Below, piece after piece: positions 1 to 44,832 of a DNA stretch of 44,832 nt. The position numbers and the translations under genes are program-made. This stretch comes from a virus: positions 1-44,832 of IMG/VR virus record IMGVR_UViG_3300049732_000169. One strand, 5' to 3'. Below the pieces are notes generated by a model. The model did no database searches, was not told where the DNA came from, and was given only the letters and a program-made list of their open reading frames with translations. Every line of letters begins with the position of its first letter. Within the stretch, counting starts at the first letter, position 1.

Positions 1-34
1 GTCTTTCGTCGGCGCAGTCAGCGAATGAAACCGT

Positions 35-556
35 GTGATGGCATCTGATTTGTGCGCGTGTGGGTTGGTCAAGAATCGCCGTTCGGCGAATTGCCGGAAG
101 TGTCGAAAGCCGTTGCGCGTCAAGTCATGCGTGTCTTGTGGGCGGGAGTTTAAGCCTCGGTTCTCGTCAACTGTCTGTTGTAGCCAATCCTGCCAAATTA
201 GTCGAACAGTCGCCTGTGCGAAGGCAAAGGCGCTCGATAAGACCGAACGTGGGGAGAGATTGCGTCAACGTCGACGTATGGCGTCTGAAAAGAGGCGTGC
301 CCGCGGCTGGAGAGCTCGGTTTGGCCGGTGGCGTGGCATCTGCTCGCGCGATGGGTGGGTGTGTTGGTTGTGTCAGAAGCCGATCGATTCACTACTCTTG
401 CATCCGAATCGCATGTCCGGCACAGCCGACCATGTTATCTCGCTCGTCGATGGTGGCTCTGACGAGGATTCGAACCTTCGCGCGGCGCACTATTCCTGCA
501 ACTGCAAGCGTGCGGCCGGGAAGCGGCAGGCCCGGATGCTCGGGAGAGCCGCGTAA
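35..556 (+). CDS. HNH endonuclease, zinc-finger type
   Basis: A 173-residue protein with an HNH nuclease core in its C-terminal half: a CWLC pair, then DHV, a GG turn, DEDSNLR and H-YSCN-K. The N-terminal half carries further Cys pairs (CACG...CRKC, CVSCG...CC-SQSC) that probably bind zinc, followed by a very basic linker. HNH proteins encoded next to terminase genes help TerL cut the genome at cos sites in HK97-like phages, and the position directly before the small terminase fits that role. The start is either GTG at 35 or the adjacent ATG at 38. A free-standing homing-type HNH remains possible. Confidence 0.85.
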   Translation: MMASDLCACGLVKNRRSANCRKCRKPLRVKSCVSCGREFKPRFSSTVCCSQSCQISRTVACAKAKALDKTERGERLRQRRRMASEKRRARGWRARFGRWRGICSRDGWVCWLCQKPIDSLLLHPNRMSGTADHVISLVDGGSDEDSNLRAAHYSCNCKRAAGKRQARMLGRAA

Positions 557-1126
557 ATGGCCGGTGTGCCTGGTCGCTCCGGTGGTCGCAATGCCAAGAC
601 GGTACAGGTTCATCAACTTCACGGCACCTTCCGGCCAGATCGGCATGAAGGGATTGAGCATCCGGCGCCGCCATCCTCTACCCCGGAGTCGCCTATTCAG
701 CTCACCGGAGAGGCAAAGGCAGAATGGACGCGCATGGTCGACCGGCTCTCGACGTCGCGCGTACTCACCAAGGTTGACGATGCCGCGCTCTACCAATACG
801 TGCAGCTGTTCGCTGAAACGGAAGCCGTCAAGGCTGACAATTCCAGAATCCGGAAACTGTCGGCAGAACTGAAGAAAGCCATCCGCGATTTAGAAGGGCC
901 CGAGCTCGTGCAAGCGGTGGGTGAGGTTGTAAAACTGCAACAGGTGCTCGCTAAGCAGGTCACGCAACTTCGACAGGGCCACATGGCGATTCGTCAGTAC
1001 CTTGTGGAGTTCGGTCTGACCCCGGCGGCGCGTTCACGGGTTCGTGTAGCAGATGACAAGGAGAAACCGAAGAGCGCCCTCGAGGCGCTCCAGGCGCAGC
1101 GGCCGGCGATTAGTCGGGTCAAATGA
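557..1126 (+). CDS. terS: Terminase small subunit (P27 family)
   Basis: A 189-residue protein that starts one base after the HNH stop codon and overlaps the large terminase by 4 bases. Visible family features are the disordered basic N terminus (GRSGGRNAK), a helical segment with A--EW-RM---L----VL---D, and a C-terminal segment reading LRQ...AIRQYLVEFGLTPAARSRV, which is the hallmark ending of P27-type small terminases. In this family the small subunit binds packaging-site DNA and hands it to the large subunit. The insert at about residues 95-130 is predicted helical. Length is within the usual 100-200 range. Confidence 0.85.
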   Translation: MAGVPGRSGGRNAKTVQVHQLHGTFRPDRHEGIEHPAPPSSTPESPIQLTGEAKAEWTRMVDRLSTSRVLTKVDDAALYQYVQLFAETEAVKADNSRIRKLSAELKKAIRDLEGPELVQAVGEVVKLQQVLAKQVTQLRQGHMAIRQYLVEFGLTPAARSRVRVADDKEKPKSALEALQAQRPAISRVK

Positions 1127-2862
1127 AACGCCGCAAGCAGACGCAGACGGCGGTCGCTACCGGCAGTCGCTGGTCAGCGTTCACCCATCGGGTGGATCTG
1201 TACGCCCGGCGTGTGCTCGGGGACCTTGAGGCCGGCGAGCCGATTGTTGCCGGGCCGCTGGTTCGCAAGGCGTGTGAGCGGCATCTCCGCGACCGAGAGC
1301 AAGCGCGGTTCCACTTCGACGAGTCGCGCGCGGATCACATCCTGGCATTCTTTGAGACGGTGCTCCGGTTGCCCGACATGCTGGACGGCGACGGGGAACC
1401 CCTCCCGTTCCTGCTGCAGCCGTGGCAGGCGTTCATTCTCGGGTCGCTCTTCGGCTGGGTGGCAGCAGACGGGCGGCGCCGGTTCCGCGAAGCCTACATT
1501 GAAGTCGGGAAGGGCAACGGCAAGACCCCGATGTGTGCTGGCGTCGGGTTGTACGGGCTCCTGATGGACGGGGAACGGGCGGCGGAAATCTACGCCGCGG
1601 CGGCCGACCAAGACCAGGCGACGATTCTCTTTCGTGATGCGGTGCGGATGGTGAAGGCGTCGCCGGATCTGGAAGACGCACTGCACTTCTCAGGCGGGGA
1701 TCACGTCTGGAACATCGCCCATGAGCCGTCGCTGTCGTTCTTCCGGATGTTCTCAAGGGATTCGGGCGCGAAGTCGGGCCCGCGGCCTCACATGGCCTTG
1801 CTCGACGAGCTCCACGAGCACGCCTCCCCGCAAATTTCGATCAAGATCCGGGCTGGTGCGAAGCGACGTCGCCAGCCGTTGTTCATCGAAATCACGAATA
1901 GCGGGTACGACCGGACCACGATCTGCTGGCAGCATCACGAGCATTCGCGGCGGATGCTGGAAGGCACACTGGAGGACGATCAGTGGTTCGCCTACGTGTG
2001 TACCTTGGATGAAGGGGAGGACCCGCTCGTCGACCAATCCTGCTGGATCAAGGCGAACCCGAATCTTGTGGTGTCGCTTGATCCTGACTATCTGCCGCGC
2101 CAAGTTGCTCTGGCGCGCAACATTCCCGTCGAAACCAACACCGTGCTTCGGCTCAACTTCTGCGTTTGGACCCAGGCTGTGACGCGGTTCTTCGATATGG
2201 CGAAGTGGCATGCCTGCCAGCCGGCGATTACTGAGGAGGAGTGGCTCAGCGCGGAGGACGTGTTCGCCGGGGTCGACCTCGGGCAGTCCGATGACCTCTC
2301 GGCGGAAGCCCGCATCGCCGTGCTCGACGATGGGCGGGTGGGACTCAAGATGCGGTACTGGCTCCCGCGGGCCGCGCTCGAGAAGTACCCGAATCGCCAG
2401 TACGCCGAATGGGAACGCTCCGGCCTGTTGACCGTGACCGAGGGCGACACGACCGACGCCGACGTGATTGAAGCCACCGTGATCGAGGACTGCCGCGCGT
2501 CCGGAGTGCGCGAACTCGGGTACGACAAACGCTTTGCCCATATGCTGGCGCTGCACTGGACCGGCGCGGGGTTGACGTGTACCGACATTCCGCAAGGGTT
2601 CGCGCTCAATGAGGCGATTCGGAAGCTGGCCGATTGGGTGGTCGAGGGCCTGCTGTGTCACGGCAACGACCCGATTCTCGCGTGGATGGCCGCGAACGCC
2701 GTCGTGCGGGAAGGGCGCAATAAAGAGTTGCGGCTGGACAAAGAGAAGTCGAGCGAAAAGATTGACGGGATCGCGGCGCTGGCGAATGCCGTGCTCTGTG
2801 CGATTCGGCAACCGGTGGAGGGGCCGTCCGTGTATGAGACGCGCGGGCCGTTGATCTTCTGA
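1123..2862 (+). CDS. terL: Terminase large subunit (HK97-like TerL)
   Basis: A 579-residue DNA-packaging motor. The ATPase domain shows a Walker A-like GKGNGKTP near residues 129-136 and a Walker B LLDELHEH near 226, with the catalytic glutamate after the aspartate. The nuclease domain shows three acidic positions expected for the RNase H-like fold: GVDLG near 385, the Asp in LGYDKRF, and the Asp in KIDGIAALANA near the C terminus. It cuts concatemers and pumps DNA through the portal. ATGA overlaps join it to both the small terminase and the following small gene, so the block is probably translated as one coupled unit. Confidence 0.95.
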   Translation: MKRRKQTQTAVATGSRWSAFTHRVDLYARRVLGDLEAGEPIVAGPLVRKACERHLRDREQARFHFDESRADHILAFFETVLRLPDMLDGDGEPLPFLLQPWQAFILGSLFGWVAADGRRRFREAYIEVGKGNGKTPMCAGVGLYGLLMDGERAAEIYAAAADQDQATILFRDAVRMVKASPDLEDALHFSGGDHVWNIAHEPSLSFFRMFSRDSGAKSGPRPHMALLDELHEHASPQISIKIRAGAKRRRQPLFIEITNSGYDRTTICWQHHEHSRRMLEGTLEDDQWFAYVCTLDEGEDPLVDQSCWIKANPNLVVSLDPDYLPRQVALARNIPVETNTVLRLNFCVWTQAVTRFFDMAKWHACQPAITEEEWLSAEDVFAGVDLGQSDDLSAEARIAVLDDGRVGLKMRYWLPRAALEKYPNRQYAEWERSGLLTVTEGDTTDADVIEATVIEDCRASGVRELGYDKRFAHMLALHWTGAGLTCTDIPQGFALNEAIRKLADWVVEGLLCHGNDPILAWMAANAVVREGRNKELRLDKEKSSEKIDGIAALANAVLCAIRQPVEGPSVYETRGPLIF

Positions 2863-3068
2863 TGCGGGACCACGCCGTCATTATTCGCGGGGATCAGGTG
2901 TTGCCGATAGATGTCGCGGCCGATGCGACTGAGGTTCGCACCCCTGAGCATCGGCCTGAATACGGCTTCAGTGTCGTCGATGGCCGCACAGTCCCGAACT
3001 TTGGTGTTGTTATCTATCGCTGGGACGGCATCGAGCGCGATGCTGAAAACCGGCGCGTTTTCCGCTGA
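2862..3068 (+). CDS. Small hypothetical protein between terminase and portal
   Basis: A 68-residue protein of unknown function. Its ATG overlaps the TerL stop region and its last base is the first base of the portal ATG (TGATG), so it is translationally coupled on both sides. The sequence is mixed, acidic in the middle, with no transmembrane segment or Cys pair. Small open frames in this slot are common in HK97-like phages, but I do not recognise the family. Confidence 0.7.
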   Translation: MRDHAVIIRGDQVLPIDVAADATEVRTPEHRPEYGFSVVDGRTVPNFGVVIYRWDGIERDAENRRVFR

Positions 3069-5449
3069 TGTCACGCTACGAACTCATCCGACCGGAACGC
3101 CCGTCGCTTGTGCAGCGATTTATTCGCTCGATCTTCCTGGGGCCGTACAGTTCGAAAGACAAGGAGCTGGCGCGCATCTTCGGGGGTGGGTCAACCGCGA
3201 CGGGGATCTCCGTTACCGAACACACCGCCCTGAACCTCTCGTCAGTGTGGGCGGCCATCAATCTGATTTCCGGGGATGTGGCGACGCTGCCGCTCTGCCT
3301 CTTTCGACGGAAGGACGGCAACGCGGAACGGTACGAGGCGCATCCCTTGTATCGATTACTCCATGACGCCCCGAATCCGGAAACGACCTCGATCACGTTC
3401 CGGCGCACGCTCCAGGCGCACGCGCTGAGTTGGGGGAACGGGTACGCGGAGATTGAGCGCGACCGAGGTGATCGGCCGATCGCACTGTGGCAGATTACGC
3501 CAGACCGCGTGACGGTGGAACGGGAGGCCGGGCAGATTCGGTATCGCGTGACGAATGCGGGGAAACCGGATGTGTCCCTCGCACCGTTTCGCATGTTGCA
3601 CATCCCCGGCATGGGGTACGACGGGTTGCAAGGGTATCCGGTGATTCGCATGGCCCGGGATGCCATCGGGCTCGGCATGGCCGCCGAGCGATTCGGGGCG
3701 AAGTTCTTTGGGAACGGGGCGTCGTTCGGGGGCGTGTTCGAACACCCCAAAACGATGAGCGAGACCGCGCAAGCAAATTTCGAGAAGAAAGTGAACGCGG
3801 GCCATCAGGGTGTGGACCGCGCGCACCGTTTCATCATCGCTGAGGAAGGGATGAAATACGTGCGCCTGGGGATTCCGCCCGATGATGCCCAATTTCTGGA
3901 AACGCGGCAGTTTCAAGTCACGGACATTGCGCGCTGGTTCAACGTGCCCCCGCATAAAATCGGCGACCTCTCGAGGGCGACCTTCTCGAACATTGAGCAG
4001 CAGAACATCGAATATCTGCAGACCACGTTGATTCATTGGCTCGAGACGTGGGAGCAGGAATTGACGATGAAACTGATTTCGCCGCTGGAGCGCAATCAGC
4101 AATTCATCGAGCACGTCACGGAAGGGTTTCTCCGTGGTGATTCGGCGGGCCGGGCGCAACTGCAATCGTCTGAGTTCAACATCGGTGCGGGGACGCCGAA
4201 CGAAATTCGGGCACTGTCGAATCGGAATCCGGTCGCAGGCGGAGACATCGCCTTTGTGCCGCTCAATATGATGCCGCTCAGTAAGGTGGAGGCCTATTGG
4301 GACGCGCAGATCGCGAAGTTGAAGGAACCGTCGCCGGCACCGGCTCCACCGTCATCGACGATGGAGATGGAAGACGAGCCCGACCCCGACATGGAAAGCA
4401 TGCGGGCGCGGCTCGAGCAGTTGGTGGCGGACAACACGGAGAAAGACATCGCCCGGCGGCAGGCCGAACAGCGGGCGGACGATTTGTCAGCGGCGCAAAC
4501 GCAGGCCGAGGCTGAACGCGACGCGGCGCGCGCTGATCACACGCATACGCTGGAACTCCTCGCCGGCGCAGAGACGGCGCTCGCAGCCGAGCAAGCCGAG
4601 CACGCGATCGCTCGAGACAAAGCCGCGAGTGACTCAGCGGCGGCGACGGCTCGTTACGGCGACCTCGAGTCACGATATACGGCGACGTTAGACGACTACG
4701 CTGGCGAGGTTCACCGTGCGGATAATCTGCTCAGGAAACTTAATGCAGCGAATGAGGAATTAGAGCGGGAACGCGCGGAACACGCCGATACACGAGCGAA
4801 CTACATCAAAGACATCGAAGCGGCCGCGGCGAAGACTGCCGATGTGGACCGCCAGCGCGACGCCGAGGTTGCGTTGCGAGTCGAGGCCAAAAACACGCAA
4901 CGGCAAGCCGAAGCCGCACGCGAAGCGGCCATCCAACGCGCCGAAGCCGCCGAGCGCGACAAGGGCATCGCGGAACAGGCGCAGCAGGCCGCGAATCAAC
5001 TCATTGAGGAACGGCGCCAAGTCGAGCGGGCGCGTATGGTGGGCGTAATTGCCGCCCATCGGGCGCTGATCGCCGACGTCATGTCCCGCATGGTGCAGCG
5101 CGAAACCGAGAAGGCGCGGCGCAACCAGGCGACGCCGGAGAAACTCCGGAAGTGGGCGGAGTCGTTCTACAGCCTGCACGAACAGACGTGTGTGGAGGCA
5201 CTCATCCCGGCGGTACGGGCGCATCTCGCCTGGCTGCAGCGGTTCGATGACTCTGAAGCCGTCGCGCGGACGCTGGTGCGAGCACATATTCGGGAATCGG
5301 TGACGCAACTCCGGGCTGTGGCCGATGCGGACCCCGACGAATATCACGGCCTGCTTGAGCGCACCCTCACACGATGGGAAACTGAACGGCCGCACGCGCT
5401 CGCCGATGCCGTGCAGAAAGAGGCGATTTCCTATGTTGCCGGAGACTGA
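3068..5449 (+). CDS. Portal protein (HK97 family) with long coiled-coil extension
   Basis: A 793-residue protein, almost twice the usual 400-430. Residues 1 to about 425 are a standard HK97-type portal: [31 protein letters not shown], the [11 protein letters not shown] stretch and the [10 protein letters not shown] motif before the crown. After a proline-rich linker (about 425-440) comes a charged Ala/Glu/Arg coiled coil to about residue 655, then a separate helical domain of about 135 residues ([22 protein letters not shown] onward). The portal forms the dodecameric vertex through which DNA passes. The coiled-coil and terminal domain could lie inside the prohead as a scaffold-like core. No separate scaffold gene is seen. 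Confidence 0.93.
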
Positions 5450-6020
5450 GCGTCGCATGGCGCGGGCCTATGGGTCCGTCCGGATTGACGTGGATGACCG
5501 GGCGCGTATTCGTGGGCTCGCGATTGTGTTCAATTTGCTGTCGGTGAACCTCGGCGGGTTCCGCGAAATCATCAAGCCGAGCGCCGTGGACCGGACCTTA
5601 AATGAAGGCCTTGACGTGCGGGCGCTCGTCAATCACGACAGTTCGAAGGTGCTCGGGCGGAATACCGCGGGCACCTTGGAGCTTCGCAAGACGCGCCAGG
5701 GCTTACAGGTCGATATTGACCCGCCGAGCACGTCCTACGCGAAAGACATCATGGAATCGCTTCGGCGCGGCGACGTGGACGGTATGTCGTTCGAATTCAG
5801 CACGTTGAGCGATGACTGGCACTTAGAAAAGGGCGAACTCATTCGAGAAGTGACCGACATGCGGATTTCCGAGGTCTCGGTCGTGACCTTTCCCGCGTAT
5901 GAGGCGACCGATGTCACGATTGCGAAGCGGTCGCTCGAGCGGTATCAGGTCGAGTGCGGGTTGACGGTGGCACGGCTGCGGGAGGAACTCCTGGCGAAGC
6001 GGAGTGCGGCGCGGCGATGA
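5433..6020 (+). CDS. Prohead maturation protease (HK97 family, S78)
   Basis: A 195-residue serine protease that digests scaffold domains during head maturation. Key features are GLAIVFN at the N terminus, NHD near residue 67 (catalytic His), LGR, the DGMSFEF segment with the nucleophile Ser near 119, and [15 protein letters not shown], which is characteristic of the family. The start at ATG 5433 is preferred because AAAGAGG lies 9 bases upstream. It overlaps the portal stop by 17 bases. An alternative ATG is at 5457. It probably cleaves the N-terminal delta domain of the capsid protein encoded at 6416. Confidence 0.92.
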
Positions 6021-6223
6021 GCGACCGGCAACGCGGGCGGCCTCGGCTGTTTCGTGAGCCTCCCGTGTCGGTGTCCGTCCGGATCCCGGTGCCGCTGCAT
6101 GATGCCTTGAGTATTGAGGCCGTCCGACGTGGGGTCGACCTGTCCGCGGTCATCCGCGAACGACTCGACCATTTTCGTATCTCAAAAATAGACACCCGCG
6201 ACGGTTCGCGGCACACTACCTAA
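6017..6223 (+). CDS. Small ribbon-helix-helix-like DNA-binding protein
   Basis: A 68-residue protein starting in an ATGA overlap with the protease gene. The central stretch, [15 protein letters not shown] followed by a helix, [12 protein letters not shown], has the beta-strand/helix/turn/helix pattern of CopG/Arc-type ribbon-helix-helix proteins. Such proteins bind DNA as dimers and often repress transcription. Its position between protease and capsid is unusual for a regulator; it might act on the 192-base gap that follows. A role in the head cannot be excluded. Confidence 0.65.
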
Positions 6224-6240
6224 AATTCAGGCGTCGTGTG

Positions 6241-6263
6241 GTGTGGCGAGACGCTCGCCACGC
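6241..6263 (+). other. Hairpin in the leader before the capsid gene
   Basis: In the 192-base gap before the capsid gene, GGCGAG-ACG-CTCGCC forms a perfect 6-bp stem that extends outward to about 10 bp with one G-T pair. No T run follows, so it is not a standard terminator. It could affect capsid mRNA stability or be a protein-binding site. The rest of the gap (6264-6415) shows no gene and no clear promoter. Confidence 0.35.
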
Positions 6264-6415
6264 ACGGCGTTCCATCAGGCCGACAAGCCTCGGCGCGGGG
6301 CGGAGTCAGCCGGCGAAACGGTCACACGTTATCGCCTGCGGGCTCCGCCCTTTCGCCTGTCAGCGAATCACACACACATACAAGCGGCTGTCCTTCAGGC
6401 GAGTGGAGAAGGACA

Positions 6416-7771
6416 GTGAACAAACAGGAGCTCATCGACGAACGCGCCCGCCTCATCAACGAAGGCGACGGATGGCTGAAGCGATCAGTGGACGAAAAAC
6501 GCAAGCCGACCGCCGAGGAAGAGGGCAAGTTCAACGAACTGCACGACGCCGCAGACGAGATCGCCAAGGCGATCAAGATGCACGAGCGGCAGGAAGCGGC
6601 GGCGGCCAGCTCAGGCCGACGCACCGAGCCCAACCCGACGACTCCGAAGGGCGGGGAACCGCGGTACTTCGGGGCGGTCACGGAGCAGGACCGCACGGAA
6701 GACCTTCGCGCGTGGATGCTGGCCGGCGCCCCGGACGAGCCGATCAGTGACCAGCAGCGGGCCGTCGCGCAGCGGTGCGGCCTCAATCTCAGTTCGAAGC
6801 GGATGCGGCTCTCCTTCGGGCCCGCGATGCGCGACGCCTCTCCGGACGGGGTCCGGGCGTGGCAGCAGAAATACACCGAACAGCGCGCGGCGCTGACGGG
6901 GGCGCAATCGACGACCACGACCGGAGGGTACACGGTCGCGGACGAAATGATGCGCTCGATGGAAGTGGCGCTATTGGCGTTCGGCGGGGTGCGGTCGGTG
7001 GCGACGGTCATTCGCACCGCGACCGGCGGGCCGCTGCCGATTCCGACCACGAACGACACGGCCAATAAGGGCGAGATCATCGCGGAGAACACGACCCAGA
7101 ACGAGCTCGAAATGACCTTTGGTCAGCTCGTGCTCGACGCCTACAAGTACACGTCGAAGTACATCCTGGCGTCGGTCGAGTTCATTCAGGATTCGTCGAT
7201 CAATGTGAACGAGTTCCTTGGTCAAGCCCTTGCGAACCGGATCGGGCGCATCACCAACGACCATTTCACCACGGGCAACGGCACCGGTCAGCCGAAAGGC
7301 ATCGTGGATGCCGCGGCGTCTGGTGTGACCTCCGTGGCGGACCCGCCCACATACGACAACTTCGTCGACCTCGTGCACGCGATCGATCCGGAGTATCGGA
7401 CGGGCGCGCGGTTCATGTTGCACGACACGACCCTCAAGACCATCAAGAAGATCAAGGTCTTGCAGTACTCCGGCGATACGACTGGTGTGCCATTGTGGTC
7501 GCCGAGCCTCGTGGGTGGACAGCCGGATCTCATTCTCGGCTATCCCTTCACCATCAATCAGTCGATGGCAGTGCCGGGATCGTCCGCCAAGAAAGTCATC
7601 TTCGGCGACCTCTCGAAGTACATCGTCCGAGACGTGCGGGACTTCACGCTGTTGCGTTTAGATGAGCGGTTTGCAGAACTCGGCCAGGTCGCGTTTCTCG
7701 CCTTCAGCCGTCACGACGGGGACTTGCTGAATGCAGGGACCAACCCGGTCAAGTACATGCAGCAGGCCTAA
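6416..7771 (+). CDS. Major capsid protein (HK97 gp5 family)
   Basis: A 451-residue capsid protein. I place the start at GTG 6416, after GGAGAAGG, because the frame upstream to 6236 is low-quality sequence. Residues 1 to about 70 are a charged, helical delta domain (KQELIDERARLINEG...), likely the internal scaffold removed by the S78 protease. The mature shell domain appears to begin near residue 157 (ALTGAQSTTTTGGYTVADE) and shows typical family segments: a P-domain strand followed by KYILASVEFIQDSS, NDHFTTGNGTGQPKGI, and the closing GYPFTINQSM...IFGDLSKYIVRDV. A terminator follows directly. Confidence 0.96.
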   Translation: MNKQELIDERARLINEGDGWLKRSVDEKRKPTAEEEGKFNELHDAADEIAKAIKMHERQEAAAASSGRRTEPNPTTPKGGEPRYFGAVTEQDRTEDLRAWMLAGAPDEPISDQQRAVAQRCGLNLSSKRMRLSFGPAMRDASPDGVRAWQQKYTEQRAALTGAQSTTTTGGYTVADEMMRSMEVALLAFGGVRSVATVIRTATGGPLPIPTTNDTANKGEIIAENTTQNELEMTFGQLVLDAYKYTSKYILASVEFIQDSSINVNEFLGQALANRIGRITNDHFTTGNGTGQPKGIVDAAASGVTSVADPPTYDNFVDLVHAIDPEYRTGARFMLHDTTLKTIKKIKVLQYSGDTTGVPLWSPSLVGGQPDLILGYPFTINQSMAVPGSSAKKVIFGDLSKYIVRDVRDFTLLRLDERFAELGQVAFLAFSRHDGDLLNAGTNPVKYMQQA

Positions 7772-7779
7772 CCCACACT

Positions 7780-7812
7780 GGCGGGGGAGGCTCCGGCCTC
7801 CCCGCCGCTTTT
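7780..7812 (+). terminator. Rho-independent terminator after the capsid gene
   Basis: GGCGGGGGAGGC and GCCTCCCCGCC pair around a TCCG loop, with one bulged G, and are followed by GCTTTT. This is a strong GC stem with a short T tail, 9 bases after the capsid stop. It may allow extra capsid mRNA relative to the downstream neck genes, with read-through supplying the latter. Confidence 0.75.
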
Positions 7813-7827
7813 CACAGGAGAACGCCA

Positions 7828-8238
7828 GTGTTGCACGATTGCAAAATCACCACGGTCGCCGCGGTTGCCACGGGGACCAGCACGATTACGGGTGCGGCGC
7901 TCGATATGGCCGGATTCGAGAGTGCGCTCTTTATCTGCCGCCTCGGGTCACCAGCGACGAACAACAACTTTCGGGTCTCGCAGTGCGATACCTCGGGTGG
8001 CACGTACGCCGATCTCGCCGGGACCAAGGTCGGCGATCACGCGACGGATTCTCCGCTGATCGTCAATGTGGTACGGCCGCGTGAACAGTTCTTGAAGTAT
8101 GTCGTCACCCGCGGCACCACGACCACCATCGACATCATCGTGATCATTCAGTACGGGGCCAAGGGTGTACGGCCCGTCACGCAACCGAGCGGCACCCAGG
8201 CCGAACAGCATCACTGGCCTGCGGAGGGTACCGCCTAA
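7828..8238 (+). CDS. Hypothetical head protein, possible decoration protein
   Basis: A 136-residue protein starting at GTG, with CAGGAG 7 bases upstream. It is rich in Thr, Val and Ala with alternating hydrophobic residues (ITTVAAVATGTSTITGAAL, IDIIVIIQYGAK), which suggests a beta-sandwich. It is located directly after the capsid gene, where head decoration or stabilisation proteins are often encoded. There is no motif that proves this, so the assignment rests on position and composition. Confidence 0.7.
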   Translation: MLHDCKITTVAAVATGTSTITGAALDMAGFESALFICRLGSPATNNNFRVSQCDTSGGTYADLAGTKVGDHATDSPLIVNVVRPREQFLKYVVTRGTTTTIDIIVIIQYGAKGVRPVTQPSGTQAEQHHWPAEGTA

Positions 8239-8312
8239 CTCCGTCGCGAACCACGTTCCCGCCGCCGTGGCTGGGTCTGCGGCGGCGGAGTTCGCCAACA
8301 AAAGGGGGGCGA

Positions 8313-8519
8313 ATGGTTTTACGGTTTCTGATGACGACGGCCTCACAAGTGCCCGGGCTGCCATTTCAGGCCGGGCAAATCATCACGGTTCCTGAACTCA
8401 CACCGCAGATGCAGGCATGGGTCACGGAGGGTCGCGCTGAACTTGTGGCCGACGAGCCCGAGACAGCCACGATCGGCCCGCGGGAGCAGGCCGTGTTGAA
8501 GCGGGGACGGCGGAAGTGA
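8313..8519 (+). CDS. Small hypothetical head-region protein
   Basis: A 68-residue protein with a G-rich Shine-Dalgarno (six G residues) just upstream. The segment PFQAGQIITVPELTPQMQAWVTEGRAEL reads like the short conserved proteins encoded between capsid and connector genes in many siphophages, whose role is unknown. The end is basic (KRGRRK). The stop overlaps the next start (TGATG). The 74-base gap before it contains a GC-rich inverted repeat (CCGCCGC / GCGGCGG) without a T run. Confidence 0.7.
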   Translation: MVLRFLMTTASQVPGLPFQAGQIITVPELTPQMQAWVTEGRAELVADEPETATIGPREQAVLKRGRRK

Positions 8520-9136
8520 TGTCGGTCGAGTGGATTCGCACCGTGGCGCCGACCGGTGAACCGCTCTCGCTGGATGAAGCGAAGGCGCAGCTCATCCTCC
8601 ATCAGGAGGACGACAACGCGCTGGTACAGGATTGCGTGAGAGCGGCGCGCGATGCGGCGGAGGACTATCTCGGGCACGGCCTCCTTACACAGACATGGCA
8701 GGCGACCTTTCCGCGGTTCTTCGATGTGATGTGGCTCCCGATGGCGTGGCCGCTGCAGAACGATGCCCTGGCGAATCCGTCGACCGCGCCGGTCGTGAAG
8801 TATTACGACACCGCTGGCACGCTGCAAACGCTGGCGACCACGGACTATCTCGTCGACACGGTCAGCCGGCCCGGGCGGATTCTTCGCGCCCCAAGCAAGT
8901 CCTGGCCGAGCCTGCAGGGTGATCGGTTGATGGGCGTGGAAATCACCTACGTCGTGGGCTGGACGTCGGCTGCCTCCGTGCCCCCGCTCATCAAGGCGGG
9001 GCTGAAGGTGTTTTTGACGGGCCTCGAGGGGCAGCGAGGCGACCCGACCTCAGCGCAGAAAGCGGCTGAGGCCTGCTGGTCGCTCGTCGGGCGCGTGCGC
9101 TGGATTCACCCGGAGTGCAGTTATGGTGTGGGTTGA
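8519..9136 (+). CDS. Head-tail connector (phiE125 gp8 / HK97 gp6-like)
   Basis: A 205-residue protein. The N terminus (PLSLDEAKAQLILHQEDDNALVQDCVRAARDAAEDYLG, then LLTQTW) and the later VKYYDTAGTLQTL, YLVDT and VEITYVVGWTSAASVPPLIKAGL segments match the long form of the gp6-like connector family. Twelve copies normally sit under the portal and bridge it to the head-closure protein. ATG 8519 overlaps the previous stop; GTG 8516 is an alternative. The 3' end overlaps the head-closure gene by 14 bases. Confidence 0.85.
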   Translation: MSVEWIRTVAPTGEPLSLDEAKAQLILHQEDDNALVQDCVRAARDAAEDYLGHGLLTQTWQATFPRFFDVMWLPMAWPLQNDALANPSTAPVVKYYDTAGTLQTLATTDYLVDTVSRPGRILRAPSKSWPSLQGDRLMGVEITYVVGWTSAASVPPLIKAGLKVFLTGLEGQRGDPTSAQKAAEACWSLVGRVRWIHPECSYGVG

Positions 9137-9413
9137 TCTCGACCAGGGCGAAGGCGACGCGCCGCCGCTCGTCTACACCCCGTCGCGGATTCGGGTCGCG
9201 ATTCGGCCCGACGCGCCCACGGTCATCGACGAGCATCGCATCTCGGCCATCGTTGAGACGCGGTATCACCCGCAGATTTCGTTCAACACGCGGCTGACGT
9301 TTGTCGATCGGCACAACGTCACCCATCGGTACTACGTGAAGGGCATCCAGAACATCGATCACGAGAGTCGGTATCTCCGCTTGCTTTGTGAGGAAGTGGT
9401 GACGCCGCAATGA
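9123..9413 (+). CDS. Head closure protein (head-tail joining, SPP1 gp16-like)
   Basis: A 96-residue protein with the family pattern: an ETRYHPQISFNTRLTF strand pair, then YYVKGIQNIDHESRYLRLLCEE. Proteins of this type (Phage_H_T_join) form the ring that seals the connector and docks the tail. Size is typical (90-110). The stop overlaps the start of the first glycosyltransferase gene (ATGA), meaning that a sugar-transferring enzyme is translationally coupled to a neck protein. Confidence 0.82.
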   Translation: MVWVDLDQGEGDAPPLVYTPSRIRVAIRPDAPTVIDEHRISAIVETRYHPQISFNTRLTFVDRHNVTHRYYVKGIQNIDHESRYLRLLCEEVVTPQ

Positions 9414-10345
9414 GAGTGCTCCTCGTGCACCCCGGCGATGGGCCAGGGCAACAGGACGTCTATGCGGGCGTTGCGGCAGGGCTCCAGGCGAACGGTGTGG
9501 ACGTGGTGCGTTGTCGACCCGAGATGGCGCTCGACACGGCGGCCACCCATCCGGTGGATGTGATCGTGGTCGTCTCCGCGCGCAGTGTATCGCTCGTCGG
9601 GAAGTTGAAAGGGGTGGGCCGTCCGCTGGCGGCGCTCCTGACTGAGACGCCGTATGAGCACGACCGCGAACTGCAAGTCGCGATGCTGTGCGATCTGAGT
9701 TGGACGAATGAACGCTCGGCGGCCGCGTCGTTTCCGCGCACGAGTTACCTCCCGCACGGCTGGCATCCATTGCGTCATCACACGACGCCGCTCGGCGATG
9801 ACGAGGACGCGCCCGCGCATGACGTGGTCTTTGTCGGGGCGGGCTTCCCCGAACGGTGCGCCTTCTTCAATGCGATCGATTGGAGCGGCATCAACCTGGG
9901 GCTGTATGGCATCTGGCAGGGGTTCGGGCTCTCGCCGGCCTTAGAGGCACGGTGTCACGAGGGCGAGATTGAGAACGCCTATGCGGCGGCGCTCTATCGT
10001 CGCGCCAAGATCGGCCTGAACCTGTACCGGGCGCGCACGTGGGACCGTGTCGCGGTCTCGGCAGAATCCTTGAACCCGCGCGCGTACGAACTCGCGGCCT
10101 GCGGCACCTTCACCATCAGCGAATACCGGTCGGAAGTCGAGGACGTGTTCGGGCGCTTCGTGCCGACGTTCCGCACGCCCCACGAAGCCGAAGCCCTGAT
10201 ACGTCGCTGGCTCGCTGAGGATGAGGGGCGCTTACTCCTCGCGGCCGCGTTGCCGAGTTGCGTAGAACGGGCGTCGTGGGTCGATCGCGCAGGGCAGATG
10301 CTGGTCGGGTTGCGGGCGCTGATTGACCGGACGGTGGCGGCATGA
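9410..10345 (+). CDS. CgeB-like glycosyltransferase, copy 1
   Basis: A 311-residue protein with two halves. The N-terminal half is Rossmann-like (MRVLLVHPGDGPGQQDVYAG, VIVVVSA, LLTETPYEHDRELQ). The C-terminal half contains ESLNPRAYELAACGTFTISEYRSEVEDVFG, the donor-binding signature of the Glyco_trans_1_2 / CgeB (GT-B) family. It should transfer a sugar from an activated donor; acceptor unknown. A clear paralogue lies at 12476. The gene sits between head closure and the gp10-like neck gene with ATGA overlaps on both sides, so it belongs to the late operon and may modify a virion or host-surface component. Confidence 0.85.
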   Translation: MRVLLVHPGDGPGQQDVYAGVAAGLQANGVDVVRCRPEMALDTAATHPVDVIVVVSARSVSLVGKLKGVGRPLAALLTETPYEHDRELQVAMLCDLSWTNERSAAASFPRTSYLPHGWHPLRHHTTPLGDDEDAPAHDVVFVGAGFPERCAFFNAIDWSGINLGLYGIWQGFGLSPALEARCHEGEIENAYAAALYRRAKIGLNLYRARTWDRVAVSAESLNPRAYELAACGTFTISEYRSEVEDVFGRFVPTFRTPHEAEALIRRWLAEDEGRLLLAAALPSCVERASWVDRAGQMLVGLRALIDRTVAA

Positions 10346-10758
10346 GCGCCCACATCCGTTGGGACGGGTTCGATAGCTTCCTGCGGGAGTTTCAGGCGCT
10401 CCCCGAGGCCTTGCGTACGGAAGGCCTGGCGATCGTGCAGGAAGAAACGACCGGCGCGGCCGTGGAGATCACGCAACGCTACGGCCGGAAAACCGGCACG
10501 ATGGCGCGGCGCGTCCGGGTGGAATTTCCGAATTCGAAATTGCTGGTCGGCGCGGTGGTCAGCGCGGCCCCGCATGCCCATCTCTACGAATTCGGGACCG
10601 GGAATCGCCAAACGGCGAAGGGGGCGAATCGTGGCCGGATGCCGGCCGCGGACCCGCCGGTGATCATCCCGATTGCCCGCAAGCGACGGGCACGGATGCG
10701 GCGGCGGTTGGTGGAACTGCTCCGCCGACACGGCTTTGCGATCGGGGACGCCGAATGA
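10342..10758 (+). CDS. Neck / tail completion protein (HK97 gp10-like)
   Basis: A 138-residue protein with IRWDGFDSFLREFQALP at the N terminus and the diagnostic APHAHLYEFGTG...NRGRMPAADPPVIIPIA segment of the HK97 gp10-like family. The C terminus is basic and helical. Members join the head connector to the tail. Here the gene is isolated inside a cassette of sugar-modifying enzymes, with a glycosyltransferase on each side and 4-base overlaps to both. Confidence 0.85.
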   Translation: MSAHIRWDGFDSFLREFQALPEALRTEGLAIVQEETTGAAVEITQRYGRKTGTMARRVRVEFPNSKLLVGAVVSAAPHAHLYEFGTGNRQTAKGANRGRMPAADPPVIIPIARKRRARMRRRLVELLRRHGFAIGDAE

Positions 10759-11321
10759 AGGTGAGTGTCATCTGCGTCTCGGATCGTCCGCAGCGATTGC
10801 CGATTCTCGTTTGGTCGCTCATCGCTCAAACGCATCGGGATTGGGAGCTCTGGATTCTTGATCAGAGTGTGAACGGGTGTGTGGCCTGGCATGTCCGCGA
10901 TCTGAAATCGGACCCGCGCCTGCACGTGCGTCAAGTGCCGCGGGTCGGCGATTGGGGCTACTCGGTGAAGCAAGAGGCGGCGCGTCGGTGGGCGACCGGG
11001 GACGCGTTCATCTTTCCCCAGGATGACGCCTATTACGTGCCGACCGCGCTGGCGGAAATGGTGGCCGCGCTCGAGCGGGACAGCGGCGGGGATCTGGCGC
11101 TCTGTGGCTGGTTGTATGACCTGCTCGGGTTCGCGCCGATGCCGCCGAATCCGCGGGTGGGGCATGTGGATGTCGGCGGGTTCCTCGTGCGCCGGGAGAC
11201 GTTTCTCGCGACGGGCTGGCCCGATAGTAGCCAGACGGCGGACGGCAAGTTTATCGAAGGCGCTGCGCGCAGTGGTGCGCGGGTCGTCGGGTGCCCGGGA
11301 GTCTTGTATGTCCGCTGTTAG
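10755..11321 (+). CDS. Family 2 glycosyltransferase (GT-A fold)
   Basis: A 188-residue protein beginning with MKVSVICVSDRPQRLPILVWSLIAQTHRDWELWILDQS, the standard GT2 N terminus. The metal/nucleotide-binding acidic motif is FPQDDAYY near residue 92, and GHVDVGGFLVRRETF marks the acceptor side. It is shorter than most GT2 enzymes (230-300) because the C-terminal helices are missing, yet the catalytic core looks intact. It probably uses an NDP-sugar. No membrane segment is present, so it should act in the cytoplasm. Confidence 0.85.
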   Translation: MKVSVICVSDRPQRLPILVWSLIAQTHRDWELWILDQSVNGCVAWHVRDLKSDPRLHVRQVPRVGDWGYSVKQEAARRWATGDAFIFPQDDAYYVPTALAEMVAALERDSGGDLALCGWLYDLLGFAPMPPNPRVGHVDVGGFLVRRETFLATGWPDSSQTADGKFIEGAARSGARVVGCPGVLYVRC

Positions 11322-11991
11322 AGACCAGCTGCACATCGTCAACGGGCCCCCGCGGGAGGAGTGGCCGCATCTGGCGCCGCCGGAACTCTCCATCTTGCCG
11401 GCACCGAACGCGGCGGGGCGCGATGACGACGACGTGCGGTACTGGTCGCGCGGCGTCGAGATGGTGCCCATCATCACGGGCGCGGCGCCGGTCATGGACT
11501 GCCGCGATCTGATTGATGCCTGTCAGCGGCTCGGTGTCGCGCTCCCGCTCATGGGGCGCGTGCTGGACATTGGCTGTGGGACTGGGCGGTGGCAACGGTT
11601 CTGTGCGGCGTACATCGGCTTGGATATCAGTCCGTCCGCGGTCGCGTACGCCCACCGGCGCGGACTGACGGCGTACCACATCAAGGGCTACGGGCCTTCG
11701 GCGCTCGACGGTTGGCTCGGCGGCTGTGAGTGGATCTGCTGCTTTTCAGTCTTCACACACATCCCCTTCGAACAGCGACACGACTACCTCGAAGCCTTCC
11801 GACGCGTCGGGGAGCGGTTGCTCGTCGACATCATTCCGGGTGACGGGTCCGGACAGATTGCGCTCTGGACCGCGACGGTCGAGGACTTCGATCACGACCT
11901 CATGGTCACGGGGTGGCGGGTTGATGCTGTGGCGGAACGCGTGTCGCTCGATGGCGTCACTCATCGGTACTACCGGTGTTCGCATCTATGA
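11308..11991 (+). CDS. Class I SAM-dependent methyltransferase
   Basis: A 227-residue protein. The start at ATG 11308 has GGGAG 6 bases upstream and overlaps the GT2 gene by 14 bases. Motif I is VLDIGCGTGRWQRF near residue 83, followed by the acidic YIGLDIS motif and FSVFTHIP, a layout typical of small-molecule or sugar methyltransferases. DNA-methylase motifs (PPY, PPC) are absent. With glycosyltransferases and a cytidylyltransferase around it, methylation of a glycan or its lipid/alcohol part is the simplest guess. Confidence 0.83.
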   Translation: MSAVRDQLHIVNGPPREEWPHLAPPELSILPAPNAAGRDDDDVRYWSRGVEMVPIITGAAPVMDCRDLIDACQRLGVALPLMGRVLDIGCGTGRWQRFCAAYIGLDISPSAVAYAHRRGLTAYHIKGYGPSALDGWLGGCEWICCFSVFTHIPFEQRHDYLEAFRRVGERLLVDIIPGDGSGQIALWTATVEDFDHDLMVTGWRVDAVAERVSLDGVTHRYYRCSHL

Positions 11992-12479
11992 CGATTCAGG
12001 ACCGCTTGCGGGCGCTTGGGCGCGAAGAGCCCTTCGAACGGGCGTATCTCGGGGGGACGTTCGATTGCTTGCACCGCGGTCATCTCGCGCTCTTTGCGGC
12101 GGCGCGGCTCATTGCGCGGGAACTCGTCGTGTCCCTGAACACCGATGATTTTGCGGCCCGTTACAAGCGCCGGCCGTTGATGCCCCTGGCCGACCGGATG
12201 GCGGTGCTCGAATCGTGCCGACTCGTGGACCGCGCCATCGTGAACAGCGGCGACGAGAACAGCCGCGTGGCGATTCTACACAGCGGGGCGGATTGTGTCG
12301 TGCACGGCTCTGACTGGCAGGGCGACTCGTTGCTGCAGCAAATGGGCCTCACGCGCGCGTGGCTCGAGGAACGCCGGATTCAGCTGGTGATTCTGCCGTA
12401 CACCCCGTGGATGAGCACCACGCAGTTGCTTGAATCATACGCGGGGGCATGGGGCTATCTCAGTCGGGCGCTTCGATGA
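11988..12479 (+). CDS. Cytidylyltransferase-like nucleotidyltransferase
   Basis: A 163-residue protein starting in an ATGA overlap. It carries GGTFDCLHRGHLALF near residue 20, which holds the HxGH signature of the cytidylyltransferase superfamily, and the late LPYTPWMSTTQLLES segment comparable to the ISTT motif that contacts the nucleotide phosphates. HGSDWQGD lies between them. Relatives make CDP-glycerol or ADP-heptose-type activated precursors. The substrate here cannot be read from sequence. Next to glycosyltransferases it most likely supplies an activated unit for glycan decoration. Confidence 0.85.
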   Translation: MTIQDRLRALGREEPFERAYLGGTFDCLHRGHLALFAAARLIARELVVSLNTDDFAARYKRRPLMPLADRMAVLESCRLVDRAIVNSGDENSRVAILHSGADCVVHGSDWQGDSLLQQMGLTRAWLEERRIQLVILPYTPWMSTTQLLESYAGAWGYLSRALR

Positions 12480-13606
12480 GTACGAGGCGGCCTCGGTTCC
12501 TGTGCGTCGATCCGGGGGCCTCGTGGTCGACCGCGGATGTGTGGGCGGGCCTGTGCCATGGCCTGCTGCAGCACGGGGTCGAAGTGATTCCCTACTCGCT
12601 GGCGGCGCGCATTGATAACGCGGCGGCGTATCTCAATCACGCGTGGCGCCGACTCGCGAAGCTCGCGAAGCGCGCGGGCAGCGAGGTGCCGCCGAAACCG
12701 ACGCACGCGGAAGTGCAATACAACGCTTCCATCTATGCGCTCGATGCGGCGCTCCGGCATCAGGTCGACGCCGTGCTCATCGTGTCGGCGATGTTCTTTC
12801 ACCCGAACGTGATCCATCTGATGAAGCGCGCCGGGTTGAAGGTGTTCATTCTCTTTACCGAGTCGCCGTACGACATTGAGAAGGAACTGGCCCGGGCGCA
12901 GATTGTTGATGGGTGCTGGACGAACGAACGCTCGTCGGTCAAGACGTTTCGGGCCGTGAACCCCTGTAGCGGCTATGTGCCGCACGCGTGGCATCCCGAC
13001 CGGCATCGACCCGGCCTGCAGCCTGGCGATGAAGAGGTCCCCGCGTACGACGTCGTCTTCGTCGGCTCGGCGTTTCATGAGCGCATCACGTGGTTCGAAT
13101 CCATTGATTGGACCGGCATCTCTCTCGCCCTGTACGGCACGTGGGATGCGCTTGGCTCGCGGAGTAAGTTACGCCAGTACGTGCGAGGCGGCCAGGTCGA
13201 CAACCGTATGGCGGCGGCGTTGTACCGGCGCGCTAAGATTGGGCTCAACCTCTATCGGACCTCCATCGGATGGGGCCGCCGAGCGCCCTCCATTACGCAC
13301 GCTGAATCCTTAAACCCCCGCGCGTATGAACTCGCCGCGTGTGGGGCCTTTTCTCTGAGCGATTTCCGGGCGGAAGTCCCTGAAGTGTTCGGCGACCTCG
13401 TGCCGACCTTCCGGAGTCCGACCGAGGCCGCGGCGCTGATTCGACTATGGCTGGCGAACGATGCCGGCCGGGCGCAGATCGCGGAGGCCCTTCCGGCTTG
13501 TGTAGCCGAGGCATCGTGGGCGCATAGGGCGCAGACGGTGATCGGGGACATTGAAACGCTGCTGCAGTGGGACATCGCGCCCGCGGCCGTAGCAGTCGGA
13601 GGGTAA
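12476..13606 (+). CDS. CgeB-like glycosyltransferase, copy 2
   Basis: A 376-residue paralogue of the 9410 protein. Shared blocks include TESPYDIEKEL, WTNERSSVKTF, YVPHAWHPDRHRP, YDVVFVGSAFHER, LYRRAKIGLNLYR and AESLNPRAYELAACGAFSL. It is longer mainly by an extra segment near residues 45-75 and one near 270. The start at ATG 12476 makes an ATGA overlap with the cytidylyltransferase. It probably transfers a different sugar, or the same sugar to a different acceptor, from copy 1. It ends 4 bases before the tail tube gene, placing the cassette inside the structural operon. Confidence 0.85.
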   Translation: MSTRRPRFLCVDPGASWSTADVWAGLCHGLLQHGVEVIPYSLAARIDNAAAYLNHAWRRLAKLAKRAGSEVPPKPTHAEVQYNASIYALDAALRHQVDAVLIVSAMFFHPNVIHLMKRAGLKVFILFTESPYDIEKELARAQIVDGCWTNERSSVKTFRAVNPCSGYVPHAWHPDRHRPGLQPGDEEVPAYDVVFVGSAFHERITWFESIDWTGISLALYGTWDALGSRSKLRQYVRGGQVDNRMAAALYRRAKIGLNLYRTSIGWGRRAPSITHAESLNPRAYELAACGAFSLSDFRAEVPEVFGDLVPTFRSPTEAAALIRLWLANDAGRAQIAEALPACVAEASWAHRAQTVIGDIETLLQWDIAPAAVAVGG

Positions 13607-13610
13607 CCGT

Positions 13611-14009
13611 ATGTCGCGCTATCACGGCAAGAGTGGCCGCGTGATGCTGAGCACCACCGGCACCGCTGCGGCGGTCACGACCACGATGAGCGGCTGGACG
13701 CTCAATCGGGCGACCGACCGCGCAGAAACGACCTCGTTCGGGGACGCCAACAAAACCTACGTGCAGGGGTTGCCGGATCTCCAGGGCACGATCACCGGCT
13801 TCGTCGATCACGCCGACGATCGGCTGTTCGACGCGTCGGAATCCGCCGATGGGGCCAAGCTCTATCTGTACTTCTCCACCGATGCGCTGGCGATTTACTT
13901 CTACGGGCCGGCGTGGGTCGACGCCTCGATGGAAGTGCCGGTGTCTGGCGCCGTGACCATGAACGGGACGTTTGCGGCTAACGGCAGCTGGGGTCGTAAC
14001 TGGCCCTGA
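13611..14009 (+). CDS. Probable major tail tube protein
   Basis: A 132-residue protein with a regular beta-rich pattern: SGWTLNRATDRAETTSFGD, NKTYVQGLPDLQGTITGF, then YFYGPAWVDASMEVPVSGAVTMNGTFAANGSW. This order is common in small siphophage tail tube proteins, and the slot just before the chaperone and tape measure genes is the expected one. It is at the short end of the size range. An unrelated virion protein is less likely. Confidence 0.75.
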   Translation: MSRYHGKSGRVMLSTTGTAAAVTTTMSGWTLNRATDRAETTSFGDANKTYVQGLPDLQGTITGFVDHADDRLFDASESADGAKLYLYFSTDALAIYFYGPAWVDASMEVPVSGAVTMNGTFAANGSWGRNWP

Positions 14010-14025
14010 TTAGTTAGGACGATGC

Positions 14026-14343
14026 ATGGAACTGAGTCGGAATACGTTCGGGATTCGCGGGGCTCGCGCCTCGATCAAGTGGGGGTACCACGTCGCCGCA
14101 CAGTTGGGCGCGTGGACCTTCGCGGGGTCCGGCGTGGAGGGCGGGCAAGTGTCCGCGGCCGTCGTCTCTCGCGATGTGTTCCGGCTCAGTCAGGCGCCGT
14201 TGACGCTCGTCCTGACGCTCGATTCGGTCGACCCCGCGACACGGACAGTCACCGGGACCGCACAGGTGAAATGGCCGGTGCGAGGGATGGCCGATCACGG
14301 CGAAACCATGATGGTCATGGTGGGCCCGTGCGAAAGGACGTAG
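14026..14343 (+). CDS. Hypothetical tail-region protein
   Basis: A 105-residue protein of unknown function between the tail tube and chaperone genes. It is Thr/Val-rich with several predicted strands (LTLVLTLDSVDPATRTVTG) and no motif I recognise. ATG codons at 14022 and 14026 overlap in different frames; only 14026 opens this reading frame. It may be a tail-tube partner or tail-capping component, but nothing in the sequence shows it. Confidence 0.65.
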   Translation: MELSRNTFGIRGARASIKWGYHVAAQLGAWTFAGSGVEGGQVSAAVVSRDVFRLSQAPLTLVLTLDSVDPATRTVTGTAQVKWPVRGMADHGETMMVMVGPCERT

Positions 14344-14346
14344 CAC

Positions 14347-14769
14347 ATGGGACGCTGTCGATTTGTGCAGCCGGAGTCGCTCCGGTTGGAGTTGTCGGAG
14401 GGCGACTGGATTGAGATCAAGCGGCGGCTCTCCATCGGCGAAAAGAAGCGCGCCGAGGTCGCTGTCGTCAGCGAGTTTCGCGGGAACGGGCGGATGACGC
14501 CGAACTACGACGCGATGGGTGGCAAGGCCCAGGTCATGGCGTACCTGCTCGAGTGGTCGCTCAAGGACGCCAGCGATAAACCGGTCGCCATCGATACGGA
14601 CGGGAAGAAATCCGCGGCGCTCGATCAGTTGGACGAAGAGACCTTCGAAGAAATCAGTGACGCGATTGAGCGACACGCGACGGCCCAGAAGAAAGCGGAT
14701 GACGACTTAAAAAACGCCCGGAGTGGCGAGCCGAGCTCGTCACCGAACTTAGTCTCTGTCGGTTCATGA
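14347..14769 (+). CDS. Tail assembly chaperone (lambda G-like)
   Basis: A 140-residue acidic/charged protein encoded directly before the tape measure, as expected for a G-type chaperone that coats the tape measure during tail assembly. Segments include SGDWIEIKRRLSIGEKK-type text near the start (actual reading EGDWIEIKRRLSIGEKKRAE) and AYLLEWSLKD. Near its end, TTA AAA AAC places a canonical slippery heptamer in frame. The final in-frame residues after it are Ser/Pro-rich, while the -1 frame continues with conserved-looking helical sequence. Confidence 0.8.
   Translation: MGRCRFVQPESLRLELSEGDWIEIKRRLSIGEKKRAEVAVVSEFRGNGRMTPNYDAMGGKAQVMAYLLEWSLKDASDKPVAIDTDGKKSAALDQLDEETFEEISDAIERHATAQKKADDDLKNARSGEPSSSPNLVSVGS
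14709..14715 (+). promoter_or_regulatory. Candidate -1 ribosomal frameshift site (A AAA AAC)
   Basis: The heptamer A AAA AAC is correctly phased in the chaperone frame (TTA AAA AAC). A hairpin (CGAGC-CGA-GCTCG, extendable to 7 pairs, 14725-14741) starts about 11 bases downstream, a workable spacing for a stimulator. A -1 shift would join residues 1-123 to the 46 residues encoded by 14715-14855. Confidence 0.75.
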
Positions 14770-14855
14770 ATTGGACGCTCGACGACGTGCGGGCGTTGAG
14801 CGAGGACGAATACACCGTGCTGATTGAGGAAGTCGAGAAGGCGAACAAAAACTGA
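14715..14855 (+). CDS. Tail assembly chaperone, -1 frame extension (lambda T-like)
   Basis: This -1 frame encodes 46 residues, including WRAELVTELSLCRF and NWTLDDVRALSEDEYTVL, followed by a charged helix. The W--DDV--L---EY-VL pattern is typical of the T part of G-T chaperones. It has no good start of its own upstream of ATG 14766, and the coding-like text begins before that ATG, which supports expression by frameshift from the preceding frame (about 169 residues in total). Its stop overlaps the tape measure start (TGATG). Confidence 0.72.
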   Translation, partial: RPEWRAELVTELSLCRFMNWTLDDVRALSEDEYTVLIEEVEKANKN

Positions 14856-17758
14856 TGGCGGTTCGAGCCACATTTACCGCGGATCTCAGTTCGTTTCAAA
14901 GCGCCGTCGCGAAAGCGGAGGTGCAACTGAAGTCCTTCGGCACGGTCTCGGGCTCGCTCGAGAAGCAACTCAATCAGATGGGCAATAGCTTTACCGGCCG
15001 GAAGATTATTCAGGAAGCCCATTTGATGGAGAAGGCGATCGAGGCCGTTGGTGGCGTGTCAAAACTCACTGCTGCGGAACAGTCGCGAGCGAACGTCATC
15101 TTTACAGAAGCGAACGCGAAAATTCGCGCGCTCGGCATCGACGGGGAACACAGTTTTGCAGGGCTTGAAAAGGCGACGCGATCGGCTGGTGAGTCGACGA
15201 GTTTTCTAGGGAAACAGGCCGTCGCGGTCGGCGCGTTTTTTGGTACCGCGCTCGGCAATCTCGCGTTTTCCGCGGTCCAGAAAGTGGGCGGCGCACTGGT
15301 GCAGGCGGCGTCCGATGGCGCGAAGTTTACCGCGATCTCTGGGTCGTTCGATCGCTTGACGGACAGCATCGGGGAATCCGGTGATGCAATGTTGTCGATC
15401 ACCCGCGGCGCGACGAAAGGGTTGGTGTCCGATCTTGAGTTGATGCAGTCGGCGAATAAGGCGATGTTGCTCGGCCTGCCCGTCACCACGAAAGAGATGG
15501 GCACGCTGTCGAAGGCCGCTGTCACGCTCGGCCGCGCAATGGGGCAGGATGCGACGAAGTCACTCGACGACATGATCACGGCGCTCGGCCGATCGTCGCC
15601 GCTGATTCTTGACAACCTCGGTCTGACCGTCAAAGTCGGCGAGGCGAACGAAAAGTACGCCGCCACGCTAGGCAAAACCTCAAGTGAACTGACGGACGCC
15701 GAAAAGAAATTGGCGTTCTATAAGGCTGCGATGGAGGCCGCCGAGAAAAAGACGGCGGAATTGGGCGAGGTGCAGCTCGGGGTCATCGATCAACTGTCGC
15801 GGTTGGGAACGAGCGTCGGCAACATCGTGACGCAGATGGCGGCCGGCGCGAATGAGTCGGGGGTGTTCAGTCGGGCGCTCGGTGGGCTGGCGAAGGCCGC
15901 CGAGACGGCCGCGCTCGACATGCAAGACCTGGCCGCCGCTCAGAAAGCGGTCGCCGAGACGCGCGCGACGTCTGGCTTTCTCGAGGGGGTGCCTATCTCT
16001 GATACCTCGCTGGAAGAGCAACTCGAAAAGATTCGGGAATTGCGGTCGCGGTCTATCGCGGCCTCTGGCGCCGTCTTGCAACTCGCTGATGGTCTCGGCA
16101 AGCTCGGACCCACGGCTGAGGAAGTCCGTAAACTCGACGAACAGACCAAGAAACTGAAAGAGACCCTCGCAAAAAACGCGGAATGGGCGCAGCGGAACGG
16201 GGCCGCCCTCGTGAAGATGGGGAGCGACGCGCGCAACGCCGCTCAGATGATGAATTTCAATGACGCACGGTTGATGCTGGGAGAGGTCGAGGACGCCATT
16301 CGCATCGCAGGCGTGAGCGTTGATGAGTTCGACCTGTCCGCCCGAAAGGGGGCCGAAGGCGCGGCGCAACTGGCTGGAGAAGCGCGGCTGATTGCCGCAG
16401 AAATTCTGGCGAAGACCGGTCCGTCCCTGCAACGGATGACGGTTGATATAGAGCGCGCCGGTGCGGCGGCGGAAAAATCGACGGGGCTCTTTGCGCGGTT
16501 CACGCAAGGGCTCGGCGATCTGTGGAAAGGGATGAGCGGCGGGAACGGATTTAAGGGACTTTTCGAGAACCTCGGAGACAGCTTGATTACCGGATTCGGG
16601 AATCTGCTCTCGGGCGGCATCACGTCAATGGTGAACATGGCGATCGAGGGCCTTGGCAAATTGGCCGGCAAGCTCTGGCACTCCCTCACGGGCGGACCGT
16701 CTGAAGCGGAAGTGCAAGGCCGGAAGACCGCGGCGGATTTCACGCGCGGGCTCGAGGAAGAACTCACATCAGGGCAACTCGCCACAGTCGCCGGGCTGGT
16801 CGCCGAAGGGGCGTCGCGGAATTGGGCGATTCAAGCGGTCGCGATTCAGGACGCGTTCATTGCCGCCGGCAAGACCGCTGAAGAGGCGCTTGTCTGGGTC
16901 GACCGGCTGTGGCAAGCCGAGAAGCAAGGACCTGAAGCCGTCGCGGCGGTGATGGCCGACCTCGAGCCGATTCTCGACAAGCATCGGGAACAGTTGGAGG
17001 CGAACGCCGAGGCCGCGAAGAAGGCGGCCGGCGAACTCTCGGGGATGACCGAGCCGTTCGATATTCTGCAGGAGAAAATCGAGAACCTTGAATCGATCAA
17101 CGAGATTGAGGAAGCCTTCGAGGACTTCCGGAAATCCGGGACACTCGATTTGCGGACGGTGCTCCGGGAAGTCGAACGCCTGCAGACGTCGCTCGGCGAC
17201 AATGCGGCGCTGATGGACTTGTCGGAGGCGATCAAGCAGGCGGTCGAAACGGGGATCGTCGACTTCAATCGGCTACGTGGCTGCTGGGGCGACCTCGAGG
17301 CGATGATGCGCCAGGGCGTCACGATCCCGCTGTCGTTCGAATCATCCGGCGGCGGCGGGGACGATGGCGGTGGGGGCGACAACGAAGGCGGCGATCGTGG
17401 CGGCTATCTGACGCCAGAGGAAGCGCGCGAAGCCGGCGTACAGTGGCGCCCGAAAGATGATTTCGACTGGTCCGATTCTGCGTATCGCGACCGGCGCGAT
17501 CAGGATGCCTCGGAAATCAACAAGCAAGCGGAAGAGAACAGTTTTGCCGGCGGCACCGGTGGGCGCTATCTCAACTTCGGGTCGGGCACCTACGCCACGT
17601 TGCACGGCAGTGAACGGGTCATGACGGCGGCCGAAGGCGCGGCCGAGTCTGCCTCCTATGCGGAGCTCTGTGCCATTCGGCGGTTATTGCAAGACCTCCC
17701 GCGGGCGCTCGTGATGCCCTACAAGACGGCGCTCATTGAAGCCGGGTACCGGTACTGA
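14855..17758 (+). CDS. Tape measure protein
   Basis: A 967-residue protein that sets tail length and is threaded inside the tail tube. Features are long helical Ala/Lys/Glu stretches, a hydrophobic segment AVGAFFGTALGNLAFSAV near residue 125, heptad-like regions (KKLKETLAKNAEWAQ; LESINEIEEAFEDF), a Gly-rich linker near residue 830 and a C-terminal YLNFGSGTYATLHGSERVM segment often found in tape measures. At roughly 1.5 A per residue the tail would be near 145 nm, a typical siphovirus size (estimate only). Confidence 0.92.
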   Translation: MAVRATFTADLSSFQSAVAKAEVQLKSFGTVSGSLEKQLNQMGNSFTGRKIIQEAHLMEKAIEAVGGVSKLTAAEQSRANVIFTEANAKIRALGIDGEHSFAGLEKATRSAGESTSFLGKQAVAVGAFFGTALGNLAFSAVQKVGGALVQAASDGAKFTAISGSFDRLTDSIGESGDAMLSITRGATKGLVSDLELMQSANKAMLLGLPVTTKEMGTLSKAAVTLGRAMGQDATKSLDDMITALGRSSPLILDNLGLTVKVGEANEKYAATLGKTSSELTDAEKKLAFYKAAMEAAEKKTAELGEVQLGVIDQLSRLGTSVGNIVTQMAAGANESGVFSRALGGLAKAAETAALDMQDLAAAQKAVAETRATSGFLEGVPISDTSLEEQLEKIRELRSRSIAASGAVLQLADGLGKLGPTAEEVRKLDEQTKKLKETLAKNAEWAQRNGAALVKMGSDARNAAQMMNFNDARLMLGEVEDAIRIAGVSVDEFDLSARKGAEGAAQLAGEARLIAAEILAKTGPSLQRMTVDIERAGAAAEKSTGLFARFTQGLGDLWKGMSGGNGFKGLFENLGDSLITGFGNLLSGGITSMVNMAIEGLGKLAGKLWHSLTGGPSEAEVQGRKTAADFTRGLEEELTSGQLATVAGLVAEGASRNWAIQAVAIQDAFIAAGKTAEEALVWVDRLWQAEKQGPEAVAAVMADLEPILDKHREQLEANAEAAKKAAGELSGMTEPFDILQEKIENLESINEIEEAFEDFRKSGTLDLRTVLREVERLQTSLGDNAALMDLSEAIKQAVETGIVDFNRLRGCWGDLEAMMRQGVTIPLSFESSGGGGDDGGGGDNEGGDRGGYLTPEEAREAGVQWRPKDDFDWSDSAYRDRRDQDASEINKQAEENSFAGGTGGRYLNFGSGTYATLHGSERVMTAAEGAAESASYAELCAIRRLLQDLPRALVMPYKTALIEAGYRY

Positions 17759-19590
17759 TGCCCGTCCAAGCCGGCTTCAAGCTCGAGGCGATGATGGCTG
17801 GGGCCACGATGTGGTCAGACCTGACGCCCGACCTGATTGCGCCCGAAGGCGTCCGGCTCTTCTACGGCATTGACGGGAACGGGCCGAATGACAACATCGC
17901 CGGTGTCGGAGAATTGCAATTCACGCTCCGCAATGACATCGGCAACAGCGGCGGCGTCCTGGGGTACTACTCCCCGAATCATGCGAGCAAACGGGCCGGG
18001 TGGACGTTTGGGATTCGCGTCCGATTGGTGCTGTACGGCACCCTGACGGCGTCGATTACCTCGCTCACCCGCTCGGGCAAGACCGCCACGGTCACGACCT
18101 CTTCACCGCATGGTCTGACCACCGGGCAATTCGTGACGGTCGCTGGCGCGTCTCCGACCGCCTATAACGGCGCGTTCCAAGTGACCGTGACAGGGGCGTC
18201 GACGTTTACCTATCAGTTGGAGGACCTGGGGGGGTTCAAGGCGGCGTTGCCGTTCATTTTCTCGACCCCGACCCTACCCGCCTCCCCAGCGACCGGCACG
18301 ATCACGTGGAACGCCACCTATGAAAAGTTCAACGGGCGCATTCGGACGATTCTGGCGGAGCCCGGGCAACGGCTCTCTCGCCGGGTTCGCGTCATTGCGC
18401 ACGACGCGTTCAGCCATCTGATGGAATCTAAAATCCGCGAGCTGGCCCTGCATGTGGACGCCTCGGAGGCGACGCTGATCGAGGCCGTGCTTGACGCGTT
18501 GCCCGCCGATGCGCAGCCGTTCGCCCGGGACATTGATGACGGCGTCGACGTCTTTCCCTTTGCGTTCGACAACATCCGCGGGGGCGTGCAGGCGGGTGGA
18601 CTCCTGAAAGACCTCGTGCAGAGTTCGTATGGGCTCGTCTTTATGAAAGGCGACGGGACCTTCGTCTACCGCAACCGGCACAGTCGCGCGACGGCGCAAA
18701 GCGTGTTCACACTCGACGATAGCTACATGACGGGCCTTGAGGTGCCCTCGTCGCTCGATAACGTGTATCCCCGGGCGCAGGCGACGATTCATCCGAAGAC
18801 GGTGGACACGGTCGGCGGGACGGTGCTCTTTGCGGCCTCCGGCACGCCGATCAAGGTGGGGCCTGGGGAAACACGCGAAGTGTGGGGCGACTATCGCGAC
18901 CCGGACCAAACCGACCGGTTGATCGGCGGCTATTTCGACGGCCTCCCGCCGGTGTTTACCGCGGGTACCGATTGGGCCGCGAACACGATGCCGGATGGCA
19001 GCGGCGAAGATGCGACCGCGAACGTAACGGTCTCGGTGGATGCCTTTGCGTCGACCGCCAAGTTCACGATTCAGAACAATCACGGCCAGCCGGTGTACCT
19101 CGTGAATGGCGCGGGCGAGGCGTTCCTGCAGCTTCGCGGGAAAGGCCTCTACGACGACGGGCCGCAGACGTTCACCGAAGGCGAGGAGGGGGAGCGGAGT
19201 GTCGAAATCGACATGCCGTATCAGGACAACCCGTTTATCGGGCAGAGCGCGGCGACCTACGTGCAGGCCCAGTACGGCAACCTCGACAAGCAACTCCAGT
19301 CACTCACCTTCTTTGCGAATCGCGATGCGACACTGTTGACACAAGCCTTTCTGCGGGACCCGGGGGACGTCGTCACCGTCAGTGAAGCCGTGACCGGCGT
19401 GGCGTCCGTGGCCGTCGCGATTCAGCGGGTGGAGTTGGACCTCACTCCGGCGGCGGGGGTGTTTGGGGCGGCGCGCTGCTGGATCACGTGTCGCTGGGGC
19501 GTGGCGCCCTCAAGCGGGTTTCCGCAATGGTGGGAACTCGGCGTGGCGGGCCGCGGGGAACTCGGCGAGACGACGTTCGTAAGTTTCTAG
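17758..19590 (+). CDS. Tail tip / distal tail hub-like protein
   Basis: A 610-residue protein encoded directly after the tape measure (TGATG-type overlap), the usual place for distal tail or baseplate hub proteins. Residues about 1-95 and 180-610 have the mixed beta pattern of hub proteins (LQFTLRNDIGNSGG, RRVRVIAHDAFSHLM, YGLVFMKGDGTFVYR). Residues about 98-155 look like an inserted module: TSLTRSGKTATVTTSSPHGL, then TTGQFVTVAGASPTAYNG and FTYQLE, a small beta domain found in many phage tail proteins. The C terminus is Trp-rich (CRWGVAPSSGFPQWWELG). Confidence 0.8.
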   Translation: MPVQAGFKLEAMMAGATMWSDLTPDLIAPEGVRLFYGIDGNGPNDNIAGVGELQFTLRNDIGNSGGVLGYYSPNHASKRAGWTFGIRVRLVLYGTLTASITSLTRSGKTATVTTSSPHGLTTGQFVTVAGASPTAYNGAFQVTVTGASTFTYQLEDLGGFKAALPFIFSTPTLPASPATGTITWNATYEKFNGRIRTILAEPGQRLSRRVRVIAHDAFSHLMESKIRELALHVDASEATLIEAVLDALPADAQPFARDIDDGVDVFPFAFDNIRGGVQAGGLLKDLVQSSYGLVFMKGDGTFVYRNRHSRATAQSVFTLDDSYMTGLEVPSSLDNVYPRAQATIHPKTVDTVGGTVLFAASGTPIKVGPGETREVWGDYRDPDQTDRLIGGYFDGLPPVFTAGTDWAANTMPDGSGEDATANVTVSVDAFASTAKFTIQNNHGQPVYLVNGAGEAFLQLRGKGLYDDGPQTFTEGEEGERSVEIDMPYQDNPFIGQSAATYVQAQYGNLDKQLQSLTFFANRDATLLTQAFLRDPGDVVTVSEAVTGVASVAVAIQRVELDLTPAAGVFGAARCWITCRWGVAPSSGFPQWWELGVAGRGELGETTFVSF

Positions 19591-19600
19591 GGAGGCGGCT

Positions 19601-19816
19601 ATGGCGTGGGTCACACCGACCACGAGAACGACCGGGCACCTGATGACGGCGGCCGAGCACAACCAAGATACGGTTGAAAACCCGATTGCGTTGCGCACGG
19701 GCGCCCTCGCACTCACGAACCAAGTGCAAGGGAACTTCCTGGTCGCGGAGAGTGCCTCGCAGTGGTCGGCGCAGCGTGACGAGCAACTGAAATTCTTCGT
19801 GGAGAGTTTTACATGA
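19601..19816 (+). CDS. Small tail-associated protein
   Basis: A 71-residue protein with the segment WVTPTTRTTGHLMTAAEHNQ followed by TVENPIALRTG. This short pattern recurs in small proteins encoded beside tail-tip genes; its function is unknown. GGAGG lies 8 bases upstream of the ATG. It overlaps the following gene by 4 bases. Confidence 0.7.
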   Translation: MAWVTPTTRTTGHLMTAAEHNQDTVENPIALRTGALALTNQVQGNFLVAESASQWSAQRDEQLKFFVESFT

Positions 19817-20172
19817 TTGCCTCCGTGCATCTGTCTGGCTCGCCTGGCGGAGGACGCCAGATTAAGGTCGCGGCGACGGCGACGCCTGGGACAACGGTGC
19901 ACTCGACCGGCGTCTCAGCCTCGGTGTTCGATGAGCTCTGGTTGTGGGCGAGCAACACGGACACGGCCGCAAAGAAGCTGACGATCGAGTGGGGGGGCAC
20001 CACGAGCCCGGATGACTTGATTGAGCAGACCATCCCGCCCGAGGCTGGGCTCTATCCCATCGTCCAAGGGTTGCGGCTCAGCGGCACCGGGGCGGCAGGC
20101 CGCGACGTCAAAGCCTTCTGTGAAACCGCGAACGTCGTCATGGTGAGTGGGCACGTCAACCGGATTAGTTGA
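19813..20172 (+). CDS. Hypothetical virion protein
   Basis: A 119-residue beta-rich protein (RQIKVAATATPGTTVHST, FDELWLWASNTDTAAKKLTIEWGG, GLYPIVQGLRLSG). The composition resembles head or tail decoration domains, and WLWASNTDTAAKKLTIEWGG is typical of proteins that appear near tail fibres. No catalytic motif. It starts in an overlap with the previous stop. Confidence 0.65.
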   Translation: MIASVHLSGSPGGGRQIKVAATATPGTTVHSTGVSASVFDELWLWASNTDTAAKKLTIEWGGTTSPDDLIEQTIPPEAGLYPIVQGLRLSGTGAAGRDVKAFCETANVVMVSGHVNRIS

Positions 20173-20176
20173 ACCC

Positions 20177-20470
20177 ATGCGCTTCAATCCATTTTCGATC
20201 TGGTCGATTCCGATTGCGTTTAAGACGGCGCGCGTCGTCGAACTCGTGCAACGCGGCACGATTGCCTTTGCAGCGGAATCGTCGAAGACCGCGACCATTA
20301 CGACGGCCGACACGAGCCGCAGCGAATTGACGCACCTGGGCGCCGAAGGGTCAAGTTTCGACACGGCCACCATCCGCCTGGCCTTTACGAATGCCACGAC
20401 GATCACGGCGACGCGGCAAGCGACGGGCAGTTCTGCGACGGTCGGCTTCCAAGTGGTGACGCGGCCATGA
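20177..20470 (+). CDS. Small hypothetical virion protein
   Basis: A 97-residue protein beginning MRFNPFSIW; the start is chosen at ATG 20177, 4 bases after the preceding stop, rather than an upstream GTG. It is Thr/Ala-rich and probably beta-stranded (TATITTADTSRSELTHLG, TATIRLAFTNATTITATR). No known family. It overlaps the next gene by 4 bases. Confidence 0.65.
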   Translation: MRFNPFSIWSIPIAFKTARVVELVQRGTIAFAAESSKTATITTADTSRSELTHLGAEGSSFDTATIRLAFTNATTITATRQATGSSATVGFQVVTRP

Positions 20471-20685
20471 AGCGGTTCTTTATCGGCACCACGAACGGCG
20501 TCGTGGATTATGTCCTGGAGATCGAGGGGCCCGCGGCAGCGGGGGCGCCGGTGCCGCCAGGACTCACGGAAATCACCGGGCATCCGCAGGCGACGAGTAA
20601 TCACCAGGCGCTCTTGCGAACGGAGCGACAGCGCGATGGGTCCTTTGTGAAGGTCGTGGGTGAGCCCGCCGCAGCGGAACTGTGA
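20467..20685 (+). CDS. Small hypothetical protein
   Basis: A 72-residue protein (MKRFFIGTTNGVVDYVLEIEG...) coupled to the preceding gene by an ATGA overlap. The middle is Pro/Ala/Gly-rich and a basic segment follows. No motif recognised. Likely a minor virion or assembly component given its place at the end of the tail operon. Confidence 0.6.
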   Translation: MKRFFIGTTNGVVDYVLEIEGPAAAGAPVPPGLTEITGHPQATSNHQALLRTERQRDGSFVKVVGEPAAAEL

Positions 20686-20688
20686 CCC

Positions 20689-20961
20689 ATGCTTGACCCT
20701 GAATTCGTGAAATGGTTTGCCACGCTCGGGATCGGGGGCATCCTCGCGGGCTTCATGTTCCTCTTTTATCGCAAGGACGTCCAGCAGTTCACGGAATTGT
20801 GGAAGGTGACGACCGACCAATTAATGACGGTGATTAAGGACAACACGGCCTCGAATACCAAACTGATTACGCTCATCGAAAATCAGGAACGCAACGCGCT
20901 GCGGAAAACCGATATTGAATCCTTGATCCAGGAAAAATTAGACCAGGAACGCCGCCGATGA
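20689..20961 (+). CDS. Small membrane protein with coiled coil, holin candidate
   Basis: A 90-residue protein with one transmembrane helix near residues 8-27 (FATLGIGGILAGFMFLFY) and a long charged helix to the C terminus (QLMTVIKDNTASNTKLITLIENQ, ending KLDQERRR). A single N-terminal membrane helix followed by a coiled coil is seen in BhlA-like holins and holin-associated proteins, and the location right after the tail genes fits a lysis region. No partner endolysin is evident, so the role remains tentative. Confidence 0.6.
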   Translation: MLDPEFVKWFATLGIGGILAGFMFLFYRKDVQQFTELWKVTTDQLMTVIKDNTASNTKLITLIENQERNALRKTDIESLIQEKLDQERRR

Positions 20962-20974
20962 CCCATTGGCACCC

Positions 20975-21196
20975 ATGTTGTGCCCGCTCTGCCAGACCCG
21001 CTGTCCGCGCGAAGGCCCCTTGAGTGATGGCGCGTATCTGTGCGCCGTGATGGGGTTCTGGTATCGGCTTAATGCGAAGGGTCAACTCTGCGCGTGGGGC
21101 ACCACGAACAAATCGCATCCCCGCGGGGTCGCGTCCGAACACGGGCAACGCCGGAGGTTGACCGCGGCGGAGATGATTCGACGGAGGCCGAAGTGA
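20975..21196 (+). CDS. Small Cys-rich (zinc-binding?) protein
   Basis: A 73-residue protein starting at ATG 20975 (an in-frame TTG at 20966 is less likely). CPLCQTRCP near the N terminus plus later Cys residues (YLCAV, QLCAW) suggest a small metal site. The C-terminal third is basic. Function unknown. It overlaps the following gene (GTGA). Confidence 0.55.
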   Translation: MLCPLCQTRCPREGPLSDGAYLCAVMGFWYRLNAKGQLCAWGTTNKSHPRGVASEHGQRRRLTAAEMIRRRPK

Positions 21197-21678
21197 ACGT
21201 CGACAACGAAGACGGATTTCTCCTGCCGCACGGATGCTTCCGGCCGTACAGCCGCGCCACGAATGAAATGGAAGGCGTGGCGCATGATGATGACCCCTTC
21301 GGCCTTCGACTCGGTAAGAAGTGGACATCGGGCGACGGGTGGAACCTCGCCAAGATCAGCGGCAACATCATCCGCGATGATGGAGTCCACGAAGAGTACG
21401 CCCTGATTCGCTTCCGGCTGGCGCCGAACGAGCAAGACGGCGCGATCGAAATCGTGGTGCGCAAGGGCACTGAGGAAGTCCCCGCGCTGTACATCGACCC
21501 GAGCGGCGTGCACTGCCTCGCCAACTTCTTTGCGCCGAACATCAGTGGCGCCGGCGGCACGTTCCTGAAGAATGGTCCGTGGGAATTGCATCTCCAGTCG
21601 GATGCGAACCTTGTCCTTTATGACACTCGGAGCACGCCTTGGAAGGTGTTGTGGGCGACGTACACGCAGATCGTTTAG
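21193..21678 (+). CDS. Protein with C-terminal bulb-lectin-like repeat
   Basis: A 161-residue protein. GTG 21193 is chosen because GGAGG lies just upstream and the start overlaps the previous stop. Residues 1-125 are of unknown fold (DDPFGLRLGKKWTSGDGWNL, ISGNIIRDDGVHEEYALIRF). The last 38 residues contain LQSDANLVLYD near residue 134, an exact match to the QxDxNxVxY mannose-binding signature of monocot/bulb-type lectins, followed by WKVLWAT. It may bind mannose-like glycans on the virion or the host envelope. A partial second copy of its ending lies just downstream. Confidence 0.7.
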   Translation: MNVDNEDGFLLPHGCFRPYSRATNEMEGVAHDDDPFGLRLGKKWTSGDGWNLAKISGNIIRDDGVHEEYALIRFRLAPNEQDGAIEIVVRKGTEEVPALYIDPSGVHCLANFFAPNISGAGGTFLKNGPWELHLQSDANLVLYDTRSTPWKVLWATYTQIV

Positions 21679-21683
21679 GCCGC

Positions 21684-21779
21684 GGCTGCAGCGCGTCTGC
21701 GCCTCTGGTACAGCTTCGCGCAGACGCGACACGAGCGATGCCCTGGAAAGCGGTGTGGAACAGCGGGACGCAACTCTAG
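21684..21779 (+). pseudogene. Out-of-frame duplicate of the lectin C-terminal end
   Basis: Directly after the lectin-like gene, in another reading frame, the text TRAMPWKAVWNSGTQL-stop parallels the true ending TRSTPWKVLWATYTQIV-stop, with matching T, R, P, W, K, W, T and Q positions. It lacks a start and the first half of the repeat, so it looks like a decayed or frameshifted tandem copy. It overlaps the start of the small zinc-ribbon gene. Confidence 0.5.
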
Positions 21780-21928
21780 TTCCCGAGCTCCGCTGTCCTC
21801 ACTGCGGAGAGGATGACCCGCGCTTCCTTGAGCGGTGGAAAACCCTCTGGTTCTGCAACGTGTGCGGCAAAACGTGGCCGCGGCGTGTCGAGCAGGATGT
21901 CAGCGGGAACGAAATCACCGGGCCATGA
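21755..21928 (+). CDS. Small zinc-ribbon protein
   Basis: A 57-residue protein starting at GTG 21755 with GGAAAG just upstream. Two Cys pairs, CPHCGEDD and CNVCGKTW, separated by 20 residues form a zinc-ribbon-like pattern. The longer upstream frame is of shadow quality. Its stop overlaps the next start (ATGA). Role unknown. Confidence 0.6.
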   Translation: MEQRDATLVPELRCPHCGEDDPRFLERWKTLWFCNVCGKTWPRRVEQDVSGNEITGP

Positions 21929-22023
21929 GTTTCATTCAAGACGACGACCCGGACCCCTGGTTCTGTCTCGGCGTGCTCATCGCGTGCGCGGTCGGTGCCG
22001 CGTACCTCTATTTTATGGGGTGA
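21925..22023 (+). CDS. 32-residue single-pass membrane peptide
   Basis: MSFIQDDDPDPWF leads into the hydrophobic helix CLGVLIACAVGAAYLYFM. It starts in an ATGA overlap with the zinc-ribbon gene. A very small membrane protein in a post-tail region could be a pinholin-like or accessory lysis factor, but size and position are the only support. Confidence 0.5.
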   Translation: MSFIQDDDPDPWFCLGVLIACAVGAAYLYFMG

Positions 22024-22027
22024 CCTA

Positions 22028-22165
22028 ATGCTCTCAATTGATGCCTTGTTGCTCGTGCTCGCCTTCGTGTTCTTCCTGCTAGGGGCGTTCAGTGCGCCGA
22101 CCGGTCGCCTGAATTGTACGGCCGCCGGTCTGGCGTGTTGGGTCGCCACGTTCCTGTTCGGCTGA
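22028..22165 (+). CDS. 45-residue membrane protein with two helices
   Basis: The protein (MLSIDALLLVLAFVFFLLGAF..., then GLACWVATFLFG) has two hydrophobic stretches separated by a short polar loop, and starts 4 bases after the preceding stop. It could be a small class II-like holin or a membrane-anchored accessory protein. It is the last rightward gene before the attachment site. Confidence 0.5.
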   Translation: MLSIDALLLVLAFVFFLLGAFSAPTGRLNCTAAGLACWVATFLFG

Positions 22166-22172
22166 CCACCAG

Positions 22173-22255
22173 TTCGGCCCGTGCTTGCGGGCGCTGACCG
22201 CTGGGCGCAAGGCTACCCCGGCTTTGCGGGTCGGTGGCTCGTGACGCGGGCCGAA
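22173..22255. other. Structured non-coding element
   Basis: A perfect 9-bp inverted repeat, TTCGGCCCG and CGGGCCGAA, encloses two further potential stems: CTTGCG/CGCAAG and CCCG/CGGG. The layout is a three-way junction. There is no T run on either strand right after the outer stem. It could be a convergent-type transcription barrier between late genes and the integrase region, or a small RNA. The rest of 22256-22449 has only the att-related sites and no gene. Confidence 0.4.
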
Positions 22256-22360
22256 GAGCCTTTCGGAACCATGGGTCGGAACCATAATCCGATTCCTTCT
22301 TAGCTGAATATGTTCCACATTCTTCCACGTGCGCTACGGTTTGTGCCGGGAGGGCTGCGG

Positions 22361-22402
22361 GCGAAAGGCGCGAATTCTTTTGAGAAAACCTGCGCGAAAG
22401 GC
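22361..22402. repeat. Direct repeats beside attP, possible integrase arm sites
   Basis: GCGAAAGGC occurs at 22361-22369 and 22394-22402, spaced 33 bases apart, both preceded by CTGCG-like sequence. The second copy abuts the tRNA-like core. Tyrosine integrases bind short arm-type repeats on one or both sides of the core, so these are candidates. A coincidental 9-base match is possible. Confidence 0.4.
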
Positions 22403-22403
22403 A

Positions 22404-22426
22404 TGGTGGAGGCGGCGGGAGTCGAA
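22404..22426 (-). other. Putative attP core (3' end of tmRNA or a tRNA)
   Basis: Read on the minus strand, the 23 bases comprise the T-loop TTCGACT, the T-stem strand CCCGC, the acceptor strand CGCCTCC, discriminator A and CCA. That is exactly the layout of the last 23 bases of a tRNA-like gene. T at acceptor position 70 and discriminator A would fit alanine-type identity (G3-U70), so tmRNA (ssrA) or tRNA-Ala is the likely host gene. No other part of a tRNA is present, and the segment lies 24 bases beyond the integrase stop. This is how phage attP sites preserve a host RNA gene on integration. Confidence 0.7.
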
Positions 22427-22449
22427 GAAGCGGTCACTTACGGTAACGC

Positions 22450-23529
22450 CTATGCGCGCTTCTGTTTACGGGTGGGAGCAGAAACAGGAACCATAGGCCA
22501 GCCGTTGAAACGCCCGTCGAGCGCTTCGCCGAGCCGCTGGAGACGGCTATTCAGGACCGGGACGTACACGCGACGCGTGATGCGCGGGTCTCTGTGGCCG
22601 GCCCCGACCGCGATGTCTTCCAAGTCTATGCCCTGCTCGCTCGCGTGCATCCATGTGGTGTGCCGTGCCTGGTAGGGTCGGACCTTTTCTGGCCAGCCGG
22701 CTGAGCGGAGCGTCCGCGCAAAGTTGCCCGTGCTGTACGTGCCCCAGGCGTGCTCGGCGATGAACAGCTGCCACGCGGCGAGCATGTCGTCGTTCAAGTA
22801 GACGCCGGGGCAAAAGCCGCCCTTGGCATCGCGTGGCACCCACACACGGGCCTCCAGATTCACATCGCCCGACTGCGCCCGCATGATTTCGCACGGCCGT
22901 TTCCCGGTGGACACGAATACCCTGTACCGGGCGCGCGTCTTCCCGTTCCACGGGGGGCCGGTGCGCTTCGCCTCCATTTCCTGCAGCCGGCGATCGACGG
23001 CGAGTATCAGTTCGTTGCTGATGCGCTGAATCGGCGTCTTCGGCACGGTCAAGGGTTCAATGCCATCGCACGGGGTCTTCGCCTGCGGACCGTCCAGGGT
23101 GCGGTACAGATGGCGAAGCGTATTGACCCGGTGGTTGATGGTCTTCGGCGCGAGCGGTTTGCGCTGGGAGAGCCATCGCACGCGGGCGGCAAGCACGTGG
23201 GCGCTCGTCACCCGGTGCCGGTACACATCGCCGAGTTCCTGAATCCACGCGTTTAGGTGATCTTCGCGGTCCTCCCAGCTCGCCAGATGCCGCATCAGTT
23301 TGATGTACCGCTTGGCGGCGGCGGCAAGCGAGCCACGCTCGACGGGCGGCGATTCCGTGCGGCCCATGGCCTCGAGCGCGGCGCGTTTCCCCTTGAGTTC
23401 GTCCAGGGTGGAGTCCTTCGGCATCCGTGCGGAATAGGGCACGCCGCCGACCATCACGCGGACTTCAAAGCCGCCGCTGTCGAGGTACACCCCGCGGGCG
23501 ATCGTGCGGCGTTTGCCAGTGCGGGGCAC
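22450..23529 (-). CDS. int: Tyrosine recombinase / phage integrase
   Basis: A 359-residue site-specific recombinase. Residues 1-60 resemble an arm-binding/Arm-DNA-type N terminus, about 65-155 are the core-binding SAM-like domain, and 165-345 the catalytic domain. Catalytic positions visible are Arg211 in STGKRPCEI, Arg289 in RPYQARHT, His312 in GAGHRD and the nucleophile Tyr322 in ITRRVYVPV. The usual first His of the H-x-x-R box is Tyr here, a tolerated change in this family. It lies beside a tRNA-like attP core and should integrate and excise the phage. Confidence 0.95.
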   Translation of the reverse strand: MPRTGKRRTIARGVYLDSGGFEVRVMVGGVPYSARMPKDSTLDELKGKRAALEAMGRTESPPVERGSLAAAAKRYIKLMRHLASWEDREDHLNAWIQELGDVYRHRVTSAHVLAARVRWLSQRKPLAPKTINHRVNTLRHLYRTLDGPQAKTPCDGIEPLTVPKTPIQRISNELILAVDRRLQEMEAKRTGPPWNGKTRARYRVFVSTGKRPCEIMRAQSGDVNLEARVWVPRDAKGGFCPGVYLNDDMLAAWQLFIAEHAWGTYSTGNFARTLRSAGWPEKVRPYQARHTTWMHASEQGIDLEDIAVGAGHRDPRITRRVYVPVLNSRLQRLGEALDGRFNGWPMVPVSAPTRKQKRA

Positions 23530-23533
23530 GGGG

Positions 23534-24214
23534 CTACTTCGGGGCTTCGAACATTCGGCGTACCCGATCCTTGCTCACGTTGCACCGCCGTTCGCCAGCC
23601 TTCGTGATCACGACGACTTCCAGGTCACGTTCTTTGGAGAGGGTTAACGCCGATTCCATTTCGAACGTGGCGAGGGCTCGGTTCGTGGTGAATTGCGCGC
23701 CAAACAGATTCGTGAAGCCCACCGGCTCTGTTGTCATGGTGACGGGTTGGGCGGAGTGTTGTGGCCGGTCTTCGGCCCGGATAATCACGTGTTCGATAAC
23801 GGCAGCGAGATCAACCGTGCGGTCAACAGCCGCGGAATCACCTTGTGGCTCGATCCACAGATGTAGGCGTGGGGCCCGCAAGTCCTCCGAAATGTCCGCG
23901 ATGGTTGGCGCGGGCTGGTACCGGCGCTGTCGTTCGGCGGCGGCGAGTGCGACCTGTCCGTAATGGGACGTGAACGTGACCTTGTAGGTGCCGGTGTTCG
24001 TCACGGCGCTCCGATTGAGGCCCGCATTAAAGGACGCGCCTAGGCTCTCGCCGAACCCGGGCGACGCGACGCATTCCGCGATAAGGGTATTGAGGTGCTT
24101 CTTGTCGCTTCCGGCGCGAATGGCGGCCGTCAGCTGTTCGTCCGTGAGCGGTGCCTGTGCGGCGAGCGAGAGGGATGCAACCAAGAGGCTGACGACGAGG
24201 GAGAGTTGTTTCAT
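23534..24214 (-). CDS. Secreted protein of unknown function (probable lysogenic cargo)
   Basis: A 226-residue protein with a clear Sec signal peptide (MKQLSLVVSLLVASLSLAAQA). Start ATG 24214 has GGAGG 7 bases upstream; GTG 24217 is the alternative. The mature part (LTDEQLTAAIRAG, IAECVASPGFGESLGASFNAG, ADISEDLRAPRLHLWIEPQ) resembles uncharacterised exported proteins I associate with Acidobacteriota; I cannot verify that here. It sits between repressor and integrase on the lysogenic strand, so it is probably expressed in the prophage and alters the host envelope or protects it. Confidence 0.7.
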   Translation of the reverse strand: MKQLSLVVSLLVASLSLAAQAPLTDEQLTAAIRAGSDKKHLNTLIAECVASPGFGESLGASFNAGLNRSAVTNTGTYKVTFTSHYGQVALAAAERQRRYQPAPTIADISEDLRAPRLHLWIEPQGDSAAVDRTVDLAAVIEHVIIRAEDRPQHSAQPVTMTTEPVGFTNLFGAQFTTNRALATFEMESALTLSKERDLEVVVITKAGERRCNVSKDRVRRMFEAPK

Positions 24215-24250
24215 CACGATACCTCCGCGAGAAGTTGATCGACGAGTTCT

Positions 24251-24742
24251 TCAACGACTTCCGCTAGATGAGGAGCGGTGGCGCTGAGCAGTACGGCCTT
24301 TTTTGCGAACGGCGGCAATCTTAACGAGTTCGCCGGCAACATGCCGCACTTTATTGAGTGCAGTTTCATAGTCCTTGACTCTATGTTCGAGTTCGGAAAG
24401 GCGATCACGCGACGCTGGGTCATCGGTCTGGCCTCCTTCTGATGCGCTAGATCGTGATCCCACGGGAGTGACAGCCTGGGTCATTTTGTCTTCAATCTCA
24501 ATCCTTGCGAAAAACTCCGCGACGCTGATCCCCTGTAGTCCCGTGATTAGTCGAAGGAGTTGATCTGCGCTGGGAACGTACGGTCGTCTGGAGCGAGGAT
24601 CAATCCACTTCGTTTCGATTTTAAAAATCGTTGCCTCCGAAATACCTGTTTCCTCTTCAAGCTTCGCCCGGCTCCATTTCTGTGCCTCGCGTTCGCGGCG
24701 TAGCGCCGCGCGCACCGCATCGAAGTCCACGGACGGAAGCAT
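24251..24742 (-). CDS. CI-like repressor (XRE-type HTH), possibly frameshifted
   Basis: A 163-residue protein whose residues 8-58 form an XRE helix-turn-helix (LRREREAQKWSRAKLEEETG, ISEATIFKIET). A helical segment follows (LSELEHRVKDYETALNKVRH). The annotated end (RTAQRHRSSSSGSR) looks non-coding in quality. If one A were removed from the A6 run at 24299-24304, the frame would continue with KKAVLLSATAPHLAEVVEELVDQLLAEVS and stop at 24214 in a TGATG overlap with the next gene. No peptidase or dimerisation domain like lambda CI is seen. It likely represses the rightward promoter at 24790. Confidence 0.8.
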   Translation of the reverse strand: MLPSVDFDAVRAALRREREAQKWSRAKLEEETGISEATIFKIETKWIDPRSRRPYVPSADQLLRLITGLQGISVAEFFARIEIEDKMTQAVTPVGSRSSASEGGQTDDPASRDRLSELEHRVKDYETALNKVRHVAGELVKIAAVRKKGRTAQRHRSSSSGSR

Positions 24743-24768
24743 AGAGAGGGTCGTCGTAACTTCTCAGT

Positions 24769-24811
24769 TCTCATCGGAATAGAAAACCCTTGACAGAGTA
24801 TTCCAATGAGA
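24769..24811. repeat. 12-bp inverted repeat across the divergent control region
   Basis: TCTCATCGGAAT at 24769-24780 and ATTCCAATGAGA at 24800-24811 are inverted copies with one mismatch, 19 bases apart, between the repressor and Cro-like genes. They probably are two operator sites in opposite orientation. The right copy overlaps the rightward promoter, so repressor or Cro binding would control lytic genes. Confidence 0.6.
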
Positions 24812-24818
24812 ATACCAT
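24790..24818 (+). promoter_or_regulatory. Rightward early promoter with embedded operator
   Basis: TTGACA at 24790-24795, a 17-base spacer and TACCAT at 24813-24818 form a good sigma70-type promoter. The perfect palindrome GTATTC-CAATGA-GAATAC (24798-24815) fills the spacer, so a bound repressor would block RNA polymerase. The expected transcription start near 24825 is only a few bases from the GTG start of the Cro-like gene, so its mRNA would be nearly leaderless. Confidence 0.7.
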
Positions 24819-24827
24819 TCCTGCGTT

Positions 24828-25046
24828 GTGAAGCAAACGACCCTTCGGGAAGCCCGTGAAGCGCGGAAGTGGACGCAGGAGCAGTTAGAGGCTGCCTCCG
24901 GCGTGGCTCAGACGACCATCAGCAAGATCGAGCGCGGCGACGTAGCCAATCCGAGCAATGACACCGTGACGAAACTTGAGGGAGCACTCAAGCTTCGGCG
25001 CGGCACGCTCGTGTTTGGTCAGGTCATCGAGGCGAGAGCGTCATGA
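24828..25046 (+). CDS. Cro-like XRE-family regulator
   Basis: A 72-residue HTH protein (LREAREARKWTQEQLEAASG, VAQTTISKIERGD) that is almost all DNA-binding domain, as expected for Cro. It is divergently transcribed from the repressor and starts at GTG, preceded by a promoter/operator. It probably shuts off repressor synthesis and tunes early genes during lytic growth. Its stop overlaps the next start (ATGA). Confidence 0.8.
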   Translation: MKQTTLREAREARKWTQEQLEAASGVAQTTISKIERGDVANPSNDTVTKLEGALKLRRGTLVFGQVIEARAS

Positions 25047-25273
25047 CCCCCAACAACTTCGACGCCTGCGATCCCACGACCTGGCCCATGGCGCTAACCG
25101 CAGAACAGGTGGCCGCCATCTACCAGCGAAAGGTCGGCGGGGTGAAGAAGCTTTGTCAACAGCGGCGGTTCGTCCCTGCCCCGTTCCAGACACATCCCTA
25201 CCGGTGGCGCAAGGTCGACGTGCTCCGACATGTCGAAGGGGCGCGCGGGCAACGGTTGTCGATCGCGAGTTAG
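25043..25273 (+). CDS. Small winged-helix (MerR/excisionase-like) DNA-binding protein
   Basis: A 76-residue protein with the pattern MALTAEQVAAIYQRKVGGVKKLCQQ followed by FQTHPYRWRKVDVLRHVEG, which fits the HTH_17-type fold: recognition helix, then a wing with the R-W/K motif. Such proteins serve as excisionases or early regulators. Being the second gene of the rightward early operon, it could direct the integrase towards excision. A second protein of this type is encoded at 33971. Confidence 0.65.
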   Translation: MTPNNFDACDPTTWPMALTAEQVAAIYQRKVGGVKKLCQQRRFVPAPFQTHPYRWRKVDVLRHVEGARGQRLSIAS

Positions 25274-25275
25274 TC

Positions 25276-25605
25276 ATGGTCCACGAACCGAACCCCCAGC
25301 GCCACGCGGACGATCGCGACTTCCGCACGCGCGGTGAACTGCTGGCGCGGACGCTGGGCTGGTATGACGACGGGCCTGGCGTGATTGGGATGAGTCCGGA
25401 ACTGCACGCCCGGCGCGTGGAGCGAGCCTTCGGGGATTTTTACGCATTGTGCAGTTGCGGGTCGCGCTCGCTGCCAATGGTCACCCAGCATGACGCGCGT
25501 GGGTGGGAATGTCCTCGAGAGAGTGCGGAAGCCTCCGTGTATCTGGCGAATGAAATGTGGCGACGCCGGGTCGCTGAGGAGTCGCTGACGCCTGGGAGTC
25601 GCTGA
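25276..25605 (+). CDS. Hypothetical early protein
   Basis: A 109-residue protein from ATG 25276, two bases after the preceding stop. The sequence has FRTRGELLARTLGWYDDGPGV, ALCSCGSRSLP and a C-terminal helical segment with WRRRVAEE. The CSCGS pair and other Cys/His residues may bind metal, but I do not recognise a family. Confidence 0.6.
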   Translation: MVHEPNPQRHADDRDFRTRGELLARTLGWYDDGPGVIGMSPELHARRVERAFGDFYALCSCGSRSLPMVTQHDARGWECPRESAEASVYLANEMWRRRVAEESLTPGSR

Positions 25606-25606
25606 C

Positions 25607-25957
25607 ATGGCGAGCGACAGTCTCCGCGATCACATCGGCGTCACGCAACCCAAACGATTGGACCTCGGGGGCGAAACCAGACATCCAGAAAGTGGATCGC
25701 CCGACGACCTGACGCTCACCGAAGCCCAACTCTCACTCGGGGCGGCGGTGCGCGATGCGCTGAAAACGACAGGGACGGCGCTCAAAGAAGTGGGCGACCC
25801 CTCACAGGTGATTCGGCTCTGTGACGGGGAGATTCCCAAGATTCTCGGCCGCGTGTGGCAGTCCCCGCAGCGGCGGATGGCGTTTGTGAAATCGCTGGCG
25901 AAGCGGAGCGGGCTCTTTAATGAGCAGATTTCGCTCCATCAGAAGACAGGGACGTAA
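25607..25957 (+). CDS. Hypothetical early regulator-like protein
   Basis: A 116-residue protein, N-terminal 35 residues polar and probably disordered, the rest helical (LSLGAAVRDALKTTGTALKE, GDPSQVIRLCDGEIPKILGR, RRMAFVKSLAKRSGLF). The helical half could hold an HTH similar in size to phage activators such as CII, but key residues are not diagnostic. It lies between the excisionase-like gene and the recombinase ATPase in the early operon. Confidence 0.6.
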   Translation: MASDSLRDHIGVTQPKRLDLGGETRHPESGSPDDLTLTEAQLSLGAAVRDALKTTGTALKEVGDPSQVIRLCDGEIPKILGRVWQSPQRRMAFVKSLAKRSGLFNEQISLHQKTGT

Positions 25958-25960
25958 GCG

Positions 25961-27151
25961 ATGACGTTATTAAAGAAAGCCACTGTGGAACAGGCCGCCG
26001 CGAAGGTCGGGATTTTTGGGCCGCAAGGGTCAGGCAAAACGACGACGAGCGCGCTCATTGCGATCGGGTTGTCGAAGACCTATCACGACGGGAAGCCCGT
26101 CGCGTTTCTCGACACGGAAAACGGCAGCGATTACCTCGTGCCGATTTTCGAAGCCGAGGGCGTGAACCTGCTTGTGGTCAAGAGCCGCGCGTTTCAGGAC
26201 ATGAAAGCGGCGCTCCGCGAGGCCGAGGACGCCGGCTGTTGCGCGTATCTCGTGGACTCCTATACCCATCCCTGGCAGGAGTTGAACGAGTCGTTGAAAA
26301 AGCGGCTGAGCGTCACTCGTCTGGAATTCCGCCACATGGATCAACTGAAAGGGGAATGGCGGAAGTGGACGGACCTGATGCTGAACTCGTCACTACACGT
26401 CATTGTGAGCGGCCGGTTGGGCTACGTGTGGGACAGGGAAGAGGACGAGAACGGCAAGAAAGGCGACCTCATCAAGCTCGGCACGAAGATGAAGTCGGAA
26501 TCCGAGGCCGGGTATGAGCCGTCGCTGCTCATTGAAATGGAGGGAATCCAGACGGAAGCTGGGCGGGCGAAAAAAGCCCGCACGAAAAAGGGCTCGATTG
26601 TCCATCACGCCTACGTGTTGAAAGACCGGTGGCGCACGCTGAACGGGCTCACCTTCACGTTCAAGGACATCAACGCCTATAAGGCCGGGGACTTCGTGAA
26701 GGTGTTCAAGGCATTTCAGCCGCACTTCGCGCAACTTGCCATCGGGACCGAACAGCGCGCAGTGGATTCGGGGCGAACGAGCGCGGCGATGTTCGATGGC
26801 AACGGCGATTCGGCGTATACGCAGCGGGTGCGACGCGTGCAAATCACGCTGGAGGAAATCGAGGGCACGCTCGTGGCCCTGTGGCCGGGACAGGATGCCA
26901 GGAGTAAAGAACTGAAACGTGTGACGGTCGAAACGCTCTTTGCGACCCGGTCCTGGGCGTCGGTTGAATCCCGGTCGCTGGAGCAACTTGAGGCGGCGCT
27001 GGCGGCGCTGCGAAAGTTTGAGCACGAAGTGCGGGAAGGGCCGAGTGCCAACGCCTTGACGGACGCGACGGCCGCGGCCGCGCTGCTCACCATTTGTCGC
27101 GACACGCTCACTGAAGAGGCGACGCGGGCGCAGGAAGCCGCAGTGCTCTGA
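25961..27151 (+). CDS. RecA-like ATPase, Sak4-type single-strand annealing protein
   Basis: A 396-residue P-loop protein. Walker A is GPQGSGKTTT near residue 20, a Walker B-like CAYLVDS near residue 93, and VIVSGRLGYVWDREEDENGK is a typical segment of phage AAA_24/Sak4 proteins. The last 130 residues form a helical extension. Sak4 proteins bind single-stranded DNA and promote annealing together with phage or host SSB. Nearby NinB-like and HNH-like genes support a recombination module. A general phage nucleotide-binding protein is the alternative reading. Confidence 0.8.
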   Translation: MTLLKKATVEQAAAKVGIFGPQGSGKTTTSALIAIGLSKTYHDGKPVAFLDTENGSDYLVPIFEAEGVNLLVVKSRAFQDMKAALREAEDAGCCAYLVDSYTHPWQELNESLKKRLSVTRLEFRHMDQLKGEWRKWTDLMLNSSLHVIVSGRLGYVWDREEDENGKKGDLIKLGTKMKSESEAGYEPSLLIEMEGIQTEAGRAKKARTKKGSIVHHAYVLKDRWRTLNGLTFTFKDINAYKAGDFVKVFKAFQPHFAQLAIGTEQRAVDSGRTSAAMFDGNGDSAYTQRVRRVQITLEEIEGTLVALWPGQDARSKELKRVTVETLFATRSWASVESRSLEQLEAALAALRKFEHEVREGPSANALTDATAAAALLTICRDTLTEEATRAQEAAVL

Positions 27152-27432
27152 TGGGTGGCCTCCGCGGTCTCTCTCGGAATATGCGCGCGCTTGATCAGCA
27201 TCTCCTCAAGCAAGAGCGCGACGAGCGTCGACAGCGCGCACGGCAGGCCCCGATTGGCGAGGGCACGCATCTCCGGGACTGCGTCGAATGCGGGCGCCCG
27301 TTTCGAGCCAACAGTACGTACGCTGTTCTGTGTGGTCCGTGTGATGCCGACGATGCTGCGCGTTACAACGAGGAGCCGGAAGTAGGGCGCTCCTATAACT
27401 ACCAGTCGTTCAAGCGCGGCGGATTCCGATGA
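27151..27432 (+). CDS. Small zinc-finger protein
   Basis: A 93-residue protein with a basic N-terminal half (LLKQERDERRQRARQ) and a CVECGRPFRAN...YAVLCGPCD finger, two Cys pairs 17 residues apart. It overlaps the ATPase gene (TGATG) and the NinB-like gene (ATGA). It could be a DNA-binding accessory of the recombination genes; there is no direct evidence. Confidence 0.6.
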   Translation: MGGLRGLSRNMRALDQHLLKQERDERRQRARQAPIGEGTHLRDCVECGRPFRANSTYAVLCGPCDADDAARYNEEPEVGRSYNYQSFKRGGFR

Positions 27433-27854
27433 ACGTGCCGCCCTTTCAGCTCACGGTGCGCGCGAACAGCGAAGGACACGTGTCCGACCAGGCGCGCGGG
27501 AAGATTCTCGCGTTCCTGCGGAAGTACGCCGGAGTGGAATTCGATATCGTCATTCGCCAGCATGACGCGCAACGGTCGCTCGATCAGAACGCTTACCTTC
27601 ATGCAGAGCCGTTCCCACGGATCGCGGCTGAGATGGGCGATTCGATTGAAGCCACGAAGCTCGTGCTCATGGGCGAGTGCTGGGGCTGGAAGCGGAACGC
27701 ATTCACGGGGCGCGATGTGCCGGTAATGCCGCATACGTCGAGCATGACGAAAGAGCAGTGCACGTTTTTCATCGATTGGCTGATTCCGTTCGCGGCGCAG
27801 AAGTTCGGGCTCGTGATTCGATTTCCGGACGAATGGCAGCGGACGGCGGCTTAA
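27429..27854 (+). CDS. ninB: NinB-like recombination protein
   Basis: A 141-residue protein with RSLDQNAYLHAEPFPRIA, LVLMGECWGWKRN and PHTSSMTKEQCTFFIDWLIP, which match the Asn-containing first block and the T--MT--E---FI-WL block of NinB (lambda Orf) proteins. NinB binds single-stranded DNA/SSB and replaces RecFOR functions in recombination. It follows a Sak4-like ATPase, consistent with that job. Confidence 0.8.
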   Translation: MNVPPFQLTVRANSEGHVSDQARGKILAFLRKYAGVEFDIVIRQHDAQRSLDQNAYLHAEPFPRIAAEMGDSIEATKLVLMGECWGWKRNAFTGRDVPVMPHTSSMTKEQCTFFIDWLIPFAAQKFGLVIRFPDEWQRTAA

Positions 27855-27872
27855 AGGAAAGGAACCGCCACG

Positions 27873-28046
27873 ATGTGGGACTTTCTTTGTTACTGCCTGC
27901 TCGGCCTCGGGTTCTATGCGGCCTGCTGGTTCATTGGTGAGTGTATCGACCGCGTGGAGGTCAGACAGGAACAGCGGCAGCAGCAGCATGACGAAGTGAT
28001 GCGCCGCCTCAAGGCGCTGAGTTATTCGGATGATCCGGCTGCGTAG
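27873..28046 (+). CDS. 57-residue membrane-anchored coiled-coil protein
   Basis: MWDFLCYCLLGLGFYAACWF forms an N-terminal membrane helix. It is followed by a charged Gln/Glu/Arg helix (VEVRQEQRQQQHDEVMRRL). AAAGGAAAGGAA precedes the start. Its stop lies inside the next gene. A role in superinfection control or membrane attachment of recombination proteins is speculation. Confidence 0.5.
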   Translation: MWDFLCYCLLGLGFYAACWFIGECIDRVEVRQEQRQQQHDEVMRRLKALSYSDDPAA

Positions 28047-28206
28047 TCTGCGTCGCTGCCGGGCGTGGTTCCGTCGCTGGCGCGATCGGCAATCCGTGCA
28101 GTTCTACGGCTGGTGGGAGCGCACCTTCAGACGCCGCGATCACAAGGTATCAGGGCGCTGGCTCCATCAGTTCAAGCAGGACGCCGAGAGCGAACAGGTG
28201 TGGTGA
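28030..28206 (+). CDS. 58-residue basic aromatic-rich protein
   Basis: The frame opens at ATG 28030 within the end of the preceding gene and closes in a TGATG overlap with the next one. The product (MIRLRSLRRCRAWFRRWRDR..., then FYGWWERTFRRRDHK) is Arg/Trp-rich and very basic, so it may bind nucleic acid. Coupling on both sides is the main support for it being a gene. Confidence 0.45.
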   Translation: MIRLRSLRRCRAWFRRWRDRQSVQFYGWWERTFRRRDHKVSGRWLHQFKQDAESEQVW

Positions 28207-28613
28207 TGGGCATCGACTGGAGCGTGCTCAAGTTCGGCAAAGGATCTCCGGGCGGATTGCTTAGGCACCGCAAGCGCGTCTCGAATACGGCCCGTCTGCA
28301 AGAGGCGTACACCGACGTCGACTTGCGGGATGGCGGTTTCAGCGTGGTCAGCGGCGCATGGACAAAACCTGGTGCGGCCGACCCGCGCGTGCGGCGTGAA
28401 CATCATCACCTGAAAGGACGCCGGGTCCGGCCCGATTGGGTCTTCAAGCCGGAGCGCATCATCACCGTCACGGCGTTCGAACACGAGCTGCTCCAGACGC
28501 ACGCGCTGCACGTTGAGGGATGCGACGCACGGAAGCCCCTGTTTTTCCATTGGAATCGTCGCATGGTGCCAGAGGGGAAAGAGCCGTTTCGCATTCGCAA
28601 GGCGGCGGCGTGA
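28206..28613 (+). CDS. HNH-like protein of the recombination block
   Basis: A 135-residue protein. REHHHLKGRRVRPDWVFKPE and IITVTAFEHELLQTHAL, with LHVEGCDARKPLFFHWN, follow the order of a compact HNH/beta-beta-alpha nuclease: His pair, then a strand, then His in the helix. The central Asn is not obvious, so activity is uncertain. Position after NinB suggests a junction- or DNA-processing role comparable to NinG/Rap, but without their zinc motif. Confidence 0.55.
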   Translation: MGIDWSVLKFGKGSPGGLLRHRKRVSNTARLQEAYTDVDLRDGGFSVVSGAWTKPGAADPRVRREHHHLKGRRVRPDWVFKPERIITVTAFEHELLQTHALHVEGCDARKPLFFHWNRRMVPEGKEPFRIRKAAA

Positions 28614-28834
28614 TGCCGACCGACGCGCCACTCAACGGCATCACGGTCTATGCCCACGTGGCGAATGCGTTGGCCGATATGGTGGTCGCCATCCGTACGG
28701 TTGAGAGTACTGCTCGTCAGATGCGTCGACTGAAACCGGCTGAGCGCGAAGCACTGCGTAGGCAGCTCGCGGGCCTGCAGGCGAGTGCAGAAACCGTCAA
28801 GTTGTGGCTCGATGCCGGCGCACCGCTCGGATGA
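28613..28834 (+). CDS. Small helical hypothetical protein
   Basis: A 73-residue protein made of helices (VYAHVANALADMVVAIRTVES, KPAEREALRRQLAGLQAS). The start overlaps the previous stop (TGATG). No motif; heptads could mediate dimerisation. Confidence 0.55.
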   Translation: MPTDAPLNGITVYAHVANALADMVVAIRTVESTARQMRRLKPAEREALRRQLAGLQASAETVKLWLDAGAPLG

Positions 28835-28841
28835 GGCCGGA

Positions 28842-28946
28842 ATGACCTGGCAGCGCTGGTTCTGGACATATGTCGAGTGGGTCTTCCGGCTCACGTTGTT
28901 GGCGATCTTTCTGCTCGGCGTATTGGTAGGGGCGTTGGTCTGGTGA
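28842..28946 (+). CDS. 34-residue single-pass membrane peptide
   Basis: MTWQRWFWTYVEWVFR leads into a membrane helix, LTLLAIFLLGVLVGALVW. GAGG lies 5 bases upstream and the stop overlaps the next start (TGATG). Very short, function unknown; the coupling and clean hydrophobic helix are the support. Confidence 0.45.
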   Translation: MTWQRWFWTYVEWVFRLTLLAIFLLGVLVGALVW

Positions 28947-29191
28947 TGGAACGGGAACTGTCGGCGCCGAACGCCATCGAGGCGATGCACCTGGCCTTGG
29001 TGGAAATGATCGGGGAACCACGGTTACGACTGCAGTGCACGGGGATTCGGGCACGACGGTTCAAAGAGGATGCGGTGGTCACGGTGCGCTTTCAGGCGCG
29101 TGAACAGCACGCCAACGAAGTGACGCTCAGGATTGCGTTGCCGTGGGCACGGGTGCTCTATGACCAGCTCGGCGAATTGTTCAAAGGATAG
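28946..29191 (+). CDS. Hypothetical protein
   Basis: An 81-residue protein with a helical N terminus (NAIEAMHLALVEMIGEPRL) and alternating strands (RARRFKEDAVVTVRFQAREQ, VTLRIALPWARVLY). It has a mixed alpha/beta look without a recognised family. It is the last gene before the replication initiator, separated by 66 bases holding two GTAACAC repeats. Confidence 0.55.
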   Translation: MERELSAPNAIEAMHLALVEMIGEPRLRLQCTGIRARRFKEDAVVTVRFQAREQHANEVTLRIALPWARVLYDQLGELFKG

Positions 29192-29257
29192 GCGGGTAAC
29201 ACAAACCGTGTAACACGAGCCCTCGTCCTTTGGGGGCGTAACGGTGGGGCGGCGGCA

Positions 29258-30064
29258 ATGGCGCACATTCAAGTGGAAGCAAGCGTGCGGACCCATAAGA
29301 AGTTTCTGATGGCAGGCCCGGCGGCGTCGTGGCTCTGGTTGTGCGGCGTCGGGTATAGCCAGGACGGGTTGACAGACGGATTTATTCCCTTTGAAGCGTT
29401 GCCGTATCTCGGCGTGAAGGCGCCGAAGAGCCTGCGCGCGAAGTTGGTGGAAGTTGGCTTATGGGATGAGGTTGACGGCGGGTGGCAGATCCATGACTAC
29501 GCGAATCACAACCGGACGGCCGCAGAAATCAAAGCCTTGAAGCGGCGTCGCGGTGACGGTGGATTTCTCGGCGGGAGACCATCCGCTGAAACCTTAAAGG
29601 TTAACCATGAAGGTAAACCTTTCGAGAAACCTTGCGCTACGCGAGAGCCTAACCATGGTGAAAACCCATCTCATCTCATCTCATCTCAATACAACTCAGC
29701 TCAGATCATCTCAGATACATCTCAGGGGTTTCGCTATGACCTTGCGTTCGAAAAGTTGAAAGTGTTGTATCCACCTGGGAGCGTGACAAGTGGCCAACGG
29801 ACGCATGTGGCTTTCATCGCCCAACTCGACAAAGGCCCGGCGTCGCCAGAGTCCACATTTGGCCGCATGTTGTCGAACTTGGCCAACCAGAAACTCGGCT
29901 ATCAGTGGCGGGTCAAGCGCATGATCCCGTTGCTGGAGAACTGGTTACGCGACGGTAAGTGGGAACAAGAGCACGACCCGAACCCGCCAGTTGGAGATCA
30001 GGTCTCCAGCCGCACGGCGCGGACCTTAGCGGCGGCGGCGGAACTCATGGGGGAAGAGTCATGA
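29258..30064 (+). CDS. Replication initiator (lambda O / DnaD-like)
   Basis: A 268-residue protein. Residues 1-95 form a winged-helix domain typical of phage replisome organisers (SVRTHKKFLMAGPAASWLWL, DGLTDGFIPFEALPYLGV, LVEVGLWDEVDGGWQIHDY). Residues 110-157 are a polar, repetitive linker. The C-terminal part (DLAFEKLKVLYPPG, WRVKRMIPLLENWLRDGKWE) is helical and should contact helicase or loader. The DNA encoding the linker is full of short repeats, suggesting an origin inside the gene as in lambda O. It is followed by a possible helicase loader with an ATGA overlap. Confidence 0.8.
   Translation: MAHIQVEASVRTHKKFLMAGPAASWLWLCGVGYSQDGLTDGFIPFEALPYLGVKAPKSLRAKLVEVGLWDEVDGGWQIHDYANHNRTAAEIKALKRRRGDGGFLGGRPSAETLKVNHEGKPFEKPCATREPNHGENPSHLISSQYNSAQIISDTSQGFRYDLAFEKLKVLYPPGSVTSGQRTHVAFIAQLDKGPASPESTFGRMLSNLANQKLGYQWRVKRMIPLLENWLRDGKWEQEHDPNPPVGDQVSSRTARTLAAAAELMGEES
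29589..29725 (+). repeat. Iteron-like repeats, candidate replication origin
   Basis: AAACCTT occurs three times in the same direction (29589, 29615, 29627) with inverted AAGGTT/AAGGT copies between them, giving the palindromes AACCTT-A-AAGGTT and AAGGT-AA-ACCTT. TAACCATG is repeated at 29602 and 29650. Four TCATC-type pentamers run from 29667, followed by CTCAG repeats and locally AT-richer DNA to 29725. All lie in the linker part of the initiator gene, like lambda's iterons in gene O. Confidence 0.6.
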
Positions 30065-30465
30065 CACAGAAAGAATGCGTGGCCCTGCTTGTGCCGCTCG
30101 CCTTGGCGATGCAAACCGAGTTCGATGGGCCGACACAGCGGGCTTACTTCCGCGCGCTTGCAGATGTGCCGGTGCGTCTACTCGCGGCCGCGGTCGATCG
30201 GGTGGGGAAGTCTGGCGCCAGGTTTTTTCCGAAGGTCACGGAGCTCCGGCGCTTCGCGGACGAGGCGCGGGCCGCATTACTCGCGGCGCATCCGTTCGTG
30301 GCCTGTGCGGAGTGTCAGGGCACGGGCTGGGATACGGTCCTGGATGCGGACGGGGTGAGCCGGGTGCGGCGATGTCAGTGCTGGGAGGCGCATCAGGTGA
30401 AGATCGCGGACCTCGGCGTGGGTCAGCGCCCCTTGGCGTTACCGGAGCCTGAGCCCGTCTCATGA
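30061..30465 (+). CDS. Candidate helicase loader with C-terminal zinc motif
   Basis: A 134-residue protein. The N-terminal half (ECVALLVPLALAMQTEFDGP, AYFRALADVPVRLLAAAVDR, FFPKVTELRRFADEAR) has the helical pattern of small phage helicase loaders of the G39P/DnaI type. CAECQGTGW and RRCQCW form a DnaJ-like zinc site in the second half. It is encoded right after the initiator with an ATGA overlap, the position of lambda P. No AAA+ motifs, so it is not a DnaC-type ATPase. Confidence 0.6.
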   Translation: MTQKECVALLVPLALAMQTEFDGPTQRAYFRALADVPVRLLAAAVDRVGKSGARFFPKVTELRRFADEARAALLAAHPFVACAECQGTGWDTVLDADGVSRVRRCQCWEAHQVKIADLGVGQRPLALPEPEPVS

Positions 30466-30743
30466 GGAAGCGCGGGCATCGTCGCTCCCCATCGCATCCC
30501 CAGTACCGCTGGCAACGGGTGCGAGGTCGTGTGCAATGCGCGCTCGGCGATGCCTGTTTCATCACGGCGCCGGCCTGGGCGTACTTCGGGAAGTGGCACG
30601 AAGGGCGACAGTTCATTGCCTGCGAAAAGCATCTGCGGGAGCAGTACCCGACGCTGTTGCAGGTCAGTCCACCGCCCGCGACGTTCACGGCGACGCATGA
30701 CGGCGAAGACGTGAAGGCGGCACAGCTTGGAGAAGTAGATTGA
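30462..30743 (+). CDS. Small hypothetical protein, end of replication operon
   Basis: A 93-residue protein with a basic start (MRKRGHRRSPSHPQYRWQRV) and scattered Cys/His residues (QCALGDACF, FIACEKHL) that could form a metal site. ATGA overlap with the preceding gene. Function unknown. Confidence 0.6.
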   Translation: MRKRGHRRSPSHPQYRWQRVRGRVQCALGDACFITAPAWAYFGKWHEGRQFIACEKHLREQYPTLLQVSPPPATFTATHDGEDVKAAQLGEVD

Positions 30744-30746
30744 ATT

Positions 30747-30824
30747 CGGTCGGTTGGAGTCAACAGGTGCTCGTTGATGGAGACCCAACGGCCCGACCGT
30801 GCCTCCGTGCGGTGAAGGTGAGGC
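30747..30824 (+). other. Tandem hairpins after the replication operon
   Basis: CGGTCGG (30747) pairs with CCGACCG (30793), TTGG with CCAA inside it, and TCAAC with GTTGA at the tip, giving a long stacked stem with one bulge. A second hairpin, GCCTC (30801) with GAGGC (30820), follows. No T tail. It could be a structured RNA or a transcription roadblock. The rest of the gap to 30878 holds the first 19-bp repeat. Confidence 0.45.
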
Positions 30825-30855
30825 TCCGGCCGACTGAAAACTCTCTAAGAGGGGA

Positions 30856-30874
30856 GGAGGCGATCCCCCTGTGA
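30856..30874 (+). repeat. 19-bp direct repeat, copy 1
   Basis: GGAGGCGATCCCCCTGTGA, identical to 31650-31668, ends 4 bases before the ATG of the methyltransferase gene and supplies its GGAGG. Together with upstream GGGGA it can form a short hairpin with TCCCC. The two copies flank the methyltransferase and the reverse-strand gene. Confidence 0.8.
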
Positions 30875-30878
30875 CCTC

Positions 30879-31247
30879 ATGCTGCGAATTTTAGATTTGT
30901 GCGGCGGCACGGGGTCATGGTCGCGGCCGTATGCGGAGGCAGGATACGACGTGTTGGTGATTGACCCGGTAACTGATGGCCGCGACGTTCGTTTATTACA
31001 GGCGAAGCAGGGCCGGATACACGGCATTCTCGCGGCCCCGCCATGCACGGTCTGGAGCTACGCGCGCAATCGGTATATGCCGACTGAAGCCGAGATGTTG
31101 CAGTCGTTGAGTGTGGTCGATGCCTGTCACCGGATTGTGTTGGTGCAGATGCCGCTCTGGTGGGCGCTCGAGAATCCGCGGAACAAGCTGCGGACGTATC
31201 TGGGGCCAGCTCGGCTCGAGTTCTATCAGTGGGAATACGGGACGTAG
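30879..31247 (+). CDS. C5 cytosine DNA methyltransferase, C-terminally truncated
   Basis: A 122-residue protein carrying the first half of a Dcm-type enzyme: motif I LDLCGGTGSWS, motif IV APPCTVWS with the catalytic Cys, and motif VI WALENP. It ends at FYQWEYGT, exactly where relatives continue into the substrate-recognition part and motifs VIII-X. The break point coincides with the 3' end of the convergent minus-strand gene, which overlaps by 22 bases. It is unlikely to methylate DNA alone; it may be inactive or need a partner. Confidence 0.75.
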   Translation: MLRILDLCGGTGSWSRPYAEAGYDVLVIDPVTDGRDVRLLQAKQGRIHGILAAPPCTVWSYARNRYMPTEAEMLQSLSVVDACHRIVLVQMPLWWALENPRNKLRTYLGPARLEFYQWEYGT

Positions 31248-31477
31248 CCATCGATGAGGGACAACAGTTCGCGACGAAGTCCGGCTTCGTCAAGGATGCG
31301 GTCATCTCGTTCCGACAGCAAGACATGAATCAAGGACACGAATTCCACGTCGCTAGGCAGGCTATCGCTGTGCATGTTCCAACTTGCGGGTCCAAGCCAC
31401 CGCTCAAATTCTGCAAGAGACATCATGTTGCGCCGAACGGCGACAAGCTGATCTTTGACTTCGGATTCGCGAATCAT
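31226..31477 (-). CDS. Reverse-strand small accessory protein
   Basis: An 83-residue protein (start ATG 31477; GGAGG lies 13 bases upstream; in-frame ATG 31489 and 31579 are alternatives). The text MIRESEVKDQLVAVRRNMMS, LAEFERWLGPASWNMHSDS, LIHVLLSERDDRILDEAGLR has the feel of a widespread family of small hypothetical proteins ending in a DEA-LR-EL helix. It is the only leftward gene in the right half and probably a lysogen-expressed moron. Confidence 0.65.
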   Translation of the reverse strand: MIRESEVKDQLVAVRRNMMSLAEFERWLGPASWNMHSDSLPSDVEFVSLIHVLLSERDDRILDEAGLRRELLSLIDGYVPYSH

Positions 31478-31649
31478 GGCCGCACCCATACCTCCAATTG
31501 TACGTGTAGACGCTTGGGAACTGCGATGCCACTTCAAGAAGGCAAAATATCGTCGCCGCTTGAAAAGGCGAGAAATCATAGCAAAACGCGGGAAATCGCG
31601 CCCAGCTCACCCGCGGCGGTGATTACAAGAGATGGAAAAGTGGAGCAGG

Positions 31650-31668
31650 GGAGGCGATCCCCCTGTGA
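31650..31668 (+). repeat. 19-bp direct repeat, copy 2
   Basis: Exact second copy of GGAGGCGATCCCCCTGTGA, 794 bases after copy 1. Recombination between the copies would remove the truncated methyltransferase together with the minus-strand gene. It is followed by ATG codons but not by an intact conserved gene. Confidence 0.8.
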
Positions 31669-31814
31669 GGCGACTGAGGATGCAAGAAGAGAAGGAAGAA
31701 GATTTTGCGCGCGTGGACGGCTTTCCCGAAACTGGGACATGGGGATCAAGTGGGGCGCGATGCGGAATCTGCATACCGCGATGGCCGACTTCTTTCGGGA
31801 GCAACCCCGATGAC

Positions 31815-31833
31815 CGACGCCCGCCGGCCCCAG
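31815..31833 (+). repeat. 19-bp gene-start repeat, copy 1
   Basis: CGACGCCCGCCGGCCCCAG, identical to 32466-32484. Both copies follow an ATGAC start (MTDARRPQ here, MTEPDARRPQ at 32455). Here the frame runs on in phase into the gene that I start at 31849. Confidence 0.75.
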
Positions 31834-31848
31834 GGCAGGAGTAGGGCC

Positions 31849-32073
31849 ATGCAGACTCAAACTAAAACGCGAGCGCATCAAATGACCGGCTTCGACCAAT
31901 GCACCTTCGGGGATGGTGGTTACTACTACCACGATGGCTACGACCGCGCGACGTGTTCGTGTGGCTGGCGTAGCGCCCCCTCGCGCGATCACAAGGCGCT
32001 CGTCATGCTCTGGGACATTCACAAGCGAGATGCCGCGGCGGCTGATCCCGCATCAGGAGAGACGCCGAGATGA
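31849..32073 (+). CDS. Small hypothetical protein with CSCGW motif
   Basis: A 74-residue protein. ATG 31849 has AGGAG 7 bases upstream; the in-frame ATG at 31810 would add 13 residues derived from the duplicated segment. GGYYYHDGYDRATCSCGWRS followed by HKALVMLWDIHKRDA resembles small phage proteins with a minimal Cys-x-Cys plus His site. Function unknown. ATGA overlap with the next gene. Confidence 0.6.
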   Translation: MQTQTKTRAHQMTGFDQCTFGDGGYYYHDGYDRATCSCGWRSAPSRDHKALVMLWDIHKRDAAAADPASGETPR

Positions 32074-32369
32074 GCAAGATTACAGGTGAACTCGCGCTGT
32101 CTGGCTACGGCGGTAACACCCGCACGCGCGTGGAGATTATCGGCCAGACACCGAAGCGGTTAAGGATTCGCGCGATTACCCGCACGAAGCTCGGAGGCCG
32201 TAATCGCTGGCTGGAGCCCGGAGAAAGCGCGCTGGTGCCCACCTACGCGGTGCGTGACAACTGCGTAGCGTGCAAGGGCGCAAGAGGCGGCATTCCCGGC
32301 AACGAGAATGTCATCAACGGCCGCGTGCTGTGCGATTACTGCTCAAGTAGGGGGACGGCGGATCGATGA
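32070..32369 (+). CDS. Small zinc-ribbon hypothetical protein
   Basis: A 99-residue protein. The first part (RVEIIGQTPKRLRIRAITRT, RWLEPGESALVPTYAV) is beta-rich and the end holds CVACKGARGG and LCDYC, a zinc ribbon. It resembles small accessory proteins common in phage variable regions. Coupled on both sides by ATGA overlaps. Confidence 0.65.
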   Translation: MSKITGELALSGYGGNTRTRVEIIGQTPKRLRIRAITRTKLGGRNRWLEPGESALVPTYAVRDNCVACKGARGGIPGNENVINGRVLCDYCSSRGTADR

Positions 32370-32458
32370 CTGGATCGATGACGGACGCTTTGCAGACGAT
32401 TGGGATCCTCGCGTTATCAATAGCAATGTTGCTTCACTTGGCGAGCCATCGGCGATGA
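32366..32458 (+). CDS. 30-residue membrane peptide
   Basis: MTGSMTDALQ is followed by the hydrophobic helix TIGILALSIAMLLHLA and a basic end (SHRR). It starts in an ATGA overlap with the previous stop and ends in an ATGA overlap with the next start, the same coupling seen for real genes around it. Function unknown; too short for homology-based judgement. Confidence 0.45.
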   Translation: MTGSMTDALQTIGILALSIAMLLHLASHRR

Positions 32459-32997
32459 CTGAGCCCGACGCCCGCCGGCCCCAGCCGGTCGAGGACCCGC
32501 GAATGTGCCACTGCGGGCCAAGAGAATGCCTGCATCCCGCAAACCTGCGCGTCACTGTTCGGTGTAAGGTTGTGGATGCGGCTCTCCGCGCCGAGCGAGC
32601 GCCCACGCCACAGGAAGAATCACGTTTACGTGCCGTGCTGCGTGAGGCGGTGGATCGCCTGGATGCGGAGTTGTGCTCTGAGGACATGGACGCTGAGGCG
32701 GTCTGTCAGGATGTGCTACCAGAACTACGGGATTTTCTGAAGCGCGAAGCCGATTGGCATGTGTCGAAAGCGGGCGCATCTCCAGCCGACGCCGTGCAGG
32801 CGTTGATCGCGAAGGTGCGCCAGCGAATTGCAGAGGATACCAACAGCGACTCGGAATACTGCTGGTATTGCCTGCAAGATGTGAACGGCAAGAATGGGCC
32901 AGTGCAGCCACATGCCGACAACTGTTGGGCAATCAAGGTGCAAGAATTAGCCGACGCCCTCGTAGGCCGCCCGCAAGTGATAGAAAAGAAAGACTAA
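32455..32997 (+). CDS. Hypothetical protein with two Cys clusters
   Basis: A 180-residue protein from ATG 32455. The N-terminal residues come from the 19-bp repeated segment. It shows MCHCGPRECLHP, a helical acidic centre (LREAVDRLDAELCSEDMDAE) and a C-terminal YCWYCLQDVNG...HADNCW finger. The second cluster, C-x2-C...H-x3-C, resembles small RNA- or DNA-binding zinc sites. Role unknown. Confidence 0.6.
   Translation: MTEPDARRPQPVEDPRMCHCGPRECLHPANLRVTVRCKVVDAALRAERAPTPQEESRLRAVLREAVDRLDAELCSEDMDAEAVCQDVLPELRDFLKREADWHVSKAGASPADAVQALIAKVRQRIAEDTNSDSEYCWYCLQDVNGKNGPVQPHADNCWAIKVQELADALVGRPQVIEKKD
32466..32484 (+). repeat. 19-bp gene-start repeat, copy 2
   Basis: CGACGCCCGCCGGCCCCAG, codes for part of DARRPQ at the start of the 32455 protein. 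The identical upstream copy at 31815 lies in a different gene. Confidence 0.75.
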
Positions 32998-33009
32998 GAG
33001 GATACGCGA

Positions 33010-33240
33010 ATGGACGGCTCGAAAGTTAATCGTGAGGCCATTGTTACCGCAGCGCAGGGCTCGGAGACGAAGGCAGCAACGGTTACTCCTAACCGCGAAG
33101 GGTTTGATTACGTGATGCTGCCGTTCATGGTGCTGATGACGTGTCTCTTTATTGCGGTGATGTACCCGTTCTATGCGCTGGGTCGCTTGCTTGAGAGAGC
33201 GTGGCCAAGCGTGTGGAGATTCACGCATCTGGATCGATGA
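33010..33240 (+). CDS. Small single-pass membrane protein
   Basis: A 76-residue protein with about 33 polar N-terminal residues, then VMLPFMVLMTCLFIAVMYPF as a membrane helix and a basic aromatic tail. Located in the accessory block; could be a superinfection-exclusion type factor, but this is only inferred from type. The 141-base gap after it shows no gene. Confidence 0.5.
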   Translation: MDGSKVNREAIVTAAQGSETKAATVTPNREGFDYVMLPFMVLMTCLFIAVMYPFYALGRLLERAWPSVWRFTHLDR

Positions 33241-33381
33241 GGCAGCGCGACAGCCTGCGGGCATGACTCTCCTTGCCGTCCCTGCGGAGGCAAGAGCAGA
33301 GGGATGACTCTCAGGCTGACCATTCGCGCAAAGTCCTTTATCTTCTTGCAGTTGTGGCGGCCCGCCCCAGGAGGACCGTAG

Positions 33382-33672
33382 ATGAGTAACGTCACGGCAG
33401 AACAAGTGCGGAATGCGATGCAGGCCGCGAATATTACCTACGTGGAGCATCACACCTGTTCGTTGTGCGGCTACATGACGAACTATTTCGTCGGTGGCGA
33501 TGGTGTGCTGTATTTCGATCCTGGTTGCGATTGTTCGCGCGGCCGGTATCGTGAACTTGGCTACGAAAGTGCGGCTGACTGGATCAACATGCAATCAGAC
33601 GAGGGCGTACGCCAACGGATTGCAGCGAAATTCGGTCTAGCTGGCGCTTCTCAGGGACCGGAGCCGGCTTGA
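33382..33672 (+). CDS. Small Cys-rich hypothetical protein
   Basis: A 96-residue protein with HHTCSLCGYMTNYFVGGDG and FDPGCDCSRG, then SAADWINMQSDEGVRQRI. The CSLCGY...GCDC layout recurs in small phage proteins of unknown role. GGAGG is present upstream of the ATG. It overlaps the next gene by 4 bases. Confidence 0.65.
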   Translation: MSNVTAEQVRNAMQAANITYVEHHTCSLCGYMTNYFVGGDGVLYFDPGCDCSRGRYRELGYESAADWINMQSDEGVRQRIAAKFGLAGASQGPEPA

Positions 33673-33974
33673 CGAAGAAGCAATTTCCAGAGTTAGCGCG
33701 GCGATGGCGCGGCCCTCTCGTGCTTGAGGACTTAAATGGCAAGTATTACGGAACACACGTCCTCGACGCTGACGGTCGCGAAATCATCGAGTTCTGGACG
33801 GCCACAGGCGAACCGTCTGAGCGAGAAAAGGCCAGTTTTGGTGAATGGACGCCAGAGGCATGGGCGGACTACTGCTGCGATTCGCATTGGGAATGCGAGG
33901 CAGATTACCGGGCTGCGCTGGAATTTATAGCGCTCGCGGAAATATTGGGGGAGGGACCGGAGCCGCCCGCATGA
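33669..33974 (+). CDS. Hypothetical acidic protein
   Basis: A 101-residue protein beginning at TTG 33669 inside the previous stop. RRWRGPLVLEDLNGKYYGTH and EFWTATGEPSEREKASFGEW are its clearest segments, followed by a Cys/His/Trp-rich WADYCCDSHWECEAD. Acidic overall. No family recognised. The stop overlaps the next gene (ATGA). Confidence 0.55.
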   Translation: MTKKQFPELARRWRGPLVLEDLNGKYYGTHVLDADGREIIEFWTATGEPSEREKASFGEWTPEAWADYCCDSHWECEADYRAALEFIALAEILGEGPEPPA

Positions 33975-34201
33975 GTAGACGTCGGAGCGCCGAACCGCGC
34001 ATCGTGGACCCGGCCACACATCCGAAGCGGTGGGTGAGTCTTGCCGTCGCGGCCGATTATCTTGAAGTCGACCGCAAGACGCTGAACATTTATCTACTCG
34101 ACCAGAAACTGGCCTATGCACGCTTCGGCCGACGTCGCAAGATTGCCGTCACGGAGTTAATTGCGTTTGAGCAGCGGCAAATTGTGGAACGCAGGGCCTG
34201 A
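33971..34201 (+). CDS. Excisionase/MerR-like HTH protein
   Basis: A 76-residue protein with WVSLAVAADYLEVDRKTLNI and YARFGRRRKIAVTELIAFEQ, matching the HTH_17 pattern of AlpA/Xis-like proteins: first helix with AA-YL-V, recognition helix, and an arginine-rich wing. It may be the excisionase or the activator of late genes, since it lies directly before the second virion block. The other candidate for excisionase is the 25043 protein. Confidence 0.7.
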   Translation: MSRRRSAEPRIVDPATHPKRWVSLAVAADYLEVDRKTLNIYLLDQKLAYARFGRRRKIAVTELIAFEQRQIVERRA

Positions 34202-34382
34202 GTGTTCCACGAGTCACAGAAAACGGGAAAGTGATCTAAAAACGGGAAAATAAAAACCCACCATTGCGCGCGCGGGCGGTCAACGCGCACTCTCTTTTTC
34301 ATTCGTTCCCTTCCTCACTGCGATCTGTTCTGTAAGTTAGAGGCCGGTAGGGTCTCTGCCGCTGTGTCTTCCCTGAACGCCT
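34202..34382 (+). promoter_or_regulatory. Intergenic control region before the second virion block
   Basis: 181 bases without a gene. AAAACGGGAAA-like sequence occurs twice (34218 and 34238), a possible regulator site. TGCGCG (34265) can pair with CGCGCA (34284), followed by a T-rich tail CTCTTTTTC, a weak terminator candidate for the early operon. A late promoter for the following genes is expected here, but no clear -35/-10 pair is seen. Confidence 0.4.
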
Positions 34383-35279
34383 GTGGCTGATAACGTCGAA
34401 CTCGTCGGCGCGTCCGGCAACTTCTTTGGCGCGTCTGTTGAGGCGCCGTTCTCTGGCGACACGGTCAAATTGCTGCTCCTCGCCCGGTCAGATTATGCCG
34501 GGGCCGAAGGCGCACGTACCCTCATTGAGCTCCACGACAAGTATTCCCGCTCGGACACGTTTACCGGGACGGGGAACGGGACGACCGTCGACGTCTCCGG
34601 GCAGGCGTTGTCAGGATTCGGCATCCAGGTCAAAGGCACTGGGGCGCCGGCGGCGGCGTGGAATGTGGTGCTCGAGGGCAGTCTCGATAACACGAATTTC
34701 ACCACGATCGCCACACACAGCAATCTGACCGACAGCGACGGCAAGGCGAAGCCTGGCGGCGGCGCGCCCTGGCTCTATTTTCGCTCGCGCTGTGTCTCGC
34801 TCACGCTGGGGAGCGCGACGAATATCGTCGTCACCATCCTGGGCGTCCCGAGCGCGTCTGCGCGGACAGTCAGCCTCATTGAAACAGATGGCACGGACAC
34901 CGCGCTGAAGGCGTGGCTCGATGCCATGGGGGACTGCTCATTTCATCATGTCGTCACCGCGGCCTCCAAAAATCCCGTCGTCATCAAGGCCTCGTCCGCC
35001 CGGCTGCGCTCAGTACACGGCTTCAACAATGCGGGGTATCCGGTCAAGGTGTGCTTTCACAACAGCGCGAGTTCGCCCACGGCGGGGTCGGGCGTCGTCG
35101 CGTCGTTTGTCTGTCAGTCGGGGCGCGAACTGGCGGTGCGGTTGCCAGGGAAGGGGCAGCAATTTACCACCGGCTTAGCCATGACGATCGTGGCGGTGCT
35201 CGCGGCCACCGATATGGCTGATACGGGCGCCACAGATACCGTGCTGAACGATGCAGCGTTTGAGGTGGGGTATGTGTAA
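34383..35279 (+). CDS. Virion-like beta-rich protein
   Basis: A 298-residue protein from GTG 34383 with only a weak ribosome site. The sequence is dominated by strands and small polar residues (NGTTVDVSGQALSGFGIQVK, AAAWNVVLEGSLDNTNFTTI, RLRSVHGFNNAGYPVKVCFH). AWNVVLEGSLDNTNFT resembles a galactose-binding/discoidin-like strand pattern often found in phage fibres. First gene of the second virion block. Its 3' end overlaps the next gene by 8 bases. Confidence 0.6.
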   Translation: MADNVELVGASGNFFGASVEAPFSGDTVKLLLLARSDYAGAEGARTLIELHDKYSRSDTFTGTGNGTTVDVSGQALSGFGIQVKGTGAPAAAWNVVLEGSLDNTNFTTIATHSNLTDSDGKAKPGGGAPWLYFRSRCVSLTLGSATNIVVTILGVPSASARTVSLIETDGTDTALKAWLDAMGDCSFHHVVTAASKNPVVIKASSARLRSVHGFNNAGYPVKVCFHNSASSPTAGSGVVASFVCQSGRELAVRLPGKGQQFTTGLAMTIVAVLAATDMADTGATDTVLNDAAFEVGYV

Positions 35280-35742
35280 CCGTCGCGTTGTGCTCGGGCT
35301 CGTCTTCGCCGCGGTCGCGGCGCTCGCGCTCGAGGCCCAGCAGCCAGTCAACGTCACGAAAGTCAACAATGCGGCGCCGGTCGCGGTCGGCGCCGACCCC
35401 TATTCGTTCCTGTCCACCGCCGCGGTGCAGGCTGCGCAGATTCACGGCTCGAGCGGCTGGGTCTGGCACATCGTCTGTTTCAACCGCGGGACCGCGGAAG
35501 TCTTTCTCCGCTTGTACGACCAGACCGGGGCGCCGGGCACGGGTGATACCGCCAACATCAAACTGCGCGCGTTCATTCCCGGCGATGCGAACGCGGCGGG
35601 TTTTGTCGTGCCGCTCCCAAACGCCGCCCTCTTTAACATCGGCATCGGCATTCGTGTAACCGGCGCGGTCGCCGACAACGACAACACCGCGCTCGCGGCA
35701 AACGAGGTCACGTGCAACGTCGGCTATCAGGACAAGCCGTGA
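35272..35742 (+). CDS. Exported beta-rich protein, signal peptide 1
   Basis: A 156-residue protein whose N terminus, MCNRRVVLGLVFAAVAALAL, is a basic-hydrophobic Sec signal followed by EAQQ, with cleavage plausible after ALEA. The mature part (VWHIVCFNRGTAEVFLRLYD, AGFVVPLPNAALFNIGIGIR, TCNVGYQDKP) is close in style to the C-terminal part of the 34383 protein, so both may share a fold. Signal peptides are not expected on ordinary virion proteins. GTGA overlap with the next gene. Confidence 0.6.
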   Translation: MCNRRVVLGLVFAAVAALALEAQQPVNVTKVNNAAPVAVGADPYSFLSTAAVQAAQIHGSSGWVWHIVCFNRGTAEVFLRLYDQTGAPGTGDTANIKLRAFIPGDANAAGFVVPLPNAALFNIGIGIRVTGAVADNDNTALAANEVTCNVGYQDKP

Positions 35743-37022
35743 CCCGCGTCCTGATCCGGCTTCTCGTCGCGCTGGCGTGCGCGCTCCCGCTGTCAGCGGA
35801 GGCCGCCGTCACGATTACGCAGACGAGCGGCAGCGACAAGACCGGCGATAACACGATCGCGTTCGGAGGCAACACGACCACCGGCAATACCGTCGTCGTG
35901 GTTATTCGGTACGGGTCGGGCACTCATGCGGCGTTCAGTATCTCTGATGCGACGAACGGGACGTACGCGATCACTGGCAATCACGACAACTGGGCGACGA
36001 TCTTTCACTTTCGCAACATTACGGGCGGGTGGACGACAGTCTCGATCGATGCCCCAGCTAGTGACACCGGATACTATGTGCAGATCTACGAACTGAGCGG
36101 GGCGAGCGCCTCGCTCAGCATCGTGACCGACATCGCCGTCAATGCGTCTGGCACCGTTCATCAGTGTGCCGATAGCGGCGGCTTATCGGGGACGGGGTTT
36201 GCGGCCTGTGTCGGTACGTACGGAGCGGTCGCGAGCAGCACCACGCCTGGTTCCGGGTGGACACTGCGCGGGAGCGGCACGGGCGGCGTCGTGCAAGATA
36301 AGATCGCCACGTTCACCAACGAACTCGGGCCGTTCACGACGGGCTCGTCGGTCGATAGCGTGACCGTCTTTGCGCTGTTTCCTGAGGAGGGTGGAGCGCC
36401 CGCCTGCACGGGCACCTTCTGTGACGCCTTCACGCGCGCGGACAATACCGACCTGGGCGCGAGCTGGGATAGCGGGTACACCGCGAAGAACAATCTCCAG
36501 ATCGTCAGCAATCGGATCCGCGGCACCGCGCTCGGCACCGCCTCGGTCGAATCGACGTCCACCTCCATCACGAACGACCAGCGCGGCGAGGTCACGCTGG
36601 CCTCATGGGTGACCTCTACATTTGGTGTCGCGGTGGTGTCGTTGCGGATGACCGCCCCAGCGACACAGACCGCGTACACCTGCACGGTCCTCGCGAACGC
36701 GGCAGACCATACCCGCATCACCGAAATCACCGCCGGGAGCGAAGTCACGCTCGCGAATGAAACGACCTCGACATGGTCGGCGGGACACATCCTCCGCTGT
36801 GAGGTCATCGGCTCCACCATCAATCTGTATCAGGTGATTGGCGGGTCAGCCAACCTGCTCCTCACGACGACGGACGGCAGTCTTACGAGTGGGCGCGTCG
36901 GCCTCGCGACCTTCGTGGACTCAGGCGGCTCGCTCGCGAATATCGAACTGGATGATTTTGTCGCCACAGATATTTCGTCTACGGGCGCGGCGCGTGGACT
37001 TGTGTTGGGGGTTGGGCAATGA
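35739..37022 (+). CDS. Exported two-domain beta protein, signal peptide 2
   Basis: A 427-residue protein from GTG 35739. The signal peptide is VTRVLIRLLVALACALPLSA with AEA before the probable cleavage site. Residues about 30-210 form one beta domain (GNTVVVVIRYGSGTHAAFSI...), similar in style to the 40808 protein. Residues about 225-420 look like a concanavalin/LamG-type jelly roll (FTRADNTDLGASWDSGY ... GRVGLATFVDSGGSLANIEL, DDFVATD), which often binds or hydrolyses glycans. No catalytic residues can be assigned. Confidence 0.65.
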   Translation: MTRVLIRLLVALACALPLSAEAAVTITQTSGSDKTGDNTIAFGGNTTTGNTVVVVIRYGSGTHAAFSISDATNGTYAITGNHDNWATIFHFRNITGGWTTVSIDAPASDTGYYVQIYELSGASASLSIVTDIAVNASGTVHQCADSGGLSGTGFAACVGTYGAVASSTTPGSGWTLRGSGTGGVVQDKIATFTNELGPFTTGSSVDSVTVFALFPEEGGAPACTGTFCDAFTRADNTDLGASWDSGYTAKNNLQIVSNRIRGTALGTASVESTSTSITNDQRGEVTLASWVTSTFGVAVVSLRMTAPATQTAYTCTVLANAADHTRITEITAGSEVTLANETTSTWSAGHILRCEVIGSTINLYQVIGGSANLLLTTTDGSLTSGRVGLATFVDSGGSLANIELDDFVATDISSTGAARGLVLGVGQ

Positions 37023-38665
37023 CGCACAGGACGCACATACGGAGAGGCATCGCGGCGCTGCTCTTGATCGCCGCACCATCGGTGGCGTCGGCGGCCACCT
37101 ATCACGTCGCCAAGAGTGCCCAAGGCGGGAACAACGGCAATTCGTGTACAGCCGCGCAGAATGTGAACACCCCAAAGCTCACCATTGCCGCAGGGATCGC
37201 GTGTCTGGCGAATGGCGGCAACGACACGCTCTTCGTCCGCGCGGGCACCTACGACGAAAACATCAGTTCCGTGCCGTCTGGCGCCTCGGCGGGGAGCCGG
37301 AACCGGATCGCGAACTACAACGGGGAGGTCGTCTGGATCAAGCCGACGACGCCGTTCTTTTCTGGCGTGATCTTCTTAGAGACCGCCACTTACCTTGAGT
37401 TCGATGGGATCAACGTCGACAACACAAATGTGGCGAACATTCCCGGATCATGCTACGCGATCTGGTTTTCCTCAAACAATGGCACTGATCCCCATCACAT
37501 TCGGTTCAAAAATGCCGAGGTCAATTCGGGCTTTTGCGGCGGCGCGTCCATCGGGCTTGGTAGTCACAACCCCGCTTCAGCTACGACGGGCGCATTTGAA
37601 TTGCAAAACCTCGTGATTCATGGTGGGGGCGCGACAGGCGGTTGCGGGTTCCAGTGTACCTCCTATGCGGTCTACGTCATGACGAAGGACAGCATTATCG
37701 AGGGCTTGGACGTCTATAACACCTCGGGGGCGGCGATCCAGATTTACAACACGGGTGGCGACTCCCCCGACAATAACATCATCCGCAACAGTCGCTTCCA
37801 CGACATCACGCGATCGGGCTACACGAGCGGCCAAGGGACCGCGTTACTTCTCGACGGCGGCATCGGTAATCAGGTTTACAACAATGTGATCTATGGGATC
37901 GACCTACCTGGCAATCAGACGACGCACGTCGGGATCGTCGTTGTCGGTGGTTCGAACTACCTGATCGCGAACAATACGATCGCGAACAACGTGGACGTCG
38001 GCGGCATTCGGGTTGAGGCTGGGGCCTCGAACACCATCGTGCGGAACAACATTGTTGTCAATAACGGGACGCCGATGTGGGAGGACTTCGGCCAGAACAC
38101 GTCGAAATCGAACAATCTCGGATCCACCCCCGCGACCGGCTGGATTACCGGCGACCCCAGTTTCGTGAATGCCGCCGCGCGCGATTATCACCTTCAGGCC
38201 GATAGCGACGCGATTGATGCAGGAGCCACCGTCGCACAGGTCGCATCGGACTTCGACGGGCTCGCGCGGCCGCAGAACAGTATCTATGACATCGGCGCGT
38301 ATGAGTATCCCGCGACGCCCGCGGTGCTCGCGCCCACGGTGACGATCTTGACGCCCACGAGCGCCGAGACCTTTACGACGACGCAGGCTGAACTCTCGGA
38401 GCCCGCTGACCGCGTGACGGGATCGGCCGTTGATGACATCAGTGTTGCGAGTTGTAGCTGGGTCAATACCGCGACTGGCCACTCTGGGGCCACGGTCGGC
38501 ACAACGGCGTGGTCGATTCCTATACTGCCCCTCGCGACTGGCGTGAATCCGGTCACGGTGACGTGCCTCGATGGGGCCGGCAACATGGGCAGCGACACGC
38601 TCACGATCACCTCGACGGGGACGCCCGTGCAGTCGTATCGGTTGAGGATTCGGAGCGCCCAATGA
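37019..38665 (+). CDS. Exported parallel beta-helix protein (tailspike/pectate-lyase-like)
   Basis: A 548-residue protein. Signal: MTHRTHIRRGIAALLLIAAP with ASA before cleavage. Residues about 40-430 show right-handed beta-helix rungs (NDTLFVRAGTYDENI, NNIIRNSRFHDI, NQVYNNVIYGI, NYLIANNTIANN, NTIVRNNIVVNN), with the closing DYHLQADSDAIDAGA...DFDGLARP..YDIGAYEY typical of polysaccharide lyase-like proteins. Residues 435-540 are an Ig-like domain. Function is probably glycan binding or cleavage. It may be a tailspike or a prophage-encoded secreted enzyme. Confidence 0.75.
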   Translation: MTHRTHIRRGIAALLLIAAPSVASAATYHVAKSAQGGNNGNSCTAAQNVNTPKLTIAAGIACLANGGNDTLFVRAGTYDENISSVPSGASAGSRNRIANYNGEVVWIKPTTPFFSGVIFLETATYLEFDGINVDNTNVANIPGSCYAIWFSSNNGTDPHHIRFKNAEVNSGFCGGASIGLGSHNPASATTGAFELQNLVIHGGGATGGCGFQCTSYAVYVMTKDSIIEGLDVYNTSGAAIQIYNTGGDSPDNNIIRNSRFHDITRSGYTSGQGTALLLDGGIGNQVYNNVIYGIDLPGNQTTHVGIVVVGGSNYLIANNTIANNVDVGGIRVEAGASNTIVRNNIVVNNGTPMWEDFGQNTSKSNNLGSTPATGWITGDPSFVNAAARDYHLQADSDAIDAGATVAQVASDFDGLARPQNSIYDIGAYEYPATPAVLAPTVTILTPTSAETFTTTQAELSEPADRVTGSAVDDISVASCSWVNTATGHSGATVGTTAWSIPILPLATGVNPVTVTCLDGAGNMGSDTLTITSTGTPVQSYRLRIRSAQ

Positions 38666-39171
38666 GGACGCGGGTGCTGGCCGCCCTTCTGGTCCTCGCC
38701 GTGCACGCGTCCGGGGCTGAGGCGCAGGTCGTCTGTGAGGAGTCGTGTCGGGTGCAGGCGGGTCAGCCCTTTGTGGCGCTGACGGATGCGGTCATGGGCA
38801 CCGGGCCGCGGCTCTATGTTGATGGGGCGGTGCTGTCGGTCCCTGTGGCGACGGTGAACGGGCTGCACGAGTTTTACATCCCTGGCGCGGTCTTGGCTCC
38901 AGGGGCCCATCGGCTGGAAATCCGCACGGTCAACGCGGCCATGACGGAGCCCTTCGTCCTGACCGTTGAGCCGCCCGCGCCGCCGCCCGATGTCTGCGCG
39001 TCGGACCCGCTCGTCTTTACCGTCGCCCGCTGGCCCTCGGCCACGACGGGCCGGCGCTCCGTGGACTACCGGGTGAATCGACCGGTGAGCCTGCATCTTG
39101 AGCAGCGTATCAATCCCTGGACCGTGACCGCGACCGATGCGCGCGGCTGCACCGTCGTGCTGACCCGCTGA
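38662..39171 (+). CDS. Exported small beta protein, signal peptide 4
   Basis: A 169-residue protein with signal MRTRVLAALLVLAVHASGAEA and a mature start QVVCEESCRVQ. LEIRTVNAAMTEPFVLTVEP and the Pro-rich PPAPPPDVC linker separate two beta segments. Four Cys residues in a predicted extracytoplasmic chain suggest disulfide bonds. It overlaps the beta-helix gene by 4 bases and ends the run of exported proteins. Confidence 0.6.
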   Translation: MRTRVLAALLVLAVHASGAEAQVVCEESCRVQAGQPFVALTDAVMGTGPRLYVDGAVLSVPVATVNGLHEFYIPGAVLAPGAHRLEIRTVNAAMTEPFVLTVEPPAPPPDVCASDPLVFTVARWPSATTGRRSVDYRVNRPVSLHLEQRINPWTVTATDARGCTVVLTR

Positions 39172-39178
39172 GGACGCA

Positions 39179-39490
39179 ATGGCACTCTACGATCGCCTGA
39201 TGGGACTCGACCCGGACCCGGCTAAGAAAATAGGCGTGCATCAATTTATGGGCGTGATGCAGGAGATCGCCCTCGGCAACATGACCGGCGCGCAAGGCGT
39301 CTCGACATTTGGCCTCAGTGCCAGTGAAGCGACGGAAGCGACCACGTTGCAAAGCGTTATTGCGTCGGAGTTGACGGCTGAGAATAAGAAACTGAAGGCG
39401 ATTGAGTTTGAGCGCGTCTTGATGCTGGCCGAGGTGCGCATGGTGCCGTTCAACACGGTGGCGCTTGTGAAAACCCGGCTCGGAGTGTGA
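39179..39490 (+). CDS. Small helical tail-region protein
   Basis: A 103-residue protein without signal peptide. VHQFMGVMQEIALGNMTGAQ, FGLSASEATEATTLQSVIAS and the later helices resemble short conserved proteins encoded among tail-fibre genes that may act in assembly. Function not established. Separated from the exported block by 7 bases with GAGGA as ribosome site. Confidence 0.6.
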   Translation: MALYDRLMGLDPDPAKKIGVHQFMGVMQEIALGNMTGAQGVSTFGLSASEATEATTLQSVIASELTAENKKLKAIEFERVLMLAEVRMVPFNTVALVKTRLGV

Positions 39491-39494
39491 CGCG

Positions 39495-40808
39495 TTGCTG
39501 CTCTACGCGCATGGAGTCGTGCAATGGAACGCCGCGGATGCGGCCTCGACGACCTACGCGATCGCTGGGCTCGGCTTCCGGCCCCAGGCGATGCGCTTCA
39601 CCACGGCAGGCATCGGCTCTGCTGTCGATGCAGGCTCGGCGACGGCACATCTGCGCCGCGGCATCGGCCTCGCCGCTGGCCCCTCTGCACGCCGTTGCGT
39701 CGGCACGCAGGACCAGGACAACGTCGCCACGATGGTCTGCACGGCCGGGTTCCGCGATGACTGTGTCGCGATGGCGCTCACGGCCACGGGCCCGGCCGCG
39801 GACGGTCTACTTGACCTCGATAGCGTCAATGACGACGGGTTCGTCCTTGTCGTGGATGACCAGGCGCCCGTCGATTTGACGGTGATGTGGCAAGCGTGGG
39901 GCGGCCCGAATACGCAAGCCTTCGTTGGTGACTTCGCCGAGCCCGCCGCGACCGGCACACAGACCTACACCGTGACCGGCGTCACGCCGACCGACAACGA
40001 CCAAATCCTAATGCTCGCGGGCGTGCAGGCCACAGGCGCTGCGCCGACTGCTGAGCGGACCGATGCAGGCATGTGTGCGGGCTACGCCATGACGGGCGGC
40101 GGGGCGGCTCGCCAAATCGTCACCGCGCACAATTCACGCGACAACGTGGCTGATTCGGTCGCCGGGCAATACGGCACGGACGCGCAGTGTCTGGCGATGT
40201 TCCTGATCGGTGGGACCAACGCGGACATCTCGGCGCGGGCGCGCTTTCTTCAATGGCAGACCGATGCCTTCCAACTTGAGTGGGACGAGCGGGGCACGAC
40301 GGATCGGCGCTACATCTACCTGGTGATTCAGGGCGGCCTGTGGCGATGCGGAGAGCTCACTATTGACGCGCAGACCGCCGGGGCGCAGGCCACGGTGTCG
40401 GGGCTGTCCTTCAAGCCGATTGGTATTGACACCATGACGGTCGGCGACAACGAGAACGTCTCCGATACCGGGCGGGCCGTGGCCGACATGGTCCTGGGCT
40501 CAGGCATCTCGCCGACCGACCGCCTCTGCCTGGCGAGTTGCGCGCTCCACAATCAGGCGAGTGCCTCGGTGCAATCGCGTGTGGAGTATGACCAGATTGG
40601 CGTGATCCCGAACGTGGACGGCACGGTCTATACCGCGTATGACCTTGACAAAGTCAGCAACGATGGATTCAGGATGGTCGTCGATGCGAACCAGGCCGCC
40701 GAGTCTGCCGTTGAGTGGCACGGGTGGCTCGCGTTCGGTAATCCGTGGAGCCGCGCCTTTGAGCCGAACATCCGGCCCGCGCCCTTCTCACCGGGGATTG
40801 CCCGCTGA
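39495..40808 (+). CDS. Virion-like protein with three tandem beta domains
   Basis: A 437-residue protein starting at TTG 39495. Three related domains of about 135-145 residues can be seen: about 10-140 (ends DDGFVLVVDDQAPVDLTVMW), 145-280, and 285-425 (ends NDGFRMVVDANQAAESAVEW). Each begins with a TY-I/V-G--F-P or comparable strand and contains a segment with Cys and Met (CVAMAL, CLAMFL, CLASCA). Domain repeats of this kind are common in fibres and spikes. Glycan binding is a reasonable guess, but there is no proof. Confidence 0.65.
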   Translation: MLLYAHGVVQWNAADAASTTYAIAGLGFRPQAMRFTTAGIGSAVDAGSATAHLRRGIGLAAGPSARRCVGTQDQDNVATMVCTAGFRDDCVAMALTATGPAADGLLDLDSVNDDGFVLVVDDQAPVDLTVMWQAWGGPNTQAFVGDFAEPAATGTQTYTVTGVTPTDNDQILMLAGVQATGAAPTAERTDAGMCAGYAMTGGGAARQIVTAHNSRDNVADSVAGQYGTDAQCLAMFLIGGTNADISARARFLQWQTDAFQLEWDERGTTDRRYIYLVIQGGLWRCGELTIDAQTAGAQATVSGLSFKPIGIDTMTVGDNENVSDTGRAVADMVLGSGISPTDRLCLASCALHNQASASVQSRVEYDQIGVIPNVDGTVYTAYDLDKVSNDGFRMVVDANQAAESAVEWHGWLAFGNPWSRAFEPNIRPAPFSPGIAR

Positions 40809-41482
40809 TGGCGCTGCGCTACGCACTCGGGCAAGCGCGGGCGTCAAGCGCGTCGAATCCGATCACCTTTAGTTACACCGTCAACACGGGCGACCGGGTC
40901 GTCGTGCTGCTCCTGAAAGTCAACGGGGCGACGGACCGGGCGGGTGGGGCGCCAACGTGGGGTTCCGCAACGTTCACACAGGCCAACGCCACACAGAAGG
41001 CCGCCGCCTCCCCTGAGGCGAGTTGCGAGATCTGGTACCTGCTCAACCCGGAGCCAGGCACACAGACGCTCACGATTCCGAACACCGGGGCACTCACGAT
41101 CTTTTACACGGTGGGGCTCGGCCAGGACCCGAACAACAAGCGCGTGGCCTTTGACAGCGCGAACGGTGGCAATGCCACGTCATCGAATCCGACGCCGGGC
41201 GCGGTGACGACAGGCGACGATGGCGCACTCCTGTTCGCGATTACGGCGGGCGGCTGGCAAACCTGGAACCCCTCGGCGCAGGCGGGCACGGCGATCAACA
41301 ACAACGACGACGGGGCACATGGGGAAGGCTCGCAATACCTCGAGCAAGCCGTGCACGCGTCGGTCACGTTGAACTGGACGTTCGGCACGTCCGATGATTG
41401 GGGCGCGGTCGTCGCGGCCTTTACGCCACTGCCGAGTAACGTGATCGACAACTACAAGCGCGTCGGCGCGAGCGTCGGCTGA
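40808..41482 (+). CDS. Beta-rich virion-like protein
   Basis: A 224-residue protein. NTGDRVVVLLLKVNGATDRA, CEIWYLLNPEPGTQTLTIP and VTLNWTFGTSDDWGAVVAAF give a jelly-roll style similar to the first domain of the 35739 protein, but without a signal peptide. TGATG overlap with the preceding gene. Probably a fibre or decoration component. Confidence 0.62.
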   Translation: MALRYALGQARASSASNPITFSYTVNTGDRVVVLLLKVNGATDRAGGAPTWGSATFTQANATQKAAASPEASCEIWYLLNPEPGTQTLTIPNTGALTIFYTVGLGQDPNNKRVAFDSANGGNATSSNPTPGAVTTGDDGALLFAITAGGWQTWNPSAQAGTAINNNDDGAHGEGSQYLEQAVHASVTLNWTFGTSDDWGAVVAAFTPLPSNVIDNYKRVGASVG

Positions 41483-41495
41483 GGAGTTACGAACG

Positions 41496-42344
41496 ATGAA
41501 TCTCGACACACTGATTGCGGCGTCCATGAACCGGCCGCACCGTAATGTGTACGGCGACCTCGGGCCGCGCTGTCACCCCTGCTCCGGCTTGGGGAAGGTG
41601 TTCCGGCTGCAGGAGGGTCGACGCGTCTCGCACGCGACGACGTGCCGCTGTGAAGGCTCCGGGCTCGACCTCGATCGCATTGAGCGCAGCGATCGTGAGC
41701 TGCTCTGGCGTCGGCTGCACGTCCTTGAGAGTCGTCTCGGTCTGGAGCGAACGTCGCGGTACCAGTTCCCGCCCATTGTGAACTCACGGCAGTCCTGGCA
41801 GGAACTGATTTACGGCTCGGCGGTCGATGGGACTGCGGTCGCGAACACGACCTCTGAAACGATCCTCTTTCCCAACGTCACGATCCCCGCGAACTACATG
41901 GAGAACGGCCGAGGCCTCCGGATCACCGTGGGCGGGAAGTGGAGCACGACCACGGGCACCGTCACGCACGTCTACCGTGTGCGCTACAACGGCGTCGGCG
42001 GCAACGTGCTCTGCGCGACCGGCACGGTGACGCTGCTTGTTTCGATCACGAATGGGTACTTTGAGTTTACGGTCAACGTGATGACTAGGGCCAACGGTAC
42101 GCTCGGCAATTTGCTCGCCGATGGCGTAGCCAAAGCCTTCGCGGCGACGGCCCCCACGATCGGCTCGGCGACTGGAGCGCCCGCTGTGGCCCCCATGACG
42201 GTCGGCGGGCAGACCGGCCCGGCCGACTCCGTCGATGTGGATCTCACCGTGGATTGGCCGCTCGCGGTAACGATTCAGCACGGGGCGCAAAGCGCGAGCA
42301 ACACCGCGACCGGGATGCACTACTTACTTGAATCGATGAACTAA
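41496..42344 (+). CDS. Zinc-motif N terminus fused to a tail-type beta domain
   Basis: A 282-residue protein. Residues 25-60 hold CHPCSGLGKVF and CRCEGSGLDL, a DnaJ-like C-x2-C-x-G-x-G plus C-x-C-x-G-x-G zinc pattern. A helical linker (RSDRELLWRRLHVLESRLGL) follows, then a beta domain (residues 100-282; WQELIYGSAVDGTAVANTT, LRITVGGKWSTTTGTVTHVY) of a type seen in tail proteins. The join suggests that an assembly-factor module was fused to a structural domain. Confidence 0.65.
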   Translation: MNLDTLIAASMNRPHRNVYGDLGPRCHPCSGLGKVFRLQEGRRVSHATTCRCEGSGLDLDRIERSDRELLWRRLHVLESRLGLERTSRYQFPPIVNSRQSWQELIYGSAVDGTAVANTTSETILFPNVTIPANYMENGRGLRITVGGKWSTTTGTVTHVYRVRYNGVGGNVLCATGTVTLLVSITNGYFEFTVNVMTRANGTLGNLLADGVAKAFAATAPTIGSATGAPAVAPMTVGGQTGPADSVDVDLTVDWPLAVTIQHGAQSASNTATGMHYLLESMN

Positions 42345-42372
42345 CCGACACGCACAGAAGGAGCGTCAAACC

Positions 42373-42822
42373 GTGGCTAGCTACAACAAATTCAACGCCT
42401 TTGTTCAGCATCTTATGAACAAGGAGCATGATCTGTTTGGCACGACGGAGACTACTAAGGTGTACCTGTCGAACGCCACGCCCGACGCCGAGCTCGACGC
42501 GGTGAAGGCCGATCTTGCCGAGATTTCGGCAGGCAACGGCTATTCCGCTGGGGGGAATGATACCCAGAACGATTCGACGCGGAGCACGACGACGGTGACG
42601 TTGACTGGTGTGAGTCTGACGATCACGGCCAGTGGTGGGCAAATCGGGCCATTTCAATACGTCGTGCATTACAACGACACGCCGAGTTCCCCAAATATCG
42701 ACCCGCTCATCAACTGGTGGAATTACGGGTCAGCGGTGACGTTGAACGACGGCGAATCGTTCAGCATCAAATTCAACAACGCGGCGGTTGGTGTGGCTGG
42801 GACGATCTTCACGCTCGCCTAA
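42373..42822 (+). CDS. Virion-like protein, tail-fibre region
   Basis: A 149-residue protein from GTG 42373 with AAGGAG upstream. The N terminus (NKFNAFVQHLMNKEHDLFG, TTKVYLSNATPD) is widespread in small phage proteins placed among fibre genes. The rest is beta-rich (TTTVTLTGVSLTITASGGQI, YVVHYND, PLINWWNYGSAVTL). Likely a structural subunit; no enzymatic motif. Confidence 0.68.
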   Translation: MASYNKFNAFVQHLMNKEHDLFGTTETTKVYLSNATPDAELDAVKADLAEISAGNGYSAGGNDTQNDSTRSTTTVTLTGVSLTITASGGQIGPFQYVVHYNDTPSSPNIDPLINWWNYGSAVTLNDGESFSIKFNNAAVGVAGTIFTLA

Positions 42823-42828
42823 GAACTC

Positions 42829-43017
42829 ATGGAACCAGTGACACAAGTGAACGGCATTCTGCGGCCGTGTTGCGCCGATGAGCGCAATCTACAGGTGTTA
42901 CAGCCAGATACCATAGAGCATCGTCACGGCATGGTCATTAAGCAGTGCCGACGGTGCGGCCGAAAGCATTATGAGCTTTACGCTGACCCAGGCCGATTTG
43001 GTGTAACAGGTCGATAG
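42829..43017 (+). CDS. Small zinc-ribbon protein
   Basis: A 62-residue protein. LRPCCADERNLQVLQPDTIE, then VIKQCRRCGRKHYELYADPG gives a CC...C-x2-C layout of a minimal zinc ribbon. Small proteins of this type are often encoded beside tail-fibre genes. Role unknown. Confidence 0.6.
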   Translation: MEPVTQVNGILRPCCADERNLQVLQPDTIEHRHGMVIKQCRRCGRKHYELYADPGRFGVTGR

Positions 43018-43018
43018 C

Positions 43019-44020
43019 GTGTCCTTTCCACAATTACGTTCCACCGGGCCTCTGAAACTGACGCCAGCGGCGCCGCTCCAGAACTACGAGCTGGACTGCC
43101 AGCCTGGATCGTACGCGGTGGTGGGCATGGCGGCCGCCACGCTCATCGGGTACTCGCTGCTGGCGGCGTCCGGGGCCTATGCCCTGACCGGCGTCGAGAT
43201 GACGCCGCATTATGAGCGAGTCATCAATGCGGCGTCCGGCACGTACGACGTTACTGGCGTCGACGCGAGTTTAGTACGCGGGCTCGCCTTCAATGCTGAG
43301 CTCGGCGCCTACACGATCAACGGCGCCGATGCCACCCTCTTCAAGAGCATCGAATTCCACGCGGAGGCCGGCACCTACAGCCTCACGGGCGCCAGTGCGT
43401 CGCTGCTGGTGGACCGGCCGTTTCTGGCCTCTCCCGGGTCGTATGTCATCAACGGGTCTGACGCGACCCTCGTCAAGTCGCGCGAGATGTTGCTGGATGT
43501 AGGTAGTTACGCCATTACAGGGGTCTCGGCCAGCGTGTTGGCGGAACGGCCGTTTATCGCCTCACCTGGCAGCTATCTCATCGACGGCGCGGCGGCGACG
43601 CTCTTTAAGAGCATTGAGTTCAACGCCGCCGCTGGTAGTTACGCGATCGACGGCGCCGCCGCGTCACTCCTGGGTGCCTATGCTCTCACACTTGAGCCGG
43701 GTGTCTATCTTGTGTCTGGCGCGCCCGCCGCGCTGGTGCGTGGCCTGGTGGCCGATGCCGCGTCTGGCGCGTATAGCCTGTTAGGGGCTGATGTTGCGAC
43801 CGCCCGCGGGTATGCGCTGGCGGGTAGTCCTGGTGCGTATCTCCTGATTGGCGCTGACGCAGAATTTGTGCTTGGCGGTCTTTTGTCGCCAGCCACGGGC
43901 GTGGATGCGGTCAGCGGCGGGCCGACGCTCGTCGCCGCCGTCGCGCCTGATGTCCCGATGGTCTCTGCCGTGGGGTTGCTCGTCACTCAGGTCGACGTCG
44001 TGTCGCTGTTGTCGGAGTAG
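43019..44020 (+). CDS. Virion-like protein with twelve 22-residue repeats
   Basis: A 333-residue protein from GTG 43019. After about 23 residues it consists of twelve near-perfect units of about 22 residues with consensus hydrophobic-x-A-x-x-G-x-Y-x-hydrophobic-x-G-x-x-A-x-L followed by five variable residues (for example GSYAITGVSASVLAERP, GTYSLTGASASLLVDRP, GAYTINGADATLFKSIE). Such regular Gly/Tyr/Gly/Ala spacing predicts a solenoid or fibrous shaft. The C-terminal 45 residues are different. It is probably a fibre shaft or a linker whose length can change by unit loss or gain. Confidence 0.7.
   Translation: MSFPQLRSTGPLKLTPAAPLQNYELDCQPGSYAVVGMAAATLIGYSLLAASGAYALTGVEMTPHYERVINAASGTYDVTGVDASLVRGLAFNAELGAYTINGADATLFKSIEFHAEAGTYSLTGASASLLVDRPFLASPGSYVINGSDATLVKSREMLLDVGSYAITGVSASVLAERPFIASPGSYLIDGAAATLFKSIEFNAAAGSYAIDGAAASLLGAYALTLEPGVYLVSGAPAALVRGLVADAASGAYSLLGADVATARGYALAGSPGAYLLIGADAEFVLGGLLSPATGVDAVSGGPTLVAAVAPDVPMVSAVGLLVTQVDVVSLLSE
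43088..43880 (+). repeat. Tandem protein-coding repeats of about 66 bp, 12 units
   Basis: DNA encoding the twelve 22-residue units. Units 4 and 8 both encode ATLFKSIEF, and units 5-6 and 7-8 show paired similarity (RPFLASPGSY, RPFIASPGSY), which suggests duplication of two-unit or four-unit blocks, followed by drift at third positions. Confidence 0.7.
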
Positions 44021-44023
44021 CAC

Positions 44024-44407
44024 ATGGGGTTTGACGGCCTCATTGAAACCCCGTTGCAGTATTGGCTTGGGACGGACAAGTCCTGGGATTTCACCGTCTA
44101 CACGTCGGCGCAAAAGACCACGGTTCGGGAGATCACAGGGTGGACGCTCAGTTTCATGATTAAGCGGCACGTGGATGATGCGGACGGTGCGGCGTTGATT
44201 CTGGCGAATGGCACGATCTCGGGCACGTTCAACGCCTCACCATCGGTGAATACGCAAAAGGCGCGTGTCACGCTGGTTGACACGGACACGGATACGGAAG
44301 TGGCGCCAGGCGTGGCCCACTGGGAACTCAAGCGCACGGATGCCGGATTCGAGGAAGTCTTGGGCTATGGGTCGATGGACCTACGTCGGGCCGTGCATGT
44401 AGGGTAG
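44024..44407 (+). CDS. BppU-like N-terminal domain protein (baseplate/fibre)
   Basis: A 127-residue protein: YWLGTDKSWDFTVYTSAQ, VREITGWTLSFMIKRHV, then ARVTLVDTDTDTEVAPGVAH and WELKRTDAGFEEVLGYGSMD. The D-x-T-V/I ... ITGWTL-F-K order and the closing W-L-R---G----L--G are typical of the N-terminal domain of lactococcal BppU-type and similar fibre-anchoring proteins. It is present as a stand-alone domain. Confidence 0.65.
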   Translation: MGFDGLIETPLQYWLGTDKSWDFTVYTSAQKTTVREITGWTLSFMIKRHVDDADGAALILANGTISGTFNASPSVNTQKARVTLVDTDTDTEVAPGVAHWELKRTDAGFEEVLGYGSMDLRRAVHVG

Positions 44408-44409
44408 CG

Positions 44410-44805
44410 ATGCCAACCGCTTCCCTGCGCTACTGCTTAGAACCGGGGTGCTCTACCAAGGTGAAGAGAGGACGCTGTCCACAGCACACCCCTGCACAGG
44501 GATGGAATGCACGCAGGCCATATGCCCCTGAGCGCATCCGTGGTACCACCCTCCAGCGTCTAAGAGAGGAACTCTTTAGGCGTGAGCCCTTGTGTAGGGC
44601 CTGTCTACAGGCTGGACGCACACGGGCTGCAGTCATACGTGATCACATCATCCCCTTAGGTGAAGGCGGAACCGAGGATGACTCGAACGTCCAACCGTTA
44701 TGTCAGGCGTGTTCTGATGCGAAAACACACGAGGAATCGCAACGGGGCAGGTCGCGGCAGGGCACAACCCATGCCAACGCGGTACGGCAGGGGGTAGGCC
44801 GGTGA
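44410..44805 (+). CDS. HNH endonuclease, second copy
   Basis: A 131-residue protein of the type commonly encoded beside terminases: CRAC, VIRDHIIPLGEGGTEDDSN, LCQACSDAKT, the classic Cys-framed HNH motif (first His in DHI, Asn in DSN, K-T at the end). The N terminus (RYCLEPGCSTKVKRGRCPQH) adds a small zinc site. If the genome is circular it lies about 60 bases before the first HNH gene and close to the terminase genes, where HNH proteins assist cos cleavage. The last 27 bases of the window carry no gene. Confidence 0.88.
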   Translation: MPTASLRYCLEPGCSTKVKRGRCPQHTPAQGWNARRPYAPERIRGTTLQRLREELFRREPLCRACLQAGRTRAAVIRDHIIPLGEGGTEDDSNVQPLCQACSDAKTHEESQRGRSRQGTTHANAVRQGVGR

Positions 44806-44832
44806 TATCTCTAGAGGGCAGGCGTCCCAAAC

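Follow-up and report, generated by a model that had tools for sequence, protein, structure and literature searches.

A CgeB-type glycosyltransferase gene paired with the tail-tube gene, and a variable enzyme slot beside it, in an uncultivated phage lineage

To our knowledge, virion glycosylation in tailed phages has been demonstrated only in a few mycobacteriophages. In those phages, glycosyltransferases encoded by the phage are reported to modify the subunits of capsid and tail tube at their C termini (PMC12619734, PMC11256854). The locus described here resembles those systems in its phage-encoded glycosyltransferases. It lies in a 44.8-kb IMG/VR virus record (the whole stretch analysed, hereafter the window), in a plus-strand operon ordered terminase, portal, protease, capsid, neck and tail. 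The head-closure gene is followed by CgeB1, a gp10-like gene, a GT2 glycosyltransferase, a methyltransferase, a cytidylyltransferase-like protein, CgeB2 and the major tail protein (MTP), the first gene 3' of the cassette (Table 1). We infer that CgeB2 probably glycosylates the tail-tube subunit, with target, sugar and linkage all predicted, and that the enzymes encoded upstream of it would elaborate the glycan.

The five enzyme genes that the initial annotation placed around the gp10-like neck gene are all present, in the order it gave, according to domain matches. The gp10-like gene itself scores 20.0 bits against Pfam HK97-gp10_like, slightly below the 21.4 cut-off. The genes had also been described as joined by ATGA stop/start overlaps, which is correct at 9410, 10342, 10755, 11988 and 12476 but not between the GT2 and methyltransferase genes, which overlap by 14 bases. 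The cytidylyltransferase and CgeB2 reading frames open at 11976 and 12449, and the likely starts are 11988 and 12476 because ATGA overlaps sit there; given these starts, ATGA overlaps make up five of the six junctions between the head-closure gene and CgeB2. The cassette has the same base composition as the surrounding phage (GC 0.64–0.67, GC3 0.77–0.80). Hydropathy over 19 residues never exceeds 1.51 in any cassette protein, so none looks membrane-embedded. The whole cassette is repeated in an independent 5.4-kb contig (L002), with 99–100% identity where measured.

Table 1. Genes of the cassette and the adjoining tail-tube gene, with window coordinates.
Feature	Coordinates	Strand	Best profile match
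CgeB1, CgeB/Glyco_trans_1_2 glycosyltransferase paralogue without the helical insert	9410..10345	+	PF13524, E 1.6e-18
HK97-gp10-like tail completion/Neck1 gene	10342..10758	+	PHROG 5 'tail completion or Neck1', E 4e-14
GT2-type glycosyltransferase (slot enzyme)	10755..11321	+	PF00535, E 9.7e-10
SAM-dependent methyltransferase (slot enzyme)	11308..11991	+	PF13649, E 4.7e-8
Cytidylyltransferase-like nucleotidyltransferase, CTP_transf_like (slot enzyme)	11988..12479	+	PF01467, E 1.1e-16
CgeB2, core GT-B glycosyltransferase paired with the tail-tube gene	12476..13606	+	PF13524, E 1.4e-21
MTP, major tail (tube) protein, predicted CgeB2 acceptor	13611..14009	+	PHROG 10528, E 6.8e-11

CgeB2 is modelled as a GT4-like GT-B enzyme, and sugar transfer is its predicted activity. 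CgeB1 and CgeB2 score 67.4 and 77.4 bits against PF13524, whose curated cut-off is 25. The predicted CgeB2 model (mean pLDDT 93) has the two-Rossmann GT-B fold, and a fold search of the PDB with it returned BshA, MshA and PimA (GT-B, GT4 type) as the nearest solved folds (Z 24–27; BshA Z 26.6, rmsd 3.0 over 321 residues). These relatives came from the fold search alone, as a sequence search of the PDB with CgeB2 gave no match. The T4 DNA alpha-glucosyltransferase also fits the model (Z 21.7), and the GT-B fold therefore cannot name the acceptor. The GT4 EX7E motif reads ESLNPRAYE in both CgeB1 and CgeB2 and is kept, under a strict pattern, in 131 of 149 relatives; its first Glu is gone in some divergent members. 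The two proteins are paralogues with 50% identity over aligned columns (43% by BLAST), and CgeB1 lacks some 45 helical residues that lie at ~50–95 in CgeB2. CgeB1 also occurs in the closest relative, L005 (94% identity), there too directly upstream of gp10.

The stable partner of CgeB2 is the tail-tube gene and not the neck, which had been the earlier suggestion. Scanning viral contigs with CgeB2 returned 92 relatives, and 80 of these were retained; MTP directly follows CgeB2 in all 77 contigs with room for it, and the other three contigs end before it. When loci were collected by MTP alignment alone, 80 were kept and 65 were new (22 of them on contigs already seen, leaving 43 new contigs), and CgeB lies upstream of MTP in 65 of 65, within 400 bp in 63. 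Divergent MTP queries in a third scan, whose contigs partly overlap those of the earlier scans, found CgeB upstream in all 68 loci with room, within 400 bp in 66. Gaps above 400 bp thus occur at only two loci per MTP set, and in L118 an HNH-like reverse reading frame occupies the gap. A distant Chloroflexi-binned contig carries a terminator-like gene, a methyltransferase-like gene, CgeB (32% identity) and MTP in succession; a scan for distant CgeB with L161 as the query gave one locus only. No MTP relative without CgeB appeared in the three scans, and the possibility that CgeB2 is cargo (a moron) was rejected. CgeB2 belongs to the core genes of a phage lineage that is uncultivated and is not an insert peculiar to the window phage, so the description of an inserted cassette applies to the other enzymes, which are variable cargo, but not to CgeB2.

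A distant tail-tube clade reached via Roseobacter phage CRP-406 (28% identity) serves as the negative comparison: 0 of 40 loci carry CgeB, although a few of these loci start close to the tube gene. The gpU and tube genes are adjacent in CRP-406, and the gpU-MTP order is uninterrupted in the CgeB-less clade. Most members of this little-known lineage are bacterial viruses from soil. Scanning genomes turned up two short contigs from MAGs, one binned as Propionibacteriaceae and one as Chloroflexi, and such binning is unreliable for short phage contigs. Surveys covering ~400 genomes per phylum yielded one further strong MTP match; it lies in the Chloroflexi set, on a phage-like contig of 13.5 kb where CgeB precedes MTP.

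Whichever of the two genes was used to collect the loci, no other gene of the tail module is as well conserved as CgeB2 and MTP. Relative to the window, CgeB2 has a median identity of 61%, the capsid protein 57% and MTP 55%, compared with 34–36% for the head-closure and gp10 genes and for the next two genes downstream of MTP. The MTP-found set agrees (58% and 57% for CgeB2 and MTP versus 34–38% for other genes), and the conservation is thus not an ascertainment effect. The pair is also constant across two capsid protein (MCP) lengths and architectures among the long relatives. The CgeB2-MTP distance correlation (0.52) is the second highest of 28 gene pairs, nearly equalled by that of CgeB with head closure (0.50); as evidence of coevolution these correlations are suggestive only. 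Conserved adjacency does not prove a substrate either, because gene order in phage operons is kept for many reasons.

The interval from the gp10 or terminator gene to CgeB2 forms a variable slot. Across 72 non-redundant loci with both borders, profile assignments, with which sample Pfam scans agree, place GT2 enzymes in 27, methyltransferases in 24, radical SAM enzymes in 11 and a nucleotidyltransferase in one; 17 slots hold unassigned genes. The Pfam scans of slot samples add SPASM, B12-binding and TylF domains. Seven of the 72 loci have an empty slot and carry CgeB2 alone, which makes CgeB2 the minimal unit. Slot enzymes are also joined to CgeB2 itself, as GT2-CgeB2 fusions in three loci (L053, L055 and L066) and a methyltransferase-CgeB2 fusion in L080, and methyltransferase matches lie inside the CgeB frame of L118 and L211.

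The cytidylyltransferase occupies the slot only in the window and L002. Scans with the GT2 and nucleotidyltransferase found few relatives within this phage lineage. The unrelated contig L094 has adjacent counterparts of the window GT2 (50% identical) and nucleotidyltransferase (71%), and in other phages a more distant adjacent pair lies beside the terminase gene; because such pairs recur, the two genes look like a mobile two-gene unit. The nearest solved relative of the cytidylyltransferase is TagD (1coz, E 8e-14). Its identification as a glycerol-3-phosphate cytidylyltransferase of the TagD type (TIGR01518; 60.2 bits versus a curated 165.4) or as HldE (TIGR02199; 64.2 versus 181.5) was rejected. 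The 'glycerol-phosphate-like' group and 'methylated glycan' of the initial annotation are guesses.

The MTP offers a candidate acceptor residue. Its family (PHROG 10528) and predicted model (pLDDT 88) are those of a siphophage tail tube, with fold matches to the tubes of monocin (MttP), R4C, lambda (gpV) and SPP1. Ser78 lies in the loop that follows the helix. All 88 CgeB-linked sequences have it and none of the 27 CgeB-less ones does, and no other Ser or Thr separates the two groups in this way. Because many other positions also distinguish the two MTP clades, and L161, a distant member, has no Ser aligned at position 78, Ser78 is only a lead.

CgeB2 would act as a dedicated glycosyltransferase that, late in infection, transfers the first sugar from a host nucleotide-sugar to the tail-tube subunit of the phage itself, and the slot enzymes encoded upstream would then extend or modify this sugar. 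In the window phage, the cytidylyltransferase may make an activated donor for the GT2 enzyme to add, and a cap would come from the methyltransferase. The substrate of CgeB1, the paralogue without the insert, is probably a different one, perhaps another virion protein. The phage may benefit through masking or protection of the tail. A stronger proposal is that glycosylated subunits are obligatory for the tail tubes of this lineage, that CgeB2 and MTP are an inseparable enzyme-substrate pair, and that exchange of the genes in the single slot (GT2, methyltransferase, radical SAM or nucleotidyltransferase) diversifies the glycan; we put this forward tentatively and lean against it in this full form. 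If it were true, variation of the tail glycan by slot swapping would resemble the variation of bacterial surface sugars. The glycosyltransferase appears to be an obligate partner of a single tail-tube family across a widespread lineage of phages, and the loci offer a ready set of natural cassette variants, among them fusions and minimal forms with CgeB2 only. The question of why phages should put sugars on their tails thereby becomes directly testable by expressing two adjacent genes together.

Glycosylation of another virion protein is unlikely, yet it is the alternative that fares best. The neck, capsid, tape measure or fibre might be the target, with CgeB2 kept beside MTP merely through the stability of the late operon. 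CgeB1 sits between the head-closure and gp10 genes, the correlation of CgeB with head closure points the same way, and in some relatives larger islands of glycosyltransferase genes lie upstream of the neck, close to collagen-like genes. However, the CgeB2-MTP pair is intact while MCP has two architectures and other neighbours fall to ~35% identity, and every MTP found in the lineage comes with a CgeB. A quite improbable alternative is that CgeB2 keeps the GT fold but has lost sugar transfer, and serves the tail as a structural protein or assembly factor. It is conserved like a structural gene and the first EX7E Glu is altered in some divergent members, for which a non-catalytic role is possible; the motif is nonetheless present in most relatives, and the recurrent partnership or fusion with GT2, methyltransferase and radical SAM enzymes points to chemistry.

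A virion target had been preferred to the host surface from the outset, and the results partly support this view and narrow the target to the tail tube: CgeB2 is locked to MTP in every relative found, within a late structural operon. Modification of the host surface in lysogeny or late infection (serotype conversion or superinfection exclusion) has a slightly lower probability still than a non-catalytic CgeB2. Phage glycosyltransferases are well known in lysogenic conversion, and the window encodes a tyrosine recombinase, so lysogeny is possible and lifestyle does not exclude such a role. But the cassette has neither a membrane-embedded glycosyltransferase nor a flippase, its genes are ATGA-coupled inside the late operon, and among 24 long relatives, many of them fragmentary records, the integrase matches 9 and CgeB all 24, making lysogenic conversion less likely. 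Glycosylation of phage DNA by CgeB2, although other phages glycosylate their DNA and the T4 enzyme gives a structural fit, is very improbable given the location of CgeB2 in the tail module and the lack of any thymidylate-synthase/hydroxymethylase family member (PF00303; 9 of 14 controls detected) in 24 long contigs, many incomplete; a Tet/JBP search was empty but uninformative, its controls being silent too.

Glycosylation of the tail-tube subunit by CgeB2 is the reading we prefer, and the locus differs from known systems in several respects. CgeB2 shares its domain, fold and EX7E motif with CgeB/YkvP-type PF13524 proteins and GT4-like GT-B enzymes (BshA, MshA and PimA), but has 10–16% sequence identity to the solved members, a new partner and a helical N-terminal insert. 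The cassette nucleotidyltransferase belongs to the HxGH nucleotidyltransferase fold family of TagD and the C-terminal domain of HldE but scores far under their curated cut-offs. The gtr serotype-conversion clusters likewise carry phage-borne glycosyltransferases, whereas the cassette encodes soluble enzymes in a late structural operon. Searches of 50,697 phage records by tblastn with CgeB1 and CgeB2 gave no match, and a relative gave only a partial match in these records (E 0.3). The fixed glycosyltransferase-tail-tube pair and the variable slot, in a lineage that these records do not match, are new; virion glycosylation itself was already known from mycobacteriophages. There, glycans are reported at subunit C termini (PMC11256854, PMC12619734), whereas here the MTP has no extended C-terminal tail and CgeB2 is fixed beside the tail-tube gene.

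The window has the small terminase gene at its left end and an HNH-like gene at its right, an arrangement that suggests a circularly permuted, nearly complete genome. Because a tyrosine recombinase of the phage integrase family is encoded in the window, the phage may be temperate; integrase matches were found in 9 of the 24 long records checked. In the putative tail-fibre region, three successive proteins all start with signal-peptide-like segments, and the last carries a choice-of-anchor Q domain.

A gp17-type tail terminator gene follows gp10, the tail completion/Neck1 gene, in most relatives, and no homologue was detectable anywhere in the window, including the interval 10342-13606. In the comparison contig L118, an HNH-like ORF lies on the reverse strand between CgeB and the tail-tube gene.

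Coordinates of genes and regions in the window and in compared loci (L-numbers)
Feature	Location	Coordinates	Strand
Small terminase	Window	557-1126	
Tyrosine recombinase	Window	22453-23529	(-)
Putative tail-fibre region	Window	35251-38665	
HNH-like gene	Window	44410-44805	
Nucleotidyltransferase + GT2 pair	L094	651-1719	
Nucleotidyltransferase + GT2 pair	L083	7986-8940	
Nucleotidyltransferase + GT2 pair	L091	3076-4039	
HNH-like ORF	L118	5346-6026	(-)
Sugar aminotransferase-like fragment	L160	2-670	

Upstream of CgeB, the enzyme content varies. A short way upstream of it in L160, by-eye reading places a putative sugar aminotransferase fragment, an additional kind of enzyme in this slot. Bigger glycosyltransferase-rich islands occupy the portal-to-neck interval in relatives G001 and G004 (L203 and L204), where collagen-like Gly-X-Y proteins are also encoded. 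The nucleotidyltransferase and GT2 gene pair occurs repeatedly in unrelated phages, in some of which it adjoins the terminase gene.
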